This document shows, one piece after another, positions 1 through 42,282 of a DNA stretch of 42,282 nucleotides (positions within the stretch are counted from its first letter, which is position 1; every line of letters begins with the position of its first letter). Origin of the DNA: Magnetococcales bacterium (GTDB lineage: Bacteria; Pseudomonadota; Magnetococcia; Magnetococcales; UBA8363); the NCBI GenBank assembly GCA_015660855.1, contig JACSDG010000008.1:1-42282 (forward strand), given 5' to 3'. Position numbers and translations under genes: made by a program. The notes beneath the pieces were generated by a model, which worked only from the letters and a program-made list of their open reading frames with translations, made no database searches and was not told the origin of the DNA.

Positions 1-573
1 GTCGGAACCGACACTATCGGTATGCCCCTGAATATCCACTTTCATGTCGGGATATTTTCCGAGAGACTCGGAAACTTTCTTCAACTCAGGCTTGTATTTT
101 TTCTGGATCTTTGAATTGTCGAAACGGAACAATACCTTGCCAATGATCCAGCATCCCTCTGCATTGACCGCCACGCCCGCCGGTGTGTTGGGGCATTTGT
201 CATCCTCACGACGTACGCCATCACCGTCTGGATCCGGATCACAACCTGTGGCATCAACGACAGCCCCCTTCGGCGTACCTGGGCATTTGTCCAGATCATC
301 AGCAATACCATCGCCGTCCGAATCGGGTTTGCTGACGGCTACCGGAGCCGCCGCAACTTTCTCTGGGGCTTTCTCGGCAACCGCATCCGCTGGTGAAAAA
401 TACAGCTGCGTGCCCACTCTGCCCAATATGTTGTCACTCTGGTGCGGATGCCATTGGCTCCATCCACCCGCCTGCCAGGGGATGGTCACCTCTTGGGCAC
501 CCGCATTGCCCACGACCATCAGCATACCCGCCAGCGAAACCAATACCCCATAACGCCGCAACTTTGATCCCAT
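1..573 (-). CDS. OmpA-family outer membrane protein with TSP3 repeats (partial, C-terminus missing)
   Basis: The reading frame is open from an ATG at 573 to the window edge (191 codons), so the C-terminus is missing. A ribosome-binding site (GAGGAGG) lies 6 nt upstream. Residues 1-26 look like a signal peptide ending in NAGA|QE. Two thrombospondin type-3 calcium-binding repeats follow (DSDGDGIADDLDKCP near residue 83 and DPDGDGVRREDDKCP after it). The start of an OmpA C-terminal peptidoglycan-binding domain then begins (VLFRFDNSKI, and IQGHTDSVGSD at the cut edge). Proteins of this family link the outer membrane to peptidoglycan through the OmpA domain. The short N-terminal part has no visible 8-strand barrel, so this may be a periplasmic or peripheral OmpA-like protein rather than a true porin. 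Confidence 0.88.
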   Translation of the reverse strand, partial: MGSKLRRYGVLVSLAGMLMVVGNAGAQEVTIPWQAGGWSQWHPHQSDNILGRVGTQLYFSPADAVAEKAPEKVAAAPVAVSKPDSDGDGIADDLDKCPGTPKGAVVDATGCDPDPDGDGVRREDDKCPNTPAGVAVNAEGCWIIGKVLFRFDNSKIQKKYKPELKKVSESLGKYPDMKVDIQGHTDSVGSD

Positions 574-651
574 CTTAACCTCCTCTTCTCACATTCGTTT
601 TAATAGTAATAGCAAGAGAAAACCACTCCATCATAAAACTAACATAATTTA

Positions 652-676
652 CGATAACTTAATCAATCTGTTATCG
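652..676. promoter_or_regulatory. Dyad CGATAAC-N11-GTTATCG upstream of the OmpA-like gene
   Basis: A perfect 7-bp inverted repeat with an 11-nt A/T-rich spacer sits about 80-100 nt upstream of the start codon at 573. The gap is A/T-rich and otherwise empty. The spacing (18 nt centre to centre) is typical of a dimeric repressor or activator site. No regulator can be named and no convincing -35/-10 pair was found, so the role is inferred. Confidence 0.35.
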
Positions 677-861
677 AAAATTTGCCGTATTTTCAGGATA
701 CACCACCTGCCGCAGACTTGCACCCCCGCACACCACCGCAACAGATTTTTTTCTCATCTCCCAACCCCCGCAAAAATTTTTGCCAAACCTTAATTTTCCG
801 ATATGCCAAGGTTGTCGATAGACGCTTCCCCCCTGGTCCACTTATCGGTCACAAACGGCGT

Positions 862-1362
862 TCAGTCGAGTTGTTCTTCCAGTTTTTGTTTAAGATTTAC
901 CTTTCCCGATTTTTCGAAAGCCAGATCACCCGCCCACAGCCGATCAACCTGAGCGGTACCGACCAAGTGATAGTTCAGGGTCTCTTTTTTTGAGCATAGA
1001 ATAGATCTCAAATCATCCAATGAAGGAATGAGTTCCGTGCTAACTTCTTGGTCAATGATATGACTTCCTTTCGCCCCGACTGAGAAAGGCTTATGAACAT
1101 AAAAATTGGCAAAATCATACTCTTCAATAAAAACCGTCGCATGCAGTGCGGCAACAGGCAAATCCTCGGCATTCGGGTTGTTCAGTCTGAAGCGAACCCG
1201 ATAAGTCTGGCGAAAAACCGCAATTTTTTTCGGTTCAATTTCCAGTAGTTCCACATCCAGCTTTTGCAGAGGTGCCACTTTTAGCGAAGAACAGCCTGTA
1301 GACAGAACAACCATGAGAGCCATAAACAAGACTCCACGCCAGAAAACCTTGCCAACCGCCAT
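862..1362 (-). CDS. LEA type 2 / WHy-domain lipoprotein
   Basis: This 166-aa protein starts at an ATG preceded by a strong ribosome-binding site (GGAGGTGAG). The N-terminus is a lipoprotein signal peptide with the lipobox LSTGC, so Cys24 should be lipidated. The rest resembles the LEA14/WHy beta-sandwich: after the lipobox comes a strand-rich stretch with the typical RVRFRLNNPNAEDLPV pattern (non-polar strand followed by NPN) and a short helical tail. Family members are small periplasmic or envelope proteins linked to desiccation and other stress; the precise function is unknown. It lies on the same strand as the OmpA-like gene, 288 nt upstream of it, so both may be envelope genes under separate promoters. 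Confidence 0.8.
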   Translation of the reverse strand: MAVGKVFWRGVLFMALMVVLSTGCSSLKVAPLQKLDVELLEIEPKKIAVFRQTYRVRFRLNNPNAEDLPVAALHATVFIEEYDFANFYVHKPFSVGAKGSHIIDQEVSTELIPSLDDLRSILCSKKETLNYHLVGTAQVDRLWAGDLAFEKSGKVNLKQKLEEQLD

Positions 1363-1639
1363 GTCTCACCTCCACTCCGCAATTCCCCCAGATCCTTGTG
1401 GATTTCCTACAAGAAAAGGATCAAGACCACAATTCCGCCATCCAGAAAAAACTTATGCAAGAGAAAAAAACATCCGAACAAGATGTCGATGTACTGTCCA
1501 CAGAATCCACCCAGGCGTAAACGACAATGACATGACATCCTCCAAACCAATTCGGTACCATAACAAATTGTTCTGAATTCTGTCGCGTTGAATTTTATTC
1601 CAAACTAAAAATCCAAGGGCCATCTATCAGGGTATCCCC

Positions 1640-2989
1640 ATGTCAAATAAAGAAAAAAACCAATCCAAACCAGGCCATTATCTCAATATTTTTTGGAACT
1701 ATCTGATGCTGCTCGGCATTGCTTGGTATGGATTCTCAATACCCATAGTTATCGCATTACGGCTCGAAACTCCAGAATGGTCAAACATTATCAATATTAT
1801 CCTATCAACGTTGTTTATGGTTGATATATTTATAATTTTCAGAACACCTTTCCTTAAAGATAATGAGCTTGTTACTGATCCCCGCATCATTCGCCAGCAT
1901 TATTTGAAACATCGCTTTGCCTTGGATCTCACAGCCACTATTCCATGGGATCTGATTCTCATCGTCCTGCTTCCCGATAATCATGGCTTTGACAATCTGA
2001 TCATCGTTGCGCGCATGTTCAGGGTACTTCGATTGTTCAGAATTCCAAGCATCATCGCCAACCTGCGTTCGCGCACCGGTAACGCCCTGGTTGATGCTAT
2101 TTATCTGGAAACCAATCAAAAGGTGAGAATATTTATGCTGCTGTTTTGGGTGCTGCTCGCCCTTAACGCCATAGCCTGCGGCTGGATCCTGTTGAATGAA
2201 ACCCCACCCAACAAAACCCACCTGTCCATCTACATTCAGGCATTCTATTGGTTGATTGTCACCGTGGCTACCGTGGGTTACGGAGACATTACCCCTCAAA
2301 CCGACATTGCCCGCATCTACGCCACTCTGGTCATGATGGTGGGTATCGCCATGTACGGTTATATCATCGGTAACGTTTCCACAACCATCGCCAATGCCAA
2401 CGCCCAGAAACAACGGCGGCAGGATAAATTTTCTGCCTTGGCGGACTTCATGAAACGCTATGACATCCCCCTCGGGACGCAGAACGACATATTCAGTTTC
2501 TATGATCATTTTCTGCGTGACAGGATGACCATGGCTACCGAAATTCTCCAGGAACTACCTCAGGAGTTGCGGAGGGAAATTGACAAATATGTCAACCTGT
2601 TCATGTTGCGCAGCGTCCCGTTTTTCACCAACGCTTCCCATGAATGCCTGATGGACATGGTCAATTGTCTCACCACCACCATTTGTTCTCCCAAGGAAAT
2701 CATCATCCAGGCGGGAGACAAAGGCAATGAAATGTACTTTTTGTTTCACGGGGAAGTGGAAGTATTGGATCCGCATGGGAAACAACTGGTCAGGTTGCGC
2801 GCTGGAGCCTTTTTCGGAGAAATAGCCCTCTTGCGGCAGGTGGAAAGGGTCGCCACCGTGCGCGCCATCAGCTTTTGTGATTTGTACGTCCTCAGTCGCA
2901 CCGAGTTTGCACGGGTGATGGGCAGCTATCCCGATTTTGCCCGACAACTCGATGAGGTGGTCCGCGTCCGCTATCCCTCCCTCGGTTGA
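1640..2989 (+). CDS. Six-TM potassium channel with C-terminal cyclic-nucleotide-binding domain
   Basis: This 449-aa protein has the layout of a voltage/cyclic-nucleotide-gated K+ channel. Six hydrophobic segments occur in the first 250 residues. S4 carries regularly spaced arginines (RMFRVLRLFRI, near residue 125). The pore helix leads into the selectivity filter TVGYGD at residues 211-216, the signature of K+ selectivity. A linker precedes a cNMP-binding domain at about residues 325-440. Its phosphate-binding cassette keeps the glycine, glutamate and arginine positions (FFGEIALL...ERVATV), so it may bind cAMP or cGMP. The gene is divergent from the lipoprotein gene and seems to stand alone. 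The start is an ATG with a modest AGGG ribosome-binding site. Confidence 0.93.
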   Translation: MSNKEKNQSKPGHYLNIFWNYLMLLGIAWYGFSIPIVIALRLETPEWSNIINIILSTLFMVDIFIIFRTPFLKDNELVTDPRIIRQHYLKHRFALDLTATIPWDLILIVLLPDNHGFDNLIIVARMFRVLRLFRIPSIIANLRSRTGNALVDAIYLETNQKVRIFMLLFWVLLALNAIACGWILLNETPPNKTHLSIYIQAFYWLIVTVATVGYGDITPQTDIARIYATLVMMVGIAMYGYIIGNVSTTIANANAQKQRRQDKFSALADFMKRYDIPLGTQNDIFSFYDHFLRDRMTMATEILQELPQELRREIDKYVNLFMLRSVPFFTNASHECLMDMVNCLTTTICSPKEIIIQAGDKGNEMYFLFHGEVEVLDPHGKQLVRLRAGAFFGEIALLRQVERVATVRAISFCDLYVLSRTEFARVMGSYPDFARQLDEVVRVRYPSLG

Positions 2990-3032
2990 GCCGCTGCGGA
3001 CCCAGGGCAGGAGGCCAGAGAGGGGAGGGGAT

Positions 3033-3215
3033 CAGGGCAATCGCATTTGAAAATCGGATGACCCGGAGTGCGGATTTTATTCGCCATTTCCTCCCATCCG
3101 ACCTCTTTTCCAGCCCGGAAAAGAGCCATGGGAGGGGTGAATGCCGTCCGTGGAGGGCAAATCGAGCCGAAAACGCACAAAAGCCGCAGTGTGATTTTCA
3201 AATGCGATTGCCCTG
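3033..3215. repeat. 183-bp element with perfect 23-bp terminal inverted repeats and an inner hairpin
   Basis: The arms at 3033-3055 and 3193-3215 are exact reverse complements (23 of 23; core CAGGGCAATCGCATTT). Between them lies a second perfect hairpin: CTCTTTTCC (3103-3111), loop AGCCC, GGAAAAGAG (3117-3125). It is extended by CTCCCAT/ATGGGAG at 3091-3097 and 3128-3134. Nothing inside is convincingly coding. The element fills the gap between the K+ channel gene and the 3' end of the ClpX-like gene. The design resembles a MITE or a REP-type element. A related core occurs at 8597-8612, on the other side of the five-gene cassette. Confidence 0.7.
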
Positions 3216-3251
3216 GAACCTACACACTGATTTGTAAGCAAAAAGATGGCA

Positions 3252-4331
3252 TCATGGCCAGCAGGTTGTTCCGTATTCTCTGGTCAGCAGGATCGTTTTG
3301 GCCTCGTGGTCCACCACGATCCCAGGCTCTCCCCTGAACACATGGTGCTTGATGCGATCAAAGATGATCCATGCCCCCCGCGCTCCCAACCGCAAATTAT
3401 TGGCCTGTTCGCTGATGCGGTCTAGCACATCTTTGTCCATTCTGAGAGCATATCCGAAAAGGTGCCATGCTCCATCCTCCAGCAGCTTGGCTACTAGCCT
3501 TCGGGTATCGGCCTCTTGCCACCGTTCCAGAACGATAATGGTGCGGATACGACCTACCAACTCGTCCATCAAACCGAAGCGGATCAGATCACCATGGTGG
3601 ATGCCCCTCCAGTGACCGTACTGAAATGTGACCGCACTGCTGTCCCTCTGCCGGACCACATCTATGAAGCGCTCATCCCCGAAAGATCCAGAGGCGATTA
3701 CCAATAAGGTGGACGTATCCAACTCCCGATTGGAATTCCCGAGTCCCTGGCCAGAAACTCGCATTCTTCCCCCCTCAAAGAGGGGGAGCAGCATGGACTG
3801 AGTGGCCAGATTATGCCGTTCCTGGGCTTGCGATGCCCGCCGATCTACCTCGGGAAGAAAGGTAACCTTGTCGATTTCGTCCACCACCACGATTCCTCGG
3901 ACCTGCTGCAGGGTGGGGGCTTGGTGCATAGCCTCAATAACCGCCAATTTTAGCAGGTTTGCGTCCAGATCACTATCTTCGTCACTGATCTGAGTGTCAT
4001 GAAGCAGTGACGCAACCAGAGAACCAATCTGCTGTCCCTGGAAGCTGGTGTGGGAAAGCTCGGTGGCGTTAACGAAGACAATAGGCAAACTAAGCAGATC
4101 AGCCAGACTGCGGCAAAGCTCGGTCTTGCCACTACCGGTGGGACCGATGAGCAGGAGAACCCGCGGAGTTCCCGGCTTTTGCACCTGACCTGCTTCAAAC
4201 TCTGCCACATGGATGGCCAGCTTCTCTTTGGCTACCCGCTGGCCGATCAGGTGTTCGTCAAACTGCACCACCAACTCCTGAAAGCGACGGTAGGTTCTCT
4301 GTCTGGCAAAAGGATGGGATTGGCCTACCAT
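3252..4331 (-). CDS. ClpX-like AAA+ ATPase lacking the zinc domain and IGF loop
   Basis: This 359-aa protein aligns by eye with the AAA+ core of ClpX. It has a Walker A (GPTGSGKTEL), a Walker B (GIVVVDEIDKV), an arginine-finger region (GLMDELVGRI, compare GLIPEFIGRL in ClpX) and sensor 2 (LGARGAW). Three features differ. There is no N-terminal C4 zinc-binding domain. The pore-1 loop GYVG appears as SFQG, keeping an aromatic residue. The segment where ClpX carries the ClpP-docking IGF tripeptide reads AVTFQYG. It is therefore probably an unfoldase or remodeller that does not work with ClpP. The start codon overlaps the end of the diadenylate-cyclase gene by 7 nt, so the two are translationally coupled. 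It is the last gene of the cassette. Substrate and partner are unknown. Confidence 0.85.
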   Translation of the reverse strand: MVGQSHPFARQRTYRRFQELVVQFDEHLIGQRVAKEKLAIHVAEFEAGQVQKPGTPRVLLLIGPTGSGKTELCRSLADLLSLPIVFVNATELSHTSFQGQQIGSLVASLLHDTQISDEDSDLDANLLKLAVIEAMHQAPTLQQVRGIVVVDEIDKVTFLPEVDRRASQAQERHNLATQSMLLPLFEGGRMRVSGQGLGNSNRELDTSTLLVIASGSFGDERFIDVVRQRDSSAVTFQYGHWRGIHHGDLIRFGLMDELVGRIRTIIVLERWQEADTRRLVAKLLEDGAWHLFGYALRMDKDVLDRISEQANNLRLGARGAWIIFDRIKHHVFRGEPGIVVDHEAKTILLTREYGTTCWP

Positions 4332-5326
4332 ATCTGATACCGTGTTTTGTCCTCAATCAGAATTTTTTTGCCCTTAACATACCACGACACTGGCCCATCC
4401 TGTGAAACTACAACGACAAAACCATTATCAAGCGAAGCACTGAGCTTACTGGACGAATCATGACGCCCGCCGGGGCCATCCAGGTAAACCCCAGAGGCAA
4501 GCACGTGCAGACCACCATTCTTGGGTTGAACCACTGTCATTCCGTCCCATTCGCAGAACCGTAGTAGTCGGTCGGGGGTGCTGACACTCATGTCGACGGT
4601 TTTAGACTTATTTGGTTTCAAAACGCTCATACCAGAATGATCCCCAGGAAGCACGGCAATGGAAATTCCATGGACCTGCTGGGATGCCATGTACAAGGTT
4701 TCAAGCAAAAGTCTGGCTGGACCAAGGCAATCTCCAGAAACCTGCATTCGGGCAAGCATGTTAATTGGTGACTGATCAAGAACTTTTTGGACATTCCGCA
4801 CAACCCAGTCCCCGCTGCCCCGTAATTGGATCACCTGCTGTTCCAGTTTTCCACCCTGGTAAACCCACAGGCAACGTGGTGGTTCCACCGAGACCACAAC
4901 CCGGTCATCGGTCGCCACTTGCCTCAGATTCATAAAATATGGGACAAGATAGAGCCCCAATAATTTGCTAGGTGTACCATGAAAGTGGCACAGGAGCTTT
5001 GCCGACCGAGAAGTAGCACTCAACTCCTTTAAGAAGTGCTGATTAACCCTGCCGTTCTCGGTGTATTTCTCCCGCGCATCGCCATCATTATCAAATTCTT
5101 TTTCCAAGATATTAATATAAGCGTCTGACAGACGATTGACTCGTATCATATTATTAAGACTCGGCGGTTTTCCAAACAAAACATGGCAAGAGATGGCCCG
5201 GCCTTCAATTTCTAGACCGCTTGCCAACAAGAGGAGAGTTTTCCTAAAAGTTACATCGGGGCAAGATGTAATAAAATCATCTACAAAATTAATAGTTGGA
5301 TGATAATTCGGGCCAGTATCGGGCAT
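4325..5326 (-). CDS. Diadenylate cyclase (DAC/DisA_N) domain protein with N-terminal sensor-like region
   Basis: The C-terminal third of this 333-aa protein matches the DisA_N/DAC nucleotidyltransferase fold. A helix (LLLETLYMASQQVHG) precedes the strand ISIAVLPGD. Next comes DGM in place of the usual DGA motif, then GGRHDSS in place of GTRHRAA, and finally the strand-turn-strand VVVVSQDGPVSWYVKGKKI. DAC enzymes join two ATP molecules into c-di-AMP. The first roughly 200 residues match no family I recognise; by analogy with the DACNV-type architectures predicted in conflict systems, they may be a sensor or activation region. No membrane segments are seen, so it is probably cytoplasmic. Its ATG overlaps the upstream stop (TGATG) and follows a strong AGGAGG site. 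Catalytic competence is not proven because the motifs are atypical. Confidence 0.72.
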   Translation of the reverse strand: MPDTGPNYHPTINFVDDFITSCPDVTFRKTLLLLASGLEIEGRAISCHVLFGKPPSLNNMIRVNRLSDAYINILEKEFDNDGDAREKYTENGRVNQHFLKELSATSRSAKLLCHFHGTPSKLLGLYLVPYFMNLRQVATDDRVVVSVEPPRCLWVYQGGKLEQQVIQLRGSGDWVVRNVQKVLDQSPINMLARMQVSGDCLGPARLLLETLYMASQQVHGISIAVLPGDHSGMSVLKPNKSKTVDMSVSTPDRLLRFCEWDGMTVVQPKNGGLHVLASGVYLDGPGGRHDSSSKLSASLDNGFVVVVSQDGPVSWYVKGKKILIEDKTRYQIW

Positions 5327-6870
5327 CAGAAGGCCTCCTGTCTGGCAGATTTGTTAGTCTCACATTTCTCCCTGATTAACCGATCCATGATATCTCTGGA
5401 AAGTCCTACCACCACAGAGGGGAGGTTGTTTTTCATCTCGGGGGGAAGGGCCACGGCATACGCGTTCTCCGGCAACTCCGACAGTACCTGATCGCGAGCG
5501 CGTTCGAAATGCTTGCGCTTTTCATCAAGGGTGAGATAACTGACAGAAGTAGCGAAAAATACCCTTAGATCCCAGGCCAGATGCGTCAAGAAGTGGCTGA
5601 CGAAATAGCAGGCGCGATTGGCCAGCAGGGGCCGAAAGGAGGTATTGCCGGGCTGATCCATGTTATTGGGTGGAACCCAGACTTCGTTGATTCCTTGCTG
5701 GCACAGATCCTTCATATCGGTGAAGAAGGTACCGGTGGTCCACATGTAGGGTTCGGCCTCCACGATCAGACAGGATCGCAGGTGTTCACACCCCTCTAGC
5801 TTCTTCATGCCCTCCATCATACTGGAGATGGCTTCCACCGTCAGCTTTGACTTGGCCGTCAGGTACTTCTTCAGGTTCCCGGCTAGGACCATGATGCTCT
5901 GCTCGTCAATGCGCCCTTCAGAGTTGACATCCCGACGCATGTACCGGGCAGCCAGAGTTCCGGCCACTTGGCTGCAACGATCCACAATGGCTTCCTTGGA
6001 GAGGTCAGTCGTCAAATCCCTTACAGGCTGGTAACCCATCAGGTGCTTTCCTTCATCCCCACTCTCAGCCAGGGCGAGATTGGCCGGACTGGGGTATTTC
6101 TTGAACCAACCCACGTCGACCTCCGTCTCTAGTCGTTTGGTGCATACCTTACAAAAACAGGTCAGCTGAAATCGTCCGCTTTTGGCAGAAACTGGCCACA
6201 GATCGCCAGCATAAAGAATGATTCCTTTGACTTTGCTGGAATCGATCACCCGAAACTCATCCTTGCCAAAAGGGTTGCTCGGGCTTTTAGGGAATTTGTT
6301 TTTGATGTTTGGTTGGTGCCTACTGAAAGCCTGGGCGAGGATATGAAGAATAGTCTTCCGGGTTAAGGGATTGTAAATACACGTCTGGGCCGACTGGAAA
6401 CCGCTCTGATCCTGAATAGAGATATTGGAGTCATGGGCGAACTGCGGCAGATCCGGGTAGATCAGAAAATAGATCTCCAAGTCACGCTCCCTATTCTTGT
6501 CTTTATTCGCAATTTTTTGGAAGTTTTCGATGACATGCCGGAGATCGGCCTCGGTTTTGTTAGGCTGATTCTCTATATCCCTAAGCAGGACTAGTCGTCT
6601 ACCTTCCACATGAGTAGGCTGCCCTCCAGCTTGAATAGTGTAGGTAAAGAAGGTGCCCTGAGGTTCTATGATGGGGAGAACAATCCCCTTAATGGATAGG
6701 TTATCCCGAATGAAGCAGTCGTAATAACTCATGATGTCGATCACTGAAAAGATTTCCAGAGTAGGCACCAGAAGCAGTTCGGGAACTGCATAGTCGATTT
6801 TATCGTCATTATTGCTTATTGCATACCCCATTGACTCTTCCTTAGCAATGTCAACTTTTGTTTCCGCCAA
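5326..6870 (-). CDS. Unknown cassette protein with CxCxxC cysteine cluster (about 500 aa)
   Basis: I do not recognise this protein. The frame can start at a TTG (6870, with GAGGGA upstream) or at an internal ATG at 6831, which has a better site (AAGGAAGAG) and would give 501 aa. A CxCxxC cluster (TCFCKVCTKR) in the middle, at about residue 235, suggests metal binding. The N-terminal part alternates strand- and helix-like stretches (SVIDIMSYYDCFIRD, EIYFLIYPDLP), as in a Rossmann-like or nuclease-like fold. The C-terminal part is helical, with a conserved-looking AWDLRVFFATS stretch. No signal peptide or membrane segment is seen. It ends in a 1-nt overlap with the diadenylate-cyclase gene, so it must belong to the same functional unit. 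A role as effector or nucleic-acid-binding subunit is only a guess. Confidence 0.75.
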   Translation of the reverse strand: MAETKVDIAKEESMGYAISNNDDKIDYAVPELLLVPTLEIFSVIDIMSYYDCFIRDNLSIKGIVLPIIEPQGTFFTYTIQAGGQPTHVEGRRLVLLRDIENQPNKTEADLRHVIENFQKIANKDKNRERDLEIYFLIYPDLPQFAHDSNISIQDQSGFQSAQTCIYNPLTRKTILHILAQAFSRHQPNIKNKFPKSPSNPFGKDEFRVIDSSKVKGIILYAGDLWPVSAKSGRFQLTCFCKVCTKRLETEVDVGWFKKYPSPANLALAESGDEGKHLMGYQPVRDLTTDLSKEAIVDRCSQVAGTLAARYMRRDVNSEGRIDEQSIMVLAGNLKKYLTAKSKLTVEAISSMMEGMKKLEGCEHLRSCLIVEAEPYMWTTGTFFTDMKDLCQQGINEVWVPPNNMDQPGNTSFRPLLANRACYFVSHFLTHLAWDLRVFFATSVSYLTLDEKRKHFERARDQVLSELPENAYAVALPPEMKNNLPSVVVGLSRDIMDRLIREKCETNKSARQEAF

Positions 6871-6981
6871 CCCCAGTCCCTCTCGGTATACTCTCTGGGC
6901 CCAAAATTTTCCCCCCCCAACTTTAACAAAACTCGATCAATGCAATACCGTACAATGCCCAGAAGGCTTTCCCTTTCCGTC

Positions 6982-7041
6982 GTAACCATTCAGACCCCGT
7001 CATTCCCGCGAAAGCGGGAATGACGGGGTCTGAATGGTTAC
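6982..7041. repeat. Perfect 28-bp-stem hairpin with GAAA tetraloop inside the cassette
   Basis: The arms 6982-7009 and 7014-7041 are exact reverse complements over 28 nt, closed by GAAA at 7010-7013. The inner part contains the ATTCCCGC-GAAA-GCGGGAAT core common to many proteobacterial dispersed repeats. The outer part begins GTAACCATTCAGACCCC, matching a motif at 38685-38698, 40420-40437 and 42121-42138. It fills the 265-nt gap between the 119-aa gene and the 500-aa gene. It may be a mobile palindromic repeat or an RNA-processing or attenuation hairpin. There is no T-run on either side, so it is not a standard terminator. The rest of gap 6871-7135 shows nothing coding. Confidence 0.85.
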
Positions 7042-7135
7042 TACAAAAGGTCATTCAATATCAGCATGATGTGCTTTTTAAATAGACCCTATTTACCATG
7101 TCACAGGAACCCTCCCTATCCGCCATTGCTCACCC

Positions 7136-7495
7136 TCACACAGGTTCCAGACTGGGCCGATATAGCTCAAAATGGCCAAGTTTCAAAGACGTGGGGGATG
7201 CCACCACCATCTGACCCAACGCCACCCCATCACAGCGATCTAGAATAGCACAAGAGATTTGAAAGCACCAACCATCCTTACGCAACCGGATGGTACAGTT
7301 CTGCTCACCAAACAGACCTAGGCAAGGATCGCTGACCAAAACCAACTCAGCGGGTAGGGCATCGCCAGTATTCTCCAGTCCGACCGTAGCCGCATAGCCC
7401 CATGCCCTACCACAACAGGAGACATCTACTATGGTTGCAACAACATCCATCTCTTCATAGGGACTTCCCCCCCTGGAAATCACAAACTGGCACAT
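7136..7495 (-). CDS. Unknown small cassette protein (119 aa)
   Basis: This 119-aa protein is not recognised. It is predicted to be strand-rich (VVATIVDVS, AELVLVSD, CTIRLRKDGW, CFQISCAIL) with six cysteines, which suggests a compact beta-barrel or beta-sandwich domain. There is no signal peptide or membrane helix. The ATG at 7495 is preceded by TAGGAGA, and the stop codon of the upstream 301-aa gene lies within that site. The intergenic distance is 9 nt, so both genes are surely co-transcribed. A small beta-rich protein next to a nucleotide cyclase could be a ligand-binding or adaptor subunit, but nothing in the sequence proves it. Confidence 0.68.
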   Translation of the reverse strand: MCQFVISRGGSPYEEMDVVATIVDVSCCGRAWGYAATVGLENTGDALPAELVLVSDPCLGLFGEQNCTIRLRKDGWCFQISCAILDRCDGVALGQMVVASPTSLKLGHFELYRPSLEPV

Positions 7496-7504
7496 ATCCG
7501 TCTC

Positions 7505-8410
7505 CTACGATATGTTCTCATTCATATGTTTCATCTCGATCTGCTTCATCTGGTAATTCACCAGATATTCTCCCAGAATGAAACAGGGAGAATTGACCAG
7601 AAATTTGTGGTTGGCAACAGCATTATTTTCCTTGATCGTGTTGCCTGTTTGAATCTCGCAAGGAGTGATCCCCATAAAGGTCCGGTCACTAAGTTGGAAC
7701 ACCAGGGCCTTGTGTGGTCCTATGGAATGGAGCAACATCTCAGTAGAAGCTTCTTTCCTTTTTTTCGTCAATGCCAAGGCGCGTTTGACAAGGCCATCTT
7801 TCACATTGGCGACTTCGTTGGAATCGAGGTAGGTGCCGATGGTGCCAAAGGCAAAGAAGGTTATACTGAGAGCTGTGTTGTCGACTGTGCCGTATTTTTG
7901 AGTCTCCTCAACCAAATTGAAGGTCATGGCATGTATGAAACTAACCACGTTACCAAAGACATCCTTAAGATATTGTTGCAAGACTTTTTTTGATGTTTCC
8001 TCATAGTGGAGGAACTCATCGTCCGATAGCTTACTCCCCTGCTTCCCCCTAATGGTGAGTTCGACTACGGCGAGATCCAGGGATCCCCGCCTTACCCCCT
8101 GCTGGACATAGCTGAGTGCCTTCACCAGCATCTTCCCTTGTTCCAGGTCTGTACTCCCCTGGAACGCTTCCACCGGTGCTACGGAACACGATGAATTGGT
8201 ATACCCCTTGATCAAGTTGGAAGGCAGATCCTCGACCGTTACCTTGCTATCAAAAATTTTCTGGACTGTCGAAGCCAATCGCTCTGCACCCAGTTCGCAA
8301 AATTTTTGAGCCACAGCATAGCTGGAACTCCCCTTGTCCCAGACGGACCGCTTAGGGAGTACCCCCACCGAATGGAAGGTAACCCCATCATGGATCTGAT
8401 TGTTGCTCAT
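7505..8410 (-). CDS. Unknown first gene of the diadenylate-cyclase cassette (301 aa)
   Basis: I cannot assign this 301-aa protein. The sequence is soluble-looking, with no signal peptide and no convincing membrane helix. Several long helices are likely (for example around DEFLHYEETSKKVLQQYLKDVF), followed by a strand-rich C-terminal third (KALVFQLSDRTFMGI, CFILGEYLVNY). The ATG is at 8410 with a GAGAGGA stretch about 10 nt upstream. It is the promoter-proximal gene of the minus-strand run 301-119-500-DAC-ClpX-like. Codon choice and base composition look more A/T-rich than in pgk next door, as expected of an acquired module, but I did not compute this. Confidence 0.72.
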   Translation of the reverse strand: MSNNQIHDGVTFHSVGVLPKRSVWDKGSSSYAVAQKFCELGAERLASTVQKIFDSKVTVEDLPSNLIKGYTNSSCSVAPVEAFQGSTDLEQGKMLVKALSYVQQGVRRGSLDLAVVELTIRGKQGSKLSDDEFLHYEETSKKVLQQYLKDVFGNVVSFIHAMTFNLVEETQKYGTVDNTALSITFFAFGTIGTYLDSNEVANVKDGLVKRALALTKKRKEASTEMLLHSIGPHKALVFQLSDRTFMGITPCEIQTGNTIKENNAVANHKFLVNSPCFILGEYLVNYQMKQIEMKHMNENIS

Positions 8411-8596
8411 GACCTTCGAATCCTCTCGATTGGTACTGGCGCAGATTGATGTCGATGCTAAACTACTCGCTCAAGGGTGGGGAATCAGGGAACGCTGCAT
8501 GCCGATGTATAGAAAACTTGAAGAAATCGTTCACGATTCAGATTTAACGCGTTGGGTGGAACAACCAATTCCTTACGACCCTTTTGGCTCAACCTT

Positions 8597-8665
8597 GAAA
8601 CGCGATTGCCCTGGGGAGGGGCTTCCCTGTTACAACAACGGGAAGCCCCTCTGGCGATTGAAAAT
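8597..8665. repeat. Repeat and hairpin at the pgk-side boundary of the cassette
   Basis: The sequence ACGCGATTGCCCTGG near 8600-8613 matches the arm of the 3033-3215 element (ATGCGATTGCCCTGG) with one difference, and GCGATTGAAAATC at 8653-8665 resembles its other side. Between them is a perfect 12-bp hairpin: GAGGGGCTTCCC (8616-8627), loop of 12 nt, GGGAAGCCCCTC (8640-8651). On the minus strand it lies just after the pgk stop codon and could end pgk transcription, but no T-run follows. The rest of 8411-8596 shows nothing I can support as coding. The repeat may mark the right edge of the inserted cassette. Confidence 0.55.
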
Positions 8666-8673
8666 CTGCCGTA

Positions 8674-9864
8674 CTATTTTTTTTCACCGATGATGGTGAC
8701 GCCGGGCAGTTCTTTGCCTTCCATCAACTCAAGGAATGCGCCACCGCCGGTAGAAATGTGGGAGATAGAACTTGCGACACCCGCCTGCTTTACCGCAGCG
8801 TCGGTGTCACCACCGCCGACCACGGAGATGGCTCCGCTCTTGGAAACCGTTTTGGCCATGTGCATGGTTCCCGTGGCATAGGCCGCTTTTTCAAACATGC
8901 CCAGCGGACCATTCCAAACGATGGTACGCACCCCACCCAAAGCTTCGTCGAACAATTTGGTTGTCTCGGGACCAACATCCAGCCCCATCCAACCATCGGG
9001 AATGGCGGTCACCGGAAAAATCCGGGTTGGCGCGCCATCGTCCATGGATTGGGCGCAGATGGCGTCCACCGGCAACATCAATTGCACCCCTTTGGCCTTG
9101 GCTTTGGCTTCGGCGTCCCTGGCCACTTGCAGTTGATCGTCTTCGACCAGCGAGGTTCCGGTGTTGTAACCGCGAGCCTTGAAAAAGGTAAAGGCCATGG
9201 CACCGCCAATAATGATTTTGTCCACCTTGTCCATCAAGGCTTCAATGACACCGATTTTGCTGGAAACCTTGGCCCCGCCGAGAATGGAAACCACCGGACG
9301 TTGGGGCGAACGCACCACCTTGTTGAAATAATCGATCTCCGCTGCCATGAGATAACCGGCGACCGACGGAGGTACCCGCTCACCAACCCCGACGTTGGAA
9401 GAATGGGCACGATGCGCCGTTCCGAAGGCATCGTTGACCGCCACATCGGCGAGTCTGGCGAAGCCGTCGGCCAGGGCCGGATCGTTTTTGGTCTCACCCG
9501 CATGGAAACGGACGTTTTCCAACAGCAACACCTCGCCCGGCTTCAAGGCGTTGACCATGGCCTCCACCTCGGGACCAACGCAGTCGGGGGCCAGCTTGAC
9601 TTCCTGCCCCAACAGCATGGACAGACGCTCGGCGACCGGCTTCAAGGAAAGACTGGCAATAACCTTGCCCTTGGGACGCCCCATGTGCGAGGCAAGAATC
9701 ACCCGTCCACCATCCTTGATCGCCTTGCGAATGGTAGGCAGGGCACCACGGATACGGGTATCCTCGCGGATCGTGCCACTCTCGGTCATCGGGACGTTGA
9801 AATCGACACGAATGAAAACCCGCTTGCCCTTCAACGACACATCATCAATGGTCAACTTGTTCAT
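8674..9864 (-). CDS. pgk: Phosphoglycerate kinase
   Basis: This 396-aa protein has the normal length for bacterial phosphoglycerate kinase. It catalyses 1,3-bisphosphoglycerate + ADP to 3-phosphoglycerate + ATP in glycolysis, and the reverse in gluconeogenesis or carbon fixation. Signature regions are visible: RVFIRVDFNVPM at residues 15-26, LASHMGRPKG, LLLENVRFHAGE, the hinge/ADP side ILGGAKVSSKIGVIE, and the nucleotide-binding GGGDTDAAV near the C-terminus. It starts at ATG 9864, 22 nt after the cytochrome chaperone gene, so the two likely share a transcript. No gap or other glycolytic gene is adjacent. Confidence 0.97.
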   Translation of the reverse strand: MNKLTIDDVSLKGKRVFIRVDFNVPMTESGTIREDTRIRGALPTIRKAIKDGGRVILASHMGRPKGKVIASLSLKPVAERLSMLLGQEVKLAPDCVGPEVEAMVNALKPGEVLLLENVRFHAGETKNDPALADGFARLADVAVNDAFGTAHRAHSSNVGVGERVPPSVAGYLMAAEIDYFNKVVRSPQRPVVSILGGAKVSSKIGVIEALMDKVDKIIIGGAMAFTFFKARGYNTGTSLVEDDQLQVARDAEAKAKAKGVQLMLPVDAICAQSMDDGAPTRIFPVTAIPDGWMGLDVGPETTKLFDEALGGVRTIVWNGPLGMFEKAAYATGTMHMAKTVSKSGAISVVGGGDTDAAVKQAGVASSISHISTGGGAFLELMEGKELPGVTIIGEKK

Positions 9865-9886
9865 TCAATTATCCTTTCAAAAGGCT

Positions 9887-10387
9887 TTAAGAGTTTTGGC
9901 CATCCAACACACGGCGCGGTAGTTTTAACACCGAAGACAACAATATCTCAACTGTTTCCTGTTGGCCAACCGTTCCATTGAACACATTTCGCACAACCGC
10001 CTGTCGTAAGGCGGCGTCATCCTTGTTTTTCATGGCATCCATATAGGCACGACACCGCCCCATGCCATTTTGCAGTAGAACCCGCATGCGTGCCCCCATG
10101 CGAATATCGTTGACACCACGCTGCCGCAAACTTTCCTCGAACCCTTCAAAGGTCATGTCCCACAAACTTTGCGCCAACGTTTTATCTTGTTGCATTTCCG
10201 TAATCACTGTGGCCACCGCAAGGAGCATGACCTCGAACCTTAAGGGAAAGTCATCCTTCAGCCCCAGCCGATCCTCGGCAGTCCAACTCAGAACGGCATC
10301 GACGATACGGCCATGCAGGTCCATGACCCGCCCGCGTGAACCATTTTTGTCGGCACACACCGATTGCAATCGACGCAAAAACATCAT
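9887..10387 (-). CDS. Ubiquinol-cytochrome c chaperone family protein (CBP3-like)
   Basis: This 166-aa protein matches the ubiquinol-cytochrome c chaperone family (Pfam Ubiq_cyt_C_chap, related to yeast Cbp3). The key stretch is LWDMTFEGFEESLRQRGVND followed by GARMRVLLQNGMGRCRAY. In mitochondria Cbp3 helps assemble cytochrome b of the bc1 complex; bacterial homologues are presumed to do the same at the inner membrane. The start is one of two adjacent ATGs (10387/10384), with a GGAG about 11 nt upstream. It is divergent from bamE with only 92 nt between start codons. That arrangement is familiar from alphaproteobacteria and supports both calls. Confidence 0.82.
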   Translation of the reverse strand: MMFLRRLQSVCADKNGSRGRVMDLHGRIVDAVLSWTAEDRLGLKDDFPLRFEVMLLAVATVITEMQQDKTLAQSLWDMTFEGFEESLRQRGVNDIRMGARMRVLLQNGMGRCRAYMDAMKNKDDAALRQAVVRNVFNGTVGQQETVEILLSSVLKLPRRVLDGQNS

Positions 10388-10479
10388 GGAAACTTTGCTC
10401 CAGCCCGATTGGGGAGTATCATAGAACCCCGAGTTGCCATGTTTTTTTCAACCCCGACCCGTGCCTTCAATAAAACACC

Positions 10480-11247
10480 ATGCCCCCAATTTCGTTCCAT
10501 GTCCTGAAAATCATCCTGACTGTTTTTTCTCTGTTTTTGACCGCTTGTCAAGCCGTCGTCAACGAGTCGGGCAATATTATCGACCCCGAAAAGGTTGTCC
10601 AGATCCAAACGGGCCTTTCCAATCGCGATGATGTCCTTAAACTTTTGGGGCCGCCCACCCTGATCAATACCTTCCGCCAGGAAAGATGGATCTACATCCA
10701 GGATCGCCAGTTTAAAAACATTCAGCGCACTTTCTCAAGGGTAACCAACCGCATCGAAATCACTTTCGATGCGAACGGGTTGGTCAAAAACCTCCAGCGC
10801 AATTTTGACGATGCTCTCTATGACCCGCGTGATTCTGCGGCGAAAAGCCAGGATAAGGCCTATGGGAAATGGTTGCTGGGCGGCGAGTTCAGCAAACCCG
10901 TCACCGATCCCAACCCGGAAGCGGCGAAGAAAAACCACGATCAATCCGTTTCCCTGAAAGAGGGCGATGCCATCCACGTTCCCGAAGAAACAAAATTGGA
11001 ACTGACATCGACCCCGGAGGCCAAACTTTTTGATACAACCGCCGACAAACCCGCCACGCAAGAAACAAATACAGTCCCTGCCTCCGACGTGACGGCTGCT
11101 ACCAAGCCCGACGAAAAAAAAGGCTGGTCCCTGTGGCCCTGGGGCAAAAAAGATAAAACTTCCGCAGACACACCGGCAGCCTCGCCTCCGGACAATCCCG
11201 AGGCATCGTCGGCCAAATCACCTTGGTGGCCGTTTGGAGCCAAGTAG
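10480..11247 (+). CDS. bamE: Outer membrane assembly lipoprotein BamE with long C-terminal tail
   Basis: This is a 255-aa lipoprotein: signal peptide with lipobox LTAC, then the SmpA/OmlA (BamE) domain at about residues 30-115. Typical motifs are VVQIQTGLSNRDDVLKLLGPP and ERWIYIQ. BamE is an accessory lipoprotein of the BAM machine that folds beta-barrel proteins into the outer membrane. Family members are usually 110-160 aa. Here about 130 extra residues follow, low in complexity and rich in Pro, Ala, Lys and Asp, with two WxxWPxG/WWPFG-like motifs (WSLWPWGKK, SPWWPFGAK). This tail is probably disordered and periplasmic. The stop codon is 1 nt before the next ATG, so the downstream purine-salvage genes are co-transcribed. 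Confidence 0.88.
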   Translation: MPPISFHVLKIILTVFSLFLTACQAVVNESGNIIDPEKVVQIQTGLSNRDDVLKLLGPPTLINTFRQERWIYIQDRQFKNIQRTFSRVTNRIEITFDANGLVKNLQRNFDDALYDPRDSAAKSQDKAYGKWLLGGEFSKPVTDPNPEAAKKNHDQSVSLKEGDAIHVPEETKLELTSTPEAKLFDTTADKPATQETNTVPASDVTAATKPDEKKGWSLWPWGKKDKTSADTPAASPPDNPEASSAKSPWWPFGAK

Positions 11248-11248
11248 C

Positions 11249-11959
11249 ATGGCCCGTGCCGAAAAACGGGCACTGATTGTCGGTACTTCGCTGCTGCGAT
11301 CGGAAAAACTTCAAGATGCCCGACGTTTGCAAATAACCACATCTTACGGGACGGTGGATCTCCTGGAGTTTCGTGGTCATATCCTGCTGCAACGTCACGG
11401 CCTGAATGACTATTGCCCTCCCCACCGAATCAACCATCACGCCCACCTGTTGGCCTTGCAGCAGGCGGGGATTCGCAAGGTTTTTGCCCTGGGATCGGTG
11501 GGAAGCCTCCATCTTAGACATCCTCCCGGATCGGTCGTAGTTCCCGACGATTTTTACGCCCCCACCATCACTCCGACTTTCCATCAGGACGGGCAAGGGC
11601 ATCATCTGCCCCATTTTGATCCAGATCTGCGCGCCGAACTTCTGGCAGTATTGAACCAACCCCCACGCCTTGCCCCCGTGGACGGTGGTGTCTATTGGCA
11701 AACCACCGGACCGCGCTTTGAAACCCCGGCCGAAATACGTTTCCACGCCCGGCATGTGGATTTTGTGGGGATGACCATGGCTTCGGAATGTATTTTGGCT
11801 TGCGAGTTGAATCTGCCTTACGCCGCTGTCGGCATCGTGGACAATTTTGCCAACGGTATCGGTGCAGAAATTTTAACCATGGATCGTTTTAACAAACAGG
11901 TGACTCTCAACGCCGATCTGGCCTGGACAGTTTTGGCAATGCTTTTGGAATCCTCATGA
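11249..11959 (+). CDS. Methylthioadenosine/methylthioinosine phosphorylase family protein
   Basis: This 236-aa protein belongs to the PNP/MTAP phosphorylase family, which cleaves the N-glycosidic bond of a nucleoside with phosphate. Visible motifs are LLQRHG...PPHRINHHAHL (phosphate and base pocket), GSVGSL, GGVYWQTTGPRFETPAEIR and VGMTMASE. I chose ATG 11249 (GGAG 10 nt upstream) over an upstream TTG. The downstream deaminase overlaps by 4 nt (ATGA). Pairing with an MTA deaminase suggests that the physiological substrate is 5'-methylthioinosine, giving hypoxanthine and methylthioribose-1-phosphate, as described for Pseudomonas. MTA itself is the alternative substrate. Confidence 0.85.
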   Translation: MARAEKRALIVGTSLLRSEKLQDARRLQITTSYGTVDLLEFRGHILLQRHGLNDYCPPHRINHHAHLLALQQAGIRKVFALGSVGSLHLRHPPGSVVVPDDFYAPTITPTFHQDGQGHHLPHFDPDLRAELLAVLNQPPRLAPVDGGVYWQTTGPRFETPAEIRFHARHVDFVGMTMASECILACELNLPYAAVGIVDNFANGIGAEILTMDRFNKQVTLNADLAWTVLAMLLESS

Positions 11960-13227
11960 ACCTGATTATCCAGAACGCCACCCTGGAGGGATATCCATCA
12001 CCGGTATCCATCCTCATACAGGATGGCCTTATAGTCCGGATCGGCTCGGGCATTGCCCCCCCCGGAAATATCCAGACCCTCCTGGCCGATGGCATGACGG
12101 TCATACCTGGGCTTGTCAATGCCCACACCCATGCCGCCATGACCCTGCTGCGTGGGGCGGGGGATGACATGCCCTTGATGGCCTGGCTGACCCAATGTAT
12201 CTGGCCCGCAGAAGCCCGGTTGCGCGAAGAAGATGTCTATTGGGGGACACGACTGGCCTGTATCGAAATGATTCGTTCGGGCACCGTTGCTTTTCAGGAT
12301 GGATACTGGCACTTCCACGGGGTGGCGCGTGCGGTCCAGGAGAGCGGTCTGCGTGCCGCTGTTGGAATGGCCATGGTGGATGCCCAGGGACCACAACAGG
12401 GGGAATCCTGTAAAAAACTGGCCTGGGAAATCATGGATGAGGTGCATCGCTATGACGCCAGAATCAAGCCACTGATGTTTCCCCATGCCATCTATTCGGT
12501 CAGCCCGGAAAACCTTCGTTGGTGCGCCCAGTTTGCCGAGAAACATGAATTAAGTCTGCATATACATCTGTCGGAAACCCGAGGGGAGGTCAACGAATGT
12601 TTGAACCGCTACGGGGTGCGACCCGCTTTTCATCTCGACAATCTTGGATTCTTACAGGAACGCACCCTCCTGGCCCACGGCGTTTTTCTCGACGATGCTG
12701 AGTTGGACCTTATCGCCCGACGTGGTGCCACTCTCATCACCAATCCCACCTCCAATCTTAAATTGGCCGTTGGTGGTGTTTTTCCCCATGCGCGAGCGGC
12801 AGTACGCGGCATCCCCGTGGGATTGGGGAGCGATGGGGCTGCTTCCAACAACAGCCTGGATTTGTTTCAAGAGATGAAAACCCTTGCTCTGATCCAAAAG
12901 CATGCCCAGGGTGATCCCACCGCCATGCCGGCCGCTCTGGCCCTGGACCTGGCCATGGGACGCCACGCCCCCATTCTGGGGCAATCGGGGAGCATCGCTC
13001 CGGGCCATCGGGCCGACCTTCTCCTGATTCGCACCTCCGACCCGGAAATGCTTCCTCCGTTGAATCTGGCTTCCAACCTGGTTTATTCGGCGACGGGACA
13101 GGTGGTGGATACCACCATCGTCGCTGGTCGGGTGTTGATGTATCGTCGTGTGGTTGCGGGGGAAGAGGATGTCCGTCAGGAAGTTTTGGACCGCGCCCGA
13201 AAATGGATCCGGTCCGTCGCTCCGTGA
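11956..13227 (+). CDS. mtaD: 5'-methylthioadenosine / S-adenosylhomocysteine deaminase
   Basis: This 423-aa amidohydrolase fits the MTA/SAH deaminase family (ATZ/TRZ group). Metal-binding and catalytic positions are visible: NAHTHAAM (HxH), HIHLSETRGE (His and Glu), LLAHGVFLDD (His) and GLGSDGAASNN (Asp). It deaminates methylthioadenosine to methylthioinosine in the cytoplasm, feeding the phosphorylase encoded just upstream with a 4-nt overlap. Together they recycle the by-product of polyamine and homoserine-lactone synthesis. The length is normal for the family. Related enzymes deaminate SAH or guanine, so exact specificity is inferred from the neighbour. Confidence 0.88.
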   Translation: MNLIIQNATLEGYPSPVSILIQDGLIVRIGSGIAPPGNIQTLLADGMTVIPGLVNAHTHAAMTLLRGAGDDMPLMAWLTQCIWPAEARLREEDVYWGTRLACIEMIRSGTVAFQDGYWHFHGVARAVQESGLRAAVGMAMVDAQGPQQGESCKKLAWEIMDEVHRYDARIKPLMFPHAIYSVSPENLRWCAQFAEKHELSLHIHLSETRGEVNECLNRYGVRPAFHLDNLGFLQERTLLAHGVFLDDAELDLIARRGATLITNPTSNLKLAVGGVFPHARAAVRGIPVGLGSDGAASNNSLDLFQEMKTLALIQKHAQGDPTAMPAALALDLAMGRHAPILGQSGSIAPGHRADLLLIRTSDPEMLPPLNLASNLVYSATGQVVDTTIVAGRVLMYRRVVAGEEDVRQEVLDRARKWIRSVAP

Positions 13228-14255
13228 ATATTCTTGAGTTGATCACCGTTCCCCCGGCCATATCCAAAGGCGATTATTCCATCACCGTCTGCTTGCACGG
13301 CCAGGTGACGGGAAACCACGGCCTGCCGCAAACCCGCTTGCGTGAAATCATGGCCTTTGCCGATCATTTCCGCGCCCTTTTTCTGCGTCAGGCATCCCCG
13401 GAAATGGTCGAAATGGTCATGACCAGCGTCGGAATTGAACTGTTTGACACTTGGCTGGCCCCCTGTTGGGAAACTCTCCGGCAACGATTGAAACCCGGAG
13501 AGACAACCCTTCTATCCCTCCGCAGCCCGGTCCCCGAAATAGTGCATTTGCCGTGGGAATTGCTTCTGCCACCCGATGGTCTTCCCTGGGGCAGGGATTG
13601 CAACCGTTGCATTCGGCGTCGTGGTGGGGATCCCGGCCAACCCGTTCGGTTTTCTCACGATTTGCAGCACCCGCCTCTTCAAACGGTCATTCATGTGGCA
13701 ACGCAACATGAAGATGCCCATGCCCTCCGCGTCGCTTTCCAAACCATGGCCAAATCCATTACCGCCCCTTTGTCGATTTCCGTCGAACCAACGGGAAGTT
13801 TTAATGGGTGGGTCCGCGAAGTGAAACATTGGCAACCCCATCTGGTGATTCTCCAGGGCACGACAATGGTACGCTCCGGGAGGGGTTTTTTTCTGTTTGC
13901 CGATGAAGAAGGTCAGGCCGACCCAAAAACGGGGGATGAAATTATGGAACAGGTGCTTGAAAATACCAGGGTTGGATGCTTGATTGTTTGCGGCCGCGAC
14001 CTCGACCATCCGCCACCGTGGTCAGCCACGGCGTTGCTGGCCGATGATCTTGCCCGGGGCGGCATTCCGCTGACTGTGGCCTGGCCCGACCGGGTCCATG
14101 AAGGACCAGGATTTGTTTTTCTGGCCGCTTTCCTCGATGCTTTGGCCCACGGGGCTACCATTGACGCCGCCCTGCATCGGGGAGGCGATCTTATGGCCAG
14201 GCAAGCCAACCCCAACCGTCAAATTTCATGGTCTATTCCAATGATTTTTCAATGA
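13203..14255 (+). CDS. CHAT-like protein, probably a degenerate protease
   Basis: This 350-aa protein has the outline of a CHAT (caspase HetF-associated) domain. The LPWELLLP motif lies at residues 116-123. Then come a Rossmann-like strand (TVIHVATQH), PHLVILQGTT where the catalytic-His GHG motif is expected, VGCLIVCGRD where the LnAC catalytic Cys is expected, and the GIPLTVAWPDRV/FLDALAHGATIDAAL tail typical of CHAT. The His appears replaced (QGTT at 218-221), while a Cys remains at 263. It may therefore be an inactive scaffold. The chosen ATG overlaps mtaD by 25 nt; a GTG at 13224 would give a 4-nt overlap. Its place at the end of a methylthio-purine salvage operon is unexplained. Confidence 0.66.
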   Translation: MDPVRRSVNILELITVPPAISKGDYSITVCLHGQVTGNHGLPQTRLREIMAFADHFRALFLRQASPEMVEMVMTSVGIELFDTWLAPCWETLRQRLKPGETTLLSLRSPVPEIVHLPWELLLPPDGLPWGRDCNRCIRRRGGDPGQPVRFSHDLQHPPLQTVIHVATQHEDAHALRVAFQTMAKSITAPLSISVEPTGSFNGWVREVKHWQPHLVILQGTTMVRSGRGFFLFADEEGQADPKTGDEIMEQVLENTRVGCLIVCGRDLDHPPPWSATALLADDLARGGIPLTVAWPDRVHEGPGFVFLAAFLDALAHGATIDAALHRGGDLMARQANPNRQISWSIPMIFQ

Positions 14256-14261
14256 TGATAA

Positions 14262-15665
14262 TTATTTGCGTAAGCGTTGTTCAGCGGTGATAAACATCTG
14301 GGTCTTGCGTACCGCTTCTACAAAGGCGGGGGGGGCTGCAATCCATGAGAACTTGATGGCATAGGTAAACCTGACCTTGCCTGACTTGAGTTTTTCTTTG
14401 GTGCCCCGCACAATTTTGCCAAATATTTCCCGGTCAAAAAAACCGACGATGGAAATTTCCAGCATGATGGTTTCGTTGACTTCAAAGGGTGAAGGTGTTT
14501 CTTCGGAGGCGGCGGTAACGGAAAAACGTGCCCCGGATTCGGAAATATTGTCGATATTGATGGGAAACTCATCGCTGTTTTCGTTGGTGCCCACTCCTGG
14601 AAAATCTTTGAAATAGATACGATAATTTTTACGGTGGTTTTGTTTTTTATAGGTGGCGGACTGGCGGTTGCGCTCCAGATCGCCAAGGCCCGTCATGACC
14701 GATTTGATCCCTTCACGGTTCCAGGCAATGGTAGGGGCTACCTCATTGATGGTCGTGGACCTCGATTCGCGGGTCTCTTTGATCATCCGCATGATGTCGC
14801 TGATGCTTGGTGGTGGGTCGTTCTGTTTTTCTTTTTTAGGCGCGGCGGCTGCCTTTTTCTTGGCAGGTGCCGGTGCCGGGGCTGCTTTGGTTTCTGGGGG
14901 CGTTTTGGGGATGGGCGGGAGTTGCGGTTGGGTCGCCTTGGTCCCGGTTGTTTTCGCCCACCATTTGTCTTCCTGCTTGGCGGCGTCTGCTTGAGGCTTG
15001 GTGGGTTGGGCGGCAGAGGGTTTGGAAACCTCCGGACCAGGTTTTGGCAGAGCCTTCTGCCAATAGTCGGACTTTTTGACCTGAAGGACCGTGTTGTCTG
15101 GGGGTGGGACAAGCATCTTTATGCCGGCGAGGGAATGCAGTTTATCCAGGACTTTGGTTTCAAAATCGTTAAATAAAAATTCTGCCCCATCCGGTTCTGT
15201 CATGGATTGGGTAAAATGTTCGTAAATAATTCGCACCCCAAGGTTTAAATCGAGGGGGCTGAAATCGGTTTGCACGAGACTGATTTTTTTGGCGAGCTTG
15301 GCTTCCTCGAAATATTTTTTCAGCAGCAACCCCTCATCGGAAAGATGGATGGGATCGAACAGGTTGCCCACAGGTTCGTCCAGGATTTCATGAATGGTAA
15401 AGGAAAGAATGTAGGAATCTTCGTCGTCGTCACGCCCTTTCACAAAGGAGATCATGGATTTGGACTTGACCTTGACGATGGATCCGTTGGCGAGGACCAG
15501 GAAGGCAAGTATGTTTTTCTCCCCTTTGACGGAGAACACATTTTTCAATCTTTCGGCGGCACATCTCAGGGATACCTTGCGATCATTCCACAAGGTAAGG
15601 GTGGCGGAGGCAGGTTTGCTGCGGTTGATGGAAAACATGCCCGTACTTAGAAAATGGACATTCAC
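14262..15665 (-). CDS. PilZ-domain c-di-GMP-binding protein with Pro/Ala/Lys linker
   Basis: This 467-aa protein carries a PilZ domain in its C-terminal part. The RxxxR motif is RKNYR at residues 345-349 and the (D/N)xSxxG motif is NISESG at 373-378; both are needed for c-di-GMP binding. A low-complexity linker rich in Pro, Ala and Lys occupies about residues 205-285. The N-terminal 200 residues are unfamiliar and mixed strand/helix (possibly a YcgR-N-like or other beta domain). No signal peptide is seen. The frame opens at a GTG (15665) with weak AAGG upstream; an ATG at residue 10 is the alternative. It is convergent with the CHAT-like gene and divergent from the HAMP sensor. It probably conveys c-di-GMP level to motility or envelope targets. 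Confidence 0.83.
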   Translation of the reverse strand: MNVHFLSTGMFSINRSKPASATLTLWNDRKVSLRCAAERLKNVFSVKGEKNILAFLVLANGSIVKVKSKSMISFVKGRDDDEDSYILSFTIHEILDEPVGNLFDPIHLSDEGLLLKKYFEEAKLAKKISLVQTDFSPLDLNLGVRIIYEHFTQSMTEPDGAEFLFNDFETKVLDKLHSLAGIKMLVPPPDNTVLQVKKSDYWQKALPKPGPEVSKPSAAQPTKPQADAAKQEDKWWAKTTGTKATQPQLPPIPKTPPETKAAPAPAPAKKKAAAAPKKEKQNDPPPSISDIMRMIKETRESRSTTINEVAPTIAWNREGIKSVMTGLGDLERNRQSATYKKQNHRKNYRIYFKDFPGVGTNENSDEFPINIDNISESGARFSVTAASEETPSPFEVNETIMLEISIVGFFDREIFGKIVRGTKEKLKSGKVRFTYAIKFSWIAAPPAFVEAVRKTQMFITAEQRLRK

Positions 15666-15992
15666 TTAGGGATAACCTTGTTTATTGAACGGTATGAGGT
15701 TTCACTGGTTTCACATGCAACGCCCCCGGATGGGTTAGGCACTCGCCTATAGCACTCCTTACAGTGTACACATTTCCAGAGGATTCCTCAACGATGGGCA
15801 AAGGATTTGTCTGCCAGGAAATTTGAGGTTGCCGGCCTATTCTGGAATATGGAAACCTGCTTCTTCAGGGGAATGCGAAAACAAAAAGTATTTGACACCA
15901 TAGAAAATTTTGTGCATCGTTGCCTTCCGATATCGTTGTTTGCTGTGATGACACTCAACGATGGCCGACAATGTCATCCATCAGGTGAAAAT
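15666..15992. other. 327-nt divergent intergenic region between PilZ and HAMP-sensor genes
   Basis: No gene is supported here. An in-frame TTG extension of the sensor gene (from 15807) exists but is rejected because the internal ATG at 15993 has a CAGGTGA site and begins a clean membrane-anchor N-terminus. A TTGACA hexamer at 15892-15897 is the best -35 candidate for the sensor gene, but no good -10 hexamer follows at the right distance. Confidence 0.4.
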
Positions 15993-17699
15993 ATGCGTCT
16001 TTCCGACATTCCTATCAAACAAAAATTAATGTTTACGATAGGGTTTGGCCTTTTTTTATTTTGCGGTGTGGTGTTGTTGTACACCCTGACTCTGAGCAGA
16101 ACCATCGCCAGTTACGAACATCTTTTGACCTATGAGATGGCCATTCGTCAGCATACCAATCAGATATCGATTCATGTTTTGCAGGCCAGAAAGGATGAAA
16201 AAGATTTTCTTGCCCTCAAAAATCCTGCCTTTGCCCAGGCGGCGGTGGAAAAGGTAAGGCAGGCGATTGATGCGGCCCGGGAGGTGGAACGCCTTGCCCC
16301 TGAAACGGCGCGGGGTGAGGAAATCACGCAACTGTTGGGCCTGATATCGCACCTTGAGCAGTATGCCCGATATTTTCAGGACATCGTTTCGGTTTGGGAG
16401 GAGAAGGGGTTGGACCATGAGAAGGGCCAGCAAAAACGATTGCGCGGTTCGGCCCATGCCATGGAGCATGCCTTGTTTGCCACGGATGCCGAAGTGGTAT
16501 TGGCGAACCTGGAGCATTTGCTGCGCCTGACCATGACGCAAATGTTTGCCTCCGATCCCGATGGGGTATCCCAAATAAGGGACGTGGTAAAAACTTTGAG
16601 ACAATCCTTGCAAACCAAGCTTGACGTTTCAGATAGCGAACAGAAGATGCTCTCTGGTTTGAAAGGATTTGCCGCCATCTTTGAACGGTGGGTGGCGCGT
16701 GGGAAGGTTCAGGGTTCCTCCCTGTCCGACCTGTCCCGGTCGCACCCCGGCGCAATCCTTGTGCGCCTGATACACTATTGGGAAAAACAAACGGTTCCCG
16801 GTGCCCAAACGGCTTATCTTGCCCTGCGTCGCCACGAAAAAGACTATCTGCTACGCCATGACGAATCCTACCTGGCCCTTTTGTACAGCCAGGCCGACCA
16901 GTTGGCGGTTTTGCTGAGTCAATCATCATTGTCTGACGCGCAAAAGAATGATTTTCATAGACATTTAGCTACTTATAGGGAGGCGATGACAACCTTGGCG
17001 TCCCTGGACGATCGGATCGAACAAATGACCGAGTCCATGCGTGGTGTCGTACACCAAACCGAGCCGTTGACCCAGAAAATTGGTACCATCGCCGACGGCA
17101 TGGCCGTCGATTCAGCGGCAAAGACTCGCCAATTTGCCGAAGAAAGGGCATCTTTCATTTTTATCGTATGTCTGGTCACTGTTTTTTGTTGTGGGTTGCT
17201 ATCCTACCTGATTGTACGCTCCATCGTTTCTGCCATTGCCGATCTGTGGCATTTTTCCCATCAGGTGGCTGTGGGCAATCTGGAGGCCAAAACCGATCTG
17301 GACAGCAAAGACGAAATTGGCCAACTGGCCGAGGTCATGCGGGAGATGGTCAATCGGATGCGGGCGATGCGCCTTATTGCTGACCGCATGGTGATGATCA
17401 TGACCCTGGCGGCCCGGGGTGCCGTTCCCGAGCATCTCCATGCCCAATTTCAAGGCGACTTTCATAAAATGTCCGATGCCTTAAACGACATGATTCAACG
17501 TTTGCGTGAATTTAAGGTGATCGCCGACCATGTGGACCGTATCAGTCGGGGTGAAATTCCGCACAAGCTGGATGGTCCCTTCCAGGGAGATTTTAAACGC
17601 ATGGTCGACGCTATCAATGCCATTATCGACCAATTGGGTGCCATGGGAGGGCTTTCACCCCAGGAAAGGTTTACCCAACTTCCCACGGCGGGGCCATAA
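15993..17699 (+). CDS. Membrane sensor with helical periplasmic domain and HAMP repeats, no signalling output domain
   Basis: This 568-aa protein has a TM helix at residues 14-33, a roughly 350-residue all-helical periplasmic region, a second TM (FIFIVCLVTVFCCGLLSYLIV), a HAMP domain, and two further HAMP-like repeats. In both repeats the pattern ...RGxxPxxL...FQGDFxxMxDAxNxxI is visible. The periplasmic part resembles the helical bimodular (HBM) sensor found in some chemoreceptors. The MA (methyl-accepting) domain expected after HAMP is absent, as are kinase or cyclase domains. Start 15993 was chosen over a TTG at 15807. The MscS-type channel gene begins 22 nt downstream, so the sensor may act on the channel or with an unlinked partner. 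Confidence 0.72.
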   Translation: MRLSDIPIKQKLMFTIGFGLFLFCGVVLLYTLTLSRTIASYEHLLTYEMAIRQHTNQISIHVLQARKDEKDFLALKNPAFAQAAVEKVRQAIDAAREVERLAPETARGEEITQLLGLISHLEQYARYFQDIVSVWEEKGLDHEKGQQKRLRGSAHAMEHALFATDAEVVLANLEHLLRLTMTQMFASDPDGVSQIRDVVKTLRQSLQTKLDVSDSEQKMLSGLKGFAAIFERWVARGKVQGSSLSDLSRSHPGAILVRLIHYWEKQTVPGAQTAYLALRRHEKDYLLRHDESYLALLYSQADQLAVLLSQSSLSDAQKNDFHRHLATYREAMTTLASLDDRIEQMTESMRGVVHQTEPLTQKIGTIADGMAVDSAAKTRQFAEERASFIFIVCLVTVFCCGLLSYLIVRSIVSAIADLWHFSHQVAVGNLEAKTDLDSKDEIGQLAEVMREMVNRMRAMRLIADRMVMIMTLAARGAVPEHLHAQFQGDFHKMSDALNDMIQRLREFKVIADHVDRISRGEIPHKLDGPFQGDFKRMVDAINAIIDQLGAMGGLSPQERFTQLPTAGP

Positions 17700-17721
17700 A
17701 TTTCGCCCAGGAGATTTTCTT

Positions 17722-19344
17722 TTGGACAGCTTATCCCTCATTTCTTTGACCCTGGGTAGTTTTCTTACCATTTTTACCCTGGCAACTCTGCTGACTCTCC
17801 CTTTGCGTCGATCTTCACCATCGAGTACATCTGAGGAGAAAACATCGGAAGGGGTGATAACTCAGGGAGAGTCCTGGTTGAATCTGTTGCTGGGGGCGGT
17901 TTTGCGACCTTTGGCAGTGTTGTTGTTGACCTGGATCTTCTTGAAGGTTCTCGACATGAACCCCTCCTGGCTGGGCCAGGCACAGTTGGATCCCAGATAT
18001 ATCAAAGCATGGTATCTGTTCTGGCTGATTTTGTTGTTTTTCAACATCAATGAGGCCATCAGCCGTCTGTACTATGTCGTTCATAAACGGCACTTCCCTA
18101 TCCCCTCCATGCTGTTGTTTTTGTTACGTCTGCTGCTGATCGGGGCTTCCAGTTTTGCCATTTTTCATTTTGTTCTGGATTTCGATACTTCCCAACTTCT
18201 CACATCGACTGCGGTGGTGGCTGCCGTCGTAGGTATCGCGTTGCGAGAGGTGTTGAGCAATTTTCTGGCGGGACTTTCCATGAACCTTGTGGGAACGGTC
18301 GAACCCTCCCAGTGGGTCGCTATCGGCGAGAAAGAAGGGGAAATCATTCATCGCAATTGGCGGGAGACCCGTTTGCGTAGCACGGGTGGGCACATTTTTG
18401 TCGTCCCCAACAGCACCCTTGCATCGAGTGTCATCAATAACATGACCTGGAATTCCCCCCTGCGCCGACACCAGTTGCAGTTTACTTTGGCTTTTGGAGC
18501 CTATCCACAACAGGTGAAGGATGTTTTGGTGGCTGCGGCCTCCAGCGTGGAGGAGGTTTACCGGGACAAGTCACCCGATGCGTTCATCCATGAATTTCGT
18601 GACTATGGAGTGGTCTACCAGCTACGATTTTGGAGCCGCCTTTATTATGACCGGTCCAAGTTGGAAGGGTTGGTGCGGGAACGGGTGTGGTATCGGCTGC
18701 GCCGCCACGGGCTGTCCATCCCTTTTCCCGATGGTGGCTCTGTCTATTCAGTGGCACCCACCCTTTTGCCCCCCGAGGATCGACAGCCCCAGGAAAATGT
18801 CCGTTTGTTGCAGCAAAGTGGGTTTTTCAATCGCCTTTTGTCCCGACCTTCGGATGCCAATCCTTTGGATCCTAAGGTTTTTCAACAATTTGCAACTTTA
18901 CTGGTCCATCGATTGCTTGGACCGGAAGAGGTGTTATTTTGCCAAGGTGAGGTTGGGCATGTTTGCGCCATCGTCGCCAGGGGGTATTTACTCGGAAAGG
19001 TAGCCTATGAGGGACTCAGCGTGACTCAGGAATTTCGTATGGAAACGGGCGAACTTGTTGGAGAAATGGCCCTGCTGACCGACCTTCCCCGTACGGCTAC
19101 CGTCAAGGCAGGTCATGAAGAAGTGGAACTTCTGGAAATTTCGGCGACAGCCTTTGATGCCTTGTTAATGATTTCCTCCGAGGTGAAACAGGCTTTGACC
19201 GATCTGGTGGCACTGCGGTCCAAACAATTGTTCGAGCAGTTGCAGTATCTGGAGCCGGGTCAAAATTTTCAGATGGACAAACATTTCAAACCCAAATCTT
19301 TGTTTCACAAGCTTGGCTTGGCTATTCAGCCATTCCGGATGTGA
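17722..19344 (+). CDS. MscS-type mechanosensitive channel with C-terminal cyclic-nucleotide-binding domain
   Basis: This 540-aa protein resembles the bCNG subgroup of MscS channels. Four N-terminal TM segments precede the pore-lining helix TAVVAAVVGIALREVLSNFLAGL. The MscS beta-domain follows (WVAIGEKEGEIIHRNWRETRLRST, VVPNSTL). A cNMP-binding domain lies near the C-terminus (GELVGEMALLTDLPRTATV, a well-kept phosphate-binding cassette). The start is a TTG at 17722 with AGGAG 8 nt upstream; the frame extends further upstream only through overlap with the sensor gene and is not used. Family members open under membrane tension or ligand control in the inner membrane. The 22-nt gap from the HAMP sensor implies one transcript. 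Confidence 0.87.
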   Translation: MDSLSLISLTLGSFLTIFTLATLLTLPLRRSSPSSTSEEKTSEGVITQGESWLNLLLGAVLRPLAVLLLTWIFLKVLDMNPSWLGQAQLDPRYIKAWYLFWLILLFFNINEAISRLYYVVHKRHFPIPSMLLFLLRLLLIGASSFAIFHFVLDFDTSQLLTSTAVVAAVVGIALREVLSNFLAGLSMNLVGTVEPSQWVAIGEKEGEIIHRNWRETRLRSTGGHIFVVPNSTLASSVINNMTWNSPLRRHQLQFTLAFGAYPQQVKDVLVAAASSVEEVYRDKSPDAFIHEFRDYGVVYQLRFWSRLYYDRSKLEGLVRERVWYRLRRHGLSIPFPDGGSVYSVAPTLLPPEDRQPQENVRLLQQSGFFNRLLSRPSDANPLDPKVFQQFATLLVHRLLGPEEVLFCQGEVGHVCAIVARGYLLGKVAYEGLSVTQEFRMETGELVGEMALLTDLPRTATVKAGHEEVELLEISATAFDALLMISSEVKQALTDLVALRSKQLFEQLQYLEPGQNFQMDKHFKPKSLFHKLGLAIQPFRM

Positions 19345-19604
19345 GCTTTTTCGCCAATGCGCCCCCCCTTCCGAGGGGTGGCTGAAAGGATACATTCAGG
19401 CTACCAAACCGCGCCCATCTTGGGATGCGAAGTTGTTTGTCCGGGGCGAAGCCCCGATCCCCACCAGAGGGGTGTCCTCCCCTGGACCCACAACAATTGA
19501 AACTGCATACCCTGTAAGATGGTTGCGGTTTAACTTTATTTTTCCGAAACCTGGGCCTGTTTGATGCGGTTCCCAAACACCGAAGCAGACATTTTCCCGA
19601 CACA
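19345..19604. repeat. G/C-rich hairpin repeats between MscS gene and 86-aa gene
   Basis: This 260-nt gap between converging genes carries a C-run/G-run sequence near 19361-19380, the hairpin GGGGC-GAA-GCCCC at 19443-19455, and an imperfect CCAGAGGGG/CCCCTGG dyad near 19463-19487. Read on the minus strand it starts TTGTGGGTCC and contains the same two-hairpin plan as the repeats at 35391-35456 and 42162-42220, so it is a diverged copy. No coding sequence is supported. Confidence 0.6.
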
Positions 19605-19865
19605 TCAAGCCTTGACGCTGATACTTCCTTCCTGCTCCGGTTTGGGTGCCGACCCCATGGAGCTTGAATCGATGACCTGCTGTGCCTGTTTGTTGCGATT
19701 AAAAGTATCCGCCGCCTTTGTGGTGGCACCCTGAACTTCTTCGTTGATCATGGTGTCCAGACTATAGCGCCCAACCCCTGAAGTGCTCAGGGCCATGCGT
19801 TTTGATACCGATACGGCACGGTCATTGAGCGGAATGGAAACATCACTGCTGATACCAGAAGCCAT
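19605..19865 (-). CDS. Small unknown protein (86 aa)
   Basis: This 86-aa protein is not recognised. It has a very strong ribosome-binding site (GTGGAGGGG) just before ATG 19865, which argues that it is real. The sequence is hydrophilic and rich in Ser, Ala and Thr, with a middle segment likely to be helical (DTMINEEVQGATTKAADTFNRNKQAQQVI). There is no signal peptide or TM segment. The size and composition are reminiscent of small putative motility proteins (YjfB type), but no motif supports that. It stands alone on the minus strand. Confidence 0.6.
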   Translation of the reverse strand: MASGISSDVSIPLNDRAVSVSKRMALSTSGVGRYSLDTMINEEVQGATTKAADTFNRNKQAQQVIDSSSMGSAPKPEQEGSISVKA

Positions 19866-20134
19866 TTACCCCTCCACTAGATTTCGATAATGAGGTCCAG
19901 CATTTTTTTTTGTATTTTCGACCGATCCTCCAAAGCGGCACTCTCCCCCCTCATTCCCTATCGGTCAATGGTAAAGACGACTTTAAGAAAAAAAATCCCC
20001 ACCTGCCAAAATAAGTCTTTACTTGGTATAAAACCTTCAAACCGTTACAATGCCAGCTTTGGGGGGGTGCCGGTTCGACGTGATGGCACCACCACAACAA
20101 CATGGCGGTTGAAGAAGATCAGGAGGCAGAGACG

Positions 20135-20866
20135 GTGTTGAAAAAAGTTTGGCATTTCGCCGACCACTTGCCGCTGGCCCTCATGCTTGCCGCAGCTTTG
20201 ATGGCGTCGGTTATCCTGACCTGGAATCATCCTTTGTGGACCACCCTGCTTTTGGCACTGGTGCTTATCGTTCAGGGGGTCTACCACCCCGCTCCCGGCG
20301 ACCGCGCCGCTATGCTGGCCGCTGCAATCCTGGGAACTCCCGCAGAGATCGCCGAGGTTTACCTGGGAGAATGGACCTACCATGCCCCTGACCTGATTCT
20401 GGGAGTTCCTATGTGGATATCCCTGATTTGGGCCAATCTTTTTTCCTTGTTCCGACGCCTGGCTCGATCCTTCAACGCGCTGCTGGCCATTTGGCCGGGG
20501 CAGGATGGTCCTGCCCGTCGCCGGCTCGATGGGGCACTGGCCGTTCCCATCATCCTTTTATGGGCGGCTGCCCTGATCCTCATGGAAAAGCCACCCTTTG
20601 TGCAAGGCCTTTACGCAACCATGATCCTGATTACGGCCATTTTTTGGCGCACTTCCATGGACAGAATGATCTTTTTGACGGGTGCCGTTCTTGGTGCCTT
20701 TGGTGAATTTGTCTGTGTGCAGTTGGGCTATTGGAGTTATTACCACCCCTTGTTCAAGGATTACGGCGTCGATATTACCCTCCCCCTGGATTGGGGACTC
20801 AGTGCTGTCATCATTCACCGTATCGCCAGTCGTTGGCACACCCCCAAACCTGACCGAAAGCCTTGA
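20135..20866 (+). CDS. Multi-pass membrane protein with internal duplication
   Basis: This 243-aa protein of 7-8 hydrophobic segments has no family I can name. Two segments share one pattern: GTPAEIAEVYLGEWTYHAP near the middle and GAFGEFVCVQLGYWSYYHP near the end (GxxxExxxVxLGxWxYxxP). This implies an internal duplication with paired Glu and Trp/Tyr residues in the membrane. I prefer the GTG at 20135 (AGGAGG 8 nt upstream) over the ATG at 20102, which lacks a site. The Lgt-like gene follows after 3 nt, so the two are translationally linked and probably act in the same lipid or membrane process. Confidence 0.72.
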   Translation: MLKKVWHFADHLPLALMLAAALMASVILTWNHPLWTTLLLALVLIVQGVYHPAPGDRAAMLAAAILGTPAEIAEVYLGEWTYHAPDLILGVPMWISLIWANLFSLFRRLARSFNALLAIWPGQDGPARRRLDGALAVPIILLWAAALILMEKPPFVQGLYATMILITAIFWRTSMDRMIFLTGAVLGAFGEFVCVQLGYWSYYHPLFKDYGVDITLPLDWGLSAVIIHRIASRWHTPKPDRKP

Positions 20867-20869
20867 TCT

Positions 20870-21649
20870 ATGTTTCCTGTGCTCTACTCCTTTGGCGACA
20901 TTCATTTCTATACCTACGGGTTCAGTCTGTTTTTTGCCCTGATGGTGATTTATTTTCTCTGTCGCCGCGCTGTCCCCGGTTCCATCCTGTCCCTGGACAA
21001 CGTGGACGACCTGATGTTGATCATCATCGGCAGTTTATGGCTGGGAGGCGGTTTGATCTATCTGGTGTTTTCGGCATTGTCGGGACAAGTGGACCTTAAA
21101 AATTTTCTCGCCATAAAAACCCTGCAACAATTTTCCGTTTTCCCCGTAGCCATTGCGACCACCCTAGCCATAACCCTTTGGTGTCGTTGGAAAAAACTTC
21201 CATTGATCGGGGTGTTGGATTTTTTGATGCCATTTTTGACGATTGGCTATGGGTTGCACCGTATTATTGGGTGTTTCAGTGCGGGTTGCTGTTACGGAAA
21301 TCCCACTCCCCTTCCCTGGGGAGTGAATTTCCCCGCAAACGCCGCCCTTTCAGGTCCACCCCCAGGTATCGCTATCCATCCCACCCAGATTTATCTCGGA
21401 CTGGGTGCATTCCTGACGTGGTGGCTGCTCTATCGTTTCCAGAACGCTTTGCAGCTTCCCGGTGCCCGTACTGCCTTGGGCCTGGCCGGACTCAGCGGAT
21501 TTTATTTTATCGTGGCCTTTTTTCGTGCCGACATGGACATGAATCCGGGTCAACCCGGTTTGATGTCTGCCAAACTCATGGCACTCGCCGTAACTCTGGT
21601 TTCCACTGTGGTTTTAGTCAAACTCTGGAAAAAAGACACGGATTATTGA
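20870..21649 (+). CDS. Prolipoprotein diacylglyceryl transferase (Lgt)-like membrane protein
   Basis: This 259-aa membrane protein has about seven TM segments. The Lgt signature region is visible but altered: HRIIGCFSAGCCYGNPT followed by LPWGVNFP, where true Lgt has GRxGNFxNGE; the HPTQIY motif resembles HPSQLYE. Lgt transfers diacylglyceryl from phosphatidylglycerol to the lipobox cysteine of prolipoproteins. This divergent, Cys-containing form is common as a second Lgt-like protein and may act on another substrate, so I do not give it the name lgt. The start ATG lies 3 nt after the previous stop. Confidence 0.75.
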   Translation: MFPVLYSFGDIHFYTYGFSLFFALMVIYFLCRRAVPGSILSLDNVDDLMLIIIGSLWLGGGLIYLVFSALSGQVDLKNFLAIKTLQQFSVFPVAIATTLAITLWCRWKKLPLIGVLDFLMPFLTIGYGLHRIIGCFSAGCCYGNPTPLPWGVNFPANAALSGPPPGIAIHPTQIYLGLGAFLTWWLLYRFQNALQLPGARTALGLAGLSGFYFIVAFFRADMDMNPGQPGLMSAKLMALAVTLVSTVVLVKLWKKDTDY

Positions 21650-21659
21650 AAGAATCAGC

Positions 21660-22517
21660 CTACTCTTTGAAGATGTCAGGCCCCACGCGAAGAGCCTCTC
21701 CAGAAACAGCCCCATAGGCAACTGGATTCTCAGTCTGTATCTCTTTACGATGGAAAAGCACGACAGGGACATCGATGGTTTTCACATCCTTAAACCATCC
21801 CGATTGAAGATTGGGATATGAAGTTTTAGGTATCACAAAAAAGTCGTAATCATCATCATTGAAGTCACCATCATTGACTTCAACGAGCCGCAAAACTTTG
21901 GCCGATCCAGGATAGTCGGCAGCTTTTAAAGCCGGAGATCCCATGCCACTGACGGTCCATGCACAGTCATACTGCCCTTTCATGACCAGTGGAATGGCTT
22001 TGGTGAAGGAAACAGGCATTGTGGCGAAATTATTGGGGCCAAAATCGTTATCCAAATCCACCAGCGAGTCCCAAACAATTTTGCTTGCTGAACCAACATC
22101 CCCAACCGCAACTTGAATCTTTCGCCCCTGTTTCCCTTGCAAAAGGTCAGATATTTCTTTGGCTCCTTTGGTACGTTCCTGGTTGCAGACAAGATGGGCA
22201 TAAGAATGAAACACCACGCCATCGATCGGCAGCTTATGCTTGTTGACCAGTTTGTTGGGAGCCAGACCAAAATCACATTCACCCTTGGCGACCTTCTCGA
22301 CGTTTTCGTCACCGCCTTTGGTTTCCACCGTTTCCAATGTGAAACCAAGGCCAAAACCGGAAACGATGGGCTTGAGGGCATTGGGAAGTTTTTCATACGA
22401 TAACCCTTTAGGTCCGCCACAGAATTTTACGACAGCGGCTTTGCTGTCTTCCGCGAAAGAAAAGGTTGCCGACAACAATACAGCAAAAGAAAAGGTGATC
22501 GAGATGGTTCGACGCAT
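21660..22517 (-). CDS. TAXI-type periplasmic solute-binding protein (orphan)
   Basis: This 285-aa protein has a signal peptide ending near FSFA|ED. The mature part resembles TAXI/NMT1-like substrate-binding proteins: GGPKGLSYEKL near the N-terminus, ETKGGDENVEKVAKGECDFGLA, and a later lobe with VGDVGSASKIVWDSLV and a C-terminal FFVIPKTSYP stretch. Such proteins normally deliver a ligand to TRAP-type permeases or act in sensing. No TRAP membrane subunit lies nearby, so it is an orphan, possibly a receptor for a signalling system. The ATG at 22517 has GGAGA upstream. It converges on the Lgt-like gene with a 10-nt gap. Confidence 0.75.
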   Translation of the reverse strand: MRRTISITFSFAVLLSATFSFAEDSKAAVVKFCGGPKGLSYEKLPNALKPIVSGFGLGFTLETVETKGGDENVEKVAKGECDFGLAPNKLVNKHKLPIDGVVFHSYAHLVCNQERTKGAKEISDLLQGKQGRKIQVAVGDVGSASKIVWDSLVDLDNDFGPNNFATMPVSFTKAIPLVMKGQYDCAWTVSGMGSPALKAADYPGSAKVLRLVEVNDGDFNDDDYDFFVIPKTSYPNLQSGWFKDVKTIDVPVVLFHRKEIQTENPVAYGAVSGEALRVGPDIFKE

Positions 22518-22573
22518 AAAACGTTCTCCGCAATGTGTGGAAAAATAGTGACCAGGATTTTCGTAACATCAAT

Positions 22574-22903
22574 CTAAGGATGATTCACCCCATTTCCCTG
22601 TCGCCGCTCGTAGAACACCACCCCCTCGTGTGCAATGATCTGGCGCAGTTCGGCGTAGTCCAAGCGGTCAAAAATTGACAGGTCCAGGGTGCAGGGCAAG
22701 AGCAAATCATCCAGCTCCGAGGCGATGACGGCGAGTTGCTCCGAGGTCAAAGATTCCCCGCACAGGGTCAGGTCAATATCCGATCCCGGTTTGTGGTCGC
22801 CCCTGGCGCGGGAACCGTACAGCAGTACCTTTTCGATGGCGGGAAACTGCGCCAGGACGCCCTGAAGGCGCGCCACGGCGTCGGTGGTCAGTCCGTGGCG
22901 CAC
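22574..22903 (-). CDS. Minimal nucleotidyltransferase antitoxin (MNT / MntA-like)
   Basis: This 109-aa protein is a minimal nucleotidyltransferase. The GSx10DxD motif is exact: GS at residues 30-31 and D42/D44 (GSRARGDHKPGSDID). It starts at a GTG (22903) with GGAGG 8 nt upstream and overlaps the preceding gene by 16 nt. In HEPN/MNT type VII toxin-antitoxin modules this enzyme neutralises the HEPN partner by AMPylating a tyrosine; here the partner keeps that tyrosine. The alternative is a simple HI0073-like protein of unknown role. Confidence 0.85.
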   Translation of the reverse strand: MRHGLTTDAVARLQGVLAQFPAIEKVLLYGSRARGDHKPGSDIDLTLCGESLTSEQLAVIASELDDLLLPCTLDLSIFDRLDYAELRQIIAHEGVVFYERRQGNGVNHP

Positions 22904-23325
22904 GGGTTATCCTCCAGCTGCTGGTCAATCCGGGTGAACCGCTCGGCCATGTTTTTGAAAGCGGGGTAATACTTTCCGGAAATGGCATCGACAATGGCCT
23001 GCGCCCGGGTTTGATCGTAGGTGTGGGAGGTCAGGTTGCGATCCGCGATCATTTGCATCCAGACCTCGCCCTGCTCGATCAGACCGTTCTTGAATACGCC
23101 ACGGGTGGCGTCCCGCGACCCTACCAGTCCGAAAATCCCCTTGTATTCCAAATAATCCTTGAAGACGTTCCAGGCGAGTTCATGGGTGTACTCAAAGCCC
23201 TGAATCAACCCCTGCTGCTCCAGAGTGGACAACTCCCGTTCCCGTGCCAGATCCATCGCCGCATCCAGGGTCCGCAACGCTTTGAGATAATTGTCGAACC
23301 GTTGTTTCCAGCGTATTTTTCGCAT
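22888..23325 (-). CDS. HI0074-family HEPN protein (nucleotidyltransferase partner, toxin-like)
   Basis: This 145-aa all-helical protein is of the nucleotidyltransferase substrate-binding (HI0074) family, part of the HEPN superfamily. It contains the HEPN RNase motif Rx4HxY as RNLTSHTY (R96, H101, Y103). In known HepT/MntA pairs this motif forms the ribonuclease site, and the Tyr is the AMPylation target. ATG 23325 is chosen over an upstream start because GAGGAG precedes it. It overlaps the downstream MNT gene, the usual toxin-first order. Whether it is truly toxic cannot be seen in the sequence. Confidence 0.82.
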   Translation of the reverse strand: MRKIRWKQRFDNYLKALRTLDAAMDLARERELSTLEQQGLIQGFEYTHELAWNVFKDYLEYKGIFGLVGSRDATRGVFKNGLIEQGEVWMQMIADRNLTSHTYDQTRAQAIVDAISGKYYPAFKNMAERFTRIDQQLEDNPCATD

Positions 23326-23457
23326 GATACGCTCCTCATGTCGGCCAACCAACGCCGAAACCCCAAAGACTCCATACCCGTACCCTCAGACTGTAAATTC
23401 AACGGGTATGGTGCCTCCAGATTTTAATTCGCCAAGGATCGTTGTCGTTGTTTTTTT

Positions 23458-23958
23458 TCAGGGAGTCGGCTTTTTGTCTTCCCGGACCGGCCAGACAAAG
23501 TAGGCTTCCTGTTTGCCATAGACATCGACGTGGCCGTTGCTGGTGTTGACATACCAAGCGGTTCCGGCAGTTTCAGCTTCGGAAGCACTCCAATAGTGTC
23601 CCTGTTTGACGTGGCTGAAAGGGTGACCTTCGGGGAGGGTCAGGTTGTCGGTCCCTTTTTTGTCTCCCATCAGCGTTTTCAATTCATCCTTGGTGGGCAG
23701 GCGCCACGGGGCACCCTTGCCGGTGTAGCCCTCACAGGTTTGCTTTCCAGAAGTCAGGTCGGCGACCGCTTTGCCCGCCGCCTCCCAGGCCATTCCACCC
23801 CAACAACTCCCATTTTTCATCCACACCAGGCCCGTTTGCGTATCCTTGACCGTACCATCGCCAAGGTCGGAAAACCGCCCTTCAGCCCAGGAGGTGGACC
23901 CGGCCAGAAAAATGGCCCCCGTCAACAGCAGTGAAACCGAAATCGAACGAATGCTCAT
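23458..23958 (-). CDS. Secreted DUF1566 (Lcl C-terminal) protein
   Basis: This 166-aa protein has a signal peptide (cleavage near SWAEG, about residue 26). The rest is a DUF1566/Lcl domain: GDGTVKDTQTGLVWMKNG, WRLPTKDELKTLM, and a closing WPVRED. The domain occurs in Legionella collagen-like proteins and many extracytoplasmic bacterial proteins, and its function is largely unknown. RBS AAAGGAA precedes the ATG at 23958. A second such domain ends the caspase protein at 35498-36841. The two may act on similar ligands, possibly glycans, but that is a guess. Confidence 0.82.
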   Translation of the reverse strand: MSIRSISVSLLLTGAIFLAGSTSWAEGRFSDLGDGTVKDTQTGLVWMKNGSCWGGMAWEAAGKAVADLTSGKQTCEGYTGKGAPWRLPTKDELKTLMGDKKGTDNLTLPEGHPFSHVKQGHYWSASEAETAGTAWYVNTSNGHVDVYGKQEAYFVWPVREDKKPTP

Positions 23959-24098
23959 TTATTGTTTCCTTTCTTTAGGTAGGGTTCAGAGACGAGCAAC
24001 ACAGCCTGACCGTTGGAATGTTTTGTTGACAATCAATCAATGCCGACAAACAATCGGGCCTAGCTGATTCTACTGTTTTTGTATCGATAAGACAATGC

Positions 24099-24118
24099 CG
24101 CGAAGTTTCTGCTTCGCG
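24099..24118. other. Short perfect hairpin in the gap before the Hsp70-like gene
   Basis: CGCGAAG (24099-24105) and CTTCGCG (24112-24118) form a 7-bp stem with a 6-nt loop, followed by only TT. The gap 23959-24215 between divergent genes holds no other feature that I can support. It could be a weak terminator, a fold in a leader RNA, or chance. Confidence 0.3.
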
Positions 24119-24215
24119 TTATGGATAGAAATACAGCCCATTGAGTGCTAATCTGGCCGCGTTGGGGATCTGGTCCGGATCCCTGGTCGGTGTTTTTGCA
24201 TGATCAGGAGAAAAT

Positions 24216-27089
24216 ATGAAAGTCAGTAAGGTCTGGTTTCGTGAAAATCAATTGACGCCACAACTGCAACCCAGGGTGGATCCAGATCGGGAGGCGGAAA
24301 TTCGGGCTTTGCGTCAGGAAATATTGAAACTTTTGCAAAGGCAACGGTTTGTTTCGTTCATAAAACAGCCGAAATTTTTCTTTGACAATCAACTGCGTTG
24401 CCTGTGGTTGCTGCACGGTTTTCAAGCCCAGGGCGAAGAGGTGTTTCAATATCTTTCCCGGTTGCAGATTTATACGTTTAAAAGTTGGGAGCTGCCTGAT
24501 GTTGAAGAATTAAAATCGGTGGCACGAGAAAAACTTTTTTGCGAGCATGAAAAATTTTCGCGGGAAGCGTTGCTGTCCAGGGAACGCTCGCCCGACGGCA
24601 AAAATTTCCAGACCGTCAAGATGAGCACCGGCGAGGTTGGGTTGTCGGAGGACATGCATGTGGTCATCCCAGTGCATCGGGTGGCGCAACGGGATATTTT
24701 TTCATTCATCGTTGCCAATTCCCTGCTGCCCCATGATGTTTCCGGGGTCACCGAAAAATTGAACGAACTGTATTCCCTGACCCTCAGTGCCAGCAAAAAA
24801 CAGCAGGCCATGGTCCCCCCGCCCTCATTGCGGGCACTCAGGCAAATGTTGCTGGAGGGCGATTATATGCGTGCCCGCCTCCCGGTGCTGGAAGAATCGT
24901 ATCTGTTTGACATGGAAAAAGGGTTGTGGGAACTGTATCAACCCAAAAAGCCGGTAGGTTCGGGTTGGGTGGGGGTGGAGCTTAAACAACCGTGGGAGGC
25001 GCGCAATCCGGAGAAAGATGTCAAAGACGGGGTGGTGGCCATTGATTTTGGCACCAGTTCCACCGTGGTTGCCTGTCGGGAAAACGGTAAGATCACCTTG
25101 CTCAGGGTGGGAATGACCGATTTTTTCAGAAAACCGGTCCCCGGAGATTATCAAAATCCTACCATTTTGGAATTCATCCATCTGCCGCAACTCCTGGATG
25201 CCTGGCGGGCAGAAGCTTATCGTCCCTTGACCCGGTGGGACGATTTTCATTTTTCCCATGAGGCGTTGATCAATTTTCGCGAAAATGAGGCCAATCAGGC
25301 TATTGTGGCCAGCATGTTGACGGGGATCAAACAATGGCCGTTGCATGCCCAGGTGGGTGAGGTGTTGCGGATTACCGATCAGACGACGGGATTTGAAATG
25401 GAAGTTGCCCCGTCCCTGGCCCCCATGCCGGTTCCGGGGCAAAGAATCACGGTCGGCAAGGAGGATCCGTTCGATCCCATCGAGTTGTATGCCTACTATC
25501 TGGGCCTGTTTATCAACAGCCGCGCCAATGGTCTTTTTTTGGAATATTGCATGACTTTTCCGGTCACTTATCCCAGGGAGGTCAAAAATCGCATCCGCGC
25601 CAGTTTTGCGCGGGGATTGATGCGCAGTTTGCCGGCCAACCTGATGGATTCGGACAAAGTCCAAAGATTTGTCGTTGCCGAAGAGGCGTCGGAACCTGCC
25701 GCCTATGCCGCCTGCGCCCTGGAAGAACTGGACATCGATCCCACGGAAGATGGTGTGGCGTATGCTGTTTTTGATTTTGGTGGTGGCAGCACCGATTTTG
25801 ATTTTGGCATCTATCGCCGCCCGACCACCGAGGAGGAAGTGCAAGGGTACGAGCAGGTCATCCATCATTTTGGTGCCAGCGGCGACATGTATCTGGGCGG
25901 GGAAAACCTTGTTGCCAACGTGGCGTATCTGGTTTTCCGCGACAATCTGGAAGTGTGCCGTGAACATCGGATTCCCTTTTCCATTCCGCCGGAAGGGGAA
26001 AGATTTCCAGGTTGCGAATTGTTTCTGGACCATTCCCATGTCGCGCAGACCAATACCGCCCTTGTTATGGCGCAGGTGCGTGAATTATGGGAAAATTTTC
26101 AATGGGATGTCCTGGGTGACGATGTCCAGGATGCGGCGGACAATGTCGCGGCGGTGACCCGACGGCTTTCGGATCGTATCGGCGATGTTTTGAGCCAGGA
26201 AATCATGGATACGGGGTTTGTGTTGCGGTCCGATTTTCAAAGTTGCCATCCCAACAAACGGATGGGACAGCTTGAATTGGAATTGCTCAACCGTTCCCGT
26301 GAAAAAACGATCGTTCGTTTTCAGGTGGATCGCAATCACATCAACCATTTTTTGGTGGCGCGGGTGGGAAAAGGGGTCCATCGGTTCTTTATTGCCATGA
26401 AGCAGGCGTTCAGTTCCCGGGGGATGGACCCTGCCGAAATTCATGTGTTGCAGGCGGGTAATGCCAGCAGAGCCTTACTGGTTCAGGCCCTTTTTTCTGC
26501 TTTGACCCAGGAAAAAATGCACAAATGGGAACCTCCGCAAGGGGGATTGAAAAAAAACATGGTTTTGGAACGAATGCAAAATTCCATGGGATGCAAAAAA
26601 CTGATCATTCACCGCCCCCCCCCCGGAGATCCCGATAATCCCTACAAACCTACGGCCAAAACCGGGGTGGCTATCGGTTTGTTGAAATTGATTCCCGGCG
26701 AACCCTTTTTGGCCATTGGTCCCAATGCGGATAACCGTCAGGGGGAGGCACCCTTTACCTATTTTGTCGGTGGACTTAAGCGGGGTCGTTTTCATCCGGT
26801 GTTGGTGCAGAATGGACCTTACTCTGTGTGGACCGAACTTGGGACGCCGACGCGGGGAACGTTTGTCCTGGTTTTTTCCACCTCTCCCCAGGCGGGTTTG
26901 GGGGAATTGCGTCGCGGTTCACGGGAACTCAAGGAAAGAAGCATGACTTTCGGGCCGGGTTCGCAGGGGCGCAAACTTTTTATCCAGGCGGTGGCCCCTT
27001 CGCGGGTGGAAATTTGTTTGGCCAACACCATTGAGCAGATTGAAAAACGTCCCGAAGAAGTCATCCACAGAGAGGTGCTTTTTTTGTAG
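24216..27089 (+). CDS. Hsp70/actin-fold ATPase with about 270-residue novel N-terminal region
   Basis: This 957-aa protein has the ATPase motifs of the Hsp70/actin superfamily: phosphate-1 DFGTSSTVVA from residue 277, phosphate-2 DFGGGSTDFDFG from residue 520, and an adenosine motif AGNASRALLV near 746. No typical DnaK substrate-binding domain follows. Instead about 190 residues of strand-rich sequence (TYFVGGLKRGRFHPVLV) close the protein. The first 270 residues are helical, with no known domain. This resembles the large divergent Hsp70-like proteins sometimes found near secretion or effector loci. The ATG follows AGGAG. No signal peptide is present. The partner is unknown; a tight link to the redox genes is not evident because 313 nt with a repeat lie between. 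Confidence 0.75.
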   Translation: MKVSKVWFRENQLTPQLQPRVDPDREAEIRALRQEILKLLQRQRFVSFIKQPKFFFDNQLRCLWLLHGFQAQGEEVFQYLSRLQIYTFKSWELPDVEELKSVAREKLFCEHEKFSREALLSRERSPDGKNFQTVKMSTGEVGLSEDMHVVIPVHRVAQRDIFSFIVANSLLPHDVSGVTEKLNELYSLTLSASKKQQAMVPPPSLRALRQMLLEGDYMRARLPVLEESYLFDMEKGLWELYQPKKPVGSGWVGVELKQPWEARNPEKDVKDGVVAIDFGTSSTVVACRENGKITLLRVGMTDFFRKPVPGDYQNPTILEFIHLPQLLDAWRAEAYRPLTRWDDFHFSHEALINFRENEANQAIVASMLTGIKQWPLHAQVGEVLRITDQTTGFEMEVAPSLAPMPVPGQRITVGKEDPFDPIELYAYYLGLFINSRANGLFLEYCMTFPVTYPREVKNRIRASFARGLMRSLPANLMDSDKVQRFVVAEEASEPAAYAACALEELDIDPTEDGVAYAVFDFGGGSTDFDFGIYRRPTTEEEVQGYEQVIHHFGASGDMYLGGENLVANVAYLVFRDNLEVCREHRIPFSIPPEGERFPGCELFLDHSHVAQTNTALVMAQVRELWENFQWDVLGDDVQDAADNVAAVTRRLSDRIGDVLSQEIMDTGFVLRSDFQSCHPNKRMGQLELELLNRSREKTIVRFQVDRNHINHFLVARVGKGVHRFFIAMKQAFSSRGMDPAEIHVLQAGNASRALLVQALFSALTQEKMHKWEPPQGGLKKNMVLERMQNSMGCKKLIIHRPPPGDPDNPYKPTAKTGVAIGLLKLIPGEPFLAIGPNADNRQGEAPFTYFVGGLKRGRFHPVLVQNGPYSVWTELGTPTRGTFVLVFSTSPQAGLGELRRGSRELKERSMTFGPGSQGRKLFIQAVAPSRVEICLANTIEQIEKRPEEVIHREVLFL

Positions 27090-27402
27090 ATTGGCAATCA
27101 CCATTGCGGGGGTTAGGGGGGGACATCCCCCCGGTGTTCCACGGGTTCGATTGTTTCTTAACAATCTTTCCAATAGGCCGATAAGAGAAAAATATGTCAA
27201 TTTTAACTTGCACAGGGAACATCCGTGACTTAGAACCATTATCGCATGACAGGATTGTTCTGTCGGGTGTTCGATAGGCAAGTCGGAAACCCGAAACAAA
27301 CCTTTGAATCGGTGAAGGTTGGTTTTGGATGGGTGATTGGACATTGCCTTCTCTCAAAACAGATCAAAGAACCTCTGAAATCTACAGGAACGGGGAAAAA
27401 TA
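27090..27402. repeat. Intergenic region with a G-rich repeat, upstream of the oxidoreductase gene
   Basis: Just after the Hsp70-like stop, 27104-27132 reads TTGCGGGGGTTA followed by a hairpin of seven G and six C (27116-27122 with 27127-27132). It matches the first half of the double-hairpin repeat at 35391 and 42165. The rest (27140-27402) is A/T-rich and contains a small dyad GACAG/CTGTC near 27250. It ends with AGGAACGGGG before ATG 27403. It should hold the oxidoreductase promoter, but I find no clear hexamers. Confidence 0.55.
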
Positions 27403-30400
27403 ATGGCAAATGGTAACCTTTCAGGGCAGCCCAAATTTCCAGGTATCAAGGCGGTCATTCATGGAAATGGCGCCGTGGCTCACGTGATGGGACATGTATG
27501 CGGTGGTGTTATCGGTTATCCCATCACCCCCTCCACGGAAATCTCTGAGATTTACGAATCCTACCGCGCCGACGGCGGTATGAACGTTTGGGGCAAGCAT
27601 CCCTTTTTCTTTGAGCCGGAAGGTGAACATTCGGCCCAGAGCGGTGCCCTCGGCGCGGCAATGACGGGGGGACTCTATACCTCGAACGCTTCTTCCAGTC
27701 AGGGTATTCTCTACGGCCTGGAATCGCACTACGTTACTGCTGGAAAGAAAGTCGGAGGGTTCGTCCTGCACGTGGCCGCACGGGTGGTTTCCAAACACTC
27801 CCTCAACGTCATGGCGGGACACGATGATGTCTACTCCATGGTCAATTCCGGCTATACCATCCTGTTTGGCAGCAATCCCCAGGAAGCCGCGGACCTGGCC
27901 GCCATCAGTTACAAGGTCAGTGCCCTGTCTCTCATTGCGGTCGCCAACGCCATGGACGGGTTTGCCACCTCCCACATGCAGAGCGAGGCCCTTCTGCCGG
28001 AACCGCAATTGCTGCAAACTTTTCTGGGCGATCCCGAAGAAAGAATTCCCTGTCCCACCCTGGCCCAGGAAATGCTTTTCGGTGCCAAGGGACGGGTTTA
28101 CCAGCTTAAGAGTTTCGTTCAAAGAAACCGCACCGACTTTGATGAAACCGCCCTGGGGCATCTCCTGGCCCATCTGGACGCCCAGGCCTCTGACATCGAA
28201 AAAGACAACGACGGTGGAACCATAGGCCGCACCCTGGAGTGGATCCCCGAACCTCTGCACGCCAAATGGGGTCGGCAATGGCGGAACGCACACCAAAAGG
28301 GGACGCGGCAACGGGTACCCGCACTGGTGGACCACCATAATCCCGGAAGCACCGGACCGGTGCAAAACCAACCCGACTTCCAGGGAGGCTGCGCCGATCA
28401 TCGAACCCACTTTGCCGGGGCCGTTCCCGGGTTCATCCGCCAGGCCATGGAGGAATATTCCCAACTGACGGGAAGGGTGTACACACCGGTGCGCACCTAT
28501 CGGAGTGAAGACGCCGATTGGGTTGTCGTCTCGATGGGGTCGGTCACCGACGATTGCGAAGCCATGGTGGATCATCTGCGTTCTCAGGGGCGAAAGGTCG
28601 GATCGGTTTCCCTCAAACAGTTCATGCCGTTTCCCGAAGCCGAAATCGTGGCGGCCCTTCAGGGAAAAAGGGCAGTGACGGTTTTGGAACGCTCCGATTC
28701 CACCATGCTTAGTGAGTTTGTCGCCAACGCCCTGTTCAAGGCGGTGCAAAACCACAGACAACCCCGGCACGATGGCATCCCCTCCCTGGCCGAAGCTCCC
28801 ACCCTGTGCACCGGCATTTTCGGTTTGGGTGGCCATGATCTGCAACCCCGACACTTGGTGGCGGCGTTTAGCAACATGGAAGAGGGAAACAACATACCTC
28901 TGTTTTATCTCGGTTCCCGCTTTTTTGAGGATTCGCAGGACCAGGAGTTGATTGATCTGCAACAAAGGCTCAGACAGGCCTACCCCGAAACCGTCAAGAT
29001 GGCCTTTGCCACCGATCCCAATCCCCATCTGCTCCCGCATGGGGCACTGCGGGTGCGCTTTCACTCGGTGGGCGGCTATGGGACCATCGCCACAGGTAAA
29101 CTTCTCACCGATATTCTTGCCGGGGTCATGGAACTTCACTCCAAATCGGCTCCTAAGTATGGCTCGGAAAAGAGTGGTGCCCCGACCAATTTTTATATCA
29201 CCCTAAGCCCCGAACCCATCAAGATCACCAATGCTGAACTGGAAGATGTGGAAATCGTCCTGTCGCCGGACCATAAGGTTTTTGAACATACCAACCCGCT
29301 GCGTGGTTTGATCGAGGGTGGGACGTTCATCATGCAATCCAACGAATCGCCGTTGGAAGTCTGGAAAGGGTTGCCGGCGACGGCACGACGCCTGATACGC
29401 GAAAGGGGGATCAATTTTTATGTGGTCGATGCCTTCAGCATCGCCAAGGAAAATGCCCCAACCCAGGATTTGCAGGTTCGGATGATGGGCATTGCCTTCA
29501 TTGGGGCCATGTGCGGCAACGTATCCCAGGTGGTTGGCAAATCCAGCGAGGAGTTGTTGCTGACCAAGATTCAAAACCAGATCCAGAAAAAATTTGGCGG
29601 CAAGGGCGACAAGGTGGTGGCCAGCAATATGTCCGTCATTAAGCGTGGCATTTTGTCCACAAGAAAGGTCGAATACAACGATCCCGCTTTTGTCGAGGCG
29701 GAGTCGGGCCTGATCGGTGGCCATCGTGGTCCGGGAGTGGCCATATCGGCCTCCATGGCCCAGCGCAACCCTTCCTCCAGTTGTTCCGGCCTGTTCGACG
29801 CCAACTATTATGCCAAGACCACCTCCGATCCCCTCAAGGCGGGGACCATCGGCGAAAGTCCGGTGTATCCTGGTCATGGACTGCATATTCCCATTGCTAC
29901 CGCCGCGTGGAAAGACAAGGGTTTGTTTCGTCTGGACGTGCCGGATTTTGTTGCCCATCTGTGTACAGGCTGCATGGAGTGCGCCGTAGCCTGTCCGGAC
30001 GCCGCCATTCCCAATACCGTCCATGAAATTCATGATCTCCTTACCACAGGGATTGCCCAGCTTGATGTCCCGCCGCAGCAACAGCATGCCCTGAGTGATC
30101 TGGTGATTCCACTGTCCAACGTGGTACGTGAAATCTACCGCAAACTCCCCTCCAAGGATCCCAAACCATTCAGTGAAGTGGTTGCCGATGCCGGGTTTCA
30201 GATGGATATCGGTATGGATTTTGGTACCAGCACCACGATCCGGGAAAACTTTTCCAAACTGGTTGATCTGTTGTCGAAATTTCAGGTGGCCAAAACCCGT
30301 CCTTTCTTCGACTCCATGGAAAAAACCATGCCGGGAAGCGGCGGGCTTTATTCGGTGGCGGTGGATCCCTGGAAATGTACCGGGTGTCTGGAATGCGTCG

Positions 30401-32436
30401 ATGTCTGTGGCCCGGGAGCTTTGGTGGAAAAAGTGCAGACTCGGGAATTGGCGCGTAAGCTGGAAGAGGGATTTACCTTCCTTTCTCGCCTCCCCAACAC
30501 CCCTTCGCGATTTTTTAGCAATGCTCTGACTCCGAGTGGTGACACCAAGCGGATGATGTTGGACCACAGAAACTATTATGCCCTGACGGGAGGACATGGG
30601 GCCTGCCGGGGTTGTGGTGAGGTGACGGCGGTTCGCCTGTTTACCGGGATGAACCGGGCACTCCACAGCGAACGTTATCGCCAACGCATCGTGCAACTGG
30701 AGCAGTTGATCCAGGCGGTCAACGAGAAGCTTTCCCAACTCGACGGAGAGCCGGTTCGCAGGCAACGTTTGCAAAACGCCCTGAGGGTCATGGAGAAAAG
30801 CCTCTACAACTTTGAAAGCGGTCCCACCGGCAACGGTCCGGCCAATGCCATTATCGCCAACGCCACCGGTTGTACCAGCGTTTACGGCTCGACCAGCCCC
30901 TTCAATCCCTATACCGATCCATGGGTCAACAGCCTGTTTCACGACACTGCGCCGGTAGCCAAGGGTATTTTTGAAGGTTTGGCCCAGGGTGTGGCCCAGG
31001 AGTACAAAGCGGTCAGGGTAGCACAGTTGGAGCTTGCGGACGGCTATGACGCGGCACAGGAAGAGTTCCTTAAATATTTTGGCTGGACCGATTTCAGCCA
31101 TGAAGAGAAGGCGTTGCTTCCCACGGTGATGACCTTGGGCGGTGACGGTTCCCAGTTTGACATCGGGTTTGGTGCCTTGTCGCGTATCCTGACCACACAG
31201 ACGCCACTCAAATGTATGGTGGTGGATACCGGAGCCTATTCCAATACCGGGGGTCAAGCTTCCACATCCAGTTTTGTGGGCCAGGATTCCGATCTGGCAC
31301 GGCATGGCCGCAGGCATCCCGGCAAGACGGAGACGCGCAAGGAATTCAGCCTGCTGGCTGCGTTTCATCCCAAGGTCTATGTCGTTCAAACGTCAGTTGG
31401 GGTGCAAAACCATTTCTTGAAGAGCATCCTGGACCTGTTGAACTATCAGGAATCGCCCGCGCTGTTGACGGTCTATACCCCCTGTCAACCGGAGCATGGC
31501 ATTGGCGACAACGCCTCGACCCGGCGGGCGCGTGAGGCGGTACAAAGCCGGATGAATCCCGTTTTTGTCCACAATCCCCTCGCGGGCGATACCCTGGCGG
31601 AACGGTTTTCCATCGAGGGCAATCCCGATCCCAGCAGCGACTGGTCGAAAACCACGATTTCCTATGAGGATGTCGAAGGGCACCCGCAGATCAAGGAGAT
31701 TCCTTTCACCCCCGCCGATTTTGCCGCCAGGGAGGGACGTTTCAAAAAACATTTCACCCCGGTGCGCAGCGATGATGAGCTTCGGGAAATATCCGAATAC
31801 ATCGCACTTTCCAGGGAAGCCAGGGAGGGGTTGACCCCCTTTATTTGGACCACCGACAAAAAGAACCATCTTGCGCGGCTGGCGGTTTCAACACAGATGG
31901 TTTCCTTGACCGACGATTGCTTGAGAAATTGGCGTTCTTTGCAAACCTTGTCCGGGTTGCAGTTGGGACAAATGGCGGAGAGTCACCGTCGGGAGATGGG
32001 ACTTTGGAAGGAACGCTACGAGCAGGCGGTCAAGGACAGGGAACAAAGCATGGATTCGATTGCCCGGGGCATGTCCGAGTTGGCCTCTGGGGCAAGGGCA
32101 TCGGCTGCGGGTATCGTCGGGGCTGCCTTGGTGGGGGCCGGTGTGTTGCCCGCCGAAGCGGGTGCGAAAGGGGAGGGCAAGGGTTCTGGAAAGCCCCTCG
32201 TGGTCATTGCCGATGCCGACATGTCCAAGTGTACCAACTGCAAAAAATGCTATCTGGATGTCAGTGCCCTGTTTGAAAACGTGACCATCATGCACGAGGG
32301 AAAATCCAAAGAGGTGAGCCGGGTGAAGCAGGGGGTGTTGAAGACGGTGGAACTGACGCCCGATCTGGTCAAAAAGGCGGAACGCGTCGCCAATGATTGT
32401 GATGCCGCAATCATTCAGTTCAACCGTCCTGCCTGA
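27403..32436 (+). CDS. nifJ: Giant pyruvate:ferredoxin (flavodoxin) oxidoreductase with extra C-terminal Fe-S domain
   Basis: This 1677-aa protein is a pyruvate:ferredoxin oxidoreductase (about 1170-1230 aa in the usual family). Domains in order: the pyruvate-binding N-terminal part (GYPITPSTEISE); a beta/transketolase-like part; the gamma domain from about residue 550 (GGYGTIATGKLL); a [4Fe-4S] site CTGCMEC at 854; a second CTGCLEC at 992, separated by an unusually long roughly 127-residue insert; and the TPP-binding part with GDGSQFDIG (1247) and TGAYSNTGGQ. An Ala/Gly-rich linker and a further cluster CTNCKKC (1610) with a late Cys follow. It should convert 2-oxoacid + CoA to acyl-CoA, CO2 and reduced ferredoxin, or the reverse in a reductive TCA cycle. 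Substrate specificity is inferred. Confidence 0.9.
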   Translation: MANGNLSGQPKFPGIKAVIHGNGAVAHVMGHVCGGVIGYPITPSTEISEIYESYRADGGMNVWGKHPFFFEPEGEHSAQSGALGAAMTGGLYTSNASSSQGILYGLESHYVTAGKKVGGFVLHVAARVVSKHSLNVMAGHDDVYSMVNSGYTILFGSNPQEAADLAAISYKVSALSLIAVANAMDGFATSHMQSEALLPEPQLLQTFLGDPEERIPCPTLAQEMLFGAKGRVYQLKSFVQRNRTDFDETALGHLLAHLDAQASDIEKDNDGGTIGRTLEWIPEPLHAKWGRQWRNAHQKGTRQRVPALVDHHNPGSTGPVQNQPDFQGGCADHRTHFAGAVPGFIRQAMEEYSQLTGRVYTPVRTYRSEDADWVVVSMGSVTDDCEAMVDHLRSQGRKVGSVSLKQFMPFPEAEIVAALQGKRAVTVLERSDSTMLSEFVANALFKAVQNHRQPRHDGIPSLAEAPTLCTGIFGLGGHDLQPRHLVAAFSNMEEGNNIPLFYLGSRFFEDSQDQELIDLQQRLRQAYPETVKMAFATDPNPHLLPHGALRVRFHSVGGYGTIATGKLLTDILAGVMELHSKSAPKYGSEKSGAPTNFYITLSPEPIKITNAELEDVEIVLSPDHKVFEHTNPLRGLIEGGTFIMQSNESPLEVWKGLPATARRLIRERGINFYVVDAFSIAKENAPTQDLQVRMMGIAFIGAMCGNVSQVVGKSSEELLLTKIQNQIQKKFGGKGDKVVASNMSVIKRGILSTRKVEYNDPAFVEAESGLIGGHRGPGVAISASMAQRNPSSSCSGLFDANYYAKTTSDPLKAGTIGESPVYPGHGLHIPIATAAWKDKGLFRLDVPDFVAHLCTGCMECAVACPDAAIPNTVHEIHDLLTTGIAQLDVPPQQQHALSDLVIPLSNVVREIYRKLPSKDPKPFSEVVADAGFQMDIGMDFGTSTTIRENFSKLVDLLSKFQVAKTRPFFDSMEKTMPGSGGLYSVAVDPWKCTGCLECVDVCGPGALVEKVQTRELARKLEEGFTFLSRLPNTPSRFFSNALTPSGDTKRMMLDHRNYYALTGGHGACRGCGEVTAVRLFTGMNRALHSERYRQRIVQLEQLIQAVNEKLSQLDGEPVRRQRLQNALRVMEKSLYNFESGPTGNGPANAIIANATGCTSVYGSTSPFNPYTDPWVNSLFHDTAPVAKGIFEGLAQGVAQEYKAVRVAQLELADGYDAAQEEFLKYFGWTDFSHEEKALLPTVMTLGGDGSQFDIGFGALSRILTTQTPLKCMVVDTGAYSNTGGQASTSSFVGQDSDLARHGRRHPGKTETRKEFSLLAAFHPKVYVVQTSVGVQNHFLKSILDLLNYQESPALLTVYTPCQPEHGIGDNASTRRAREAVQSRMNPVFVHNPLAGDTLAERFSIEGNPDPSSDWSKTTISYEDVEGHPQIKEIPFTPADFAAREGRFKKHFTPVRSDDELREISEYIALSREAREGLTPFIWTTDKKNHLARLAVSTQMVSLTDDCLRNWRSLQTLSGLQLGQMAESHRREMGLWKERYEQAVKDREQSMDSIARGMSELASGARASAAGIVGAALVGAGVLPAEAGAKGEGKGSGKPLVVIADADMSKCTNCKKCYLDVSALFENVTIMHEGKSKEVSRVKQGVLKTVELTPDLVKKAERVANDCDAAIIQFNRPA

Positions 32437-32470
32437 TGCAGACTTGAATGTGCCCATAGGAGGCCAAAGC

Positions 32471-35341
32471 ATGGATAACACCCATCATCCCATGGATTAC
32501 AATTACGATCCGTCCGATTTGGAACGTTACTATCGGGCTACCCAGGTCATCGAGGCTACCAGCCAGCACCAACAGTCGGTGGCGGAGCAGATGAAAAATC
32601 TGGAAACGAGTCATGCCGTCGAGGTATTCCAAAAGCAATTGGATCTGCTGAAGGAGCGGCTGTTCAACAACCCCGCCATGTTTCGCAACATTTTCATCGA
32701 GGAGGGGATTGATGCCATTGCCAACGAGTTTAAAAAGGAGGTCATGACTCCGGAATTTATCAAAAAGTTTTGGAGTCTGCTGTTGCCAGGGGACGCCATG
32801 AGCGTTGTCCTGATGCGTTTTGTCTGGGAGGTTCCCCTCAAGTTTAAACGCCGGTTCATTCACGGCATCGACCAGTATCTGTCGGATAGCTACCCCATGT
32901 TTAAGGGGTTGTCGCAAAATTGGCCGAGCCAGAACAATATTCCTCCGTATATTCGTCCCGCCGCCGAGCGCAACAAGGATTTTGACTTGGTAAACCAGGG
33001 CTATCTGGGCTACATGGGACTGGGGTATTCCTTCCGTGAGGTGGAGTTGTTTGTCTGGTTGGAAGTGTTGCGGGACAAGCAGTGTGATGACCGTCCGTGC
33101 GAAATTGGTATTCCCCATGACAAACATGAACCCAAGGGGGGATGTCCGGTCAAGATCCATATCCCGGAAATGTTGCGTTGCCTTGGGGAAGGCAAGTTTG
33201 AAGAGGCGTATGCGATCATACGTGATTCCAATCCTCTGCCCAATGTCACCGGGCGGGTCTGTCCCCAGGAGCATCAATGTCAGGGGGTGTGTACGCTTGC
33301 GGAAAAACCGATGGAAATCGGGCAGTTGGAATGGTATTTACCCCAAAGCCGCAAGGTTCAGGATCCCAACGCCCTGTTCAAGATCGGCCAGGATTATGTC
33401 AGCCCCTGGCAGGAGGGGAAAAAGCCTCCCGTGGCCGTGGTCGGATCGGGGCCTGCGGGAATGATCAACGCTTATCTGTTGCTCAAAGAGGGATTTCCGG
33501 TCACGGTGTTTGAAGCTTTTCACGAGTTGGGCGGGGTGCTGCGCTATGGCATCCCTGAATTTCGCCTCCCCAATGAGCTGATTGATGATGTCATCAAAAA
33601 AATCAAACAGTTGGGTGGTGAGTTTGTCACCAACTTTTTGGTGGGGAAAACGACGACACTGGCCCAGCTTAAGGAAGCGGGGTTTTGGAAAATATTTGTG
33701 GGAACGGGGGCGGGTTTGCCCAAGTTTCTCAACGTCCCTGGTGAACACCTCAACGGCGTGATGTCGGCCAATGAATTTTTGACCCGCGTCAACCTGATGC
33801 AGGCCCACAAGGAAGATTATGAGACCCCTCTTCCCGACATTGAGGGCAAGAAGATCATCGTCATCGGCGGTGGCAACACGGCCATGGACGCGGTGCGCAC
33901 GGCCAAGCGTCTGGGAGGGGATGTCACCATTGTTTATCGGCGAACTCGGGAAGAAATGCCAGTGCGGGTTGAAGAGTTGCATCACGCCCTGGAAGAAGGG
34001 ATTGCCCTGAAGGTGTTGCGCACGCCCATTGAGTTTCGTGGTGACAACCATCATTTTGTCAGGGAAGCGGTTTTGGATGTGATGACGCTGGGAGAGCCGG
34101 ATGCTTCGGGTCGGCGCAGTCCGGTTCATACGGGTCATACCGAAACCATCCAGATTGATTTGGCCATCATGGCTTTGGGAAACACCTCCAATCCCATCGT
34201 CAAAGATGCCGAACCGGGACTCAAGACCACCAAGTGGGGGTCCATTGAGGTTAAACCCAATTCCCAGGAAACATCCATCGAGAATGTGTTTAGCGGTGGT
34301 GATGCGGCGCGTGGGGGGTCTACGGCCATCAAGGCGGCGGGGGATGGTTTGAGTGCCGCGCGGGAGATCAATTTAAACCTTCCGGATGATCCGTTGGTCG
34401 TCCGCAGAATGGTTTCCAAAGCGATACACTACACCCGAATGGGACAGGCCAAGGCTACCATTCGTGAGAAAACCGTGTTGGGTGAAGGGATCGTCGAGTT
34501 TGTGGTTGAATCACCTTTGATTGCTCGCTCGGCCAGAGCGGGTCAGTTTGTTCGGGTCTTGGCATGGCAAAAAGGTGAGTTGATTCCTCTGACATTGGCC
34601 GATTGGGATGCCCGCAGGGGGACCATCACCCTGGTGGTTCAAGGATTGGGGACCAGCAGCATTGTGATCAACCGCATGGGTGTCGGGGAGAGTTTTCATG
34701 GTATTGCGGGGCCTTTGGGTTTGCCCAGCCATTTGACGCGTTATGAAAACGGTGAGACGGTTGTGTTTACGGCGGGGGGGGTTGGGTTGCCTCCGGTCTA
34801 TCCCATCATGCGGGAGCATTTGCAGATGGGTAATCATGTGACGCTGATATCAGGTTTTCGCAGCAAGGGGCACATTTTCTGGTCCAAGGAGGATGAACGG
34901 GTGGGGCGGCTTCAGGCTAAATATCCCAAAACCTTGGAAGTCATTTATACGACCAATGATGGCAGTATGGGATTCAAGGGATTTGTCACCGGGCCGTTGA
35001 TGAAAATTTTGGAAAAGGCCCGCGACGAGAATGGGCGCAAGGTGGGTGAGGTGGTGACTATTGGTCCTCCCTTGATGATGCGGGCGGTCAGTGATTTGAC
35101 GCGTCCTTTTGGGGTCCGCACCATTGCCAGTCTCAACTCCATTATGGTGGATGCTACGGGTATGTGTGGTGCCTGCATGGTGCCTGTGACCATCAACGGC
35201 AATATGGTGCGCAAGCATGCCTGCATTGATGGTCCGGAGTTGGATGCGCACATCATTGATTGGGAAAAGTTTATGCCCAGGTTTATGCAGTTTCGGGCCA
35301 AGGAACAGAAGAGTATGGAGGCACACGGTTTCAAGTTATAA
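32471..35341 (+). CDS. Single-chain Nfn-like transhydrogenase (NfnB-NfnA fusion)
   Basis: This 956-aa protein fuses the two subunits of the NADH-dependent ferredoxin:NADP+ oxidoreductase. Residues about 170-640 are GltD/NfnB-like: a Cys-rich Fe-S region (CPQEHQCQGVC), FAD motif GSGPAG at 325, NADPH motif GGGNTAMD at 466 and RRTREEMP. From about 650 it is NfnA-like, with an FNR-type flavin/NAD part and a [2Fe-2S] site (C899, C902 and C918). A roughly 170-residue N-terminal extension is unfamiliar. ATG 32471 follows AGGAGG by 7 nt, 34 nt after the oxidoreductase stop. Nfn bifurcates electrons between NADPH, ferredoxin and NAD+. The neighbour that makes or uses reduced ferredoxin supports that job. 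Confidence 0.87.
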   Translation: MDNTHHPMDYNYDPSDLERYYRATQVIEATSQHQQSVAEQMKNLETSHAVEVFQKQLDLLKERLFNNPAMFRNIFIEEGIDAIANEFKKEVMTPEFIKKFWSLLLPGDAMSVVLMRFVWEVPLKFKRRFIHGIDQYLSDSYPMFKGLSQNWPSQNNIPPYIRPAAERNKDFDLVNQGYLGYMGLGYSFREVELFVWLEVLRDKQCDDRPCEIGIPHDKHEPKGGCPVKIHIPEMLRCLGEGKFEEAYAIIRDSNPLPNVTGRVCPQEHQCQGVCTLAEKPMEIGQLEWYLPQSRKVQDPNALFKIGQDYVSPWQEGKKPPVAVVGSGPAGMINAYLLLKEGFPVTVFEAFHELGGVLRYGIPEFRLPNELIDDVIKKIKQLGGEFVTNFLVGKTTTLAQLKEAGFWKIFVGTGAGLPKFLNVPGEHLNGVMSANEFLTRVNLMQAHKEDYETPLPDIEGKKIIVIGGGNTAMDAVRTAKRLGGDVTIVYRRTREEMPVRVEELHHALEEGIALKVLRTPIEFRGDNHHFVREAVLDVMTLGEPDASGRRSPVHTGHTETIQIDLAIMALGNTSNPIVKDAEPGLKTTKWGSIEVKPNSQETSIENVFSGGDAARGGSTAIKAAGDGLSAAREINLNLPDDPLVVRRMVSKAIHYTRMGQAKATIREKTVLGEGIVEFVVESPLIARSARAGQFVRVLAWQKGELIPLTLADWDARRGTITLVVQGLGTSSIVINRMGVGESFHGIAGPLGLPSHLTRYENGETVVFTAGGVGLPPVYPIMREHLQMGNHVTLISGFRSKGHIFWSKEDERVGRLQAKYPKTLEVIYTTNDGSMGFKGFVTGPLMKILEKARDENGRKVGEVVTIGPPLMMRAVSDLTRPFGVRTIASLNSIMVDATGMCGACMVPVTINGNMVRKHACIDGPELDAHIIDWEKFMPRFMQFRAKEQKSMEAHGFKL

Positions 35342-35390
35342 CCGTCGTCCTGTTTCCGGGTGTCGAGAAAGCAAAGTTTTGTAAAAACTA

Positions 35391-35456
35391 TTGCGGGGGA
35401 CCGGGGGGGATCATCCCCCCCGGCGGGGTTTGGGGCAGCGCCCCAAGGTTTTGGTT
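35391..35456. repeat. Double-hairpin G/C-rich repeat after the Nfn fusion gene
   Basis: TTGCGGGGGACC is followed by a hairpin of CCGGGGGGGA (35401-35410) with TCCCCCCCGG (35414-35423), and a second hairpin TTGGGGC-AGC-GCCCCAA at 35430-35446. The copy at 42162-42220 has the same order. Single or diverged halves occur at 19443, 27104 and 38627. It lies between the Nfn fusion and the caspase gene and overlaps an open N-terminal extension of the latter, which I do not accept. Confidence 0.75.
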
Positions 35457-35497
35457 TTATGCCCGCAGGGCATCATGCTCGCAAAACGGATAAAATT

Positions 35498-36841
35498 ATG
35501 AAAATATCAATTATTTCGCGTGTGGTTTTAATTTTTATTTTTTTTGTTCCTTTGGAATGGGCCTCAGGGGTGGAGGATCGGGGGCTGAGTCGTGTTGCTC
35601 CCGAGAAACGGTTGGCGTTGGTCATCGGAAATAACAACTATGTCTATGCGGATAAGTTAAAAACGGCGGTCAATGATGCCTTGGCGATGAAAAATGAATT
35701 GTCGGGGTTGGGGTTTGATGTCATTTTTCGCAAAGATGCCAATCGGGAGGAAATGAACGAGGCCATTGATGAATTTTTAGGGCGACTGACTCCCGATGTT
35801 ATTGGCTTGGTTTTTTATGCCGGACATGGTGTTCAGATTAAGAGCGAAAATTTTTTGATTCCCACCGATTTGAAACAGGAACGGGAAAACACGGTCATTC
35901 ACAATGGGATCAATGTGGCCCGTCTCATGGGGCAAATAGGTGAAACCAAGGCGAAGTTCACCTTGATGATACTGGATGCTTGCCGTGACAACCCGTTCAA
36001 GGACAGTTCTGGGACGCGTGGAGGTGTGAAAACGCGGGGTTTGTCTGCCCCATCCACGAGTGCCACAGGGATCATGGTGGTTTATTCTGCGGGTGCCAAT
36101 CAGACGGCTTTGGATCGTCTGTCCGACCGGGACAACGATCCCAACGGTCTGTTTACGCGAGAACTGCTGAAAGTTATAAAAAAACCGGGATTGACGGTAC
36201 AAAATGCTGTCTATGAAATTCGAACCTCGGTTATTGAACAGGCCAAGCAGGTGAATCATACGCAAACGCCGGCGATTTACGATGAATCGGTTGGTTCTTT
36301 CTACTTTGTTGTTGATCCAAACCAGAAGGTAACGATTACCATTGAGCCGAAGACCGCCAGTTTGGGGAATGCCAATGATAAGGTTCAGACGCAGAGTCAA
36401 AACCAGGGTCAGATTTCCAAGCGGGCCTATTTTGCCGCAGTGGATTCGCAAGACACGCCCGGTCTGGTAACAACGGAAAATCGATTTTCCCTTGAAAGCG
36501 ACGGTTCAATTTTTGATCGAACTTTGAACAAAAGGTGGGTTGTTTCTGATGTGGATGGCGTATTTGAGTGGCCCGATGCTGAAAAACATGCCAGACAGAT
36601 GGGCCCCAATGTGCGTGTGCCAACGCTGGCCGAGCTGCGTTCGTTGATGAGCAATAAGAAGGCGACGGGTGAGTGGGGACGGGTTGATGAAGTTTTTTTT
36701 CCAAAAAATCAGCGGACGAACAAATATTGGACCAAAACTGCCAACTGGGGGGGAACGCAGTATTATGTGGATCTGGCGGAAGGAAGTTGGGATACGTTGT
36801 CGCCTTTGAACTCGCTGGCTGTCATTGGTATCAGGGATTGA
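35498..36841 (+). CDS. Caspase-like (peptidase C14) secreted protein with Lcl/DUF1566 C-terminus
   Basis: This 447-aa protein has a signal peptide-like N-terminus (about residues 1-25), a C14 caspase domain at about 38-260 and a DUF1566/Lcl domain near 330-447. The catalytic dyad is visible: His110 in FYAGHGVQ and Cys162 in LDACRDNP. Bacterial members act as proteases or effectors in stress and cell-death-like pathways; here export to periplasm or surface is likely. Start 35498 is preferred. An open upstream stretch of 46 codons runs through a repeat and has no ribosome-binding site. The Lcl domain follows a Gln/Asn-rich linker and keeps the WRxPTxxELRSLM-like pattern (VRVPTLAELRSLM). Confidence 0.87.
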   Translation: MKISIISRVVLIFIFFVPLEWASGVEDRGLSRVAPEKRLALVIGNNNYVYADKLKTAVNDALAMKNELSGLGFDVIFRKDANREEMNEAIDEFLGRLTPDVIGLVFYAGHGVQIKSENFLIPTDLKQERENTVIHNGINVARLMGQIGETKAKFTLMILDACRDNPFKDSSGTRGGVKTRGLSAPSTSATGIMVVYSAGANQTALDRLSDRDNDPNGLFTRELLKVIKKPGLTVQNAVYEIRTSVIEQAKQVNHTQTPAIYDESVGSFYFVVDPNQKVTITIEPKTASLGNANDKVQTQSQNQGQISKRAYFAAVDSQDTPGLVTTENRFSLESDGSIFDRTLNKRWVVSDVDGVFEWPDAEKHARQMGPNVRVPTLAELRSLMSNKKATGEWGRVDEVFFPKNQRTNKYWTKTANWGGTQYYVDLAEGSWDTLSPLNSLAVIGIRD

Positions 36842-37035
36842 TTCGTCACTGTTCGGTCCCCCCTCTTTTTTTTAAAACGGGGCGTGAATTTTTTTTGTTT
36901 ATAGTCAAAACCCTAGAGAAAGAATTCCCCAGACACCTTCTTTTTTTTATATAGTTTTCCGGTTTTTACGCGCAATCCGTAGCTGAAACGAGGATTGATT
37001 CCTTGAATCCGATTGTGTTGTTGGGATGTGATTAT

Positions 37036-38652
37036 ATGATTAGATTAGACCATCCGTTGCAATTCAGGAAGACTTTTTCCGAAGATAGATATTTTATCCT
37101 GTCTGCTTTGCTTGTTGGAATAGCTGCCTTTACTATTGTAGCCATTGCTTGGCCGGTGTCTCCCGGGAGGGAGAGTGTGCGCTATTTTCTATATTATTAT
37201 GATATTAACTACATGGATGCTATTGGGATAATTTCTCAAGTTCCTCCAGGTGTACCGCTTATCCTGGGTAATGTCATCAAGCTTGGATATGCGGGAGCCT
37301 TTGCTTTTGCGCTGTTTTGTTATTTGACTGCTTTGGTGTCCACCTATTATGTGGCCAGACTGCTCGGAAAAACTTTTGCACGCATCATCACCATCATAGC
37401 TTTGATGTATATTTCCCAGAATGTGTTTATGCACGAACTTTCTGGTGATCCCGTTTTTACGCTTGGTGTTGCCTTGTGGGCCATGGTTGTTGTTCGTCTG
37501 CACAAGACACCTACGTTCCAGTCAAGTTTCATCATTGGTATTGTTTCATTTTTTCTGGTATTGCTACGTCCTGTTTCACAAATTTTCATTATTGTATGTT
37601 TTTTGCCTTTAGTTTGTTTTGGGATTTCAAAAAATACGATCATTCAAGCCTTGACTCTATTGGCCTGTTTTTGCACCGGTCTTCTTGGCCTTTCCCTTTA
37701 CAACTATCACCAATTTGGAGGTTTTAACCTTGCAGCGTTGTCCAAGCAGATGATTCCTGCTCGAAACGCTTTTATTTTTACCAACATCATGTCACCAGAT
37801 TACGGTCCTGCTTCAAGACGGTTGGCCGATTTGATCGTAGAAAAATTGCTTGACTCTCCGCAATACAAGAATTACGGAGTCACATTGGAAACCGTTTTCA
37901 CTTCACGAGATAAGCGCATTTTGTCTGATTTGGAAATTATGGATGCTCAATATGGTGATGGTGTCCTGCGTGCTGCGGCATGGGAGGCGATCTCCAGGAA
38001 ACCTTTTGAGTTTATTCATGGTTGCTATATTTTGGTAAAGTTTATTTTTGAGAAAACCTTTTTTCGTTTTCCTCCAAAAACAATAACACAGAGTTCGCCG
38101 GATCGTCGGGTGGCACCATCAAGCAGTGGTGTACATGCAAACAAACAGACGGAAAAACTGGTTGGCATTCCCGTATCTTATTACGGTGCCATTGACATAG
38201 AAAATGAAAAGAACTGGTCTCATGAAAAAAAGGAAAGCCAGAGAAAAAGGGTGGCGTATTTGAATGAAGTTGATAAGATATTGCGGAGTCAAGAGGCAGA
38301 CAAGCAATTTCGGCAATTTATTATCGATAACATTATTCATCCGCTCCCGGCTTATTCCATGAAATTTTTTATGCTGCTTTCTTTCTTGATTTTTCTTCGC
38401 TTCAGGACCATGGAGGTTCGGTTGCTGTTTATGATTTTTCTGCCACAGGTGGGTGTTATTGTGTTTTCCACAGTGTTTGCAGAACAGTCCATCGAATATC
38501 GTATGCCCTTTGATTTTTTTATTATTTTGCTCGGAATGGCAGGGGTGGCTGTCGCCGGACAATCCATGGTGGACCGTGGAATGTTTGCGTATTTAAACAA
38601 AAAGCCTCTATTGCCTGTAGGGGGGGTGGGGGCGAAGCCCCCAAGGTTTTGA
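37036..38652 (+). CDS. Polytopic membrane protein, GT-C glycosyltransferase-like
   Basis: This protein of about 538 aa has 10 or more TM segments, a long hydrophilic loop (about residues 250-350 and again 390-430) and three C-terminal TM segments. The architecture resembles GT-C enzymes that use polyprenyl-phosphate sugars, but no exact motif is seen. I cannot name the sugar. ATG 37036 is preferred to the TTG at 37003, though neither has a strong site. The last codons fall into a G/C-rich repeat, so the C-terminus reads GGVGAKPPRF, as in other repeat translations; this tail is probably accidental. Its neighbours (a GT2/methyltransferase fusion and a radical SAM enzyme) suggest a surface-glycan locus. 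Confidence 0.66.
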   Translation: MIRLDHPLQFRKTFSEDRYFILSALLVGIAAFTIVAIAWPVSPGRESVRYFLYYYDINYMDAIGIISQVPPGVPLILGNVIKLGYAGAFAFALFCYLTALVSTYYVARLLGKTFARIITIIALMYISQNVFMHELSGDPVFTLGVALWAMVVVRLHKTPTFQSSFIIGIVSFFLVLLRPVSQIFIIVCFLPLVCFGISKNTIIQALTLLACFCTGLLGLSLYNYHQFGGFNLAALSKQMIPARNAFIFTNIMSPDYGPASRRLADLIVEKLLDSPQYKNYGVTLETVFTSRDKRILSDLEIMDAQYGDGVLRAAAWEAISRKPFEFIHGCYILVKFIFEKTFFRFPPKTITQSSPDRRVAPSSSGVHANKQTEKLVGIPVSYYGAIDIENEKNWSHEKKESQRKRVAYLNEVDKILRSQEADKQFRQFIIDNIIHPLPAYSMKFFMLLSFLIFLRFRTMEVRLLFMIFLPQVGVIVFSTVFAEQSIEYRMPFDFFIILLGMAGVAVAGQSMVDRGMFAYLNKKPLLPVGGVGAKPPRF

Positions 38653-38698
38653 TTGTTGCCCAATGGCATGATGTTTAAGGGGGGGACTGAATGGTTAC
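38619..38698. repeat. Repeat half-element and end motif after the GT-C-like gene
   Basis: TGGGGGC-GAA-GCCCCCA at 38627-38643 forms the second hairpin of the double-hairpin family. It lies inside the last codons of the membrane protein gene and supplies its stop region (AAGGTTTTGA). At 38685-38698, GACTGAATGGTTAC is the end motif also seen at 6982, 40437 and 42121. Confidence 0.65.
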
Positions 38699-38740
38699 CC
38701 CTGAAGACCCAAAAACTATTAAAATCTATTAACGGTTACT

Positions 38741-40171
38741 ATGAAAGAATCAAAGCATAAGCGCGTTGTGAGAGAACTGTTTGATCATTTGGCAGCGCAA
38801 CGAAAAAATTGGTTGCGGCGAAATGCTTTTTTTTACGAGGACGATACTCGCTATCTGAGTTTTTTGATACCCAAGGGCAAACGGGTTCTGGAGATCGGGT
38901 GCGGTGTAGGACAACTGCTCGATTCCGTAGGACCAGCTTATGGTGTTGGTGTTGATGTCAGTGCGAATATGGTCTCCATCGCGCAAAGGGATTTTCCGCA
39001 CTTGACCTTCAAATGCGCAGACATTGAAGATCCACAAACATTGGCCAACCTTGGAGGTCCTTTTGATTTTATTATTATTTCTGATGTGATTGGCCATTTG
39101 GAAGACGTGGAAGAAGTTTTAACCAATCTAAATTCTTTATGCAATTCAGAAACGCGGATTATTATCACATTCTTTAATCAATATTGGGAACCTATATTAA
39201 AACTTGGGGCAAAAATGGGCATGTGCATGCCCTCGACCACCCAAAACTGGCTGACCTCTGAACAGATCATGAGTTTTCTCTTCTTGGCCGATTTGGAGCT
39301 TGTACGCCAGGAATGGCGTCAGATACTTCCCATACGTCTCTTTGGTTTTGGAAAAGTGCTCAACCGATATGTGGCTACTCTGCCGATTTTACGCAGTCTG
39401 TGTTTGCGAAAAATATTTATCGCCAGGTCGGTTCCAGAGTGCAAACAAAAAGAGCTTTCAACCACTATCGTTATTCCATGCCGCAACGAATTTGGTAACA
39501 TTGAAAACGTCGTTCGGCGCATCCCGGATTTTTGCAAAGATCTGGAAATCATCTTTGTCGAAGGTAATAGCCAGGATGAGACTTTTGCAGAGATTCAGCG
39601 TGTCATTGCCGCTTATCCAGAGCGCGACATCAAAATATTCAAACAGACCGGCAAGGATAAGGGGGATGCGGTACGCTTGGGATTTCAACAGGCCCGTGGA
39701 GAGCTTTTGATGATTCTCGATGCCGATCTCTCCGTACCTCCCGAGGATTTGCCAAAGTTTTACAAGGCCATGGTGAAAAATAAGGGGGAGTTTATTAACG
39801 GATCACGGTTGATTTATCCAATGGAAAACGAGGCCATGCGTACCTTGAATTTATGGGCCAACATGGTTTTTTCTTATTTATTCACTTGGCTGCTCAACCA
39901 GAGGGTTTCTGATACGCTGTGTGGTACCAAAGTATTATCGAAACGTAGCTATGAACAAATTGCCAAGAATCGCCATTATTTCGGTGACTTCGATCCATTT
40001 GGGGATTTTGATTTGCTTTTTGGTGCTGCCAAATCGAGCTTGAAGATCATTGAGGTACCTATCCGTTATCGTGCTCGCACTTATGGAGAAACCCAGATTT
40101 CGCGTTTTCGGCACGGAATTTTACTTTTTCGCATGGTTGTCTTCGCGTTCAAAAAACTCAAAGCTCTATAG
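38741..40171 (+). CDS. Fusion of SAM-dependent methyltransferase and GT2 glycosyltransferase
   Basis: In this 476-aa protein, residues 1-225 are a class I methyltransferase (EIGCGVGQLL at 51-60, GVGVDVS, ISDVIGHL). From residue 241 it is a GT2 family transferase (TTIVIPCRNEFGNI, FVEGNSQDETF, DADLS at 327-331). The GT2 half resembles dolichol-phosphate-mannose/polyprenyl sugar transferases. Such fusions build modified sugars on lipid carriers. ATG 38741 lacks a strong site; translation may be coupled to the upstream gene. It converges on the radical SAM gene across a 203-bp palindrome. Confidence 0.85.
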   Translation: MKESKHKRVVRELFDHLAAQRKNWLRRNAFFYEDDTRYLSFLIPKGKRVLEIGCGVGQLLDSVGPAYGVGVDVSANMVSIAQRDFPHLTFKCADIEDPQTLANLGGPFDFIIISDVIGHLEDVEEVLTNLNSLCNSETRIIITFFNQYWEPILKLGAKMGMCMPSTTQNWLTSEQIMSFLFLADLELVRQEWRQILPIRLFGFGKVLNRYVATLPILRSLCLRKIFIARSVPECKQKELSTTIVIPCRNEFGNIENVVRRIPDFCKDLEIIFVEGNSQDETFAEIQRVIAAYPERDIKIFKQTGKDKGDAVRLGFQQARGELLMILDADLSVPPEDLPKFYKAMVKNKGEFINGSRLIYPMENEAMRTLNLWANMVFSYLFTWLLNQRVSDTLCGTKVLSKRSYEQIAKNRHYFGDFDPFGDFDLLFGAAKSSLKIIEVPIRYRARTYGETQISRFRHGILLFRMVVFAFKKLKAL

Positions 40172-40199
40172 GGCCTGTTGACATTCAATAGAATTATTA

Positions 40200-40402
40200 A
40201 AAGAAAAAAGGGGTCTGGGGGATTGCCCCCAGGGTTTTGCTTTTGAATTTGTTTTTGACTTTAAATAAAAAGCTTCATTCTTCGCCTTTGTGTTTTCGTC
40301 TAAATTCAAAAGAAAAGTCAAAGGCGAAAATAAAGCTTTTTATTTAATTTCAAAAACAAAGTCAAAACCCTGGGGGCAATCCCCCAGACCCCTTTTTTCT
40401 TT
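40200..40402. repeat. 203-bp imperfect palindrome between convergent genes
   Basis: The left arm from 40200 and the right arm ending at 40402 are identical in inverted orientation over the first 40 or so nt (AAAGAAAAAAGGGGTCTGGG and on), and continue imperfectly for about 85-90 nt to a short centre near 40290-40315. Each arm carries its own hairpin (CTGGGGG-ATTG-CCCCCAG). Its position between two converging 3' ends, with T-runs on both sides, fits a two-way terminator, but the size fits a repeat element. The gap 40172-40433 holds no gene. Confidence 0.75.
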
Positions 40403-40433
40403 CAATTATTTTCCAAGGGGGGGGACCTAATGG

Positions 40434-41957
40434 TTACTTCTTGGGTTGACGATTCAACGCCTTGCGCCATTTGTTGCGATTAAGAAAACGATAACGAAAC
40501 CATTTAGCATATTTTGTCTGTTCTTCACCCGTGGTGATGGCGATCCAAAGGATTTTCATGACCCGAAATGGACGTAAAATAAACGAAAGAATATAAAAGT
40601 TTACAAACATCCAGAGCATCGTATGGTACAAACTCCGCGAGGAAATCTCCTGCGCATAAGAGGGGGCATTGGCGGTATAAAAATCCATGGGTGAAATAAA
40701 AAATTCGTCGTTGAGTTTTATTTGGTTTATCTCCCTGAATATCAGTGAACCCGGATAGGGGACAAATTTGGTGACTGTCACGTCGTGCACGCCAATCCAG
40801 GCAAGCCGACGAATCAAGGTCATGGTATCGCCCAAAGTTTTTTTTGTCTCGTTGGGAAAACCTATGACAAAAAAACAGGAAACCTTGAATCCATGTTGCA
40901 AAGAAACCCGAATCGCACGCTCCATACTGGTCAAATCAACCTGTTTTTGCACCGATTTCAGTAATTCAACCGATCCCGATTCCGGTGCGAAAGACAAGAG
41001 ACGACAACCGGATTGATACAAGAGACGTATGACCTCAACATCAAACACCTCCGATCGGGTACCCGTTGGCATTTGCCAGGTAATATTCAAGCGTCTGTCA
41101 ATGATCTCTCGACACAAATGAATAACCCAGCTCCGCTTGACTATGGCAGTAAGATCCTGCGAATCAAAATTGCGAACATTGTATTTTTTAATATACATCG
41201 CCATTTCATCAACGATACGCACCGGATCACGGGGTACATACCGTGTCGTCCACATGCCAGGACTGGAGCAAAAACTGCAACGGTAGGGACAACCTCTGGT
41301 CATCATAATGGGCATGGAACGCCCCAGATTAATACCGTTGGTCTGGGCACGGTCTATGTATTCACCAATGGGAATGGCGTCCCAATCCGGTAAGGGCAAA
41401 GCATCAATATTGCGGTTCCTCAAGGACAGCCCCGTAGACACCATCCGGCCATCCCGCAAAAAAGCAATACCCCCAATTGAAAGAAAATCTTGTTTATTTT
41501 CATGGGCTGTAAGCAAATTTAAAAAGGTTTCCTCGCCCTCTCCCATCACGACAATATCCACTGGAGAGGTCGTCAAAGTATGCTCTGCAAGGGCGGTAAC
41601 ATGTTCGCCCCCCACCACAATGAGTACCTTGGGAAACCTTTTCCGGATGTCTTGAATCAAATGGCGCGTCAAGGGCCAAAGACTGCTGAAGGTGCAGGTC
41701 ACGCCAATGACATCGGTTTCGTCAGGAATCCTCTGGACAATGTGCTCGAAAGGGAGTCCTTGCAACAGAAGATCGTCGCGACCCGGATAGGGCCCGACAA
41801 CATCCAACCCCAGACCGGTGGCATCAATCACAGTGCAAGGACGACCCGATTGTTTGACCACTGCGGCAATATAGGCCAACCCCAAAGGAGGATTTGGGGC
41901 ATGAATCTGTAACCCGGCCAAGCTTTTGATACCAGGTGGGTTGATTAAGGTAATCAT
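40434..41957 (-). CDS. B12-binding-domain radical SAM enzyme
   Basis: The protein has 507 aa when started at ATG 41957 (CAGGAC upstream). A longer open frame begins at 42068 but has no good site and a less typical N-terminus. The first 150 residues are a B12-binding-like domain (ITLINPPG, GLAYIAAVVKQSG, VVGGEHVTALAEHT, MGEGEE). A radical SAM core follows with C223, C227 and C230 (GCPYRCSFC). The C-terminal helical part contains a hydrophobic stretch. Relatives modify carbons of lipids, glycans or antibiotics by methylation or rearrangement. The specific substrate is unknown, but the surface-glycan neighbours favour a lipid or sugar. The stop codon lies within the repeat motif at 40420-40437. 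Confidence 0.85.
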   Translation of the reverse strand: MITLINPPGIKSLAGLQIHAPNPPLGLAYIAAVVKQSGRPCTVIDATGLGLDVVGPYPGRDDLLLQGLPFEHIVQRIPDETDVIGVTCTFSSLWPLTRHLIQDIRKRFPKVLIVVGGEHVTALAEHTLTTSPVDIVVMGEGEETFLNLLTAHENKQDFLSIGGIAFLRDGRMVSTGLSLRNRNIDALPLPDWDAIPIGEYIDRAQTNGINLGRSMPIMMTRGCPYRCSFCSSPGMWTTRYVPRDPVRIVDEMAMYIKKYNVRNFDSQDLTAIVKRSWVIHLCREIIDRRLNITWQMPTGTRSEVFDVEVIRLLYQSGCRLLSFAPESGSVELLKSVQKQVDLTSMERAIRVSLQHGFKVSCFFVIGFPNETKKTLGDTMTLIRRLAWIGVHDVTVTKFVPYPGSLIFREINQIKLNDEFFISPMDFYTANAPSYAQEISSRSLYHTMLWMFVNFYILSFILRPFRVMKILWIAITTGEEQTKYAKWFRYRFLNRNKWRKALNRQPKK

Positions 41958-42120
41958 ATTTCTTGTCCTGGCTGTTTGCTTTTTCAGTGGATGGCAGGGA
42001 CTACAATCAAAAGGCATTATTCCGAATCCCGTCTTGGAGACTGTGGAAACATTATCGATAAATGTCAATAGGCACTATACTTTACCTTTGACTTTCTTCC
42101 ATAATGCCCTCACATTGAAG

Positions 42121-42282
42121 GTAACCGTTCAGTCCCCCCGTCTTTTTTTTCTTTTAAGGTATTGCGGGGGTCCGGGGGGGATGATCCCCCCCGGCGGAGG
42201 TTTGGAGGCGGAGCCTCCAAGGTTTTTCTTTTGACTTTGATTTTGATTTTGACTTTCCTGCCCCCCAAGGGGGGTCAGGGGC
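42121..42282. repeat. Double-hairpin repeat with GTAACC end motif at window edge
   Basis: It starts GTAACCGTTCAGTCCCCC (42121-42138), then a T-run, then TTGCGGGGGTCC at 42162. Hairpin CCGGGGGGGAT/ATCCCCCCCGG lies at 42172-42194 and TTGGAGGC-GGA-GCCTCCAA at 42202-42220. It is cut off by the window end. It is the longest copy and shows that the end motif and the hairpins belong to the same unit. The 214 nt from 42069 on show nothing coding that I trust. Confidence 0.75.

Follow-up and report, generated by a model that had tools for sequence, protein, structure and literature searches.

Background

Pyruvate:ferredoxin oxidoreductase (POR, or PFOR) has a central place in anaerobic carbon metabolism and in the fixation of CO2, and is usually assumed to share its electrons through free ferredoxin. 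In the Euglena-type pyruvate:NADP+ oxidoreductase (PNO), a POR is coupled to a pyridine-nucleotide-reducing flavoprotein, within one chain that includes a cytochrome-P450-reductase-like flavodoxin module. Phenylglyoxylate:NAD+ oxidoreductase (Pad) is a multi-subunit 2-oxoacid oxidoreductase with an NAD-reducing flavoprotein. Here, we describe a long POR that carries its own C-terminal ferredoxin and is encoded next to a predicted NADH-dependent ferredoxin:NADP+ oxidoreductase (Nfn) in which both subunits are fused. The window is a stretch of 42,282 nucleotides from a Magnetococcales contig; features of the two genes are listed in Table 1.

Table 1. Features of the long POR gene and the adjacent Nfn gene (positions in the window).
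Feature	Position	Strand	Basis
A-type POR with tethered ferredoxin, 1677 aa	27403..32436	+	single uninterrupted ORF; Pfam POR_N, PFOR_II, POR; PDB PFOR matches
Domain I (POR_N), catalytic T42, E75, R127	27403..28047	+	Pfam, PFOR alignment
Insert 218–302, A-type-specific	28054..28308	+	alignment
PFOR_II core domain, residues 371–453	28513..28761	+	Pfam
POR gamma-type domain, residues 557–750	29071..29652	+	Pfam
[4Fe-4S] motif 1: C854, C857, C860, C864	29962..29994	+	invariant in A and B types
Insert 890–973, predicted helical, common to A and B types	30070..30321	+	alignment, model
[4Fe-4S] motif 2: C992, C995, C998, C1002	30376..30408	+	invariant
Proximal [4Fe-4S] ligands C1068, C1071, C1157, C1361, spread over the span	30604..31485	+	alignment
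Insert 1087–1147, predicted helical hairpin, common to A and B types	30661..30843	+	alignment, model
TPP-binding domain VI core, residues 1241–1388, with N1281	31123..31566	+	alignment with solved PFORs
Long C-terminal helix, residues 1519–1563	31957..32091	+	model
Gly/Ala-rich linker, residues ~1564–1602, pLDDT mostly <50	32092..32208	+	model, sequence
Single-cluster ferredoxin, residues 1606–1672; ligands C1610, C1613, C1616, C1666	32218..32418	+	Fer4_15, profile match
AGGAGG, ribosome-binding-like site of the Nfn gene	32458..32463	+	sequence reading
Nfn fusion, 956 aa; NfnL 222–637, NfnS 663–951	32471..35341	+	NF009415, 5jca
N-terminal domain of the Nfn fusion, residues ~1–200, candidate docking domain	32471..33070	+	
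Nfn cluster domain, invariant Cys 205, 210, 225, 264, 270, 274	33083..33292	+	alignment

An elongated POR with an intact catalytic core

A preliminary description made from the DNA alone had called the enzyme an oversized POR, about 450 residues longer than usual. This holds: the ORF is intact and encodes 503 residues more than Escherichia coli YdbK (1174 aa) and ~445 more than the PFOR of D. africanus (1231–1232 aa). A phmmer search matched the crystallized PFORs over all domains (Moorella, E = 1e-84; D. africanus, E = 1.8e-72), and the domain order of the POR superfamily is kept, with POR_N followed by PFOR_II, POR gamma and the TPP domain. Residues T42, E75, R127 and N1281 are the counterparts of Thr31, Glu64, Arg114 and Asn996 in the D. 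africanus enzyme; all 30 aligned relatives have them unchanged. Against TIGR02176 (pyruv_ox_red, the PFOR equivalog), the long POR scores 392.3 bits, well under the curated cut-off of 911.35; it is therefore a PFOR relative outside that curated family. While this low score is consistent with a substrate other than pyruvate, use of another 2-oxoacid is very improbable, given that all relatives conserve the four catalytic residues of PFOR (Thr, Glu, Arg and Asn), and that the best solved relatives are PFORs, with other 2-oxoacid enzymes scoring weaker.

The gene was found in all eight genomes of the genus (84–88% identity), and its ORF is unbroken in the eight species. With the reading frame intact across the genus and the cysteines invariant, the long POR is not a product of chance or of assembly error. 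A structure model of residues 478–1677 had a mean pLDDT of 71.6 with 34 sequences. Foldseek searches with this model found PFORs, with low TM-scores that are due to poor domain placement in a model of a part-length protein.

The extra length had been assigned to two places, one of them an insert of roughly 127 residues between two [4Fe-4S] motifs. Alignment with YdbK shows four large additions instead (218–302, 890–973, 1087–1147 and 1526–1677), together with several smaller ones of ~20–40 residues; the first and third of the large additions had been missed. There are exactly 127 residues between C864 and C992, but the net insert is only 84 residues (890–973), because the canonical enzyme also has a spacer at this position. 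The first addition, at least for residues 230–301, is absent from YdbK, from a sister family of PORs referred to here as B-type, and from a split POR of Magnetococcales. The model places confident helices over much of 875–957 and a helical hairpin at ~1071–1138.

A fourth iron-sulfur site in a C-terminal ferredoxin

The C-terminal cluster site had been counted as the third in the protein. Canonical PFOR already has 12 cysteines that bind three clusters, and the four ligands of the proximal cluster are present and invariant in the long POR, making the C-terminal site the fourth. The 12 canonical and 4 C-terminal cysteines are invariant among 17 A-type and 15 B-type proteins aligned, barring two A-type rows, one of which is a copy without the C-terminus and the other a gene with an apparent frameshift in the linker. 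A replacement by Ser of the last proximal ligand (C1071 in D. africanus) was considered and ruled out by alignment with solved PFORs, in which this residue corresponds to the conserved C1361.

The proposal of a C-terminal helix-linker-ferredoxin unit was borne out. A predicted helix (1519–1563) is followed by a linker modelled with low confidence and then by elements in the order beta-alpha-beta-beta-alpha-beta; the motif CTNCKKC begins at residue 1610, as described. The unit has what is expected of a single-cluster [4Fe-4S] ferredoxin, namely CxxCxxC, a remote Cys and a family profile. It matches Fer4_15/Fer4_13, with Fer4_15 found in 11 of 15 members, and the profile of the A-type ferredoxins matches Fd1 of Hydrogenobacter thermophilus (E = 2e-4), a ferredoxin that works with the 2-oxoacid oxidoreductases of its host. 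When the C-terminal 88 residues were modelled alone, the same order of elements was obtained with low-to-moderate confidence (mean pLDDT 62.7), and the top three Foldseek matches were ferredoxins, at non-significant E-values of 0.36–0.47. Support from sequence for the ferredoxin assignment is thus stronger than support from the structure model. We infer that a fourth cluster would assemble in this domain.

An alternative explanation is that the ferredoxin-like tail is structural or protective, and that POR and Nfn communicate by free ferredoxin. The tail occupies a position comparable to that of the C-terminal extension of D. africanus PFOR, an extension with a different role, and is predicted to be mobile. 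This explanation is improbable, since the four ligands stay invariant across both A- and B-type proteins despite low identity elsewhere in the domain, and since the tail resembles functional ferredoxins.

Pairing of the A-type POR with an Nfn fusion

The neighboring gene had been described as Nfn, and the assignment stands: both modules of Nfn (5jca) are matched by the encoded protein (L, E = 5e-111; S, E = 2e-69). The gene starts 35 bases after the POR stop codon; several Rhodocyclaceae have the two genes overlapping by ~4 bases. The protein scores 1637 bits against NF009415 (PRK12779), above the cut-off of 1519. NCBIfam names this family “putative bifunctional glutamate synthase subunit beta/2-polyprenylphenol hydroxylase”, a name that is likely misleading, since the context of this member is that of an Nfn-type partner of a POR. 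The protein is predicted to be an Nfn by its sequence, and may carry out flavin-based electron bifurcation. No relatives of its ~200-residue N-terminal domain were found in Pfam or the PDB. In all members that cover the region, the first half of the cluster domain has three cysteines (C205, C210 and C225), as compared with four in GltD. The extra N-terminal domain and the missing cysteine could reflect a changed ferredoxin-docking side.

Beyond the genus, neither the A-type POR nor the Nfn fusion was found in 398 genomes of the phylum, both being confined to the same eight genomes; the other Magnetococcales families sampled had no A-type POR. Relatives at 57–62% identity were found in 10 of 151 Rhodocyclaceae-family genomes, and in two alphaproteobacterial genomes, a Rhizomicrobium metagenome-assembled genome (MAG) and a Hyphomicrobiales MAG. 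A class-wide sample added one further relative (G1275), broken at a contig end, and no relatives of the long POR were found in viral contigs.

Wherever a ferredoxin-bearing A-type gene had enough contig after it, Nfn lay directly downstream (19 of 19 loci). Eight of these loci are in the genus and 11 outside it; in one of the 11, the contig ends after 261 residues of Nfn. In the 151-genome sample, Nfn was found in nine of the ten genomes with the POR and in no others, the tenth Nfn being cut by a contig end; the hypergeometric probability of this co-occurrence is 1e-13, with kinship ignored. In G398, the POR is at a contig end and an Nfn fusion starts at the edge of a different contig.

The gene upstream of the POR (24216–27089, + strand) encodes a 957-aa protein with actin/Hsp70-like ATPase motifs (AIDFGTSSTVV and FDFGGGSTDFD) and no Pfam match. 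It was considered as part of the unit and rejected, as relatives whose contigs extend upstream of the POR do not conserve it there. The Nfn gene is followed immediately by a gene for a caspase-like protein (Peptidase_C14) that also has a weak Lcl_C domain (35360–36841, +). Other genes in the window encode a methyltransferase-glycosyltransferase fusion (38741–40171, +) and a B12-binding radical SAM protein (40434–42068, −).

A natural contrast is provided by the Hyphomicrobiales MAG (G399), which has two A-type genes. One (C116/C209) is accompanied by ferredoxin and Nfn; its two parts are on separate contigs, and are treated as a single gene solely because these contigs meet at residues 1301–1308. 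The other (L078) stops after 1522 aa, shortly past a conserved W..LQ.LAG segment, with no ferredoxin or Nfn within 8 kb downstream, where a convergent peptide deformylase gene comes first. L078 falls inside the A clade in the tree, so ferredoxin loss is the simplest reading. Since G399 is a MAG, its two A-type copies might come from different organisms.

A sister family in rnf operons

B-type PORs are ~36% identical to A-type PORs, are 1630–1700 aa long and have their own C-terminal single-cluster ferredoxin. Of the 151 Rhodocyclaceae-family genomes, 27 have one; others turned up elsewhere in the order and class, in a single alphaproteobacterial fragment, and on replicons of Gemmatirosa and Persicobacter; a plasmid search returned two B-type relatives. 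The two types share the inserts at 890–973 and 1087–1147 as well as the C-terminal ferredoxin, but B-type proteins lack the 230–301 insert, and they are encoded with rnf genes, unlike the A-type with its Nfn.

Almost all B-type loci examined (41 of 42) are in rnf operons, with the typical order rnfB-por-rnfC-rnfD-rnfG-rnfE-rnfA. Complete operons with a B-type POR and ferredoxin inside (L090:6490-16820 and L091:3242-13731; also L092–L106, L112–L124 and L168) come from Rhodocyclaceae and from further members of the same order. The RnfB of L091 bears a Fer4_13 ferredoxin domain at its own C-terminus. The one exception (G1116, L167:1-1936) encodes a ferredoxin-tailed B-type POR; the 13 kb downstream of it contain no rnf gene, and its upstream region lies off the contig. 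One genome (G550) has por-nfn and rnfB-por-rnfC... side by side. A second rnf-like cluster, with its role unknown, has been reported in Dechloromonas aromatica (PMC2907700); if of B type, this cluster would gain a testable function.

In a tree of the core domains, A- and B-type proteins are joined apart from the split POR of Magnetococcales, with an ultrafast bootstrap value of 92 and SH-aLRT of 76; since this support is modest and the outgroup branch is long, the tree is moderate evidence for a sister relation. The B-type C-terminus matches D. africanus ferredoxin I (E = 1.8e-8), and A- and B-type ferredoxin profiles match each other weakly (probability 27%). The B-type ferredoxin may come from a different lineage than the A-type ferredoxin or may have diverged strongly; a single origin is neither proved nor excluded.

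By the preliminary description, its proposal that the extra cluster may serve Nfn would be refuted if the extension were common in unrelated genomes with no Nfn close by. No ferredoxin-bearing A-type locus with enough contig is of this kind, but the B-type loci do combine a ferredoxin with rnf genes instead. Rather than being tied to Nfn as such, the C-terminal extension therefore accompanies a dedicated partner for electrons.

Proposed wiring of the POR to a dedicated partner

These data suggest that the tether wires A-type PORs to Nfn and B-type PORs to Rnf, and not to a shared ferredoxin pool. In the mechanism that we consider probable, the tethered ferredoxin would pass electrons between POR and its dedicated partner, so that the pair at this locus would work as a pyruvate:NAD(P) oxidoreductase independent of free ferredoxin. 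The usual soluble partner, a single-cluster ferredoxin, would be fused to the POR C-terminus by a helix and a flexible linker, and electrons would run from TPP to the proximal cluster, through the two ferredoxin-type clusters to the tethered ferredoxin cluster, and on to the Nfn cluster domain. POR and Nfn would then be one two-protein unit with no draw on the free ferredoxin pool, catalyzing pyruvate + CoA + NADH + 2 NADP+ <-> acetyl-CoA + CO2 + NAD+ + 2 NADPH, or the reverse. The complex, the direct passage of electrons and this stoichiometry are predictions from the genes.

Evidence in support of the tethered mechanism comes from the conserved catalytic and ligand residues, the A-type/Nfn pairing in the sampled genomes, and the parallel pairing of B-type PORs with Rnf. 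Direct transfer from the POR ferredoxin to Nfn appears well motivated on these grounds, while the co-occurrence and gene neighborhood would also follow from a purely functional link via free ferredoxin. A more general form of the model, to which we give an even chance, is that ferredoxin-tethered PORs are a modular family, in which much the same catalytic body is wired by a partner-matched ferredoxin to either soluble, bifurcating Nfn or ion-pumping Rnf. Pyruvate chemistry would then be coupled to NADPH balance or to membrane potential without a free ferredoxin pool.

A tethered ferredoxin could instead be promiscuous, acting as a mobile outlet whose raised local concentration serves any acceptor, with Nfn merely a frequent user. 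The long flexible linker in the model is compatible with such an arrangement, as is the finding that the ferredoxins appended to A- and B-type proteins have different relatives. A promiscuous outlet is unlikely, given the strict one-to-one pairing with Nfn (A-type) or rnf (B-type), and given that the ferredoxin-less A-type copy is also Nfn-less.

The direction of the dedicated POR-Nfn reaction is a separate question. With a midpoint potential of about −500 mV for pyruvate and potentials of −280 to −370 mV for pyridine nucleotides in cells, the combined reaction with the Nfn stoichiometry would be nearly reversible, which leaves the genes uninformative about direction; we lean slightly toward pyruvate oxidation. 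Run reductively, the same wiring would have Nfn bifurcate electrons from NADPH, with the tethered ferredoxin driving the conversion of acetyl-CoA and CO2 to pyruvate. The enzyme would then act as a pyruvate synthase, serving either CO2 fixation or the assimilation of acetate, a reading that differs from the favored one in direction only. This is a reasonable possibility, though short of an even one. PORs are reversible, Nfn works near equilibrium, and members of Magnetococcia have been reported to be autotrophs that use the reductive TCA cycle. On the other hand, a separate split POR in Magnetococcales relatives could fill the reductive role, and ferredoxin-bearing members of the family are also found in Rhodocyclaceae, a group with many heterotrophs.

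The split POR is a different enzyme, encoded by two adjacent ORFs in this genome and in other Magnetococcales families. An in-frame stop follows the conserved ...KGKDVNAFFI end of the first part (L002:853-4584, on G000:C61; also L014, L016, L017 and L020). Because the stop codons differ between families, the split is a fixed gene fission and not an error. The source genome also has an RnfC homologue and other glutamate-synthase-like proteins; the presence of these proteins and of another POR makes the POR-Nfn system accessory in this genome.

Comparison with known systems

If a POR is hard-wired to Nfn or Rnf, the fate and stoichiometry of its electrons would be defined. Such an enzyme would offer structural biologists a compact object in which to study electron confurcation from pyruvate, and would be a useful component where NADPH-linked pyruvate or acetyl-CoA chemistry is to be engineered. 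The NF009415 family, now named after glutamate synthase and a hydroxylase, would gain a testable function. No description of a POR-Nfn pair or of a POR in an rnf operon was found in the open-licence literature, which is weak evidence of absence.

The homodimeric PFORs of D. africanus, M. thermoacetica and E. coli (YdbK) share with the long POR the catalytic domains in a single chain, the catalytic residues and three [4Fe-4S] clusters. The long POR differs in its four large additions, including the C-terminal ferredoxin, and in falling under the TIGR02176 cut-off. As in NfnAB/NfnI, there are NfnL and NfnS modules, encoded here by the gene next to the POR; the differences are that L and S are fused in one chain, with ~200 aa of extra N-terminal domain and one Cys fewer than GltD, and that the fusion is paired with a POR in every locus seen. 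PNO and Pad would be alike in how they work. In contrast to PNO, the long POR has no flavodoxin or P450-reductase module recognizable in Pfam, and in contrast to the multi-subunit Pad, to whose cut-offs it scores far below, it pairs a single-chain POR with a single-chain Nfn.
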